Under the pieces are notes generated by a model. The model saw nothing but the letters and a program-made list of their open reading frames with translations, did no database searches and was not told the origin of the DNA. 39,941 nucleotides of DNA from a virus: positions 1-39,941 of the IMG/VR virus record IMGVR_UViG_3300049847_000087, one strand, 5' to 3'. The translations under genes were made by a program, and so were the position numbers. Position 1 is the stretch's first letter; the number at the start of each line of letters is the position of its first letter. Below are positions 1 to 39,941 of this stretch, one piece after another.

Positions 1-112
1 CGGCCCATGCGGTCATTGCTGGACTGCAAACCGTGTCGGTCACTACTTGCAGGGATTCGGGGATTTTGCCAGAATTGGCCTGCGAGTCTTGACAACCCGC
101 AATTTAGCGCAA

Positions 113-159
113 ACAGACTTCGGTCTGCAAGCGCGGTCGGAGCGACCAGATCCTCCGAC
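113..159. other. two short hairpins in non-coding left end
   Basis: Positions 1-193 hold no convincing gene. Within them are a 5-bp stem with a TTCG tetraloop (CAGAC 114-118 / GTCTG 123-127) and a perfect 7-bp inverted repeat (GTCGGAG 136-142 / CTCCGAC 153-159, 10-nt loop), directly before the terminator at 167. They could be the 3' part of a structured transcript that starts outside the window. I could not fold it into a tRNA. Confidence 0.4.
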
Positions 160-166
160 TTATTCC

Positions 167-199
167 AAGGCCCTGACCAATGTCGGGGCCTTTTCATTT
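167..199 (+). terminator. rho-independent terminator, rightward
   Basis: The left arm AAGGCCCTGAC (167-177) pairs with GTCGGGGCCTT (182-192), including one G-T wobble, across a CAAT loop. The run TTTTCATTT follows. It can stop rightward transcription arriving from outside the left edge. Read leftward it has no T-tract, so it should not block the leftward genes 194-903. Confidence 0.75.
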
Positions 200-520
200 G
201 GGCCACCAGGTAATCGCCAGAGACCGTTGTTTGCGGCACATCCGGCTGCCACCCTTCCGAACCTGCACCCCGGCCAATTCCGGGAGCCGACGAGCAAACC
301 TGATCCGCCATTCGCTGAAATACTGGCCGTGCTCTTTGGCGTAGATATCGGCCAATTCCGCCGAGGTGTGCCCCGGAAAGCGGGTGACCATCTCGAGCGC
401 GATCTGCTGCTGCCTGCTCAGAGCCCCGCTTGACTTAATCTTGGCCGCCGCCACATGGCTGGATTCCGGATCGGTATTACGCGCTCGGGGAGTGTCGGCA
501 AACAGGTTATTTTGGTCCAT
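194..520 (-). CDS. small winged-helix-like phage protein
   Basis: A 108-residue protein if it starts at the ATG at 520. That ATG is preceded by GGAGGG at good spacing, so I prefer it to an in-frame TTG at 541. The N-terminal part (ARNTDPESSHVAAAKI) and the middle helices (LSRQQQIALEMV, then TSAELADIYA) resemble a common phage and prophage family annotated as winged-helix or MarR-like DNA-binding proteins. The end 'SLAITWWP' is typical of that family. The basic stretch QVRKGGSRMCRKQR fits nucleic-acid contact. It lies downstream of the Cro-like gene and a 58-residue gene and overlaps the latter by 14 nt, so the three are probably co-transcribed. Exact function is unknown. Confidence 0.75.
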   Translation of the reverse strand: MDQNNLFADTPRARNTDPESSHVAAAKIKSSGALSRQQQIALEMVTRFPGHTSAELADIYAKEHGQYFSEWRIRFARRLPELAGVQVRKGGSRMCRKQRSLAITWWPK

Positions 521-683
521 TCTGGTCCCTCCGGTGGTCAATCAATCGCTGCCGCCACGAATCCACCGCCTGACGCGCTTTGTATTGCGTCAGGCTGATC
601 GGAGCCGAAGCGGCCCTATCCTCTAGATGCTGGAGGTAATTCGCCCTCAGTATCGCCGCATAATCCGTCCTATGGGGTTTCAT
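507..683 (-). CDS. hypothetical 58-residue protein
   Basis: The ATG at 683 overlaps the 3' end of the Cro-like gene and has AAAGG 7 nt upstream. The frame stays open to a TAA at 507-509 and fills the otherwise empty gap between the flanking genes. The product is basic and helical (MKPHRTDYAAILRANYLQ..., then YKARQAVDSWRQRLIDHRRD). Its last codons carry the ribosome-binding site of the next gene, which suggests translational coupling. No family recognised. Good start signal, tight packing and plausible composition make it likely real. Confidence 0.7.
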   Translation of the reverse strand: MKPHRTDYAAILRANYLQHLEDRAASAPISLTQYKARQAVDSWRQRLIDHRRDQNGPK

Positions 684-903
684 TCAGTCGCCTTTCAGCG
701 CGTCGTACTCGCACGGTGGAGCGTTGTGGGAACGATTTAGCCTTAAACCGACCCTTGGTGAGGGTCTCAATCTGTAGCGCCCGCCACGAGGGTATGTAGT
801 CGCCCCAGCGGTAAACCGCTTGCCGGGTGCAGTGCAGGGCGTCGGCCAGCTCATCGACTGAGCCGAAATGTTCGATAACCGGGAGCAGGGAGGGATTTAG
901 CAT
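670..903 (-). CDS. Cro/YdaS-like HTH regulator
   Basis: A 77-residue protein whose residues about 14-36 (SVDELADALHCTRQAVYRWG) form a helix-turn-helix of the Cro/YdaS type: a helix, a turn at H-C-T, then the recognition helix RQAVYRW. The C-terminal third is strongly basic (RFKAKSFPQRSTVRVRRAERR), as in small phage repressors. It is the first gene leftward of the divergent promoter region. The best leftward promoter places the transcription start at about 904, so the message would be nearly leaderless, and no Shine-Dalgarno sequence precedes the ATG. It probably controls one or both promoters in 904-1001. Whether it acts as Cro or as the maintenance repressor cannot be told; at 77 residues it lacks the cleavage domain of a LexA/CI-type repressor. 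Confidence 0.8.
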   Translation of the reverse strand: MLNPSLLPVIEHFGSVDELADALHCTRQAVYRWGDYIPSWRALQIETLTKGRFKAKSFPQRSTVRVRRAERRLNETP

Positions 904-910
904 GTGGTGG

Positions 911-939
911 ACTCTACAGAAGTAAAAATAATTTGTCTA
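911..939 (-). promoter_or_regulatory. leftward sigma70-type promoter for HTH gene
   Basis: On the minus strand, TAGACA (939-934, five of six bases of the -35 consensus), a 17-nt spacer, then TAGAGT (916-911, four of six of the -10 consensus). The predicted start is at about 904, one base before the ATG at 903, which suggests a leaderless mRNA like lambda cI from PRM. Confidence 0.5.
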
Positions 940-950
940 GAGTGTTGACA
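934..950. promoter_or_regulatory. palindrome made of two back-to-back -35 boxes
   Basis: TGTCTAGAGTGTTGACA is an imperfect 17-bp palindrome (6 of 8 pairs match). Its arms are the -35 boxes of the leftward and rightward promoters, separated by only 5 bp. Two polymerases could not bind at once, and a dimeric HTH protein could bind here. Operator function is inferred. Confidence 0.45.
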
Positions 951-973
951 CGATAATCAAATAAGTTTACAAG
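945..973 (+). promoter_or_regulatory. rightward sigma70-type early promoter
   Basis: A perfect TTGACA (945-950), a 17-nt spacer, then TACAAG (968-973). The predicted start is near 980. The first gene of the rightward operon follows, with AAGAGGA 7 nt before its ATG at 1002. The stretch 920-975 is clearly AT-richer than its surroundings. Confidence 0.65.
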
Positions 974-1001
974 TATAGCCGTCAACCAAGAGGACCAAAC
1001 C

Positions 1002-1301
1002 ATGATGACCAATCGGCAACGCCAAGATTTAGACCGCCACATCACCGGCAACTATGGAGAAGATTCCGTGTCGAGGAAGTACTGCATTTGGGAGGATTGC
1101 GATCAAGAAGCGCTTTATTGTGAGGGGCATGCAGAAGAACTGATGCTTCCGAAACTTGATGCATTGCGCGCCGAGAACACGCGGTTGCGGGCGGCGTTGG
1201 AAAAGATACGCGACGCCAGCCCGAGGGGCGGATCAGACATGGTCCATATCGCGTACCTCGAAGAAATCGCCCGCGCCGCGCTCGCACAGGTGCAATCATG
1301 A
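1002..1301 (+). CDS. hypothetical protein, first gene of early operon
   Basis: A 99-residue protein. The start is the ATG at 1002 with AAGAGGA upstream; a second ATG follows immediately and could serve instead. The N-terminal half has several Cys and His residues (KYCIWEDCDQEALYCEGHAEE) that could bind a metal. The second half is a helical stretch with heptad-like spacing (LDALRAENTRLRAALEKI), a probable short coiled coil for dimerisation. The 3' end overlaps the next gene by ATGA. As the promoter-proximal gene of the rightward operon it should be expressed very early. No family assigned. Confidence 0.75.
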   Translation: MMTNRQRQDLDRHITGNYGEDSVSRKYCIWEDCDQEALYCEGHAEELMLPKLDALRAENTRLRAALEKIRDASPRGGSDMVHIAYLEEIARAALAQVQS

Positions 1302-1618
1302 ACCACGACGATTATCTAGAAGCCCGCCTTGAGCAGGCCGATCAAGAGGGGGCCGAGTTCGAGCAGCGACTAGACGCTTACATCCGCGGGCTGTCTGACA
1401 GGGAATGGCTGAACCACCTGAGCGACGCGATAGACGACAACAACTACGTACCGAACCGTCAGGGCCGCCCGCTGCCTGAGAAAGATGTTTACAACGGCCT
1501 GCGTTGCAAAGCGCTGCGGGATATGTTCGAGCAGGGCCGTGACGCCGAGATTGGCAAGGCAATGCGCAACTGGCTGAACGCCTACATGAGGCAATGTCTA
1601 GAGGCGCGGGAGCTGTGA
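1298..1618 (+). CDS. hypothetical acidic protein
   Basis: A 106-residue protein whose ATG overlaps the previous stop (ATGA), so translation is probably coupled. It is charged and helical (DDYLEARLEQADQEGAEFEQ near the N-terminus) with a central segment SDREWLNHLSDAIDDNNYVP. No cysteines before the C-terminal region, no membrane segment and no recognised motif. The stop overlaps a GTG that could start a further small gene. Confidence 0.7.
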   Translation: MNHDDYLEARLEQADQEGAEFEQRLDAYIRGLSDREWLNHLSDAIDDNNYVPNRQGRPLPEKDVYNGLRCKALRDMFEQGRDAEIGKAMRNWLNAYMRQCLEAREL

Positions 1619-1770
1619 GCGAACTCGAACCCGATTTCCGCGAGGAAGAAGATTCCAACTGGCAAGCCATGCTCGAAGCTGATCCGGCATGGTGGGATTA
1701 TCTCGATAACGTAGATCAGCAAAACGAACAGGAGCGAAACAATGAAGTTTCCAGCGAAAGCAACGACTGA
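1615..1770 (+). CDS. possible small acidic protein
   Basis: A 51-codon frame starting at a GTG that overlaps the previous stop as GTGA, the same arrangement seen at 3630 and 3875. The product is acidic (SELEPDFREEEDSNWQ near the start, DPAWWDYLDNV in the middle). It overlaps the start of the SSB-like gene by 29 nt and fills the gap between two clear genes. A shorter version could begin at the ATG at 1669. No ideal ribosome-binding site, so only moderately supported. Confidence 0.45.
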   Translation: MSELEPDFREEEDSNWQAMLEADPAWWDYLDNVDQQNEQERNNEVSSESND

Positions 1771-2356
1771 CTTTCAAATCTGCCCCGCCGGCAATCACGT
1801 CGCAATCTGCAATGCAATGGTGGACTTGGGATTGCAAGCGGGTTCCGTCAAGTACCCGGACCCGAAACACCAGGTTTACATCCGCTTCGAACTGCCCGAT
1901 GAGCGGATCAGCTACACCAAGGATGGCGCTGAAATTGAAGGGCCGATGAGTATCGGACGCACATTCACCGCCTCCATGAATGAGAAGTCGAACCTGCGCA
2001 AGTTTGTCGAATCGTGGCGGGGTGCCGCTTTCACCGATTCGCAGGCAGAGGATTTTGATTTCAAGAAGCTGCTCGGGCAACGATGTTTGTTGAACGTCAC
2101 TCACACCGTGAAGGGTGAGAAAACCTATGCCAATATCACCGCAGCGACTCCGCTACCGAAGTCGATGCCCTCGACTCAGCCGCAGCATAATGCCTCACTG
2201 TACTTCGACCTCGAGGCGCCGGACTCGAAAACCTTCGAATCGCTGCCAAAGTGGTTACAGGAAAAGGTGCAGAAGCGTATCGAGCCCGCTCAACACGAGG
2301 TTGATCCGGGCTATGCGGTGAGCGACGAACCGTTCAACGACGACATACCGTTCTAG
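1742..2356 (+). CDS. ssb: phage single-stranded DNA-binding protein (SSB-like)
   Basis: A 204-residue protein with GGAG ahead of the ATG. The decisive feature is the C-terminal tail DEPFNDDIPF, almost identical to the acidic DDIPF peptide by which bacterial SSB recruits replication and repair enzymes. The upstream 150 residues are rich in beta-strand segments, for example HQVYIRFELPDERISY and LLNVTHTVKGEKTYANI, as expected for an OB-fold. The family resembles phage 'DUF669-like' SSBs rather than E. coli SSB in its core. It sits directly before an exonuclease gene, a common pairing in phage recombination modules. Likely role: coating ssDNA during replication and strand annealing and recruiting partners through the tail. 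Confidence 0.8.
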   Translation: MKFPAKATTDFQICPAGNHVAICNAMVDLGLQAGSVKYPDPKHQVYIRFELPDERISYTKDGAEIEGPMSIGRTFTASMNEKSNLRKFVESWRGAAFTDSQAEDFDFKKLLGQRCLLNVTHTVKGEKTYANITAATPLPKSMPSTQPQHNASLYFDLEAPDSKTFESLPKWLQEKVQKRIEPAQHEVDPGYAVSDEPFNDDIPF

Positions 2357-2358
2357 TC

Positions 2359-3006
2359 ATGCCCACTCCATCAAAAGGCTATTTCAACGCCGCGGGAAAG
2401 CGAATTCCTGGAACCACCACAATTATTGGTCGATTTAAGGACTCAGGCGGTTTGGTGCATTGGTCTTGGCAATGCGGGATGGATGGGAAGGATTACCGGG
2501 ATGTGCGCGATAACGCCGCCTCCGTTGGAACTCTAGTCCATGCAATGGTCGATGCCGCGATCCATAAGAGCGAGCAACCGTCCACTGAGGGGTTCACGCC
2601 CGAGCAATTGATTCAGGCCGCCAATGGATTGCAAGCATTCAAGGATTGGTACGCAGGCTCCAGCGGTTCGATTCTGGATACCGAAATGCGGCTGGTGTCC
2701 GAACGCCACCAGTTCGGCGGCACTCCAGATGCCATCGCGGTTATCAATGGCAAGCTCTGCATTGCTGATTGGAAATCAGGCGGCGTGTATCAGGATGCAC
2801 TGATCCAGGTGGCCGCTTACGGGCAGCTGTGGATGGAGGCGCATCCCGAGCAACGCATCGAGGGCTATCACATTGTCAGATTCGCCAAAGATACCGGCGA
2901 CTTTGTTCACCGACACTATGCGGACCTGTCGGAGGCGTGGGAGCAGTTCCTATTGTTTCGCCGCGCCTATGAGATCGACAAAGGTCTGAAAAAGAGGGCG
3001 CAATGA
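2359..3006 (+). CDS. PD-(D/E)XK exonuclease, Cas4/RecB-like
   Basis: A 215-residue nuclease with the whole RecB-family signature: an early His (GTLVHAMVD, H61), the motif II Asp in GGTPD (D124), motif III D-W-K (D137, K139 in IADWKSG), and the Q-x3-Y motif (QVAAY, Q150/Y154). These residues bind metal and cut DNA. Length and motif spacing match phage exonucleases that make 3' overhangs for recombination. It starts 2 nt after the SSB stop and ends in an ATGA overlap, so it forms a recombination/replication pair with SSB. No separate annealase (Beta or Erf type) is seen beside it. The target end specificity cannot be read from the sequence. Confidence 0.88.
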   Translation: MPTPSKGYFNAAGKRIPGTTTIIGRFKDSGGLVHWSWQCGMDGKDYRDVRDNAASVGTLVHAMVDAAIHKSEQPSTEGFTPEQLIQAANGLQAFKDWYAGSSGSILDTEMRLVSERHQFGGTPDAIAVINGKLCIADWKSGGVYQDALIQVAAYGQLWMEAHPEQRIEGYHIVRFAKDTGDFVHRHYADLSEAWEQFLLFRRAYEIDKGLKKRAQ

Positions 3007-3200
3007 TCCCCCACGCCGACTTCAACGGCTGGCGCTGCACGAGCTGTGGCTCAGTCCACTGCGACCAAGACGCCGCCGAGCATTGCTGCCGGACTGTCAG
3101 GCGAGAGCCGATAGAGACATTGGCTAGTGATTTATTTGATTTATTTGTGGCCGCAATGTTTATCGGCTGCCTCGTTTGGTTGATAAAGGAAATTCTATGA
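3003..3200 (+). CDS. small Cys-rich membrane protein
   Basis: A 65-residue protein overlapping the exonuclease stop by ATGA. The N-terminal half carries a zinc-ribbon-like set (WRCTSCGSVHCDQDAAEHCC). The C-terminus is a single membrane segment (DLFVAAMFIGCLVWLIKEIL). A small metal-binding knob on a membrane anchor is an odd combination for an early phage gene. It could be an inhibitor or modulator of a host membrane or DNA-associated protein, but there is no direct evidence. Likely real because of the overlap on both sides. Confidence 0.7.
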   Translation: MIPHADFNGWRCTSCGSVHCDQDAAEHCCRTVRREPIETLASDLFDLFVAAMFIGCLVWLIKEIL

Positions 3201-3544
3201 ACTCAACCAACTTCATTCTCGCAATCGAGGTTCTGTCTGAACTGGTCAAGGAACTAATAGCCGCGAATCAGGATCAATTGGCCGCAATCGTGGACAACGC
3301 GCGGCGGGATGTTTACCGGCATCAGCGGCCGAAGCACGAGCCTACGGCATTCGAGAGCATGGCAAATGCCGACAAGTGCCGAAGCTGCGGGGCTGAAATC
3401 GTTTGGCTGAAAACCATCAACGGGAAAAATATGCCGGTTGACGCGGAGACCTTTGAGGATGGGGACGAGCTGTTTGAGCCCAAGCGGCACACCAGCCATT
3501 TCGCCACCTGTCCCGACGCGGAAAAGTTCAGGAGAAAGAAATGA
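3197..3544 (+). CDS. zinc-ribbon-type hypothetical phage protein
   Basis: I choose the ATG at 3197 (115 residues) because AAAGGA lies just upstream and the ATG overlaps the previous stop as ATGA; an upstream in-frame TTG at 3176 has no such signal. The N-terminal third is helical. The C-terminal half contains KCRSCGAEIVWLKTINGKNM, followed by PVDAE and then HTSHFATCPDAEKF. This CxxCG...MPVDA...H..TC arrangement recurs in many phage proteins and very probably binds zinc. Function unknown. Confidence 0.75.
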   Translation: MNSTNFILAIEVLSELVKELIAANQDQLAAIVDNARRDVYRHQRPKHEPTAFESMANADKCRSCGAEIVWLKTINGKNMPVDAETFEDGDELFEPKRHTSHFATCPDAEKFRRKK

Positions 3545-3633
3545 CCACCTTCGAAAAACTGTTACTCGGCTATGTCGCCTGGGCGTTCGCGGCGTGGCTG
3601 TTGATTGAACTCAGCTTGAGGGCGTTCCAGTGA
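3541..3633 (+). CDS. 30-residue single-pass membrane peptide
   Basis: The ATG at 3541 overlaps the preceding stop (ATGA), and the stop overlaps the next GTG start (GTGA). The product is one hydrophobic helix (LLLGYVAWAFAAWLLIEL) with short polar ends. The coupling on both sides argues for a real gene despite its size. Tiny early membrane peptides in phages can act on host membrane enzymes, but nothing here identifies a target. Confidence 0.6.
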   Translation: MTTFEKLLLGYVAWAFAAWLLIELSLRAFQ

Positions 3634-3878
3634 CCGACAACAAAGTAACAGGAATCGCAGTCAACGATGAGGAAGCGGCTAAGTTTGCTGCGTCCTGCAT
3701 CCCCTCCACCCCCGTCGCCCCGCCTGAGCCGAGGATCGGGTATGTGGTGCTGTGCTACTGGCCATGGTTGCAGGGTTGGGTGGCTTACTCTGCGATTCAC
3801 GATACCGTCAGTGACGCCCTCGCGTCTTGCGATAATTCGCGCCGCCACCAGGTCGTGCGCGTGGAGCTACCGCAGTGA
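3630..3878 (+). CDS. hypothetical protein (GTG start)
   Basis: An 82-residue protein starting with GTG inside a GTGA overlap. The N-terminal residues (TDNKVTGIAVNDEEAAKFAA) look like a small folded or helical region, followed by a Pro-rich linker (STPVAPPEPR) and an aromatic segment YVVLCYWPWLQGWVAYSA. No known family. The stop again overlaps the next gene's GTG. Real on the basis of packing. Confidence 0.65.
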   Translation: MTDNKVTGIAVNDEEAAKFAASCIPSTPVAPPEPRIGYVVLCYWPWLQGWVAYSAIHDTVSDALASCDNSRRHQVVRVELPQ

Positions 3879-4063
3879 GCGAGAAAACCGCATGGCATAA
3901 AGACGAGCGAACGTGGCAGCTTGTGAAGCTACTAATCGAATGCCGGGATGCGCTGCCTGCAATCAGCCTTGCCACCGCTAAATTGCGCGGTCTCGACCTG
4001 ACATTGGCAAATCGAATAGACGAGGCCCTAGAGCCGTGGGCTGTTGAGGAAGGTGGCCTATGA
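3875..4063 (+). CDS. hypothetical protein (GTG start)
   Basis: A 62-residue helical protein (TWQLVKLLIECRDALPAI, then LTLANRIDEALEPW). It starts at a GTG within GTGA and ends in ATGA. Its composition resembles small phage proteins made only of two or three helices. No motif identifies a function. Confidence 0.65.
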   Translation: MSEKTAWHKDERTWQLVKLLIECRDALPAISLATAKLRGLDLTLANRIDEALEPWAVEEGGL

Positions 4064-4257
4064 CCCGCCCGCAAAAAGCGAAACGACACGATCACCGGCA
4101 GTCCATATGGTTAATTGCTGGCGGCGGGATTATTTGGTGTTACCGCTGCGGGGCATGGTCACCGAATAATTCGGTTGGAAAGTGGACTCGGCCCACAGGG
4201 CGGGACGGTCAGAATCCCGCTATGAAGATTTCCAGGAAGCGCAAGGTGAAGAAATGA
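4060..4257 (+). CDS. hypothetical basic protein
   Basis: A 65-residue, Lys/Arg-rich protein (PQKAKRHDHRQ at the start, MKISRKRKVKK at the end) with a central hydrophobic stretch SIWLIAGGGIIWCYRCGAW containing a CxxC. The gene begins with the motif ATGACCCGCCCGC that recurs at 4254 and, with one change, at 4508. The charge suggests nucleic-acid contact, and CYRCG could be half of a zinc site. Function unknown. Confidence 0.6.
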   Translation: MTRPQKAKRHDHRQSIWLIAGGGIIWCYRCGAWSPNNSVGKWTRPTGRDGQNPAMKISRKRKVKK

Positions 4258-4511
4258 CCCGCCCGCTATCGGCGCTGGAGAGAGTGAAGCATTTTATGGA
4301 ATTTGCCCCTTACGATGGCTTTAGATCATTCAGCGGCAAAGGTCCTGACTTGGAAATGACCGACCTGCGCTTGTTGATCGCCGTGGTAGAGGCGGCGCGG
4401 AAAGTGACTGACTTCGCGATCAGGCATCCTGAGAATTGCAGCGCAGGAATGTGTGCCTTGATGCGAGAACTGATACCCGCCGTCAATCAAGCCACGGAGC
4501 CGAGCGAATGA
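4254..4511 (+). CDS. hypothetical helical protein
   Basis: I place the start at the ATG at 4254, which overlaps the previous stop, rather than at an upstream in-frame codon near 4182. AAGGTG precedes it. The 85-residue product is mostly helical (MTDLRLLIAVVEAARKVTDF) with a short Cys pair (NCSAGMC). Its first codons (MTRPLSALERV) share the nucleotide start motif of both neighbours, suggesting small-gene shuffling. Confidence 0.65.
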   Translation: MTRPLSALERVKHFMEFAPYDGFRSFSGKGPDLEMTDLRLLIAVVEAARKVTDFAIRHPENCSAGMCALMRELIPAVNQATEPSE

Positions 4512-4744
4512 GCCGCCCGCTGGAAAAATTCGGCCGATGGGTATTGAGCGAGTCCCGCTATCCGGAAGCCGGCGATGTTGACGGTGGCGCGATTCAGGAC
4601 AAAGCCATTGAGCTTGGCTTGCTTGGGTATGTGACCGTCGCTGAGCCGTGCGGGGAGCATTGTGCCTGCGCCGAGTATTTCAGTGCAGATGAGTGGCCCT
4701 GCGAATGCCTGCGCGAGACGCCGCTGGCGAAGGAGTGCGAATGA
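4508..4744 (+). CDS. hypothetical Cys-rich protein
   Basis: A 78-residue protein starting at the ATGA overlap (4508). The C-terminal half has five Cys and one His in PCGEHCACAEYFSADEWPCE and the following CLRE, a likely metal-binding cluster. The N-terminal part reads MSRPLEKFGRWVLSESRY. Ends by overlapping the next ATG. No family recognised. Confidence 0.65.
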   Translation: MSRPLEKFGRWVLSESRYPEAGDVDGGAIQDKAIELGLLGYVTVAEPCGEHCACAEYFSADEWPCECLRETPLAKECE

Positions 4745-5070
4745 AACCCAAACCGAAGATGAGCGATCCCACGCGAGAGGCGTTTGAACGGCATTTTAGT
4801 AAGCCGCCGTATAACTTTGCTGTTGACCGCTACCCTGCAACATCAGCATGGCCGAAGATTCGCCGCCAGTATCGTGATTATTCGCTAGAGCTTGCTTGGC
4901 TCGCCTGGCAAGAGGCGACGCGGCTGGAACGGGAGCGGCGCAAAGAAATGACGGCAACACTGATATGCAAAACCTGTAGTCAGGCATTTCCGCTAGACCT
5001 GAATGAAGCGCCGCTGGAATACGCGGATGTGCTTAGGAAAACTGTAGTTGAACCGGGGAATGAGGAATGA
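4741..5070 (+). CDS. hypothetical protein with CxxC end
   Basis: A 109-residue protein. The first 70 residues contain the pattern DPTREAFERHF followed by SLELAWLAWQEATRLERER. This resembles a frequent phage protein region in which an 'R.AFE..' helix is followed by 'AW.AWQ.A' and which accompanies early operons of many tailed phages. The last part (LICKTCSQAFPLDL) has one CxxC. Begins in ATGA and overlaps the next gene by ATGA. Function unknown. Confidence 0.7.
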   Translation: MKPKPKMSDPTREAFERHFSKPPYNFAVDRYPATSAWPKIRRQYRDYSLELAWLAWQEATRLERERRKEMTATLICKTCSQAFPLDLNEAPLEYADVLRKTVVEPGNEE

Positions 5071-5657
5071 ACTCGCACAGCGACGATGAGCGGAGGCTGG
5101 AAGAGATCCGTGAGCACAATCGACTCATGTGGGGCAAGCACACCGGCTGCGTAGGCGACGACACAGGATTCCTGCTTGCCGAGCGCGACAAACTATCGGC
5201 GGATAGGGATGCAGCACAGAAGCATGTTGAAATAATACTGCAAACTAATCTGGCAGCGGAACGGGAAATCCAGCGACAGGCTGAGGAACTGGCTGAATAC
5301 CATACGGAAGTTCCCCTGCTTAGGGCAAAACTCCATGAGCAGGCTGCGCTGATCGAGCGGGCGAAGGCGGAATTCATTCAATCCGTCAATGACGATACGG
5401 CCTATATGGAAATGAAGGCGGAGCGGGATGCCCTCAGTGCTGAGAATAAAGCGTTGATAGGCAACACCGAAACTATCGGGAGGATGTACGACATGGCCAC
5501 AGAGGCGCTACGGGATGCACTGGCAGAGCGCGACCGGCTGCGGGCTGCTCTCAGCAGTAACCCCTGCCCGGCTGCTATACCCGGCTTCGATACTGTCGGA
5601 GAATGCGTCGCGGGCGGGAAGTGCGGCTGTGATAATGCGGAGGCGCTGAAGTCGTGA
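5067..5657 (+). CDS. coiled-coil protein
   Basis: A 196-residue protein. After a short start it is nearly all heptad-rich helix (LLAERDKLSADRDAAQKHVE, AEREIQRQAEELAEY, LRDALAERDRLRAALS), so a long coiled coil is predicted. A Cys-containing tail (CVAGGKCGCDNAEAL) closes it. Proteins of this make-up (repeated 'ERD.L.A...AL') are common, mostly uncharacterised, members of phage early operons. It ends the run of overlapping small genes; after it comes an AT-rich control region. Confidence 0.75.
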   Translation: MNSHSDDERRLEEIREHNRLMWGKHTGCVGDDTGFLLAERDKLSADRDAAQKHVEIILQTNLAAEREIQRQAEELAEYHTEVPLLRAKLHEQAALIERAKAEFIQSVNDDTAYMEMKAERDALSAENKALIGNTETIGRMYDMATEALRDALAERDRLRAALSSNPCPAAIPGFDTVGECVAGGKCGCDNAEALKS

Positions 5658-5821
5658 TCCATTGTTTGCGCGATCATCAACTTACGAAGGCGCTTCGAGA
5701 TAAATCTCCGAATGATTCGCGAGTACTCTGGTCAAAAAATAACCAGAAAAGTCACTCTGGTAAAATAGTAAACGTGGGAAGCGCGAACTCCCCACGTTTG
5801 TTCTTTCACAATCAGGAGTAA
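5654..5821 (+). CDS. doubtful 55-codon frame over control region
   Basis: A GTG overlapping the previous stop (GTGA) opens a frame that runs to a TAA at 5819-5821. It fits the operon's coupling habit, but the region is AT-rich and full of repeats and a hairpin, which points to a regulatory rather than a coding role. The product (MIHCLRDHQLTKALRDKSP...) matches nothing I know. Confidence 0.2.
   Translation: MIHCLRDHQLTKALRDKSPNDSRVLWSKNNQKSHSGKIVNVGSANSPRLFFHNQE
5725..5766 (+). promoter_or_regulatory. direct/inverted repeats with extended -10 promoter
   Basis: ACTCTGGT occurs twice, at 5725-5732 and 5754-5761, 29 bp apart. The first copy forms a 6-bp inverted repeat with ACCAGA at 5742-5747. 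The second copy runs into TGGTAAAAT, an extended -10 box (TAAAAT 5761-5766) without a good -35. This looks like an activator- or repressor-controlled promoter for the gene at 5825. Confidence 0.4.
5770..5799 (+). terminator. hairpin before gene 5825 (terminator or leader)
   Basis: AAACGTGGG (5770-5778) pairs perfectly with CCCACGTTT (5791-5799) across a 12-nt loop. GTTCTTT follows. It could weakly end the upstream operon, or it could be a 5' leader hairpin of the next message, since it lies directly downstream of the extended -10 box and 25 nt before an ATG. Confidence 0.5.
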
Positions 5822-5824
5822 ATT

Positions 5825-6172
5825 ATGAAATGCGACTACAAGCCGCAGCACGTACTGCACAAGCATGGTGGCACAATCACCGCCATCAAGGCAATCAGCC
5901 ACGAGATTGCCAAACCTAAAGACGGACGGTCTCAGGATATTTGGTTTTTCGTCGGCGACGTAGCTTGGGACGATGGGTCAAAATCGAAAGACGTTGAGAT
6001 CGCTCCGTGGGCTTTGTGCCATAAGGGTGGTTTTAGTAGCGAGGGACACCATGAGATATCTGATCTCATGAAAGCAATGAATGATTATCTCGCTGCCAAT
6101 GGTACTTGGGTCGAAGCACCGTCAACAAAACATGTTGGCTGGTACGCCACCGACCGCAAGCGAGCGGCTTAA
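5825..6172 (+). CDS. hypothetical protein, separately controlled
   Basis: A 115-residue protein with AGGAG 8 nt before the ATG. It looks like a compact globular alpha/beta protein (TITAIKAISHEIAK, QDIWFFVGDVAWDD, HEISDLMKAMNDYLAANG) with no membrane segment and no Cys-pair motif. Its own promoter-like and hairpin region upstream and strong terminator immediately downstream set it apart from the overlapping small genes before it. This isolation is typical of accessory (moron-like) or separately timed genes. No family recognised. Confidence 0.75.
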   Translation: MKCDYKPQHVLHKHGGTITAIKAISHEIAKPKDGRSQDIWFFVGDVAWDDGSKSKDVEIAPWALCHKGGFSSEGHHEISDLMKAMNDYLAANGTWVEAPSTKHVGWYATDRKRAA

Positions 6173-6177
6173 CCTTC

Positions 6178-6205
6178 AAGGGGGCTTCGGCCCCCTTTTC
6201 TTTTA
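6178..6205 (+). terminator. strong rho-independent terminator of the rightward operon
   Basis: AAGGGGGC pairs with GCCCCCTT around a TTCG tetraloop, followed by TTCTTTT. An 18-nt core identical to this one (GGGGGCTTCGGCCCCCTT) occurs on the minus strand near 28011. It closes the rightward operon just before it would meet the leftward late genes. Confidence 0.9.
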
Positions 6206-6250
6206 TGAACGGCACAAGAAGGCAATATCATGGGACTCACGCCCGTGACA

Positions 6251-6273
6251 GTAACAACCCTCTCGCAGAGGGG
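6251..6273 (-). terminator. candidate terminator of the leftward late operon
   Basis: On the minus strand CCCTCT-GCG-AGAGGG is a 6-bp stem with a 3-nt loop, followed by TTGTTAC. The T-tract is weak, but the position (40 nt past the endolysin stop, facing the rightward terminator) is right for the end of the late transcript. Confidence 0.45.
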
Positions 6274-6311
6274 TCTTGCCGGATATTCTGCGGGCCGTTC
6301 GCCAGTGATGC

Positions 6312-6863
6312 TCACAGAACCCTGTGCAGCAGCCATCCATAGGCGAATGTCTTCTGCGACATATTGGCTTCTGCGATGGTGATAAACCGAGCACCCTGTA
6401 AGGCAAGGATGCCGTGATAGAGCGCCTTGTCACCATCCGGCCCACGATACGCCACCAGCATGTTCACAGCGCCCACCGTGTCAGAGCCTATGTGACCGTC
6501 TACCTTCACCTCTGGATACAACTCATGGGCATGGGTCGGCATATTCAGCACGTTCAGCACGCGCTGTAGCAGCATCCCTGAACGGGTGATGCCGCTCAGT
6601 ACCCCGATGTCGAACAGCTTTACAGCCGTCAGCGGCGCGGCTAACGCCACACTGTCAAGGCTCTGACTGTCCCAATAGCTGCGCTTGTAGATGTCTTTGG
6701 CGGTAAAGACATCCAGATCCTTCATCGGCCCTTTGTAGCCGTGGGCGCGCGCCACATCGACGGTGATCCCAAAGCATGTCTCGCCACCTGAGTCATTGGG
6801 ATCATTGCAGTACCCGCCCTCGCGTTCGAGGACGGTCTGTACTGCTTCGTCGAATAGCGCCAT
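6312..6863 (-). CDS. endolysin, GH108-type muramidase
   Basis: A 183-residue peptidoglycan hydrolase of the glycosyl hydrolase 108 family. The diagnostic stretch is VLEREGGYCNDPNDSGGETC (residues 11-30), with E15 of EGGY as the presumed catalytic acid, then FGIT. The C-terminal part (about 95-180) corresponds to the predicted peptidoglycan-binding region of the family. There is no signal or SAR sequence, so it should wait in the cytoplasm for the holin. The start overlaps the preceding stop as TGATG. It is the last gene of the leftward unit, after holin and spanins. Confidence 0.9.
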   Translation of the reverse strand: MALFDEAVQTVLEREGGYCNDPNDSGGETCFGITVDVARAHGYKGPMKDLDVFTAKDIYKRSYWDSQSLDSVALAAPLTAVKLFDIGVLSGITRSGMLLQRVLNVLNMPTHAHELYPEVKVDGHIGSDTVGAVNMLVAYRGPDGDKALYHGILALQGARFITIAEANMSQKTFAYGWLLHRVL

Positions 6864-7174
6864 CAGACAATCGGCGCGTCCGGGTTCTTGTCGTCAACGA
6901 GTTGCAGTGCCGCCTGAGCGCGATCCACGGCATCGACCAATGCCTGACTCACCGTGCCACCAGGTCCGCCAGCCGCAGCCAGCTCGTCGAGAATGGTCTG
7001 CACTTCGGTTGCGACCTTGCCTAGCTGAGTGGTCATGCCGTCGAGCCGGGTGATGATTTCCTGTTGCGTTGCCATAATGCTATCTACCTTCAGGTTGAGT
7101 GACTTGAAAACATTGAACGACTGAATCAGCGAAAGCAATTCGGCACTGTCGATGTGTAGATCAATGCGAATCAT
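6863..7174 (-). CDS. hypothetical protein of lysis cassette
   Basis: A 103-residue protein between the spanin genes and the endolysin, overlapping both neighbours by a few bases. Two helical stretches are evident (SAELLSLIQSFNVFKSLNLK and ITRLDGMTTQLGKVATEVQT), then a Gly-rich turn and another helix (SQALVDAVDRAQAALQLV). A coiled coil is likely. There is no membrane segment. A shorter form could start at the internal Met 34 (MATQQEIITRL), where similar phage proteins often begin. The function is unknown. Confidence 0.7.
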   Translation of the reverse strand: MIRIDLHIDSAELLSLIQSFNVFKSLNLKVDSIMATQQEIITRLDGMTTQLGKVATEVQTILDELAAAGGPGGTVSQALVDAVDRAQAALQLVDDKNPDAPIV

Positions 7175-7578
7175 TTCGTTGTCAGTATGTCGATCAGTGC
7201 GTTGTGGGTTTCGGCGTCTCTATCGTCGTCTCTGGCATCAAGGACAAGTCTGCGCCAAATGTTCGGATCAAGCGTTGCTCGTGATCCGTCCGCTGGCGTA
7301 TCAGCAGTTCCGCTGGTGGTGGCCGGCACACAGGCGGGGGCGTGCACCCGGATAACAGGGGGAGGAGGGAGAGGCCGGTCAGCCACTTGTTGTATGCCAT
7401 ATCTCAGCCGCTCCAGAATCGGCGCGATCTGTTTGTCATGTTCTGCAATGGCGTCCAGTGCTGCATGGCCCGCTGACGCATCCATCCGCGCCCGCTCATA
7501 GGACATCCCTAACCCGAAACTGCCCGCCAGCACCGCTACGGTTAGCGTCAGTGCGGCGAGCAGCACCCATTGGTTCAC
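7171..7578 (-). CDS. Rz: inner-membrane spanin (Rz-like)
   Basis: A 135-residue protein with an N-terminal membrane anchor (WVLLAALTLTVAVLAGSFGL, residues 4-23) and a periplasmic domain that starts helical (HAALDAIAEHDKQIAPILER) and continues through a Pro-rich part. This is the layout of Rz-type i-spanins, which join inner and outer membranes in the last step of lysis. The identification rests mainly on the o-spanin frame lying wholly inside it. It overlaps the holin stop by ATGA. Confidence 0.8.
   Translation of the reverse strand: MNQWVLLAALTLTVAVLAGSFGLGMSYERARMDASAGHAALDAIAEHDKQIAPILERLRYGIQQVADRPLPPPPVIRVHAPACVPATTSGTADTPADGSRATLDPNIWRRLVLDARDDDRDAETHNALIDILTTK
7194..7400 (-). CDS. Rz1: outer-membrane lipoprotein spanin (Rz1-like), nested
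   Basis: A 68-residue frame fully inside Rz in another reading frame. The N-terminus is a lipoprotein signal: positively charged start, hydrophobic core, and lipobox LLSGC with Cys19 as the lipidation site. The mature part is Pro-rich (TPPPVCRPPPAELL), as in lambda Rz1. Fully embedded Rz1 genes are a known arrangement in lambdoid phages. Together with Rz it shows that the host has an outer membrane. Confidence 0.85.
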   Translation of the reverse strand: MAYNKWLTGLSLLPLLSGCTPPPVCRPPPAELLIRQRTDHEQRLIRTFGADLSLMPETTIETPKPTTH

Positions 7579-7778
7579 AGGGTAGGCGTGCCCTTGGCGG
7601 CCAGAGATTGCGATGTGAAGCCACGAGCAATCGCGATCAGCACACCGATCACCGATCCCACAATGCCGGGATGTGCCGCTGCGTAGGCTTGAGTGGGTTC
7701 AATAACCGCAGTCACTAGAATAGTGGCTACTGCCAGCCATATCGTTTTTGACTTCAATGCGCCAAGTATCTCGTTCAT
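7575..7778 (-). CDS. holin, two membrane segments
   Basis: A 67-residue protein with two hydrophobic helices (TIWLAVATILVTAVI, about 12-26; GIVGSVIGVLIAIARGF, about 38-54) joined by a short loop, and a polar C-terminus. Size, topology and position directly before Rz/Rz1 and the endolysin make it the best holin candidate. A good ribosome-binding site (AAGGAG) precedes the ATG. It overlaps Rz by ATGA. Confidence 0.8.
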   Translation of the reverse strand: MNEILGALKSKTIWLAVATILVTAVIEPTQAYAAAHPGIVGSVIGVLIAIARGFTSQSLAAKGTPTL

Positions 7779-7799
7779 AACGAACTCCTTCGGTTGAAA

Positions 7800-8321
7800 C
7801 TATTTGTGTCTGACGCCCATTGCGTCAATCTCACTCAGCCGCTTGTTGATTAACTCAACATTGGCCTTGCTCTCATGCAGGATGTTGGTGTTGTCGGTCT
7901 GAAGGATCTGTATTCTGTCCATGCGGTTTTCCAGCGATTCGACCTTTTCCTTCAATCCAGCGAGAATCTCACCGCGATCATGCAGGGTCGCATCAATCTG
8001 TTGTTGCTTCTGTTGCATGGTATTCACGCGCTCATGTTCAGGGTCTACTTTAGCCCCGAGAATGTAGTTAAAAAGCGATCCCATAGCGATTGCCGTGGCA
8101 AGAATTGGTGCCCAGATTGCAATGAGCGAAGGTTGCTCTGGTTCAGGCTTTGCTTCGATTGTTCCAATGCGTGCTCCAAGCGTTGCAATGAGTTCAACAT
8201 TTGAACGCTCTGCTTCTGTGACTCGGACAACTGCATCTCGTAGCTCCTTGATTTCTGCGTCTCGCGACTCAGACTTCGCTTCGAACCGTGCCTCAATTTG
8301 GCTGAGACGGTCACTTGCCAT
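7800..8321 (-). CDS. membrane protein with flanking coiled coils
   Basis: A 173-residue protein: a cytoplasmic-looking coiled coil (RLSQIEARFEAKSESRDAEI), one membrane segment (SLIAIWAPILATAIAMGSLF, about 65-84), then a second long coiled coil (QQKQQQIDATLHDRGEILAG and onward to VELINKRLSEI). Its position just ahead of the holin suggests a lysis-timing or lysis-accessory role, such as an antiholin-like partner. It could also be a tail-fibre-linked membrane protein. The family is not recognised beyond general similarity to phage proteins of this make-up. Confidence 0.7.
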   Translation of the reverse strand: MASDRLSQIEARFEAKSESRDAEIKELRDAVVRVTEAERSNVELIATLGARIGTIEAKPEPEQPSLIAIWAPILATAIAMGSLFNYILGAKVDPEHERVNTMQQKQQQIDATLHDRGEILAGLKEKVESLENRMDRIQILQTDNTNILHESKANVELINKRLSEIDAMGVRHK

Positions 8322-8345
8322 ACTCCATACTCATATAGGTGAGAG

Positions 8346-11300
8346 TTAGAAGCCCCACGGGAATAACCAGCGCGGGTGCACTCTCGGATGAGTAGTGCTG
8401 GTGGACTGTATGGTGATCGACTTAGCGTCAATCACTCCGGTATCGGTGTTTGCGCAGACGAAGCCGTAGGTGTAGACCCCTGCACTTAAGTTTCCTGTCG
8501 ATATGCCGCCATGGGACGCACCATCCGCAACTGGGGTGCCGAATCCGTAGTCATTGAACCAGAGCGCTTGATTACCGAATTCGCACTTGTAGGTGAGCGT
8601 TGCAGCGTTACCCGGTGTGACCAGATAAGTGTTCGAGGTGAGCGTAGCGAGGGGAGGCGTCAGCACCACATTGACCGCCGCCTGCAATGATTGGCTTTGA
8701 CCCGGCGCCGTACAGTTCAGCCCAAAGCTTCCCGAGTTGGTCATTACCGGGGTTTGATGAGTGCCGGACAACCCAACATCAACCGCTGTCCACCCCGCGT
8801 CCTGTGGTGCTGTCGGAGAAACGCTCCCTAGACAAGTAGATCCAATCGGGCCCGTTACCGACCAATTGAGTGTGGTGTATTGCCCGGAGGAAATGGTAGC
8901 GGGTGAGGCGGTGAAATAGTTCAACACCAGCGGCGTTACGGTGACCGTCAGGGTAGGTCCGTAGACCGTTACCGAGCCGCCAGCTCCCACACAGCGTACC
9001 CCAGGCACATACGTACCTTCAGCTGCCGTGAACAGATAACTGCCGTTCAGATTCCCGAGGTACGGGGATTGCACCGGCCATACTCCCACCGCGATACAGG
9101 AGGAGGCGTATTGCGTTGTGAGAGCAATCTCGATGGTTTCTCCCACACTGAAACGTGTTGACATCGTGGAGAGCGAAGCCAGAGGAGCCGGAGTAGACGA
9201 AAGCACCGTCACGTTCTGACTGACTGAGGTGGACTCCCCGAGTGTTCCATTGCCGCAATAGAAGGAGAAGTTCGCCACCCCTTCAGTGAGTCCTGAAACC
9301 TGTTCGGTGTAAGTTCCGTTGACGGATTTGAGCGTCGCCCAGGTTCCGATATTGCCCCCATACCCCACGCAGACTTCGGCATTGGTAGAACTGAAGGTCG
9401 CCGTCACCGAACCAATATTGACGACAGGGGAAGGTAGTACCGTGAGTGAGGCGGTAATAGTCTTCGCCACAATGAAGTCAATCGTTTTCGTGATGCTCCC
9501 ACCCGCTCCGGTACAGGTCAGGGTCAGCGTCCGGGTCCCATTCGGGAAGTTGCCTACCGAAACGTTAGTGTTTGATATTGCCACCGAACCGCTGAAGGTG
9601 AAGTGACCAGATGCGGTGCAGGATGAGGCGTTGGTAGTTGACCAGCTAACCGTCGGATGCGCATTCGACAGGATATTGGTCGCCGAGGCTGTAAACGTCA
9701 GGGTCGGAGCCGTGGGAGCGGTAACCGTTACCGTGACATTCGCTGAATTGGTAAAGGTCGCATCCGCACAAGTGATGGTGTAGATGTACTGCCTTGCGGA
9801 AACATGGGTTCCCTGATCGACATTCGAGTTAGAAAGTACCTGCGTACCTGTCCAATCGTTCGAAGCTGTTGCTCCCGTTGCAGTTCCACCGCAAGCCCAG
9901 GTGAGGTAAACGTGATCGGTTGTCAGGTAGTTCGTTTTCGCATTGCCGGCGCCATCAGTAGAACTTATTGAGGCTGTAACGGTATTAGTCCCACCCCCAT
10001 TATTAGCCGGCGCCGCAATCGGCTGCGTCGATATGATGAGTTCGTCATACCACATATTCGCAGGGGGGAGCCCGTGCGGGGTGTGGAAACTCATGTACCC
10101 ACCGGTCAGCAGTACCTTGTCGTAAACGTCTGCCGGGGTCACATCGAAATCAAGCCGTTTGCCTATAACATATTCCCACTGCTTCATCGGCTGACCGTCA
10201 GGGGCAACCCACGCCAGGATGTTGCTATCGTTATTGCCCCACGTTCCAATGTGAATATGATAGTAATAGGTCGCCCACTGATCGGCGGTATAGCGGTAGC
10301 ACTTGCTGAAATTTCCCGCTGATTGCGCTGAATACCGACAGTCATACTCAGCATCATTCAGGCTGGATTGGTCGCCGTTATCTCCGTTGTGATTAACGCC
10401 GATATTGAAGTACGGACCAGAGCCGCATTGGGTATACATCTTGGGGAACGACTTGCCAGTTTGGTTAACGGTAGTCAGTTCGATGTTTCCGCAAGTGCTT
10501 CCAGCGCGATGGAAATTTGACTGTTTCCAAGTCGTCTGCGTGTTGTCGGCTTCCCGATAAACACCGTTCAACATGTTGCTATCGACCCGCATCCGGTACT
10601 GCACATAGAAGTCTGAGTTCTGCCCGAACCCCTGACCCATTGGAACGTCATAACCCCCTGACAGGCTATAGCCTTCGGTGTCATCGACTACGCAATGTAG
10701 TGAACTCGCACCCCCGGCCTTGATGACAGAATCCTGCACGCAGCGATAGGTGCCGCTGCTGGCCGCATTGAGATAACCGCCCGCGGTATCGTGAGTGAAA
10801 TCCCCCACCACATCGAAACCAATGCACTTCAATACGCCGGGTGCTGCACAACGGGTAGCGAAGTCAGAACCGGAGGGAGCCGTCACCGCGACAGTTGCAG
10901 AACCCGTACCCACGTTGCCGCTATTGTCTGAGCAATTCAGGGTAAAACTCTGCGAGGGGGTGCTGGTGAGCGGTCCCACAACCTCCGTACCGGATCCCGC
11001 CTTAGTCCCGGTCCACAATGGATCACCCGAAGCGGTGCAGGACGTTGCGGCGGGTGATGTTGTCCAAGTCAGGGAAACATTCGCCCCCTGCGTCACCGTG
11101 GAGGCGCTGGGAGTGATGTTGATGACTATCGGGGTAGGGCCGCCGCCGCTAGAAGCGGATAGCTTGTAGGCGTATACGTTGCCGTCAGGAACATTCCCTG
11201 ATCCAGTCCCATTCACCAGAATAAAGGCGTTCAGGTTCGGAACATATCGCCAGCGGCCATAGGTATGATTGACCAATGTTCCGCCGGGTGGATTTCCGCC

Positions 11301-12953
11301 TGAAACAGGCGCAACTGCTGTCCATACCCACGGATTTGTTTTCCAGTTAGTTGCAGGCGGAGTAAGGGTGTAGACCGTTCCACCACCCGCCCACGCGACA
11401 ATCACCCCATCTGCTGAATCCCATTCAAAACCGGGAGCCGACTCGTTCATAACCGGGCCGGAATTGCCGGTAGTTGTAATAGTTACCGGAACGCTGGCAG
11501 GACTGGTGAGATCGTAGGCAAGTATCGAGAACACCGTCACATTGCCGGTACGAACGCCATGATGAACCACGAACGCATCGACAGTTGATGTCTTAACAAC
11601 GGTTCCGACTTGAGCGCCGTTCCAATTGTTAGTCTGATAGTCTGTAACAGTTTCAGTGTTAGGGTCGTATTTGGAAAAATGCCCCGGCGCATTGTTGGAT
11701 GCGTGCCAAAACACATCCCGCGCAGCGTCGTATCCGGTCGCTGGGCCTTCGTCGCTATCTGCAAAGCTGGTGAAAGCGCCTGCGCGGGTCCATACCTTCG
11801 TCTGGATATTGAACTTGTGAACAGTATTGCTTCCGCCAACAACACCGCCCCAATTGAATGGATCTGCCGTTCCCAAGACAACCAAGGAACGACCAGACGG
11901 CCAGTATTGAAGTGAGTCGTAGTCATGTCCCGGGCAAGGGTTTCCGTCCGCATATTCAACAACCGCCGTATTGCATGACGATGTTGGACCGCTAAACGTC
12001 ACAGCAGACCGGGTATTTCTCGACCATATGCCGGTTGCTAAATCGAACTGATAAACCTCATTACCGCCGTAGCCATTATGGCCGCCACCCCATACGATCA
12101 AAGTTCCGTTCGTTCCTACATTATCGGCGAACGCCGCACTTCCCCAGTCATTCACTATGGCAGTTGCACCCTCATTGCCATCAACCCCGCCAGTGCAACC
12201 GGGACATGGGTTGTACTTTTGCATGTTCTCGCCAGAACCGCTGATGACCTTCCACACCCCCGGAACTAACCCAAGCTGATTCGTAGTGACAGCTACCGTT
12301 ACCGAACCAGTCCCGGTATTCGTTCCGTCCGTACAGGCGAGCGTGTAAGTAGTCGTGGCAGTCAGCGCCCCGGTAGAAGTAGGCCCACCGGTGGAGTTGC
12401 CAGTGCCGCTCCACCCGCCGCCCTTGGTGCAACCTCCAACCGATGCCGGAGGCGTAGTTGTCCACGAAAGCGTAGTCGAACCGCCAGAAACAACCGAAGT
12501 CGCTGCTGCGCTCAGATTGACCGCCATCGAGCCACCAGAAGCGGTGGCATAGGTCGCTGTCAGTACCTTTACCCGGAATCCTGAGCCTGAGCCTGCAACA
12601 TTGGTGTGACAGAACTGCAAGGTGTTCGAACCGACAAACCCGGTCATTCCCGTAACGGTCTTATCGCAGTAGGTTGAATCGCAGATCGCCGTGGTTGGGA
12701 TGGTCTGCGGAGCCCCGCCGTTGACCGCTACAGTCGCCTCGCCCGCGTTATCGAAGTCATAGCCGTTGATGGTCAGGTCAACGGTCCCTGAAGGGAGCGG
12801 AGCCGATATAGGGAAACTAATCGAGGAACACTCAGGGAGCGCCTGTCCGGTAGCGAACAGGTTTAGCTCAGGCGAGAGCGTTGTCGGACCAGTCTGCCCC
12901 GTTCCAGCCAGTGCAGAAAGCGGCAGTAACAGCGCCAGTAACAGGCGTTTCAT
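8346..12953 (-). CDS. giant secreted-type Ig/Kelch/lectin-like protein
   Basis: A 1535-residue protein. It begins with a typical Sec signal peptide (MKRLLLALLLPLSALA, AxA site before G17). Then: a beta domain (about 20-140); an Ig-like domain (143-222); a Kelch-type beta-propeller (about 230-600, with motifs such as VWGGGHNGYGGNEVYQFD); an Ig-like domain (605-692); a lectin- or polysaccharide-lyase-like beta-sandwich (about 700-985); and then a series of Ig-like domains to the end. Most Ig units have the pattern LxWxTxxxxxC...C with one Cys pair, which suits disulfides in an oxidising compartment. It lies in the late unit, after the tail spike and before lysis genes. A carbohydrate- or surface-binding role is likely. 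A Sec signal is unexpected for a phage tail part, so it may be exported instead of assembled, or the leader may be a membrane tether. Confidence 0.75.
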   Translation of the reverse strand: MKRLLLALLLPLSALAGTGQTGPTTLSPELNLFATGQALPECSSISFPISAPLPSGTVDLTINGYDFDNAGEATVAVNGGAPQTIPTTAICDSTYCDKTVTGMTGFVGSNTLQFCHTNVAGSGSGFRVKVLTATYATASGGSMAVNLSAAATSVVSGGSTTLSWTTTPPASVGGCTKGGGWSGTGNSTGGPTSTGALTATTTYTLACTDGTNTGTGSVTVAVTTNQLGLVPGVWKVISGSGENMQKYNPCPGCTGGVDGNEGATAIVNDWGSAAFADNVGTNGTLIVWGGGHNGYGGNEVYQFDLATGIWSRNTRSAVTFSGPTSSCNTAVVEYADGNPCPGHDYDSLQYWPSGRSLVVLGTADPFNWGGVVGGSNTVHKFNIQTKVWTRAGAFTSFADSDEGPATGYDAARDVFWHASNNAPGHFSKYDPNTETVTDYQTNNWNGAQVGTVVKTSTVDAFVVHHGVRTGNVTVFSILAYDLTSPASVPVTITTTGNSGPVMNESAPGFEWDSADGVIVAWAGGGTVYTLTPPATNWKTNPWVWTAVAPVSGGNPPGGTLVNHTYGRWRYVPNLNAFILVNGTGSGNVPDGNVYAYKLSASSGGGPTPIVINITPSASTVTQGANVSLTWTTSPAATSCTASGDPLWTGTKAGSGTEVVGPLTSTPSQSFTLNCSDNSGNVGTGSATVAVTAPSGSDFATRCAAPGVLKCIGFDVVGDFTHDTAGGYLNAASSGTYRCVQDSVIKAGGASSLHCVVDDTEGYSLSGGYDVPMGQGFGQNSDFYVQYRMRVDSNMLNGVYREADNTQTTWKQSNFHRAGSTCGNIELTTVNQTGKSFPKMYTQCGSGPYFNIGVNHNGDNGDQSSLNDAEYDCRYSAQSAGNFSKCYRYTADQWATYYYHIHIGTWGNNDSNILAWVAPDGQPMKQWEYVIGKRLDFDVTPADVYDKVLLTGGYMSFHTPHGLPPANMWYDELIISTQPIAAPANNGGGTNTVTASISSTDGAGNAKTNYLTTDHVYLTWACGGTATGATASNDWTGTQVLSNSNVDQGTHVSARQYIYTITCADATFTNSANVTVTVTAPTAPTLTFTASATNILSNAHPTVSWSTTNASSCTASGHFTFSGSVAISNTNVSVGNFPNGTRTLTLTCTGAGGSITKTIDFIVAKTITASLTVLPSPVVNIGSVTATFSSTNAEVCVGYGGNIGTWATLKSVNGTYTEQVSGLTEGVANFSFYCGNGTLGESTSVSQNVTVLSSTPAPLASLSTMSTRFSVGETIEIALTTQYASSCIAVGVWPVQSPYLGNLNGSYLFTAAEGTYVPGVRCVGAGGSVTVYGPTLTVTVTPLVLNYFTASPATISSGQYTTLNWSVTGPIGSTCLGSVSPTAPQDAGWTAVDVGLSGTHQTPVMTNSGSFGLNCTAPGQSQSLQAAVNVVLTPPLATLTSNTYLVTPGNAATLTYKCEFGNQALWFNDYGFGTPVADGASHGGISTGNLSAGVYTYGFVCANTDTGVIDAKSITIQSTSTTHPRVHPRWLFPWGF

Positions 12954-13387
12954 TTACGGATAATCCCGTTGCCCGGCGTCACATCCTTGCCGGACTTGAT
13001 TACCCTGAAAAACACCACCACCTTTGCCCCATCGGTGTTATTGCTCAATGTGAAGGTATTATCCAATCCGGTCAGTGGTACATCAAAGAACGGAAACACT
13101 CCGGAGGCGTTCACCGGAATGGTGGCTGTCGAAGCTGTCCCCACTTCATTCACCAGTCCGCTGATAATCACTGTCCCCACCAGTGCATCGGTAACCAGAA
13201 TCCCACCCAGATAAATCGTATAACCGGCACTAACCGTGATGTGTTTTATACACGGACACGTTCCACCATTTGAAAGCGTGATGGCGTCGTGATCTGAAGC
13301 AACCGGGAACCGCGACCCGAACCAGGTGGCCCCTGTCGTGGTTGTCAGAATGACCAGTGAGAGCAGTGCGAGGATTATACGTTTCAT
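12950..13387 (-). CDS. small secreted-type protein
   Basis: A 145-residue protein with its own signal-like N-terminus (MKRIILALLSLVILTTTTGA), closely similar in pattern to the leader of the giant protein that follows it with an ATGA overlap. The mature part is beta-rich (HITVSAGYTIYLGGILVTDA, VGTVIISGLV, NTFTLSNNTDGAKVVVFFRV) and has a CPC pair. It probably works with the giant protein, being translationally coupled to it. No family recognised. Confidence 0.65.
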   Translation of the reverse strand: MKRIILALLSLVILTTTTGATWFGSRFPVASDHDAITLSNGGTCPCIKHITVSAGYTIYLGGILVTDALVGTVIISGLVNEVGTASTATIPVNASGVFPFFDVPLTGLDNTFTLSNNTDGAKVVVFFRVIKSGKDVTPGNGIIRK

Positions 13388-13926
13388 AGGGTGTAACTCG
13401 ATCCGAAGGTAAACACGATGTCTTCCGCATCAACCGGAACAGAACCACAAATTGCGCTTACATAGGTCATATCGGCATTCACCACCAATTGCACTTCACT
13501 GTAGGGAGCGACCGGATAGCCGGTGGCAATTGAGGCAACAGCCGCCACCCCGGTATTGGTGTAATCCACATAAACCCATGCCGATGTTTCATTGGCGACA
13601 TTCATCAGCCTGAAGCCAGTACTGGTTAGCGCTGTCACGTTGACCGAGTGAGATACGGCATCGGACACTGCCGAAATGACGAAGGTCGTCACACCAGACT
13701 CACTCGGTTTGAAGTAGAAAGGTACTATTGCCATCGTTTCTATTCCTATTAAGGCCTCTGGAATGGTGGCCATCGTGACGAGCCCCGGACATCCGAGCAG
13801 CGCAATCACGGTCTTTGAATTGGGATCAGTGCTTAATTCCGGATACCAGTTCATACACAACTGATTATCCTGATAGGTATCAGGCGCAGTATAGGTCTGG
13901 CCTACAAATCCGAAGTCCTGATGCAT
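13384..13926 (-). CDS. protein with gp10-type N-terminal segment
   Basis: A 180-residue protein. The first 50 residues (GFVGQTYTAPDTYQDNQLCM, then NWYPEL...KTVIALLGCPGL) match the N-terminus usual for P22 gp10-type DNA stabilisation proteins in environmental phages. The remainder is an unrelated beta-rich domain (HSVNVTALTSTGFRLMNVAN and following). The gp10-like gene of this phage (21744-23087) lacks exactly this start. The segment may therefore be a tail-docking piece attached to a new domain. GGGAG stands 8 nt before the ATG. It lies between the tail spike and the secreted-type genes. Confidence 0.65.
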   Translation of the reverse strand: MHQDFGFVGQTYTAPDTYQDNQLCMNWYPELSTDPNSKTVIALLGCPGLVTMATIPEALIGIETMAIVPFYFKPSESGVTTFVISAVSDAVSHSVNVTALTSTGFRLMNVANETSAWVYVDYTNTGVAAVASIATGYPVAPYSEVQLVVNADMTYVSAICGSVPVDAEDIVFTFGSSYTL

Positions 13927-13938
13927 GTCTCAGGCTCC

Positions 13939-15711
13939 CTATGACAACAGCAATGCCTGAAATCGTGAGTTCGTTATCGCGACGACTGGCGTTGTCCCGG
14001 TAACAGTGGCCCGCACTCGCATCGTGTCACCCTGAGCCATAATCACATCGACTACACCCGATCCACCGACCCCACCTGACGCTCCCGCCATCGCGCCGAA
14101 TCCGACTATTGTCGAATTGTTGAAGTAAAAATCGAAGTAAGCAGGATTGGTGAGCCCTGTCCCTGTTACTTGCAGGGTGCAGGTAAAGCGGTAATTCGCT
14201 GCATATGGCGCGGTGAATATACCTGTCGTGTTGTCAAAGGCGTCGCGGTTATCCTTATCCTCGCTGTTGAACACCACCGTTGTAGGAGTCCCGGACGTGA
14301 TCGCAAACGTGCTTCCCCCGCGGTTAGCATTCACATAACAGATCCCTGCATCATTGTTTGACCATGCTGCCGTCATCGTCATGTTACGGAGCAGTACCAG
14401 ATATTTAGGATTCGCTCCCGCCACCGTGGCAAACGTACCAGGGATGATGCAATCAATGATCTTGTTCAATCCGGCAGTACCATCGTTCAGGATCGGTGAA
14501 TCAATCGAACCGTCACTGATATGGCAACCCTTGGAATTTGAAAACCAGATATAGCCGTGCGAGTTATCGTCAGAATAGAAATGACACCCCACAAAGCTCT
14601 GTCCGAACGTCACCGTGTCGAACTTCACGTTGTAGTTGATGTTGTGATTGATGTTCATGGCCGAGAAAATGCCATGCGCATGATTGGAGCCTGAGAGGAT
14701 TGCTACTCCATTGGTACATTCCTCGCAGTTCCCACCGGAGAACGTGGTATTCCCCGCAGCGACGATAATCCCGAAATTGCACTTCGTGGAGCGCCAGCCG
14801 AGCATCGTGCAGTATTCAGCACCGGTCCCGGAGGTGTTCTCAAATCCAGTATAGCAGGAAAACCCGCCACAACCGACTAGAACACCCTGATCGCCTCGCG
14901 GAAGGGGAACGGTGCCAGGATCAATCTTGACAGCCCATCCCTTGATATTTTTTCCGTTGAAGTTTTCAACGTAATACCGCTTGCAGCCTCCAATATAGAG
15001 TGCTGCTGCGCTCCCGGCGATACTTCCTATGGCGTCATTGTCACCGACAACGGTAACCCGCCCCAGAAAAGCCCAATCGGTAATCCCATCGGAAGCACGG
15101 AATACAATGATTGACGTACCAGTGACGTTGACTGTCAGGCCGTCAATTCGCCATTGCTGATTGCTACGAATAAAAATGGTATTGGTAATCTTGGTGACGC
15201 CACTTGGAGAATATGGATTAAGCGATGCAGCGCTAGCATTTTGAAAGGCGGCCGTATCGTCTGTCGATCCGTCCAACACCGCTCCATAGCGGCGCACATC
15301 TCCAGGAGGGTAGTAATAGACAACCGGAGCCACACTGGCAGCACGTTCCTCTGCCGTTTGCGGCCATAACGTGGTGCCGATAATCGTCTGTGTAAGAATA
15401 GTCTGAACTTCGGTAACGTTATCCTCAGTCCAGACTATGTTTGACAGCGCATCCTTCAGTACGAACTTGAAAGCGGTATTCGGCGGGATGTAGAGCGGGA
15501 CTGAGGCGCCCGCATTAGTAGCAATTTCACCGCGGGAGTTCAGCGTGTTCGGATTCGGCAATACCGTGGTGCCGGTATATTCCGAATACACCGTGGCCAG
15601 AATGGTTGTCCCAGCCTGATAAATGGTCAGCGTGCCACCCGCCAGAGGAACGCCAGCAGCGGTGGAAAACTGTAAAATAGGCGGCCTTGATAGGGCGACG
15701 ACAACACTCAC
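13939..15711 (-). CDS. tail spike, beta-helix with C1q-like end
   Basis: A 590-residue protein with GTG start in a GTGA overlap and GGGAG upstream. Residues about 8-110 form a tail-attachment domain common in podovirus spikes (PPILQFSTAAGVPLAGGTLT, then LNSRGE). Next is a pectate-lyase-superfamily right-handed beta-helix announced by DVRRYGAVLDGSTDDTAAFQ. The last 130 residues (IFTAPYAANYRFTCTLQVTG, then VVDVIMAQGDTMRVRA) read as a C1q/TNF-like jelly roll, a known trimerisation or binding tip. Its place after the ejection genes corresponds to P22 gene 9. It probably recognises and may degrade a surface polysaccharide; catalytic residues cannot be assigned by eye. Confidence 0.85.
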   Translation of the reverse strand: MSVVVALSRPPILQFSTAAGVPLAGGTLTIYQAGTTILATVYSEYTGTTVLPNPNTLNSRGEIATNAGASVPLYIPPNTAFKFVLKDALSNIVWTEDNVTEVQTILTQTIIGTTLWPQTAEERAASVAPVVYYYPPGDVRRYGAVLDGSTDDTAAFQNASAASLNPYSPSGVTKITNTIFIRSNQQWRIDGLTVNVTGTSIIVFRASDGITDWAFLGRVTVVGDNDAIGSIAGSAAALYIGGCKRYYVENFNGKNIKGWAVKIDPGTVPLPRGDQGVLVGCGGFSCYTGFENTSGTGAEYCTMLGWRSTKCNFGIIVAAGNTTFSGGNCEECTNGVAILSGSNHAHGIFSAMNINHNINYNVKFDTVTFGQSFVGCHFYSDDNSHGYIWFSNSKGCHISDGSIDSPILNDGTAGLNKIIDCIIPGTFATVAGANPKYLVLLRNMTMTAAWSNNDAGICYVNANRGGSTFAITSGTPTTVVFNSEDKDNRDAFDNTTGIFTAPYAANYRFTCTLQVTGTGLTNPAYFDFYFNNSTIVGFGAMAGASGGVGGSGVVDVIMAQGDTMRVRATVTGTTPVVAITNSRFQALLLS

Positions 15712-15791
15712 CGATGGGAACTCCCAATGTCTGAGGCAGCACTGCGGGGTGCACTAACCGCTGCTTGGGTTGTGCTGGTTACACGCGTCAT
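15708..15791 (-). CDS. 27-residue possible leader peptide
   Basis: A short frame in the only gap between the ejection gene and the tail spike. It has a very good ribosome-binding site (AAGGAA, 7 nt before the ATG) and its stop overlaps the spike's GTG as GTGA. The product (MTRVTSTTQAAVSAPRSAAS...) is Ser/Thr/Ala-rich. It may serve mainly to couple translation of the spike. Confidence 0.5.
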   Translation of the reverse strand: MTRVTSTTQAAVSAPRSAASDIGSSHR

Positions 15792-15807
15792 ATGGCCGTT
15801 CCTTAAA

Positions 15808-17949
15808 TCAGTCTTTCGAAGCTACCGCGCCAACCGCGGCGGGAGTCGCCAGAACGGCGAGAGCACGGTTTCTGGCGATCTGATCCGCCGTGAGCCGTGG
15901 CAGTGATTTCAGCGTTACCCCGGGCTTAAGCGCGCCGGCTACTTCAGCCTCAAGCCGGGATGATTTTAGCGACGTTGCAATATTCTCCGAGGCCTGTGCT
16001 GCTCCTGGAATGAACCGACCAGCCTTCTGGGTAATTGTCTCCATGAGACCTGACTTCGCCGCTGATCCGAGCGCATTGATAAGCGCAGAGCCAGTATTTG
16101 ACGTATTAACAGAAGAGCCTACGGGCGGGCGCTGAACGAGTTCTGCAACCGCTCCGAGTTTGTGCAGATTTTCCACTACCGCTTTCGGTAATGCGGCTTG
16201 CAGTCGCGCCTGCCAGATCGGATCGCTGACGAACTTCGAGAACTTCGCCTGTGAGAATGCCCCCTCCTCCTCGCCGCCATTGATCGAGAGCCGCTTTACC
16301 TCACCCATCAGCGTGCGGCCCATCAGTTCTCCTGCGTTTGGATCAGCGGCGGAGGTGAGTTCCCTCAATGCGCCGACCTCCCGAGCAGTCCCGCCCATTA
16401 CAAAACGCTTAAAGAACTGATCGGGTTCTGCCAATTTCTGCCGGTTAATAACCGCCTTATAGGCGGGATTTTCCCGAATCAGATCAAACCGCGCCTTTGC
16501 AAGACCCTTGGCCGTTCGATAAGCAGAAATTGCTTCGGCGCCGATCGGCTCACTTATTGGCGCATCTAACAAGTGTTCTTTGGCAATCTGTATCGCGCGA
16601 TCTTCAGCGGTGCTTAAGGGTTTCCCGCTTTGCATCCCCGACCATACCTGATCGAGCGCCTGCGCACGTTCCACGGTGAGCGGCAGTTTCCCCTCCGCCA
16701 AATCCTCAACAACCCCGCGAACCTCACCAGGAAGCACCCGCATGTATTCGCCGAGTTTGGCATTCAGGCTTTCGGCAAACGCCTTGCCATCCATCCCCGC
16801 GGACTGACCCTTTGAATTGGTGACCACGCCATAGGCTTGTTTGATCTTATCAGTGAGTTGTCCATCAACCGTGCGGACATGCTCGGCCAATTGTGCACCA
16901 GCCGAAACAACGTCTGGCGCATCCTTCGCCCCTAACGCGTTCAGGTTATCAATCAGGGCGCGGTTCTGCGCCACTAACTGATTTCTGATCGGCAATCCAA
17001 TGTCATTGTCTCCAACCTTTATGCCGCGCAAATCCATATTGCGGGTGAAGGTCTGCGGATCACGCGTTGCCTGCCCCCGCAGTAACGGCACCGGGACCGG
17101 CAGGGATTCAGCCAGCGCCCGATTCGCCATCGAGGCCTTACTCGGCGCAACCCCCGCCTCCATCGCCTCTTTAACCTCCTGTTGCATCCCGCTCAGGACG
17201 TTAGGCGGAACCTGCGCCGCATCAATCCCCTTCGCCTTCAGGGCTTCATTGATGACGGTTTCCGCCCCCGCGGCTGAACTCGCATCAGTGCCCTTCAGGT
17301 GCTTTGACATCCACGTAGCGCCCCAGGAGATAGCGGGATGCACCGCTTCAATCAATCCGGCTGTAGCTGCCCCTGTAGCGCCGCCTATTGCGGCCCCTTT
17401 AACCTTGTCGCCCCAGAATCGTTCCTCCATTGAAGGCTGCATCGCACCGACAAATGCGCCTTGCCCCGCAGCTTGTGCCACCCGGCCGGCTACGGTCGCT
17501 GCGGGACCGCCTGCGGGAGTCAGGTAATTGATCGGGTTAGCAGCGTTTCCAGCCAGCCGCCACCAGTCGAATCCCAGCTTGTCGCCACGGCTGGCCTGAT
17601 ACTGATCTTCACGAGCCACTACATTCTTGTCGAATTCCTTAGTCGAAACATCGCCGAATAGTTGCTCGGCCTCAGTTGCGCCAGCCGTGTGAAGCGCGCC
17701 ACGAATTCCGGCACGCAGAACATTGAGCGGTGTTTCTGCAACATGTTCAGCGATCTGCCCCAGTCCAGTCGGCACATCCATGAGTCCCTGCTTGAAACTA
17801 TCCGCTCGAGATGGCGGCTCAGGTTTCTGTTCCTGTGGAACATCAATAGTTCCGCCTGAAGCGCGTTTGGCAAGCAACGCCCCGACGTCATCATCAGGTG
17901 AGGCTTGTCCCGCCCGCTCGGCCAACATCTGCCCCAATTCATCGTCCAT
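15808..17949 (-). CDS. ejection protein, P22 gp16-like position
   Basis: A 713-residue, Ala-rich, mostly helical protein with Gly/Ala hydrophobic stretches (AGRVAQAAGQGAFVGAM, GAAIGGATGAATAGLIEAV) that could insert into membrane, and a long helical C-terminal half. Position (third ejection gene, just before the tail spike), size and composition fit the DNA-transfer protein gp16 of P22-type phages, which leaves the virion with the DNA and helps it cross the envelope. The start overlaps the preceding stop (TAATG). No enzymatic motif seen, so the name rests on synteny. Confidence 0.7.
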   Translation of the reverse strand: MDDELGQMLAERAGQASPDDDVGALLAKRASGGTIDVPQEQKPEPPSRADSFKQGLMDVPTGLGQIAEHVAETPLNVLRAGIRGALHTAGATEAEQLFGDVSTKEFDKNVVAREDQYQASRGDKLGFDWWRLAGNAANPINYLTPAGGPAATVAGRVAQAAGQGAFVGAMQPSMEERFWGDKVKGAAIGGATGAATAGLIEAVHPAISWGATWMSKHLKGTDASSAAGAETVINEALKAKGIDAAQVPPNVLSGMQQEVKEAMEAGVAPSKASMANRALAESLPVPVPLLRGQATRDPQTFTRNMDLRGIKVGDNDIGLPIRNQLVAQNRALIDNLNALGAKDAPDVVSAGAQLAEHVRTVDGQLTDKIKQAYGVVTNSKGQSAGMDGKAFAESLNAKLGEYMRVLPGEVRGVVEDLAEGKLPLTVERAQALDQVWSGMQSGKPLSTAEDRAIQIAKEHLLDAPISEPIGAEAISAYRTAKGLAKARFDLIRENPAYKAVINRQKLAEPDQFFKRFVMGGTAREVGALRELTSAADPNAGELMGRTLMGEVKRLSINGGEEEGAFSQAKFSKFVSDPIWQARLQAALPKAVVENLHKLGAVAELVQRPPVGSSVNTSNTGSALINALGSAAKSGLMETITQKAGRFIPGAAQASENIATSLKSSRLEAEVAGALKPGVTLKSLPRLTADQIARNRALAVLATPAAVGAVASKD

Positions 17950-19481
17950 TAGCGACCGTTCTCAAGCTCTTGCAGGGCTTTGTATTTCCCACTGAGCGAG
18001 GCGGACTCCTCCGGCGGCAACTGACTGATGATTTTCTTTTTCTCAGCAGGCGTCGCCACCTTCAACTGGAACAGCACCGGGTCATACGCCTCACGCCATT
18101 TGGTCTCAAACTCCTGATGAGTTCCGGCAATGCTATTACCGGGAGCCTTCAGCCAGCGCTCCTGCGCTTTCGACTTCGCGAGCATCGCCTCCGATTGTGC
18201 CGCGGCATAATCCAGCACCGCCCGAATCGCCTCCGGGGTATACCCGACATTGGCATTCATGCGGTGAATAGAATCACGCGCCGCATCGGTGGCAGAACTG
18301 GTTCCGAGTACCTTCTCTGAATCTGAGGTGATGCGCTCCAGGAACTTGTCCAATACCTGAATCTTAGTCGCATCGTCTTGCGCTGATTTAAGACCCGGGA
18401 GCAATGCCGATAACCCACTCTCAATCTCAGCACGCCTTCTGGTCCACTGGCCGGTATCCGTCACCTTGGACAGTTCGCGGGCTTTGTTAATCTGATCGAG
18501 CTGCTGTGGAACGGTATTCGCGGCATGGCGAATCGTCGTCACATTGGCGAAGTTCTGCTCGGCTTGATGCAACAAGGTATCGCGTTCGCCGACACCTGAA
18601 AATACCGGCGGCTTGTAACCATTTGGCTTTCCCTCCGGCGCGACACCAGAAGGTTTGCCACCACCTCCACCGCCCAATCCCTCACCCTGTCCAACCGCAA
18701 CGGATTTGCCAGGATTCTGCGGATTGGTAGCAATCAGATTGCCTTTAGCATCTACGAAGTAACTAACGCTCGGAGCAATGCCCTTTGTTTGCGTGCCGGG
18801 TCGATCCACGCCGCCTGCAGCGAGCGGATTGTCCTGCGTCTGAATGACTTTGCCGCCCACATCGACGGTGCCAAAATTAGGTTCCTGCGCCTTTACCTGC
18901 GGAGCCAAATCAAGCGCCTGCAATTGAAATGCCTGTAAAGCACTGGCAATTTTACCCTGTGGAACATGTTGCACCATCGGCGCAAACCGCTGTGCGACTT
19001 GCGCCATTTCCGGCCCATAGGTGTCAGCGGCCGTATCAAATGCCTGCTTGACCTTCTGACGCCCCTCAGCGGTGTCATTCACTACGTCTGGATCGGTACG
19101 CAATCCTCCCGCCATCTTCGCCAGTGCGGTAATGCGCGACGAATCAAGCGTCAACATGGATTGTTTTGCCTGAATCTGTCCGGACTTCACATCCAATGCC
19201 TGTTTCCACAGTTCCGGCCACTGATCACCAGCAGCCTGGCGCATGCTCGTGTCTTGCGCAAAGGCGTTAAGGTCAAGCGTGCCATCAGGTCCGAGATTCT
19301 TGCTCCAATCAATTTTGGCGAGCGCAGATCTCTGGCGAGCGGTCTGCTGCTCCTGTTGGACTTGTGCTTGCTGCCCCCGCAATCCCTGCATCCCGCTTTT
19401 GAGCGAGATGAGATTGGAGAGCGTGTTTAATCCTTGGTTTGGATCAATGGGTTTTGCAACGGGCGAGCCGAAGTCAGCCAT
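17949..19481 (-). CDS. ejection protein, P22 gp20-like position
   Basis: A 510-residue, Gln- and Ala-rich protein with an N-terminal helical coil (QQAQVQQEQQTARQRSALAK), a central Gly/Pro linker (GLGGGGGGKPSGVAPEGKP) and a helical C-terminal half (RELSKVTDTGQWTRRRAEIE and following). This composition is usual for podovirus internal virion proteins. It is linked by TAATG overlaps to both neighbouring ejection genes, so the three are made together. Likely role: forming part of the trans-envelope channel. Assignment by order and composition. Confidence 0.7.
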   Translation of the reverse strand: MADFGSPVAKPIDPNQGLNTLSNLISLKSGMQGLRGQQAQVQQEQQTARQRSALAKIDWSKNLGPDGTLDLNAFAQDTSMRQAAGDQWPELWKQALDVKSGQIQAKQSMLTLDSSRITALAKMAGGLRTDPDVVNDTAEGRQKVKQAFDTAADTYGPEMAQVAQRFAPMVQHVPQGKIASALQAFQLQALDLAPQVKAQEPNFGTVDVGGKVIQTQDNPLAAGGVDRPGTQTKGIAPSVSYFVDAKGNLIATNPQNPGKSVAVGQGEGLGGGGGGKPSGVAPEGKPNGYKPPVFSGVGERDTLLHQAEQNFANVTTIRHAANTVPQQLDQINKARELSKVTDTGQWTRRRAEIESGLSALLPGLKSAQDDATKIQVLDKFLERITSDSEKVLGTSSATDAARDSIHRMNANVGYTPEAIRAVLDYAAAQSEAMLAKSKAQERWLKAPGNSIAGTHQEFETKWREAYDPVLFQLKVATPAEKKKIISQLPPEESASLSGKYKALQELENGR

Positions 19482-20206
19482 TAAGGTCCACCCGCGCCAG
19501 TAGAACCGCCTTGCTGCTGCTGCTGCTGATTGAGATACATCATCGCGGCGAGCGTATTAGCCCCCCCGCCCAGCGCACTGCCTGCGCTCTGTATTCCAGC
19601 AGCAGTGGAAGCTCCGGCAGCAGCCTGCGCCTGAGCGATACCAGTACCGAGTGAAGTACCAGCGACTCCGGTATTCGAAGCCGCATTCTGCCCCAATCCG
19701 GCAATGCCTGAGAGTCGCCCGAAGATGTTGTTCTGCTGAGTCGTGAAGCGGTTGAACGCGTTCTGATAACCGGTTGCAGCCATGTTCTGATTGAAGCCGA
19801 TCAGGTTCTTTAGCGCTGAACTTGAGAGCGACCCAACCCCAGGCGTATCAACATTTCGAACCGCCTGCGCGCCGGTTTTCAGTTGGAAATCGTAGCCGGG
19901 GTCTTTGTTGGCGAGAAAATCTGCGGGACTGAATTGCTTGGTGAGATAGCCGAAATCCGCCGCATTCGGATCACCGCTGATAGTCTGATCGCCGTTCTTA
20001 CCACCTGAAAGCCCCAACAACTCATTGAGTCTGCTCGTCGCCCCATAACCCGCCTGCATGAACGGTTGTTCTTGGGCGTTGATCTTATCGAACATCTGCC
20101 GTTGCGTATCTGCAGCTTTTTGCTGCGCGTCTGCTTGGGTGCCTGATGCAACAACACTGCCGACTGCGCCTACTGCTGCTCCAGCAAGAGCGAACCATCC
20201 AGGCAT
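19481..20206 (-). CDS. DNA transfer protein, P22 gp7-like
   Basis: A 241-residue protein starting with a hydrophobic Gly/Ala stretch (WFALAGAAVGAVGSVVASGT), then a helical region and a central segment with DFLANKDPGYDFQLKTGAQA. That 'DPGY.F.L..G..A' pattern is characteristic of the DNA-transfer proteins of P22-type phages, in which the following region (here FNQNMAATGYQNAFNRFTTQ) is also typical. The Ala/Gly-rich end has a poly-Gln tract encoded by repeated CAG near 19515. It is the first of three ejection genes. Confidence 0.82.
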   Translation of the reverse strand: MPGWFALAGAAVGAVGSVVASGTQADAQQKAADTQRQMFDKINAQEQPFMQAGYGATSRLNELLGLSGGKNGDQTISGDPNAADFGYLTKQFSPADFLANKDPGYDFQLKTGAQAVRNVDTPGVGSLSSSALKNLIGFNQNMAATGYQNAFNRFTTQQNNIFGRLSGIAGLGQNAASNTGVAGTSLGTGIAQAQAAAGASTAAGIQSAGSALGGGANTLAAMMYLNQQQQQQGGSTGAGGP

Positions 20207-20209
20207 AGC

Positions 20210-20767
20210 TTAGGCTCCGGTAAAACGGTTGCGGATGCAAACGATCATGGTAATTCGCTCTTTGTCGCTGTCATTGATAACCCAATGCGATATCGCATTG
20301 TTGAATCTGTAGCACTCACCCGGTTCCGCCGAAAGCATCTCCGTATCCACATGGAAACTTTGACCCGCAGCACTGGCGATCTGCACGGCGTATTTGTCAT
20401 AAAAGTTCGGATGCCACCCTTGATCTATATGCGGATGACACTGCTTGCCAGCCGGTAGCCTGGTAATCAACACCATCCCTAACCGTTCGCCATCCACATA
20501 GCGCATCAGATCAAAAACGATAGGCAATACTGATGGAAGCTTCTCAGTGTTTGGATACCACACCGATTCGTGTGGCAATCCAAACGACTCCCGATCAGAA
20601 AAATTTTCACGAGCATTGCACCGAACCACAATGTCAGACATATCCCGGTGCGGGGACTGCGATGGCGTCGTGCGAAATGGGAACTCGTCCCACAATTCCG
20701 AATGTGCTTTCAGTTCTGCTACTAGCGGCGTTACGTCAAACCGCCACGGCATCAGTTCAAGATGCAT
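20210..20767 (-). CDS. aspartyl/asparaginyl beta-hydroxylase-like dioxygenase
   Basis: A 185-residue protein with the 2-oxoglutarate/Fe(II) facial triad in the right layout: H113-x-D115 in HPHIDQGWHP, distal H161 in NNAISHWVIND, and R171 ten residues later as the 2OG carboxylate ligand. Fold, length and motif wording match the aspartyl/asparaginyl beta-hydroxylase family. It would hydroxylate a protein side chain or another small target using O2. It overlaps the sulfotransferase-like gene upstream by 16 nt and starts the ejection block, so the target could be a virion protein. The target itself is inference. Confidence 0.8.
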   Translation of the reverse strand: MHLELMPWRFDVTPLVAELKAHSELWDEFPFRTTPSQSPHRDMSDIVVRCNARENFSDRESFGLPHESVWYPNTEKLPSVLPIVFDLMRYVDGERLGMVLITRLPAGKQCHPHIDQGWHPNFYDKYAVQIASAAGQSFHVDTEMLSAEPGECYRFNNAISHWVINDSDKERITMIVCIRNRFTGA

Positions 20768-21222
20768 CCGCGCTTCCGAAGGAACTTGTGCACATCACGC
20801 TCAATCCGCATCTCACTGAACTGTGCCACACGTTCAGGCATCTGACCGCCACGCGTCAGCGACCACAGCAATGTCAGGTATTGCGTATCCCCAAAGTTCT
20901 CATGTTTGAGAACTGTCGCATCGGGAGTACTCTTACGCAGCAAGTCCTGTTCTGCCACCGCATCAATAATCAGACCGAAACGGGCCGACGAAACCATGAT
21001 TTCAGCAGGGTCACGCTCTAGCCGGAAACACCGCACGCCTTTCGGTGGCGGAAGTAATCTGTAAGCGGATGTATCCACCGCCCCCGCGTAGTGCCCGTCG
21101 TGCAATCGTTCAACCAAAGTTTCCGCCGACATATCGGCTAGCGGTTCGTGCGGCACATCGAGAAAAGTGGCGAGCCATGCCGTCCCCGAGCGAGGCAACG
21201 CATAGATTAAAAACGGCGTCAC
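20752..21222 (-). CDS. sulfotransferase-like protein
   Basis: A 156-residue protein with a PAPS-binding 5'-phosphosulfate loop near the N-terminus (LPRSGTAWLATFL, residues 9-21) and a 3'-phosphate-binding element (R70, DPAEIMVSS, Ser78/79). Both are hallmarks of the P-loop sulfotransferase superfamily. It is shorter than usual family members (often 250 or more residues), so it may be a minimal form or be inactive. It is coupled to the hydroxylase-like gene. A sulfate acceptor made by hydroxylation (a new OH group) would make chemical sense, but this is a hypothesis. Confidence 0.75.
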   Translation of the reverse strand: MTPFLIYALPRSGTAWLATFLDVPHEPLADMSAETLVERLHDGHYAGAVDTSAYRLLPPPKGVRCFRLERDPAEIMVSSARFGLIIDAVAEQDLLRKSTPDATVLKHENFGDTQYLTLLWSLTRGGQMPERVAQFSEMRIERDVHKFLRKRGCILN

Positions 21223-21572
21223 TGAATCCGGTATGCCTTACCAGTAACCGTCAGGGCATTGGCCACACTGGCATAGGCCCTGACCACAAGCCCCCCGTTC
21301 AACATCTGCCCACAAGCGACTGAGAGCGGTGGGGAGTTCGGTGGGATGGTCAGCGAATCCACCAGATGATTAACTGTCAACACCCCGCCCCATTCCAGTG
21401 TTAGTGTCACGGGGTTTGAGGTGATGTTCGCCACCTCGAGATAAATCTCATCCTGCGCATTGGTCGCACCAATCGCTGAATGAATCAGCGTCCCCGGTGT
21501 AGAAGTAGCCGCTACAGCAATCGGTACACCGTTCGGGGATTCCGACAATGGAACCCGGCTGAAAATAGCCAT
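21219..21572 (-). CDS. small virion-associated beta-protein
   Basis: A 117-residue, beta-rich protein (VPIAVAATSTPGTLIHSAIG, EIYLEVANITSNPVTLTLEW, GGLVVRAYASVANALTVTGK). Small proteins with the 'P.S....G.PI.VAAT..PGT.IH.A' start and 'DEI.L...N.....V.LT.EWGG' core recur beside gp10-type genes in environmental podoviruses and some siphoviruses. A structural, probably tail- or head-surface role is likely. Overlaps the sulfotransferase start by ATGA. Confidence 0.7.
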   Translation of the reverse strand: MAIFSRVPLSESPNGVPIAVAATSTPGTLIHSAIGATNAQDEIYLEVANITSNPVTLTLEWGGVLTVNHLVDSLTIPPNSPPLSVACGQMLNGGLVVRAYASVANALTVTGKAYRIQ

Positions 21573-21763
21573 CAGCAGTCACAATGACCGGAGAATATCC
21601 GCCCGGCGATGACTTGGGATTCGCTCGTCCCACCTGAGGCATCGCCTAAAATGTTCTGCGCCAGATTGTAGAAAAACAGCCACCAGCCCGTGGTTGCCTT
21701 ACCGTCCTGTCCCGTAATAGGAACCGCTTGGGGAGGAATCTGTTCAGGCAGCAGACTGGCCAA
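21572..21763 (-). CDS. small hypothetical virion-module protein (TTG start)
   Basis: A 63-residue protein. The TTG at 21763 has GGAG 7 nt upstream, so I accept this start. The motif SLLPEQIPPQAVPITGQDGK, then WWLFFYNLAQ, is shared with short proteins found after gp10-type genes in many podoviruses, where a Pro-rich start precedes a 'W..FF..L' helix. It overlaps the gp10-like gene by 20 nt. Function unknown. Confidence 0.65.
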   Translation of the reverse strand: MASLLPEQIPPQAVPITGQDGKATTGWWLFFYNLAQNILGDASGGTSESQVIAGRIFSGHCDC

Positions 21764-23087
21764 CGCCTGACTCCATCTCTATATCCAAGGTCGCTCCAAC
21801 AATGTCGCGCTTCACCGGGTCGACAACAGTCACCTCGTAAACCCGATCCCGGGCATATCCCAACCGTCGCCAAATGGTGCGATTGAGATACATCCCCATC
21901 GCCCCAATCGACCTCGAGTGCTCGTTACCGAAGGTCGTCCCGCCGTCATTGGAGACGCGCAGGAGTGCTTGCGGGTCAGGAGTATCGGGAGTCCCCACAC
22001 CCGGGGAAAACTCCACCTGCAGCGACCTGTGAAACACCCTGCCGCGTTTGGACTTGTCCCATACATGGGGAGTCCGCCGCATCGCTCTCAGAGGCCACCC
22101 CGCATCATCGAAAGCCCCGCGGGTCAGTTGATGTACCTGTCCGGTCTGGTAATCGAGCACCAGCCGTTTGTTCTGAAAGTTCAGAAACGCCCCTGCTCGG
22201 TGCCGGTGATAAACACCCGCATAGGGGTCGAACGAACCCCTCTCGTGCCACATCTTGCTTGAGAAGTCATAGCACCAGCTATGGTCCGCGGTCGGAAAGG
22301 TGAGCAGGTAGAACTGATGCCCATCCTCCTGGTACACGTCCCCAATCGCGTCATCGACCACGCTATAAGAGGCAATGGCGCTATTTACTGCAGGATTGGA
22401 AATGGAGTAGGTCTGAAACCCCTCCGTTCGAACCACGACATTCTCGCCCCGCTCAGAACGTCCTAACCAGATGAGACCTGATTCTCCCCCGTAGGAGAAC
22501 CGCGCAATGGAGTGTTTCGCAGAACACCCGGTCTGCTGCATGGTGGAGACCAATCGAGCGAATGCGAAGTAAGTCCCTCCGGCGTCGTACCAAATCTCTG
22601 TGGTCCGCTCACCGATCAGCCACAACTCCTGTTTGTTCTCGTGGACCGCCATCAATTTATCGGTGGCGGCATCCTTCAGCGCGAATGATCCTCCGGAGAA
22701 TGTCACCCCGTATTGAACATCCTGCGTGTAGAACACCTGAGTACCAGGTTGATTTAAGATCCACCAACCATCAATGAAAGCCACCGTATCGGCGCCCAAA
22801 AAACCCGCATCAACAATCCGCGAAAACACCCCGCTCGCTATGTTGCAGAGATAGCCGTTAGCACCGTCCACCAGCACCACATAGCCACCGGGCCCGTTAT
22901 CCCGAATACTCACTCGTCCTGAGTTGGTAGCGAGACTGCCAATCCGGGTCAGACTGAAATCAGCCGCCATCAGATAGGCGCCTGATCCAAACACTACAAT
23001 TGCTTTTTCCTCCCCCGGCAGAACCCATGCTCCACGCCCAGGGAAAAGATTACCCGAGTACGGCGCCGGCCAGCTCATTTCAGCCAC
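21744..23087 (-). CDS. packaged-DNA stabilisation protein, P22 gp10-like
   Basis: A 447-residue protein with the repeated beta segments of the gp10 (Phage_stabilise) family: RVSIRDNGPGGYVVLVDGAN, ADTVAFIDGWWILNQPG, ENKQELWLIGERTTEIWYDA and later GHQFYLLTFPTADHSWCYD. In P22, gp10 plugs the portal after packaging and carries the tail. The usual N-terminal 50 residues (a '...N.YPE....PGL' segment) are missing and occur instead in the gene at 13384-13926. GTG start at 23087, or ATG at 23078 in the same frame. It overlaps the upstream beta-helix gene by 13 nt. Confidence 0.85.
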   Translation of the reverse strand: MAEMSWPAPYSGNLFPGRGAWVLPGEEKAIVVFGSGAYLMAADFSLTRIGSLATNSGRVSIRDNGPGGYVVLVDGANGYLCNIASGVFSRIVDAGFLGADTVAFIDGWWILNQPGTQVFYTQDVQYGVTFSGGSFALKDAATDKLMAVHENKQELWLIGERTTEIWYDAGGTYFAFARLVSTMQQTGCSAKHSIARFSYGGESGLIWLGRSERGENVVVRTEGFQTYSISNPAVNSAIASYSVVDDAIGDVYQEDGHQFYLLTFPTADHSWCYDFSSKMWHERGSFDPYAGVYHRHRAGAFLNFQNKRLVLDYQTGQVHQLTRGAFDDAGWPLRAMRRTPHVWDKSKRGRVFHRSLQVEFSPGVGTPDTPDPQALLRVSNDGGTTFGNEHSRSIGAMGMYLNRTIWRRLGYARDRVYEVTVVDPVKRDIVGATLDIEMESGVGQSAA

Positions 23088-24556
23088 ACCGCCGATGAGG
23101 GCAAGGTCCAGCCGGTTTTAGTCGCTGCATTGAATGGCGAGCCCCCGGAAAACCCTGCGAGGTTATTGGTATTTCCGGAACCCGTCCTGACGTTTACCCA
23201 TTCCATAGAGTCTGCCGTATTGACATCAGCGACATAATTTCCGGCGACTAACGTCACTGGCGGAGCAAATGTCCCATTCCCGCCATACATGCCACCACCG
23301 ATCATCGTCATATCGCCGCAGTTACGCAGATACCAAAGCGTCGTGTTTCCCTCACCCGTCATGCAATTCTTGAAAATCACGCTTTGCACAGCGTTCGTGT
23401 TACCAGTGAAGTCCAGCCTGAATACCTTGTTCAGGGTGTTGTAACCGCCCTCTTTGCGGACGTTCTCAAATACCCAGTTCGCCTGCGTGTCACCCGGATC
23501 AGTCGGCGCGACGCAATACAGTCCGTCCCTTCCGCCAACCCATGCCTGATCGCCATCCATGTTCAGATTAACAACCCGTGCGTTGTCATCAATCAGCATG
23601 ATGCAGGAAGGGAAACTCACCGCTTTACCGCCCACTACGCCTGTGGTATCCGTTGTTGGCCCTAACAGATACAAATTCCGAAACGCCCAGTGGTCTAACG
23701 AGATATGCGCGAGACTCGCCTGCAACGGGTCTTGAGAGATCCGCAGCGGAATAGAACCCTGTAGCTTGGCATTTGTGACTGTGCTGTTCTCGTGTCCCAT
23801 GATCCGCAAGGCACAAGATCCAGCCGGCCCGCCCCACATTCCGTTAATGGAGACGTTGTTCAGGTAAAAACTTGAGCCAGCAACTACCCGAACCCCGTTT
23901 TTGTCAAAACTGAGGTTCGAACTGCTGATACTTAAGTTTTCGATCCCACACTGGAACTGCAATGCAGATCCCGAAGCGGTTGCAAACTGAATACAGGTTC
24001 CCGGATCAGCCGCCGCAGTAATTACATCACTCTGATTCCCGGTCGGGGTAAAATTAACCTGCGTACCCCGAACACCTGAGCCTTGCACCCGCAACCCGCT
24101 GAGTGCATTAATTAACAACGGCCCCGTGGTATACGGATAACCGATATCCGGCATCAGTACCGAACTATTGGTAGTTGCCGAATCAATGACGTACTGAATC
24201 TTCGTGGTCTCAACCGAGCCATCGAATCGCAGCGCATTGTTCAGAACATTGAAATAGCCGAACTGAGCAGCGCCGCTCAACACTACATATACAACCCCGG
24301 AAGTGATCTGCTTCACTACCAGATCCGGAACACCCTGGACTGTCTCCCCAGCAGTATCTATCGAGGTTACCGTATCGAGAAGTATCCGGTCACCGGCTTG
24401 CAGCCTCCCCGCTGCGGCATTGAAGTAATTGAGCGAGATCAGCGTCGCAATGCTATCCGTTGTCCTGTAGCACCACTGACGCGGCCGTGGATTGGTCAGC
24501 TTGCCAAAGCTCGTTACATCGTGGAGCAAGAAGAACTTGCTCGGATTGAACGCCAT
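23075..24556 (-). CDS. beta-helix virion protein (second spike)
   Basis: A 493-residue protein. The N-terminal 100 residues (FFLLHDVTSFGKLTNPRPRQ, then SLNYFNAAAGRLQAGDRILL) form a small domain seen in short phage head/tail proteins. It is followed by a right-handed parallel beta-helix (repeated strands such as LRIMGHENSTVTNAKLQGSI, and many Asn-ladder positions). It sits between the gp4-like and gp10-like genes, where P22 has no spike, so it may be a tail-neck or head-attached fibre. Enzymatic residues are not identifiable. Confidence 0.7.
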   Translation of the reverse strand: MAFNPSKFFLLHDVTSFGKLTNPRPRQWCYRTTDSIATLISLNYFNAAAGRLQAGDRILLDTVTSIDTAGETVQGVPDLVVKQITSGVVYVVLSGAAQFGYFNVLNNALRFDGSVETTKIQYVIDSATTNSSVLMPDIGYPYTTGPLLINALSGLRVQGSGVRGTQVNFTPTGNQSDVITAAADPGTCIQFATASGSALQFQCGIENLSISSSNLSFDKNGVRVVAGSSFYLNNVSINGMWGGPAGSCALRIMGHENSTVTNAKLQGSIPLRISQDPLQASLAHISLDHWAFRNLYLLGPTTDTTGVVGGKAVSFPSCIMLIDDNARVVNLNMDGDQAWVGGRDGLYCVAPTDPGDTQANWVFENVRKEGGYNTLNKVFRLDFTGNTNAVQSVIFKNCMTGEGNTTLWYLRNCGDMTMIGGGMYGGNGTFAPPVTLVAGNYVADVNTADSMEWVNVRTGSGNTNNLAGFSGGSPFNAATKTGWTLPSSAVWLK

Positions 24557-25288
24557 TTACCGGCCAAAGCCCCCATGCAGAATCCATCCTGCATCGGTCC
24601 GATTGCCTCTCACTAAATCGGAATCCAGCGTCATCACCGGTATCGGTGTCGAATTGATCGCCTTGATTGCGTCCGCGGCCTCTTTGCTCTTTTTGAGCAG
24701 CATCGGCGGGACGGCAAGTCCGTACTCGATAATAAGTTCTTCCGCCAGCAGCAGCTTCAGCATCCGGTTATAGCCCTGCGGCAGACTTATAACAGTCGCA
24801 AGTGTGGCGATATTCGACAGAATCGTATCGGTGAAAAGGTGCAGTTCCCCAGCACTTCCCGGAGCCGGATAGAACGACAGATTACCCAATGGAAATGTCG
24901 GGTTATAAAACAACGCCACCGGCCACGGGCCGGGAAGCCGCTTCAGTCCTATATTCGCGTAGGACGTTTGGTCAATGATCTCAATCGGATAATCCAGCCC
25001 GCCGCTACTCGAACTGGTGATGCGGGTAAACGCATTAGTGACCCGCAAAGGTCGCTGTACGTTGAAGTTTCCACCCGTCCCGATGGTGTACTGATACTGC
25101 CCTGCGGTGAAGGTGAGAATGTTCTCCAGACTGCCGTAAACGTAGTTCTCCTGAGTGGAGAGCGAATCCAGCAGATCATTCAGAGTCTCAAGCGCATCGT
25201 TACTGTCGTGGGTGCTCAGCACTTCCCCAGGCATGTACGAGTTGATGCGCTTCAGAGCGCCCTGAATGATGTCGAGAGCAGTGGTCAA
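24557..25288 (-). CDS. tail accessory factor / head-tail adaptor, P22 gp4-like
   Basis: A 243-residue protein. The start MTTALDIIQGALKRINSYMP, then DALETLNDLLDSLSTQENYV, is the standard beginning of gp4-type proteins, which dock on the portal ring to form the first tail platform. The family core follows (FTAGQYQYTIG, RPLRVTNAFTR, LPQGYNRMLKLLLAEELIIE). The initiation codon is TTG in a TTGA overlap with the upstream stop; the match to the family's N-terminus supports it. P22 gp4 is shorter (about 166 residues). Confidence 0.85.
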   Translation of the reverse strand: MTTALDIIQGALKRINSYMPGEVLSTHDSNDALETLNDLLDSLSTQENYVYGSLENILTFTAGQYQYTIGTGGNFNVQRPLRVTNAFTRITSSSSGGLDYPIEIIDQTSYANIGLKRLPGPWPVALFYNPTFPLGNLSFYPAPGSAGELHLFTDTILSNIATLATVISLPQGYNRMLKLLLAEELIIEYGLAVPPMLLKKSKEAADAIKAINSTPIPVMTLDSDLVRGNRTDAGWILHGGFGR

Positions 25289-27306
25289 TTGATAATCCGA
25301 TAGGAAAACGCACTGGTTCCCAAAAACACCCCGTTCACAATAACTTGCCCCTGCGTGATGGTGCAGGTTGTCGGAATAGCCGCCACTCCGCCCGCTGCTA
25401 TCTGCGTTATCTGCACCGTGGATTGCAGATTGATTCTGGTATTTGGAATCGTGAATGTCGTAGTTGCGTTCGCTGGTGTAAATTTGCCGAAACCATGCGT
25501 GCGCGCTGTACCTGTTCCAAACCCTGACTCATCAACCCACGGAAAGCTCGAACTGAAGAATCCTACGGTGCCTGACTTAAAGATGTTTCCATAACACTCG
25601 ACGTTGTTGCCGTTATCAGCTCCGAGAATCGCCGCCGTGATGCCATTAGCATCGAAGGTGTTATTGGTCAGCGTAAGATTGTGGCAGGAACTCAGGAACT
25701 CCATACAGCAAGTCGTGTTGCGACTATTCAGCGGCCAGACGCTATTGCCCGTAACAGTTAATCTGAGACTAGCTGTCGCCTTAAATGCCCGTGAGCCGTT
25801 GTTGCTGAAAGTATTACCCTGCACCACCACATCATTCGATGAGTTGACCTGCATCGAGGACTCGGTATTCACATCGTCAACCGAATCGACGGTATTGTTC
25901 TCAAACGTCCAGCCATTGGCAAAAAGAATGTTTATGGTGCTGTTAATAATTGACGATGCACCCTTGCCACCGCCACCCCTGAAGGTATTACCGATGACCT
26001 TGCAGCTCTTCCATAACGCCGCCCCACTTGCAGCGGTAACCTTTAGCGCAAAACAACCATAGGTTGTTGAGCGCTTTGATGCCGACAAGTCCACCGTGTT
26101 ATTAGCAATAATCACATTATTGCCAACCGTGTTAGAGGTTACATTCGCACAACCGACAAACATTCCATAGCGCCATGAAGTGAGCACCTGATTGTTGCTC
26201 ACAATGACGTTTTTTAGCGCCAGAACAGTTGAGGACTGAAAGTCCGCACTGGCCGCAATCCCGACGCTGCACCCTTCAACGGTATTTCCATGGATCAGGA
26301 TGTTTTCGTTATTGATCCATACCCCTGAAGCGGCAATGGCCTGAATACCTACCCCAGCCATGTAGCGCGCAAGACAATTGGTGATCTTGACGTTGTATCC
26401 GCCAAGAACTTCGATTCCATTCTGGTCTATTTGTGCCGTATCGAAGGCGAATTCAGTCGCTCCGGATTCAGTGATTGAATTACCATTGACCACGCATTGT
26501 TCAATATGGATATCAAAGCAAGCCGTGCTCCAGATCAGGTATTGCAACCCCTTGAACGCATAGCCGATGACTTCGCAGCGTTTGGCGTAGCAACGATAAG
26601 AGGCTGGGTTCTGGAATCCACCAGCCGTCACCCGATGCCGGCAGGTCGCTCCTGACTGCTTTCCGGTGATCGTCTCATTGAACTTAAAAGTCCCCGTGGG
26701 GTTATACAGCACCATCGTCGAGCCGCTGTCGTAAATCACGAACGCGGTAGCGCCAGAGGTTCCGCCTGTCACGAACTCCCCTAGCAGAAACGTGCCGGTG
26801 AGCGTGTCATAGGTAATAGTATTGGGGAGTGAGGCGGAGGCTACCGGAGCAAACACAATCCCATCGCCACCATCGGACTTGGCACTCATATCGAGCGTCA
26901 GATCTTCAACCGCCGAATCGTGCACCCCCATCATGGTGATAGCGCCAGCAGAAACCGGATCAAGCGAAGCGGCTACAATCGGCACAATCCGGGTAACGCC
27001 ACGGCCCATTCCCTTCAAAATCACATTCGATGGGATTGAAAGATAGGCGGTTATGCTGATCGTGCCGGCAGGAAGTAACACCGTGCCACCACCCGCCGCG
27101 GCCTGAATTGCCATTGCTGCGTTGATGATCGAGGCATTAGCTGCTGAGGCAATCGAAATCGCCCCCGTGGTATCCAATCCATAGACAGCCAGCGCGCCAG
27201 AAGTAACGGACGCATTGGTGTATGCGGATGGCGATACAACAGCGGTGACATTGGCGCTGTTAGTGACCGCAGGACCTGGATTCAGCGCGTTAATGCCGAC
27301 AGGCAT
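25285..27306 (-). CDS. beta-helix spike (third) with inserted domain
   Basis: A 673-residue protein with GGAG upstream. After about 90 residues comes a pectate-lyase-like beta-helix (GGGTVLLPAGTISITAYLSI, NVILKGMGRGVTRIV, then PbH1-type coils such as NCLARYMAGVGIQAI and VSNNQVLTSWRYGMFVG). Around residues 165-225 an inserted beta unit repeats 'GTF..GE.VTGGTSGATA' and 'GTFKFNETITGKQSGATC'. The C-terminal 70 residues form another small beta domain. Located between the small head genes and gp4. Probable receptor-binding or depolymerising protein. Confidence 0.75.
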   Translation of the reverse strand: MPVGINALNPGPAVTNSANVTAVVSPSAYTNASVTSGALAVYGLDTTGAISIASAANASIINAAMAIQAAAGGGTVLLPAGTISITAYLSIPSNVILKGMGRGVTRIVPIVAASLDPVSAGAITMMGVHDSAVEDLTLDMSAKSDGGDGIVFAPVASASLPNTITYDTLTGTFLLGEFVTGGTSGATAFVIYDSGSTMVLYNPTGTFKFNETITGKQSGATCRHRVTAGGFQNPASYRCYAKRCEVIGYAFKGLQYLIWSTACFDIHIEQCVVNGNSITESGATEFAFDTAQIDQNGIEVLGGYNVKITNCLARYMAGVGIQAIAASGVWINNENILIHGNTVEGCSVGIAASADFQSSTVLALKNVIVSNNQVLTSWRYGMFVGCANVTSNTVGNNVIIANNTVDLSASKRSTTYGCFALKVTAASGAALWKSCKVIGNTFRGGGGKGASSIINSTINILFANGWTFENNTVDSVDDVNTESSMQVNSSNDVVVQGNTFSNNGSRAFKATASLRLTVTGNSVWPLNSRNTTCCMEFLSSCHNLTLTNNTFDANGITAAILGADNGNNVECYGNIFKSGTVGFFSSSFPWVDESGFGTGTARTHGFGKFTPANATTTFTIPNTRINLQSTVQITQIAAGGVAAIPTTCTITQGQVIVNGVFLGTSAFSYRIIN

Positions 27307-27309
27307 ACA

Positions 27310-27648
27310 TCACTCCACTAAAATCTGCACGATGATATTCGCACCGACAGCCGTGGCATCGTTATCCGCAGCCGCCCCGGTAACCGCCACCCAGATGCCG
27401 TTATTAAACGCCACATCCTCGAACATCATCTGCCCCAATGGGGTGTTGACTGAGGCTGCGCACTGAATGGTTAAGGCGGGAACCGTAGTTCCCACCGTGG
27501 GGGCGATGTCGGAGTTGTAGAGCTTGATGTAGATGATCGAGGCGGAGGTATTCACCACATTCCCGCCCGCAAACATCCCGCCACCCTGCCTGACGCGAGT
27601 CAGATTCGTGGTCGCCGCCGTCACCAGCCTGAACAATGAAGCAGACAT
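27310..27648 (-). CDS. small beta-rich structural protein
   Basis: A 112-residue protein. The 'AATTNLTRVRQGGGMFAGGN ... ASIIYIKLYNSDIAPTVGTT ... LTIQCAASVN' pattern belongs to a widespread small phage protein type found among head or tail genes. Predicted all-beta. AGGAG lies upstream of the ATG. Probably a minor virion component. Confidence 0.7.
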   Translation of the reverse strand: MSASLFRLVTAATTNLTRVRQGGGMFAGGNVVNTSASIIYIKLYNSDIAPTVGTTVPALTIQCAASVNTPLGQMMFEDVAFNNGIWVAVTGAAADNDATAVGANIIVQILVE

Positions 27649-27657
27649 GGGCGACTC

Positions 27658-27987
27658 CTAAAGCAGCGCAGAGGGTAGTGGCGTGATATCCGCGCGATCC
27701 AGATTGACGATATAGGTCTCACCAGCAGTCGGAACGATGCCGCCACCCGTGTTATTGGAAAAGGTGATCGCCAGCGTATTCGCGGCCGATACGCGCGCGT
27801 TGACAATACCCAATCCGGCCTGCGTAGTGGGCTTTGTTACGTTGACGAAATCTCCCACCAGCGCACCATTCAACGTGAAGGTTTGCTCAGCGGTGGTATT
27901 AGCGCCTACACTCGCCGGGGAAATAGTGAGCCCCAACAAGTACGTTGTGGCGATATTGCCACGGGGAAGAGTTGATGCACCTGGCAT
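27658..27987 (-). CDS. small virion protein, paralogue of 28054 gene
   Basis: A 109-residue, all-beta protein with AGGAGT upstream. The stretch TFTLNGALVGDFVNVTKPTT, then AGLGIVNARVSAANTLAITF and NNTGGGIVPTAGETYIVNLDR, aligns with SFGLNG...VTAGVAIASYRADATTN...NPTAGGLTPPSGTYKITVAR in the next upstream gene. So the two arose by duplication. The likely role is head decoration or another capsid surface part. It lies after the tandem terminator, so it may be made in lower amounts than its paralogue. Confidence 0.7.
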   Translation of the reverse strand: MPGASTLPRGNIATTYLLGLTISPASVGANTTAEQTFTLNGALVGDFVNVTKPTTQAGLGIVNARVSAANTLAITFSNNTGGGIVPTAGETYIVNLDRADITPLPSALL

Positions 27988-28002
27988 TGAAATTCACTCC
28001 TG

Positions 28003-28049
28003 AAAAAGAAGGGGGCCGAAGCCCCCATAAAACCCTCTCGGGGGGAGAG
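28003..28049 (-). terminator. tandem hairpins inside the structural operon
   Basis: Read leftward: CTCTC-CCCCC-GAGAG followed by GGTTTTAT, then GGGGGC-TTCG-GCCCCC followed by TTCTTTTT. The second is a textbook rho-independent terminator. It stands between the two paralogous small virion genes, so coat and its neighbour would be made at a higher level than tail genes unless antitermination (the Q-like protein) or leakage lets polymerase through. Confidence 0.85.
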
Positions 28050-28053
28050 TCGT

Positions 28054-28443
28054 TTACAGTACCGCAGCGGTAGTCGAACCCTGCACCGCTCGTGCCACGG
28101 TGATCTTGTAGGTTCCTGACGGTGGCGTGAGACCACCCGCAGTCGGGTTGACGAACTGAATGTAGAACTTGTCATTCGTCGTCGCATCCGCTCGGTAGCT
28201 CGCAATCGCCACGCCTGCCGTGACACTCGGCGGATTGATACTCAAGATGGTATCGCCCGCCAGAATGCCAGTAGCCGCCGTCACCTGCGAAACACCATTC
28301 AGTCCGAACGACTGCTCCGGTGCGGTGATCGTCGCCACGATGAGCGGCGTCAGAGAGACGCTCAGCGTCTCAATGAACGTCGCGTTGCCGTAAGGCCCTA
28401 CCAGATTTGTGGTGGTGGTAGTGGCCGGACCTGGATTTGCCAT
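28054..28443 (-). CDS. small virion protein after coat, possible decoration
   Basis: A 129-residue all-beta protein with CAGGAG upstream, directly downstream of the coat gene, the usual place for capsid decoration proteins. It shares its core with the 27658 gene (see there). Ser/Thr-rich start (NPGPATTTTTNLVGPYGNAT). The strong terminator right after it fits a high-copy product. Confidence 0.7.
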   Translation of the reverse strand: MANPGPATTTTTNLVGPYGNATFIETLSVSLTPLIVATITAPEQSFGLNGVSQVTAATGILAGDTILSINPPSVTAGVAIASYRADATTNDKFYIQFVNPTAGGLTPPSGTYKITVARAVQGSTTAAVL

Positions 28444-28464
28444 GAAAGTCTCCTGAAATAGATC

Positions 28465-28482
28465 GGGGCCCTTGCGAGCCCC
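28465..28482 (-). other. GC hairpin between coat and next gene
   Basis: GGGGC and GCCCC flank an 8-nt loop, with no T-tract on the leftward strand. It could slow RNA decay or act as a weak pause. Low support. Confidence 0.3.
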
Positions 28483-28488
28483 ATTGAA

Positions 28489-29829
28489 TTAGCCAGCGAT
28501 CCGCGCGGCGAGTTCCCGATACAGGCTTGCATACCCGTACAGAACATCACACCGGGTCGGCTCCGCATCGTTGTTGATGGTGTACTGCGTCACCAGCCGG
28601 ATGCTCATGCCGATATCCTTGTCCGCTGCCCGCGCCGCCATCTGCACCCCTTGTGGGAGCGGAAGATCAGCATAGGCCAGAGCAAAGGCGTTCTTGTGGA
28701 ACGCAATGTTCTGCGGGGATACCGTACTCGCAGGTCCAAGCAGGGTGATTGCAGCACCGTTCGCCGGAGCCGCCGCCACATTCTGGAACTGACCGCCTGA
28801 GATGCAGCACCCGCCGAGGGTCAACTGCAACAGGCCGCCACCACTGGAGGTGTAGACACCAGTCGCCGAATTGAACGTGCCGTTGGTAAGGGTAGCCGGT
28901 GCAAAAATAAGCCCCGGAGTCGCCGTACCCGCATTGGACAGATAGCCGTTCGGTGGCAGCACCACGAACTGCCGCAGGCTGTTGCCGTACTGACGGCGGC
29001 TCTGCGGATTGACCGGGAAAGCACCGGCAATGGTGATGACATCACCGACACTGCAAACCGCCGTGGAGTTAGTCCAACCAGAGGTTTCCAGCTTACCCGA
29101 TGCGCTCCACCCTGAAGTCAGGAAGAAGGTTGTCGAGCCCGCATTCACCGTGATCGGCGTACCGCCACCAGCACCAGTCGTGTATGAGGTGATGTTCTGA
29201 TCCTCAAACCAGTTCAACCCAGCAAACTGCTTCGCCACCATGCCTTTTTGCACATAGCTGCCCAACTGAGCTTGCGGATTGAACAGGCCCTTCACGCCGT
29301 CTGTGGCGTAGGCCATCGACTTCGGATCGAGAACCACCTGCAAATCTGAATCCGCAGGGACAGCCTCGTTGGAGAGCTGCGCACGAGCCAGCGCGAACAC
29401 CAGGAATGACGAAGGCGAAGTGCCGGGAGTTCCCAGAGTAGCCGCGGTGTTCTGGTAGGCAAACGCCGTACCGTCCGCATCTACCCGGTTTCCGACCGCA
29501 GCCACCATCGGCTTCAGTACCCGAGTTCTGAACAAATCCATCGATAGTGCGAGGTCAGCAGTAGTGAACTGTCCGTCCACATGGAACTGCTGATTCAGGG
29601 TCACTGGCGAATAGGTCTCATTGGTATCTTCCACGTTCAGCGCAGGACCAAAGGTGCCGATGTAGCGCGGCGGACGACGCACGTTGACCGTGTAACCGAT
29701 CTTCGCCCCCGTCACCGCAAACTCATCGGCGTATTGGCGCTGCACTTTCCCGGAAAATACCGTCTCGTTTTCCAACACCATCAGCCCTTCATTGGTGATC
29801 TGGCTGATAGTCAACAGGTTGTTAGCCAC
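28489..29829 (-). CDS. major capsid protein, P22 gp5-like
   Basis: A 446-residue coat protein of the P22 type (P22 gp5: 430). The start MANNLLTISQITNEGLMVLE and IGYTVNVRRPPRYIGTFGPA followed by TLNQQFHVDGQFTTADLALS are diagnostic. A central insertion domain (about residues 220-300) corresponds to P22's I-domain. The end GMSIRLVTQYTINNDAEPTR then DVLYGYASLYRELAARI is the conserved closing strand. GTG start with GAGGAG 8 nt upstream, a strong site suiting high expression. Preceded by scaffold and portal. Confidence 0.92.
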   Translation of the reverse strand: MANNLLTISQITNEGLMVLENETVFSGKVQRQYADEFAVTGAKIGYTVNVRRPPRYIGTFGPALNVEDTNETYSPVTLNQQFHVDGQFTTADLALSMDLFRTRVLKPMVAAVGNRVDADGTAFAYQNTAATLGTPGTSPSSFLVFALARAQLSNEAVPADSDLQVVLDPKSMAYATDGVKGLFNPQAQLGSYVQKGMVAKQFAGLNWFEDQNITSYTTGAGGGTPITVNAGSTTFFLTSGWSASGKLETSGWTNSTAVCSVGDVITIAGAFPVNPQSRRQYGNSLRQFVVLPPNGYLSNAGTATPGLIFAPATLTNGTFNSATGVYTSSGGGLLQLTLGGCCISGGQFQNVAAAPANGAAITLLGPASTVSPQNIAFHKNAFALAYADLPLPQGVQMAARAADKDIGMSIRLVTQYTINNDAEPTRCDVLYGYASLYRELAARIAG

Positions 29830-29872
29830 TTGAAATGCTCCTCAAAAGAATAGGTTAAGGAGCGCCTTGTAC

Positions 29873-30784
29873 CTAATGCCGTCGCTGCGCATCGCGAGCA
29901 CGCGCATAAGCGATGTATTCCGCCGTGCTCATCTGCGCCGGATCCTTCTGGATCGGCGTCGCATTGGCCGGAATACTGACAATAGGTTCTGGCGCCCGAC
30001 TGCGAGGCTTTTCCGCGCCGTTGCCTTCCGGCTTGGCGAGAGCGGCCTCAATTTTGCCAATTTCCGCAATCGCGCGGATTGGCGACAATTTACTGATGCG
30101 TTCGAGTTCGGCCGGGTTTTTCGCAAAGTGATATCCCAGGAGCGGACCCGATTCGCTCTCCACGATGTACTGAGCAACATGGGGCGGCACAATGGCGTCC
30201 GCCTCAGCGACCACTGACTCGTAGTCAGGGATCTGCTTCATTGTTGCGGCAATCCGTTGTGAAAACTCGTTTTTCACACGCTCGGCTTCCGCTTTCTCAC
30301 GCTGCTCGATTTCCTTCTGCCGATAATTCGCTATCGCCTCATCCGAGGACCATTTCGCGAGTGCTTCGGCATACTGAAACGCATCACTAAAGTCTTTTGC
30401 ATCAGGCTTTGACGGCGCCTTAACCTCTTCCTTCGGTGCCTGCTGGCGCAGGGCTTCTAACTCCGCTTCCTGCTTGGTGAGCAGTCCTTCCGCTACACGG
30501 CGAAGCGAGTACTCCTCCTCCGCAGTTTTCTCCGCAGCGATGCGCAGGGCTTCCTCGCGCTTCCACTGTGAATGCTTCTGCCCGATGCGCTTGCGGACCT
30601 TCTCGGTATATTCCGCATCGCCTGGTTCTAACCCGCTATCCTCCTCCGGCGCTTTAGCCGCATCCTCCGGCGGCGCTTCGGGGGCTTCGACGGCCTTCTT
30701 AGGCTCTTCAGGCGCCTGGTAATCAGCAACCTTACGGTTTTCAACCAACTCCGCCATGTTCTCACGGGTTACAACCTGAACCAT
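29873..30784 (-). CDS. scaffolding protein, P22 gp8-like
   Basis: A 303-residue, highly charged helical protein (long E/K/A-rich stretches such as PEEPKKAVEAPEAPPEDAAK and KEIEQREKAEAERVKNEFSQ), with a basic C-terminal end (RARDAQRRH), as needed for binding coat. I choose the ATG at 30784, which has GAGG 7 nt upstream, over the TTG two codons earlier. Position between portal and coat is that of P22 gene 8. It would direct procapsid assembly and leave before packaging. Confidence 0.82.
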   Translation of the reverse strand: MVQVVTRENMAELVENRKVADYQAPEEPKKAVEAPEAPPEDAAKAPEEDSGLEPGDAEYTEKVRKRIGQKHSQWKREEALRIAAEKTAEEEYSLRRVAEGLLTKQEAELEALRQQAPKEEVKAPSKPDAKDFSDAFQYAEALAKWSSDEAIANYRQKEIEQREKAEAERVKNEFSQRIAATMKQIPDYESVVAEADAIVPPHVAQYIVESESGPLLGYHFAKNPAELERISKLSPIRAIAEIGKIEAALAKPEGNGAEKPRSRAPEPIVSIPANATPIQKDPAQMSTAEYIAYARARDAQRRH

Positions 30785-30824
30785 GTTCAATCCTCATCTC
30801 CGGAACGCCGGATACGTCAAACAA

Positions 30825-32924
30825 TCAGTGATTAGCTGCCTTCTCACCAGCCTGCAACAACCGTTGCGCGGCTTCCCGATTATGACGGGCCTCCTGCTCG
30901 GTATTGAGCAGTTTCGCAGCGGAGGTGATTTCCGCCACGTCGCGAGCTGTATGCGCCCGGATCTGCGTATCGTGGACCTTGGTTTCCGCATTGAGCTGCG
31001 ACTTCTCGCGCTCCACATGCATCCAGCCCTGCTCCACGGATACCTTGTACTTCAGCTCTGCCTGTAGCTCCTGAATGGTCTGCTGCTGGACCTGCATCTG
31101 CTTCTGCAATGCCCCGATGATGGTCTGAGCCTGTTTCGGCATCCCTTCAACAGTCTTTTCGATCGCTGTCGGATTCAGCGCCATCAACCGATCAGCAATC
31201 TCTTCGGCGTAGGGGAAATCCTGCGCCCGCAACACCAGATCGCCGGAAGTCTTGGCGATCTCCTCGCCGAGCGGCGTTCCGAGTATGCCGATCATTGCAT
31301 CAGCACCCTCCTCGCGCTTGGTCTGATACCCAGGGCCGGCATCAATCACCACATCGTAGCGGCCCACTTGCAGGTTGTTCTTGATGTTCAGAACCGCCTG
31401 AGTCATCGGGTCTTTCTGCTGCTCATTCAGCTTGACCATTTCCGCCTTGCCATCCTCGCGGATAATGCGCTGAATCCGTTCGGTGTCGTAATAGTACGGA
31501 ATCAGATCGAGCAGGATTCTCCCGGTGTGGGCGATGCTGAATACCTGATTGTCGTAATACTGATAATGGGTGTTATCGGTAAGCCCCTGCCGCCGTTGCA
31601 GGGCTTTTCCTGAAACCACCGTTCCACGAGTATCCTGATTGGGCTCGTTCGGCATCCCGGCGACTGACAGCAGATCGTTGTACGCGCCCTGCGCCGCATT
31701 GACCGCACCCGCCGCAATCCCCGCCGGCTGAGTCCGTTGCGGCATCGGCAATGTCGAACCATCAGGCCCGGTTATCGGCTTGTATTCGAGCCGTGAGTAG
31801 GTCCGCGTATTGGCGTCATTCCACTCCGGATGACCGTCAAACTGCCCCTCCGCCCCCACCCATGGAGCCTTCGGTGCCAGGGCGATCATTTCAGTCTCAG
31901 CCGAGCGCCAGTAATTAGTCATCCGAGCCGGATCACGCAGCGACCGGACCATCCCCTTGCGCTCTACCTGACCGTTGATGTCAAGTGTGTTGCCTTCACA
32001 TCGAACTACCGGAATCCACCGGCCCGGCAACACCCTGCGGTCAACAATCTTGCAGCCATTGATCCGATACCACTCGATTTGCCGACTGCATGAGGGTCGG
32101 GTTATCGGCCGTCCGGACTTATCCCGCGCAAACTCATACCCAGCCGCAATCATCACTTCAGGGGAGGGAAGCTGCGAAGCCAGCCGGGTAGTCCCATCCG
32201 CCATCTGATGCAACGTGTCGGAGCGCTCCACAATCCTGAAATACTCGGCGAGTCTGATCTCCTCCTTCGACTCCCAGTCGGATAGCTCATCCCCCGCCCC
32301 GGTAAGACTCCATTCGGCATTGTCCGCTTTGGGATATAGCCGCTTGTACTCAATCCGCTTCATGGTCCCGGAGAAAATGAACCAGCGCATGTCCGAACCA
32401 TCGGGCATCACTGAGGCAGGATCAATGTAACCAGTGAAAGCGTTCTGCACCGCCTGAATCTTGAGTTCCTGATCGAAACTCTGCTCATCGAGATATTCGG
32501 CCATGATCCGCCAATACCCCCATCCAGCCCTGACAGCCGCAGCCCCGCCGGTGTCATAGGCATAGGAGGCCTGACTGGCGGTCTCAATGTGCCGAATCAG
32601 TCCATTCAGCACCTCGGAAGTCTGAATATCTGCCCCATCACCTACCGGGTGCGATTTGATCCGTGGCCGCTGCTGCTTCAGGTTGTTGATGATCCGGGAA
32701 ACAAAGGTCTCAGTGTGATTGATGGTGAGCGCCGGCCGGTTTTCCTGACTCCGCAGCCGATACAGGTCATTCGGCCACTGCTCGCCATTCACAAACTGAA
32801 GGTCATCAATTGCCTTGACCCGGTTTGCAGATTCCGCATCACAGGCCATCCGGAACCGTTCGGCACACTCCCGGAAAATATCATCATCGGAAACCGCATC
32901 GCGGTCCCGCTCATCGCCTGTCAC
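30825..32924 (-). CDS. portal protein, P22 gp1-like
   Basis: A 699-residue protein matching the P22 portal family (gp1: 725). The N-terminal region (INHTETFVSRIINNLKQQRP, then VLNGLIRHIETASQASYAYD and RAGWGYWRIMAEYLDE) is characteristic. The C-terminal third is a long helical region (QKQMQVQQQTIQELQAELKY) which corresponds to the barrel. It forms the DNA channel at one vertex. GTG start overlaps the previous stop as GTGA. Confidence 0.92.
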   Translation of the reverse strand: MTGDERDRDAVSDDDIFRECAERFRMACDAESANRVKAIDDLQFVNGEQWPNDLYRLRSQENRPALTINHTETFVSRIINNLKQQRPRIKSHPVGDGADIQTSEVLNGLIRHIETASQASYAYDTGGAAAVRAGWGYWRIMAEYLDEQSFDQELKIQAVQNAFTGYIDPASVMPDGSDMRWFIFSGTMKRIEYKRLYPKADNAEWSLTGAGDELSDWESKEEIRLAEYFRIVERSDTLHQMADGTTRLASQLPSPEVMIAAGYEFARDKSGRPITRPSCSRQIEWYRINGCKIVDRRVLPGRWIPVVRCEGNTLDINGQVERKGMVRSLRDPARMTNYWRSAETEMIALAPKAPWVGAEGQFDGHPEWNDANTRTYSRLEYKPITGPDGSTLPMPQRTQPAGIAAGAVNAAQGAYNDLLSVAGMPNEPNQDTRGTVVSGKALQRRQGLTDNTHYQYYDNQVFSIAHTGRILLDLIPYYYDTERIQRIIREDGKAEMVKLNEQQKDPMTQAVLNIKNNLQVGRYDVVIDAGPGYQTKREEGADAMIGILGTPLGEEIAKTSGDLVLRAQDFPYAEEIADRLMALNPTAIEKTVEGMPKQAQTIIGALQKQMQVQQQTIQELQAELKYKVSVEQGWMHVEREKSQLNAETKVHDTQIRAHTARDVAEITSAAKLLNTEQEARHNREAAQRLLQAGEKAANH

Positions 32925-33229
32925 GCAGCGACCTTGGGGGCTTTATCGCTGTACTGACGCAGAGCAGTGGAGACTTCCAACAGAGTCGCCCGGATGGTGT
33001 TCGATACCTCCATGTGACGGTTCTCGCTGTCCACCGCTCCAGCCCGGAGCGTCTGGGCCGTCTCGAGCACGCCAGCCAAGCCCTCCATTGCTTCCTGCAT
33101 CTGCCGGATGCGGTTTGCAGCCTGAATCAGCAGCGGCTTCAGTTCTTTCGGCGCCTGAAACTCAGCCCTTCGCAGGGCTTCAATCAGGTTATCGGTATGG
33201 GGTATCTCGAATTTCACTAGCTCATCCAT
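32921..33229 (-). CDS. hypothetical helical protein between terminase and portal
   Basis: A 102-residue, almost entirely helical protein (DNLIEALRRAEFQAPKELKP, IRQMQEAMEGLAGVLETAQT, TLLEVSTALRQYSDKAPK) overlapping both TerL and portal genes. No membrane segment or Cys. A role in packaging or head assembly is possible by position only. Likely real. Confidence 0.7.
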   Translation of the reverse strand: MDELVKFEIPHTDNLIEALRRAEFQAPKELKPLLIQAANRIRQMQEAMEGLAGVLETAQTLRAGAVDSENRHMEVSNTIRATLLEVSTALRQYSDKAPKVAA

Positions 33230-34641
33230 CCGGCAGAGAGCGCCGGCCGTTGGGAATGGGTTTTAACCCGCTGATTCTGAACCGTTGCAAAGCGGCGCAT
33301 CATCATCGCATACCGCGTAGCGGCCATCAGATCATCGCCGACCTTAACGATCAGCCCATCTTTGCGGTGATACAGGTTGAACTCCTCGAACCAGTCGGCA
33401 AGGTGACTGAATACCTTGAGCCGGCCGGTCTGCATCCGGTCCAACATCTCCATCACTCCCGCCTCAACTCCGTTGGTGCCATCCTCAAAAGTGGCCCGAC
33501 AGGGGAGCAGATTGAGCCCCTGCTCGCGGTACTGAGTCGCTAGCTGTAGTCCAGAGCCCTTGTCGTGCTGCAGCCCATCGTGCGGCCATGCCCACGGCAA
33601 CCAGCCGCCCCAGGCCTTTACCGAAGCAGCGAAGAGTACGGGTGTCTGCTCGCGAATGCGGTGCGTTGCAGTAATATAAAGTGTGTCCGCATCACGATCC
33701 CAGGCAACCCGTACTCCCGCCGATGGGTGATCCCAGCCAAAGTCGATACCGCCTATTTGCGGCCAGTGGGCGGGGATCGCGAAAGACTCCACCCGAATCT
33801 CATCATCGTCGATGGGGAAGACACGACCAGAACCCAACTGCGGGATGCCCTTTGTACGCGCATCACGCTCGAACGGCTTGTAGCTGGCGATGATCGCAGC
33901 ACGCTGCTCGGCGGTGAAATGCGCTGCATCATCAATCCCCATCTGGGTGAAGTGAGTGCCGGGAATCTTGTCGATAATGAACCGCTTCACCACCTCCGAC
34001 ATCCCCAGCAGCGGGGTAAAGGTGATAAAGGTCATTCCGCCCGTGGCATTAGTGCGGGTCAACCCTTCGGTGTAAATGTCCTGTGGCGGCTCCTCATCGA
34101 ACCAGACGAAGTCCAAGCTCTCGCCCTGCCACTTCTCACGGCCCTGCTCATACGTTTTGAAGTAGAGAACCGAATTCTCACCCGAAACGTGTTTGACGCG
34201 GATCGAGTCCACCGCATCCGCCATGCCCCTGGAGTTCGAGGGCGGGTGTAAATGCTCCTTGGGGATCGCTCCGGTGCCAATCGCTCCCGGACGGCCTAGC
34301 AGGATGCGTTGCGGGTTGTCACGGGTGGACGTTACGGTAACGCCTGCAGCCCACGCCACGGTGGGCTTATCGAACCTCCGGCCCCGCCAGTCGTCAGGAT
34401 AGAGCCCGGTCAGGTGCATGGCAGTCTCCATGCCTGCCGCCAAGGTTTTCCCTAGCTGGTTGCCGGCCATCAGCAACCGCTCGCGAAAGCTACTCCCCGC
34501 CCGGTGAAACTCCGTCTGCTTCGGGTAGGGCCGATACGTCCTCAACTGGTTGTAGCTCGCCCTCAAACGTAATTCGCTCTCGATCCGACTGAGCACTAAG
34601 GCTGGATCGCAACCGTTCAGCAATTCCGCTAAGTTCGTCAT
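33217..34641 (-). CDS. terL: terminase large subunit, P22 gp2-like
   Basis: A 474-residue packaging motor. Walker A MAGNQLGKT (K65, T66), Walker B with catalytic carboxylate DFVWFDEEPP (178-186), the neighbouring IYTEGLTRTN and ITFTPLLGMS, and the nuclease metal site beginning GGIDFGWDHP (D300) all match P22 gp2. A late Asp in GDDLMAATRYAMMMRRF completes the RNase H-like nuclease. The N-terminal 58 residues before Walker A have the P22 length, which supports the ATG at 34641 even though that makes a 152-nt overlap with the small-subunit gene. It probably packages by the headful mechanism. Confidence 0.95.
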   Translation of the reverse strand: MTNLAELLNGCDPALVLSRIESELRLRASYNQLRTYRPYPKQTEFHRAGSSFRERLLMAGNQLGKTLAAGMETAMHLTGLYPDDWRGRRFDKPTVAWAAGVTVTSTRDNPQRILLGRPGAIGTGAIPKEHLHPPSNSRGMADAVDSIRVKHVSGENSVLYFKTYEQGREKWQGESLDFVWFDEEPPQDIYTEGLTRTNATGGMTFITFTPLLGMSEVVKRFIIDKIPGTHFTQMGIDDAAHFTAEQRAAIIASYKPFERDARTKGIPQLGSGRVFPIDDDEIRVESFAIPAHWPQIGGIDFGWDHPSAGVRVAWDRDADTLYITATHRIREQTPVLFAASVKAWGGWLPWAWPHDGLQHDKGSGLQLATQYREQGLNLLPCRATFEDGTNGVEAGVMEMLDRMQTGRLKVFSHLADWFEEFNLYHRKDGLIVKVGDDLMAATRYAMMMRRFATVQNQRVKTHSQRPALSAGWMS

Positions 34642-34903
34642 CCGTCAATCCGTCCAGTGGACGTGTAATCTCCAATTGCTTCGGCATCAGCGCCGCAATG
34701 ACCATCAGGTACTTGTCAGGGCGCTTCGCAGCACATTCAGCAATGGCCTGTTTGCCGACCCGCTCAAAACTATCAGCTAACTCCTTGATGAATCGGCCCT
34801 GAATAAGCGCTCGCGAGGCAGTCGGCTTGCCCCCAGGATTGGGCGACACCCCGGGCTGCCACGGCGGCCGGAGACCAATCATATTTGGCGCTGGATTGCC
34901 CAC
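34490..34903 (-). CDS. terminase small-subunit-like protein
   Basis: A 137-residue protein beginning with the PGVSPNPGGKPTASRAL segment seen in DUF5681-type phage proteins placed before TerL and regarded as small terminase subunits. Helices around ALIQGRFIKELADSFERVGK could form the DNA-binding or oligomer part. It is shorter than P22 gp3 and not clearly homologous to it. It starts at GTG 34903 (or ATG 34882). Its last 50 codons overlap TerL in another frame. Confidence 0.7.
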   Translation of the reverse strand: MGNPAPNMIGLRPPWQPGVSPNPGGKPTASRALIQGRFIKELADSFERVGKQAIAECAAKRPDKYLMVIAALMPKQLEITRPLDGLTDDELSGIAERLRSSLSAQSDRERITFEGELQPVEDVSALPEADGVSPGGE

Positions 34904-34917
34904 GGTGAAACTGTCCG

Positions 34918-35337
34918 TTATTGCGATGCAGAACGAAGGTCATCCCTGACGATCGCCACATCCCGCTCAGAAACGAGCAGATGCACTGAGCCATCAATGA
35001 TGATCTGCTGAAACATGTAACCGCCGATCTCCAACCCTCCCAGTTCCACGACATCCCCCACCTTCACTTGGGTGGGAATGAATACGTCTGAGAGCCAGGT
35101 CTTTTTGCGGTCCGGGCTGTATTCGCGCCGGTACTTACCCGGGCCGACCGCGAGAACCTCCCCGCGGACCGGATAACCCTGCCGGATGGCGACGAGGGTA
35201 GATGAAGCGTCCCATTCCATAGGGCGGATAAGCAGATGGTCTTGGGTGGGGCGAAGCCGTTCTCCGGGCTGGAGAAAGTCCGGCCGGGAGCGGTCAATTC
35301 GTACCCCATCACTTTTTGCGCTTACGATACTCGGCAT
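34918..35337 (-). CDS. GroES-like co-chaperonin
   Basis: A 139-residue protein with the Cpn10 sequence pattern: LRPTQDHLLIRPM (residues 28-40), a mobile-loop region with hydrophobic patch (DASSTLVAI, 43-51), PVRGEVLAVGPGKY (56-69), VKVGDVVELGG (91-101) and the closing VHLLVSERDVAIV. Host GroES is about 97 residues; the extra length is an N-terminal extension and a longer loop (about 70-90). It may replace host GroES to fold phage proteins, as T4 gp31 does for its coat. It lies immediately before the terminase genes and overlaps a 46-residue gene by 29 nt. Confidence 0.82.
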   Translation of the reverse strand: MPSIVSAKSDGVRIDRSRPDFLQPGERLRPTQDHLLIRPMEWDASSTLVAIRQGYPVRGEVLAVGPGKYRREYSPDRKKTWLSDVFIPTQVKVGDVVELGGLEIGGYMFQQIIIDGSVHLLVSERDVAIVRDDLRSASQ

Positions 35338-35449
35338 AAGCTACTGCGGCGCGCTGGGACTTTCGCGGGAAACTCTTTCTGGACTCTTTGGAGCCCATAT
35401 ACCGGGCGATGAAGTCAGAAAGTTTCTCGCCCTTGACCGGTTCAGGCAT
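35309..35449 (-). CDS. 46-residue basic protein
   Basis: ATG at 35449 to TGA at 35309. The product (MPEPVKGEKLSDFIARYM, then GSKESRKSFPRKSQRAAVAY ending YRKRKK) is strongly basic. Phages often carry tiny proteins near the terminase with a 'KS..Q..A.AYAE.R' motif, and this fits. No good Shine-Dalgarno sequence is visible. It fills the space between the Q-like and GroES-like genes. Confidence 0.6.
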   Translation of the reverse strand: MPEPVKGEKLSDFIARYMGSKESRKSFPRKSQRAAVAYAEYRKRKK

Positions 35450-35469
35450 GATTTATCGGAGGATAACTC

Positions 35470-35489
35470 TGCATAATGCCGACTATGCA
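35470..35489. promoter_or_regulatory. inverted repeat after the Q-like gene
   Basis: TGCATA (35470-35475) and TATGCA (35484-35489) form a perfect 6-bp inverted repeat with an 8-nt loop, in the only intergenic gap behind the Q-like gene, where lambdoid phages have their late promoter and Q-binding site. No convincing -35/-10 pair was found, so this remains a candidate regulatory site. Confidence 0.35.
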
Positions 35490-35492
35490 CAA

Positions 35493-35891
35493 TTAAAAGT
35501 GGACATCAAGCAGTCCGAGCAGAATCCACTGAGCATCCTTCAGGTGACGGGAAAATGATGTTCTTGGCAGTCCAGCCCGTTTGGCGCGTAACTCCATCGG
35601 CTCATTGCCGTACTGATATTGGACAATCACCACGCGGCGCTTCTGCGCGGAGCGCCGTCCTAGTTCAGCAATTGCCCTATCGACTTGCGCAATCTCATCC
35701 GGCATCGCTACCGGTGGCCGTCCCTGCTGAATCGCTCCCGCGCCCTGCCTCATTACCCGGCTGATGATGTTCTCGGCCGGATACCCGAGATTAATCCCAT
35801 GATCCCGTGCCCATGCCGCCCACGCTCTGAGTCGGTTATCGACCCATACCAGCTCATCAGCCAGCCTGCGGTGGGATTCCAGCCCGATCAA
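35493..35891 (-). CDS. late antiterminator Q-like protein
   Basis: A 132-residue protein. The order 'AQVDRAIAELGRRSAQKRRV-V-VQYQYG...ELRAKRAGLPRTSFSRHLKDAQW' matches one of the phage antitermination protein Q families, in which a helical part precedes an HTH (about 100-122: MELRAKRAGLPRTSFSRHL). Q loads on RNA polymerase near the late promoter and lets it ignore terminators. Position, just ahead of the packaging and structural genes, is as in lambdoid phages. TTG start in a TTGA overlap with RusA. Confidence 0.78.
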   Translation of the reverse strand: MIGLESHRRLADELVWVDNRLRAWAAWARDHGINLGYPAENIISRVMRQGAGAIQQGRPPVAMPDEIAQVDRAIAELGRRSAQKRRVVIVQYQYGNEPMELRAKRAGLPRTSFSRHLKDAQWILLGLLDVHF

Positions 35892-36241
35892 ATCAGTTCC
35901 ACCCGCACGATACAGCGAGGGTTTTTCGGATCAGGCATCAGCCGATCTATCTCCAATCGGACGATTTGGGAATCATCGCCAAACACTCGCGCATGCTGTA
36001 GCGAGTCCAACAACCCCTTGATTGGGTTATCTATGTCCCGTTTCCGATAGTCCGGAGGATGGAGGGTGATGGCAATCGTCAGCGGACCTAACAGGATGCG
36101 CTTGCGGGGCCCGGTTTTGTTGAAGGCGGCGAGCACCTCGAGACGGAAGGCTAGGGCTTTATCGGTCAGGAAGTTTCGCGTGCCGTTGCGTCCCCAATAG
36201 TGATTTATGGAGGGCGGATAGGGCAGCGAAAGAAACGTCAT
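35888..36241 (-). CDS. rusA: Holliday junction resolvase RusA
   Basis: A 117-residue protein, the usual size. Start at the ATG at 36241, overlapping the previous stop; upstream in-frame codons give a non-conserved extension. The catalytic acidic set is present: KRDIDN (D69, D71) and GDDSQI (D89, D90). PPSINHYWGRNG near the N-terminus is also typical. It cuts four-way junctions and debranches DNA before packaging. It lies between an HNH-type nuclease and the Q-like gene, as in the lambdoid nin region. Confidence 0.93.
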   Translation of the reverse strand: MTFLSLPYPPSINHYWGRNGTRNFLTDKALAFRLEVLAAFNKTGPRKRILLGPLTIAITLHPPDYRKRDIDNPIKGLLDSLQHARVFGDDSQIVRLEIDRLMPDPKNPRCIVRVELI

Positions 36242-36909
36242 CCGACCGGCCGGTAGACCGCCGGCAGGTAAGCATGGATGCCGCGTTCCGCTGCCCACTC
36301 CCACAGCCGCTTCGGTTCCAGATCGTAGACATGTTCCACGTGAAACAACTCCCGCAGTTTCCCCCATGCCCAATCCTCCACGGCTTGCAGTCGGTATAAG
36401 TCCCAGGTCTCGCGCGGCCACAGAGCAGTTTCCCCTTTGGCGTGCTGAATCGAATGGTGGAAGTGACACAGGGGAATCGCAGAGTACGGCGGCTTGATCC
36501 CAACCCCCGCACCATCGGCAATCCTTCGAACGTGCGCCGCCACCACATCGCCCTGACAATGGCCTAGATCAGATGCGGCACAGGGTTGAGTCGCAACCCA
36601 GCGTAGAAACTCGGCATCCGGCCCGATCCGCTTCCATACTTCAGGCGCCCGGCAGAACCCTGACAGTCGCAGGACTCGTGCTTCTTGGCCGTAAGGATGC
36701 CGGGAAGTCGGAGTGCTGAGGAGGGACCGTTCCTCGGCTGCGGATGGGGCCTCCGACCTCCCGGACAAATCGAGCGGTGCAATCGCCACGGATTGACCTA
36801 TTTTCAGAACCCACAACGGAACGTGTTCAGTGGGTAAATCTACGCTGAGACGGGTTGAGCCGTCCACCAGGGAGCGATAGCCGGCGATTTGCGCGGCGAT
36901 AGCGGTCAT
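36238..36909 (-). CDS. HNH-like nuclease (DUF968-like)
   Basis: A 223-residue protein. N-terminal 45 residues (IAGYRSLVDGSTRLSVDLP) resemble a small beta domain found at the front of phage nucleases. The C-terminal half has an HNH/beta-beta-alpha-metal arrangement: C110...C118, AAHVRRIADGAGVGIKPPYS with H126, then IPLCHFHHSIQH (C148, H151, H152, H156). This fits DUF968-like recombination nucleases located in nin-type regions. The middle (50-80) is low complexity. Overlaps rusA by ATGA. Confidence 0.7.
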   Translation of the reverse strand: MTAIAAQIAGYRSLVDGSTRLSVDLPTEHVPLWVLKIGQSVAIAPLDLSGRSEAPSAAEERSLLSTPTSRHPYGQEARVLRLSGFCRAPEVWKRIGPDAEFLRWVATQPCAASDLGHCQGDVVAAHVRRIADGAGVGIKPPYSAIPLCHFHHSIQHAKGETALWPRETWDLYRLQAVEDWAWGKLRELFHVEHVYDLEPKRLWEWAAERGIHAYLPAVYRPVG

Positions 36910-36910
36910 A

Positions 36911-39193
36911 TCAAAGTCGTCCCATCGGAGCGAATCGTTTGCCTATTTCCGCGAGATTTCCCTTGTAGGCAACAATAACCTTTTGCTCGCGCTTTGGAAA
37001 CTTGCGCAAGTGGAGCGTTTTCTTAGCATGTGCTAAACGAGTGAATTCACTTTCCAGATAAACGATCTTGTTGTAGACCGAAAGCCCCTCGTTCTTGAAA
37101 AACAATTCATGCTCGGCTTCGCAACAGTAATAAGCCCCATTCTTATCCCTGCTATCACCAGTGATTACCACGAAAAAACAATTGTCATTGAGGTGAGAAA
37201 TCGCCTTTCGATAGCCTGAGAACAATAATTCCCTGAATTCTGCATATGTCGGGCATGAATTTATTTCTCCAGGAGGAGGCTTGCCGTCATAATCAAGGTA
37301 CTTTTCAACCTTATAGTACGGCGGACAGGTAAACACGAGATCGAACATCCCATCCGGTTCAAAGATTGAACTGTCGCTTTGAATCCATTTCACGCTCTCA
37401 AATTCGCTGCACAATTTATTGTTCGCATCGCACTGATTACGCCTGATCTCGCTGGCAACATATTCATACCCGCAGCCACCCGACACATACCCCATCTGCA
37501 CCCCGCCGCCGAAGGGGTTGTAGACGCGCCGTCCATCGCGGGGCATGAAAAATCGAGCAATGACTTCGCACGCAACGGGATCGAGAACGGAGGCATTTCC
37601 ATTATGGGCGCGCCCCTCTTCCTTGCCGGGTTTTGTGGGGTCTTTCGTCACCACATTCGCCATGCCCTGCGTCCCCTGCCAGCACCCCTCACGGGTCGCA
37701 AAAGCTGCGTTCGGCACTCCATTGCGTTCGCCCGCATCGTCAATGCGCTTGCGCCATTCGGCCTTTGACCGCAGCCAATCACCTTTCACTGAATTCCACA
37801 CGTTCGTCATTGTGATGTGCGCCAAATACTTCATGCGCATGGAGGCGATATCTCCCTTCACCATGTAGTGAAATCCTGACATTTTCAGGTACGTCACAAA
37901 CCCGAGAGACTCAAAAAGCGCAGGGGTCTCGAACTTGCTCTTCGGGTCCGTTGTGATCATCGACGGATAATCATAGGTGTTGCGAGCAATCACCTCTCGC
38001 GCTAGCTGCGCATATAACTCGTGAGTGAATACCGCGGGGTCAATGACAGATTGCAGAAGGCAAAATTCCCGGCTGACATGATTGACTTGAAAGGTGAAAA
38101 ATCCGCTGAACTCGCCATTTACCTTAAGAATGATGGCCGAATGAATTTGCATATTCTTACGCGCTGCACGCTTCGCGATAACGTCAGCGATAGCAAGCCT
38201 ACTCACATCGGCCTCATATCCTGAGCCGATCACCTTCTCGACATATACCCATTCGACTTCCTGCGGAAACAACGACAAATTGTCGAGATAAGTTTCCACA
38301 GGCAGTCGTGTTTCTATTTTCGGTCCACTTTCTAACGCTTCCATATGAGCCCCACATTGATCGGCACAGCCAGCACACACCCCTAGGTATACGCCGCGGT
38401 TATGTAGGGAAATTGATTTACCACCGCCGACAGCCCCCACAATTCTGTCAACGATCAAATGCCCATCGATCACCCGTTGATCGGTCGAAGGAATTCGTAA
38501 CGGATTATCTATATTTGGCTGCAATTCGAGCAGCATTTCCTGCGTTTTACGCCGTTCAATCCCCCACGCCGTAGCACCGAAATTGCAGGTCACAACCCGC
38601 GCAACACTTTTCAGGCCGGCGCCTCTGATGCGCTCTATTTGTCGCAACCTATGCCTTAATTCCGCAGGGGTATCTAAGGCGCTCACCGAGGTATTGATTA
38701 CCGCTCGCACCGCGAGAAGTCGTGTCAAGTGTGCATCGGATAACTTTTGCCAATGCTTCGTGATGATTACCGGGTGCTTTCCAGTTGATTCGAGCATTTC
38801 ACAAACTGAAACGGTGTTTTCCCAATCGCCGCACGGATCGCCTGCCGTTCCGACGCGATACCAGTTAGTGCGGAAATCCCGCACCGTTTTCCATACCTCG
38901 CGCCATGACCAAGGTGCGGGCTTTCTTGACACCGATACGGTGAAGTCTCGCCCGTAGCGCTTGGCGGTCGTCGCGGCATAACAGGCTCCGTAACACCCGG
39001 TGCCAGGATACGCTGCCATGCCACTGTGGCAACCTTTCACCGTGTCAACATCAAGTACGCCCTTCAAGTTTTCCTGAGCCGTCAGAATGGGGCGATATGG
39101 TAGATTTATTCCTTCAACGAATGTCGTTTGCACAACGACATGCGGATGAAATTCCAATACTTGCTCCGCTGATTGCTGGCATTCGACGCTCAC
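36911..39193 (-). CDS. radical-SAM-like/GNAT/DNA methyltransferase fusion
   Basis: A 760-residue, three-part protein. Part 1 (about 30-300) has a Cys cluster of the type C55-x11-C67-x3-C71 in GTGCYGACYAATTAKRYG, then RVGTAGDPCGDW and VIITKHW, an order like that of DUF5131/radical-SAM TIM barrels, and a second cluster VCAGCADQC (C273, C276, C280). Part 2 (about 315-447) is GNAT-like, with LKVNGEFSGFFTF and PALFESLGF. Part 3 (about 490-745) is an amino-methyltransferase: YNPFGGG (558-564, SAM site) before FTCPPYY (621-627, catalytic motif IV). The order I then IV suggests a gamma- or alpha-like layout. GTG start with GAAGG 7 nt upstream. A DNA base hypermodification enzyme is the best reading; which base and which group are unknown. 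Confidence 0.75.
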   Translation of the reverse strand: MSVECQQSAEQVLEFHPHVVVQTTFVEGINLPYRPILTAQENLKGVLDVDTVKGCHSGMAAYPGTGCYGACYAATTAKRYGRDFTVSVSRKPAPWSWREVWKTVRDFRTNWYRVGTAGDPCGDWENTVSVCEMLESTGKHPVIITKHWQKLSDAHLTRLLAVRAVINTSVSALDTPAELRHRLRQIERIRGAGLKSVARVVTCNFGATAWGIERRKTQEMLLELQPNIDNPLRIPSTDQRVIDGHLIVDRIVGAVGGGKSISLHNRGVYLGVCAGCADQCGAHMEALESGPKIETRLPVETYLDNLSLFPQEVEWVYVEKVIGSGYEADVSRLAIADVIAKRAARKNMQIHSAIILKVNGEFSGFFTFQVNHVSREFCLLQSVIDPAVFTHELYAQLAREVIARNTYDYPSMITTDPKSKFETPALFESLGFVTYLKMSGFHYMVKGDIASMRMKYLAHITMTNVWNSVKGDWLRSKAEWRKRIDDAGERNGVPNAAFATREGCWQGTQGMANVVTKDPTKPGKEEGRAHNGNASVLDPVACEVIARFFMPRDGRRVYNPFGGGVQMGYVSGGCGYEYVASEIRRNQCDANNKLCSEFESVKWIQSDSSIFEPDGMFDLVFTCPPYYKVEKYLDYDGKPPPGEINSCPTYAEFRELLFSGYRKAISHLNDNCFFVVITGDSRDKNGAYYCCEAEHELFFKNEGLSVYNKIVYLESEFTRLAHAKKTLHLRKFPKREQKVIVAYKGNLAEIGKRFAPMGRL

Positions 39194-39555
39194 TTGGAAG
39201 CCTTCGAATAGTCGTGAAACTCTACCCCACCCGCTCTCGCATCGTCATACCCCACCCCACCGGTGAGCAGACGTTTCCGATCATCGCCAATAGCGCCCCC
39301 GACACTCAGCGGCCACGGTGGTGGCACCCGCACGCGATACAATTCGGCCAATTGTGCGACCAGGCTGTATTCCTCGCGGATCAGCTCTGCCAGAAGCACC
39401 GATCCGGACGACAACCCCACCGCCTGAAATGCACAACGTGCGATCCCATGCTGCAACCACCCCTCGCGGGTATCCGGCCAGCGAATCGGTCCACCGGTAG
39501 GCTTTGGAGGTCCGCTGGGAACGGTTTCCTGGCGTTTTAACTTATCGTCGCCCAT
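39190..39555 (-). CDS. hypothetical protein before modification enzyme
   Basis: A 121-residue protein overlapping the modification enzyme by GTGA, so the two are coupled. A helical middle (LLAELIREEYSLVAQLAELY) follows a Pro-rich start (TVPSGPPKPTGGPIRWPDTR). No motif recognised. Similar helical middles occur in phage proteins of unknown function near replication genes. It may be a partner of the enzyme. Confidence 0.65.
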   Translation of the reverse strand: MGDDKLKRQETVPSGPPKPTGGPIRWPDTREGWLQHGIARCAFQAVGLSSGSVLLAELIREEYSLVAQLAELYRVRVPPPWPLSVGGAIGDDRKRLLTGGVGYDDARAGGVEFHDYSKASK

Positions 39556-39805
39556 CTGCCGCCCTTCGAATCCAGTTCCGCCATGCCCGCCGCCAGTCGG
39601 AATGCGGCTGGTGGAATTCGTGATCCCGGAATTTCTGCGTTTCCAGGTATAGATTCACGCTCGGATGCTCCGCCCGAGCCCACTCCACATCCTTATCGGC
39701 GACTTCGAAATCCTCGGGTACGAAATGGCTCAATGGCCCACGACGGCGCCCAATGAGCTTCAAATCACTATCAACTCTGACTGTATTTGTTGGAACTATC
39801 TTCAT
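39542..39805 (-). CDS. DnaT/O-type C-terminal replication domain, stand-alone
   Basis: An 87-residue protein. SHFVPEDFEVADKDVEWARA, then NLYLETQKFRDHEF and SDWRRAWRNWIRRA, is the closing domain of many phage replication proteins (O-like initiators, DnaT-like helicase loaders), where 'PEDF...WA', '..E.FRDY' and 'DW...WRNW.R' occur in that order. The usual N-terminal HTH or primosomal part is absent. It could bind ssDNA and help load helicase, or it may be what remains of a longer gene. AGGA stands ahead of the ATG. Confidence 0.7.
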   Translation of the reverse strand: MKIVPTNTVRVDSDLKLIGRRRGPLSHFVPEDFEVADKDVEWARAEHPSVNLYLETQKFRDHEFHQPHSDWRRAWRNWIRRAADGRR

Positions 39806-39812
39806 GTAAGTC

Positions 39813-39941
39813 CTAGGAAATGGCTTCCGAGGGGGTGCAGAAGATCAGCCTGGAGTTGCGCCAGAGCCGTTCTCCCGCACCGTAAGTCCTGAGGATTCCG
39901 TATTCCTCGGAGGTGCGTCCCGCGCCTTGTGCCCCATGTAT
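39813..39941 (-). CDS. C-terminal part of a gene cut by the right edge
   Basis: An open frame enters from the right edge and stops at the TAG at 39813-39815, 7 nt ahead of the DnaT-like gene. The last residues (YGILRTYGAGERLWRNSRLI, then FCTPSEAIS) look like an ordinary folded protein. Closeness to the replication gene suggests the same operon. Too little to name. Confidence 0.45.
   Translation of the reverse strand: MHGAQGAGRTSEEYGILRTYGAGERLWRNSRLIFCTPSEAIS

Follow-up and report, generated by a model that had tools for sequence, protein, structure and literature searches.

A phage protein family joining radical-SAM, GNAT and methyltransferase folds as a plausible nucleobase hypermodification system

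Results

A single viral gene encodes a 760-residue protein for which structure prediction gives three folded parts in one chain: N, with a radical-SAM fold, G, with a GNAT fold, and M, a class I methyltransferase. The three-module arrangement is kept, or swapped piecewise, in about 88 viral loci, and decoration of phage DNA bases is therefore the probable role. The balance tips modestly towards an enzyme with which the phage hypermodifies nucleobases, most likely those of DNA. There is strong evidence that a radical-SAM partner is part of the G-M system.

The gene lies at 36911..39193, minus strand, of the window, by which we mean the whole 39.9 kb viral record analysed here. It starts with GTG at 39193, stops at 36911 and overlaps the stop of the upstream ORF by four bases (39190-39193). 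The frame contains no internal stops, and the plus strand of the same interval is closed by stops. Pfam and NCBIfam gave no above-cut-off match anywhere along the 760 residues; N and G are matched by no family of either library, and PHROGs see only the last third of the protein, as a phage DNA methyltransferase. The full-length model has a pLDDT of 84 and a pTM of 0.63. A preliminary description of this DNA had proposed a single protein made of radical-SAM-like, GNAT-like and DNA methyltransferase parts. One intact ORF with three different predicted enzyme folds agrees with that proposal. The landmarks it named (C55/C67/C71, C273/C276/C280, PALFESLGF, NPFGGG and CPPYY) are all at the positions it gave, and conservation of the cysteines and of NPFGGG/CPPYY in the N and M alignments is far above chance.

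The window also encodes a P22-like portal, a large terminase, RusA and a Q-like antiterminator. An HNH-endonuclease-like gene with a weak PHROG_131 match lies directly downstream of the fusion gene (36238-36909, minus strand), and HNH genes are also found near several of its relatives. Between the RusA/Q and terminase genes there is a GroES/Cpn10-like co-chaperonin (34918-35337, minus strand), sub-cut-off in Pfam. In the structural block an Asp/Asn beta-hydroxylase-like gene (20210-20767, minus strand) overlaps a weakly sulfotransferase-like gene (20752-21222, minus strand).

The N domain (residues ~30-285; 38339..39106, minus strand) is predicted to be a divergent, SPL-like radical-SAM partial TIM barrel. 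Its fold was predicted on its own from 50 sequences, with a mean pLDDT of 91.7 and a pTM of 0.88, and consists of six strand-helix units in a (b/a)6 barrel. The best 26 Foldseek matches in the PDB are all radical-SAM enzymes, with modest scores (best E 2.6e-3, TM 0.3-0.5). All 50 matches listed by VIA structural alignment are also radical-SAM enzymes; the closest solved fold among them is spore photoproduct lyase (SPL, 4fhf; Z 12.8, rmsd 3.8, 218 residues aligned, 14% identity). Matches among viral structures are mostly proteins annotated as radical-SAM. Foldseek and VIA therefore both bear out the radical-SAM-like character that had been suggested for the N-terminal half, and where the preliminary description called for a TIM-barrel or iron-sulfur fold in residues 30-300, a partial TIM barrel is what the model contains. 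Its DUF5131 label for N was rejected: neither the window protein nor any of the 50 N domains matches this family in Pfam at E<=1. The same search gave 0/50 matches to PF04055 (Radical_SAM). A sequence search of solved structures returned no match for N or G.

Six cysteines stand out in the alignment. C55 is kept in 49 of the 50 N domains, and C67, C71, C273, C276 and C280 in every one. Their spacing is C-X9..11-C-X3-C followed by C-X2-C-X3-C, and the first of these departs from the CX3CX2C that is canonical for radical-SAM proteins. In the window protein the first group is C55-X11-C67-X3-C71 (38981..39031, minus strand), a candidate [4Fe-4S]/SAM cluster loop. C55 comes right after strand 1 in the model, with C67 and C71 ahead of the next long helix, and we infer that the three are cluster ligands. 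Residues 117-120, AGDP (38834..38845, minus strand), may correspond to the GGE motif of radical-SAM proteins; G118 and P120 are invariant and D119 is kept in 49/50. The second group, C273-X2-C276-X3-C280 (38354..38377, minus strand), lies between N and G. By analogy with the Elp3 linker, it may form a second metal site, either an auxiliary Fe-S cluster or Zn.

The middle of the protein (G, residues ~311-451; 37841..38263, minus strand) has a GNAT fold by VIA structural alignment, as the preliminary description had it. Over residues 310-449 the full-length model superposes on GNAT enzymes with Z 14-16, among them 1xeb (Z 16.3, rmsd 2.0, 130 aligned), ElaA 5z6n (Z 16.1), and NatC and GCN5 (14-16). 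The acyl-CoA pyrophosphate loop Q/RxxGxG/A is absent from the G domain of the window protein and from 87/87 G domains of G-M proteins, so that the catalytic role of G is uncertain. One locus has a stand-alone G paralogue immediately after its G-M gene (L161:5254-5871); unlike all G domains of G-M proteins, it carries a GxG acyl-CoA-type loop (KWKGNGLA) and has a sub-threshold Pfam Acetyltransf_1 match. Kinship of G with Mu Mom had also been suggested. Profile comparison does not bear it out, since hhalign against an 11-member Mom alignment gave a probability of 0.1% and no alignment.

The C-terminal part (M, residues ~470-760; 36914..37786, minus strand) is a Rossmann methyltransferase, as judged from PHROG matches and VIA, with motif I preceding motif IV. 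The SAM-binding motif I is NPFGGG (residues 559-564; 37502..37519, minus strand) and motif IV is CPPYY (residues 623-627; 37313..37327, minus strand), in which Cys replaces D/N/S. Both are invariant or nearly so across the M alignment. M matches the profiles PHROG_498 (E 3e-33) and PHROG_12517 (E 3e-35), scores below the Pfam cut-off for PF01555 N6_N4_Mtase (12.2 bits vs 26.7) and has a single match in the sequence search of solved structures, 2zie (E 0.018). Its sequence relatives are phage proteins that combine ParB with a PF01555 methylase, and of these B054, ZRG1 and P2559S pass the PF01555 cut-off. The methyltransferase assignment of the preliminary description thus stands, with M grouping with the phage ParB-DNA-methylases through PHROG_498 and a shared CPPY motif. 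In structure the nearest relatives are others: residues 451-746 of the full-length model align to Trm11, TrmN and Trm14 at Z 16-18 (VIA), the closest solved fold to M being the tRNA methyltransferase Trm11 (5e71, Z 17.7).

In two cultured phages, Pseudomonas phage ZRG1 (L176:3494-5339) and Croceibacter phage P2559S (L177:3482-5123), a gene for AdoMet decarboxylase (PF02675) follows and overlaps the M-related ParB-methyltransferase gene, a hint that some phage modification pathway draws on decarboxylated SAM or a polyamine. PF02675 is found in 0/35 records (the window and records with relatives), and decarboxylated SAM as a co-substrate of M was therefore dropped for the N-G-M family.

A search with the full-length protein found 44 viral contigs, in most of which the match starts at residue 33, and searches with N and G profiles raised the relatives to 77 loci and 234 matches. 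Reduced to distinct sequences, the census holds 88 G-M loci. N is fused to G-M in 46, replaced in five and not seen in six; in the split loci its gene adjoins G-M, just upstream in 20 and just downstream in 11. The preliminary description had called for a search for other phages with the same or a split architecture, and the census contains both. For five of the six loci with no visible N the reason is that the contig ends there. The one clear exception to the coupling is L026, which has G-M but neither an N-like nor a PF04055 match in its whole 40.8-kb record. Across the loci found, G and M always stay together.

The five replacement proteins are encoded downstream of G-M and carry GCQHxCxYCYA, which is the CX3CX2C motif. 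Each has a PF04055 match at E<=0.1, the lowest E being 9.5e-12; for the one tabulated, the score is 33.1 bits and the cut-off 29.5. Their genes hold the place that N has in the 11 loci with G-M followed by N; in these five loci a genuine radical-SAM protein therefore stands in for the missing N. Direct comparison of N with the replacement proteins by hhalign gives a weak match that lies mostly in the barrel (E 6e-4, probability 30%). Two of the five weakly match the PHROG label 'DNA repair photolyase'. Phage scaffold MT835521 (L190:3315-4837) encodes a homologue of the replacement proteins (63% identity). Its gene, a canonical radical-SAM gene of SplB-like type, follows a C5-cytosine DNA methylase gene at a distance of 53 bases, and no G or M was found within 4 kb.

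On a maximum-likelihood tree of 83 G-M sequences the fused state changes 16 times, with well-supported branches forcing at least 12 of these changes, and the replacement state five times, at least three of them forced. A constant G-M core around which fusion, fission and replacement recur looks like the mark of a working functional link. The census and the repeated changes on the tree are the reason for assigning the radical-SAM partner to the system. It is almost always supplied, whether fused, adjoining or as a canonical replacement. Outside phages the family is scarce in what was searched: within the one bacterial phylum sampled, N and G occur in 1/395 genomes, on a contig assigned to Smithella that bears phage-type genes and has the fused arrangement (L173). 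A scan of bacterial genomes gave two loci, one of them on the Smithella contig. A plasmid search returned one M-like match and nothing more.

Genes for replication and recombination (YqaJ/RecE-type exonuclease, DnaB, primase) surround the relatives, and in some loci genes for DNA modification are found nearby. Two TAGT DNA glycosyltransferase genes lie directly upstream of G-M in L036, a DpdA gene (7-deazaguanine insertion in DNA) comes right after the M end in L041 (865-1686), and C5 methylase genes are among the neighbours in L037 and L054. In L099 (943-3788) a ParB protein, an FkbM methyltransferase, a TAGT glycosyltransferase and a frameshifted N-domain gene stand in a row, which looks like another DNA hypermodification cluster. 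Phages often carry DNA-modification genes, and the neighbours described here are present in a handful of loci only, which does not amount to statistical proof.

Discussion

DNA hypermodification is the leading and a plausible reading of these data. M would bind DNA and SAM and act at an exocyclic amine or at a group placed there. N would cleave a second SAM at the C55/C67/C71 cluster and so make a carbon radical on the base, on a base methyl or on a small carboxylate, while G would handle or position a small group of acyl type, in the way that the KAT domain serves Elp3. The modified base would then bear more than a methyl and shield the phage DNA against nucleases of the host. That N cleaves SAM, that DNA is the target and what kind of group is added are all our extrapolation from the folds and motifs. 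More specifically, N and G might use radical chemistry to place a carboxymethyl-like group, derived from an acyl, on a DNA base, with M recognising or capping the site; this version is tentative and we consider it rather doubtful. We know of no phage with an N-G-M gene that has been grown.

RNA could be the target instead, given that the closest solved fold to M is Trm11. The same radical-SAM/GNAT/methyltransferase logic would then work on tRNA, tuning translation or evading tRNA-cutting defences. Elp3 combines a radical-SAM domain with a GNAT and works on tRNA (PMC13315578, PMC6367351). It makes cm5U34, after which a methyltransferase such as Trm9 acts, and the best fold matches of M (Trm11/TrmN/Trm14) fit such a scheme. 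We nevertheless think it unlikely, as the sequence relatives of M are phage ParB-fused PF01555 DNA-methylase proteins, DNA-modification genes are found among the neighbours of relatives, and none of the family matches of 75 members at E<=0.1 is to ELP3. A plainer enzyme, in which M alone gives the product (N6-methyladenine, for example) and N and G are degenerate or regulatory, would account for the GNAT loop lost in all G domains and for the atypical Cys spacing of N. It accords poorly with six cysteines that are invariant in 49-50/50 N domains, with a canonical-cluster radical-SAM protein replacing N in five contigs and with the many conserved polar residues held by G, and we give it a somewhat smaller chance than an RNA target.

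The likeness of N to SPL, a DNA-repair radical-SAM enzyme, raises the matter of repair or de-modification, in which N would remove or split a lesion or a host-placed mark and M would then protect the site; the photolyase label on two replacement proteins points the same way. SPL-type enzymes, however, are not known to need a GNAT or a methyltransferase partner, and the systematic coupling seen here suggests synthesis, not repair, so that we regard this explanation as improbable. The least probable of those considered, by a little, is a protein-modifying enzyme or anti-defence effector aimed at host proteins. GNAT folds commonly act on proteins and seven members have weak matches of the PrmC type (protein glutamine methyltransferase), but the nearest sequence families of M are phage DNA methylases.

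Whichever target applies, the analysis names a phage-restricted enzyme family of about 88 distinct loci (234 G-domain matches across the collection), which escapes current libraries because its first two domains are in no Pfam or NCBIfam family. The occurrence of N as a fused, split, downstream or swapped partner amounts to a natural experiment linking a phage methyltransferase with radical chemistry. If DNA is modified, as we favour, a radical step would be added to phage DNA camouflage, a new nucleotide would be possible, and the tRNA wobble chemistry of Elp3 would be linked to DNA modification. Radical transfer by N and G, if true, would be the first case known of radical chemistry of the Elp3 type acting on DNA, with a hypermodified nucleotide made by one chain.

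Comparison with known systems

Mu Mom belongs to the GNAT superfamily and modifies adenine of phage DNA (PMC7824862). It resembles the fusion protein in being of GNAT type, but has no radical-SAM or methyltransferase domain. The phage ParB-methyltransferases (PHROG_498, PF01555 type), such as Listeria phage B054 gp77 and Enterococcus phage phiFL3A gp36, are from cultured phages and share with M the motif order and CPPY(Y/F), whereas ParB takes the place of N-G. SPL, which acts on DNA, provides the closest solved fold to N, with 13-14% identity. SPL and SplB-like proteins differ in having CX3CX2C where N has C-X9..11-C-X3-C plus C-X2-C-X3-C, and are without GNAT or methyltransferase. In Synechococcus phage S-B43, CmoX/CmoA/CmoY form a 5-carboxymethyl-dC pathway (PMC12783734). 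There, phage DNA is hypermodified by a methyltransferase fold together with RNA-modification enzymes; the route is carboxy-SAM chemistry on cytosine C5, and the paper mentions neither a radical-SAM nor an acetyltransferase partner (PMC12783734). In the open-access literature we found no radical-SAM/GNAT/methyltransferase fusion, nor a radical-SAM step in such phage systems. The earlier remark that no three-part enzyme of this kind has been described therefore holds as far as we found, though radical SAM plus GNAT is known in Elp3.

Elp3 is a single chain of radical-SAM domain, linker with three conserved cysteines, and GNAT (PMC6367351). It makes carboxymethyl-uridine (cm5U34) in tRNA, the radical site receiving acetate from the GNAT (PMC6367351, PMC13315578), and in eukaryotes partner methyltransferases complete the product (PMC6367351, PMC13315578, PMC3110198). 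The fusion protein has the same order of radical SAM, three-Cys linker and GNAT in one chain. Elp3 differs in acting on tRNA, and the fusion protein in the missing acyl-CoA loop of G and in a G that is always joined to M and never to N alone. By sequence the window protein is not classed as an Elp3: it leaves TIGR01211 (ELP3) unmatched at E<=1. The ELP3 matches in the sampled bacterial phylum are all below the ELP3 cut-off. Elp3 is absent from the 50 VIA matches listed for N and from those listed for the full-length model, which speaks neither for nor against a structural relation. Judged by domain order, Elp3 appears to be the best mechanistic parallel, and the fusion protein may work like it.
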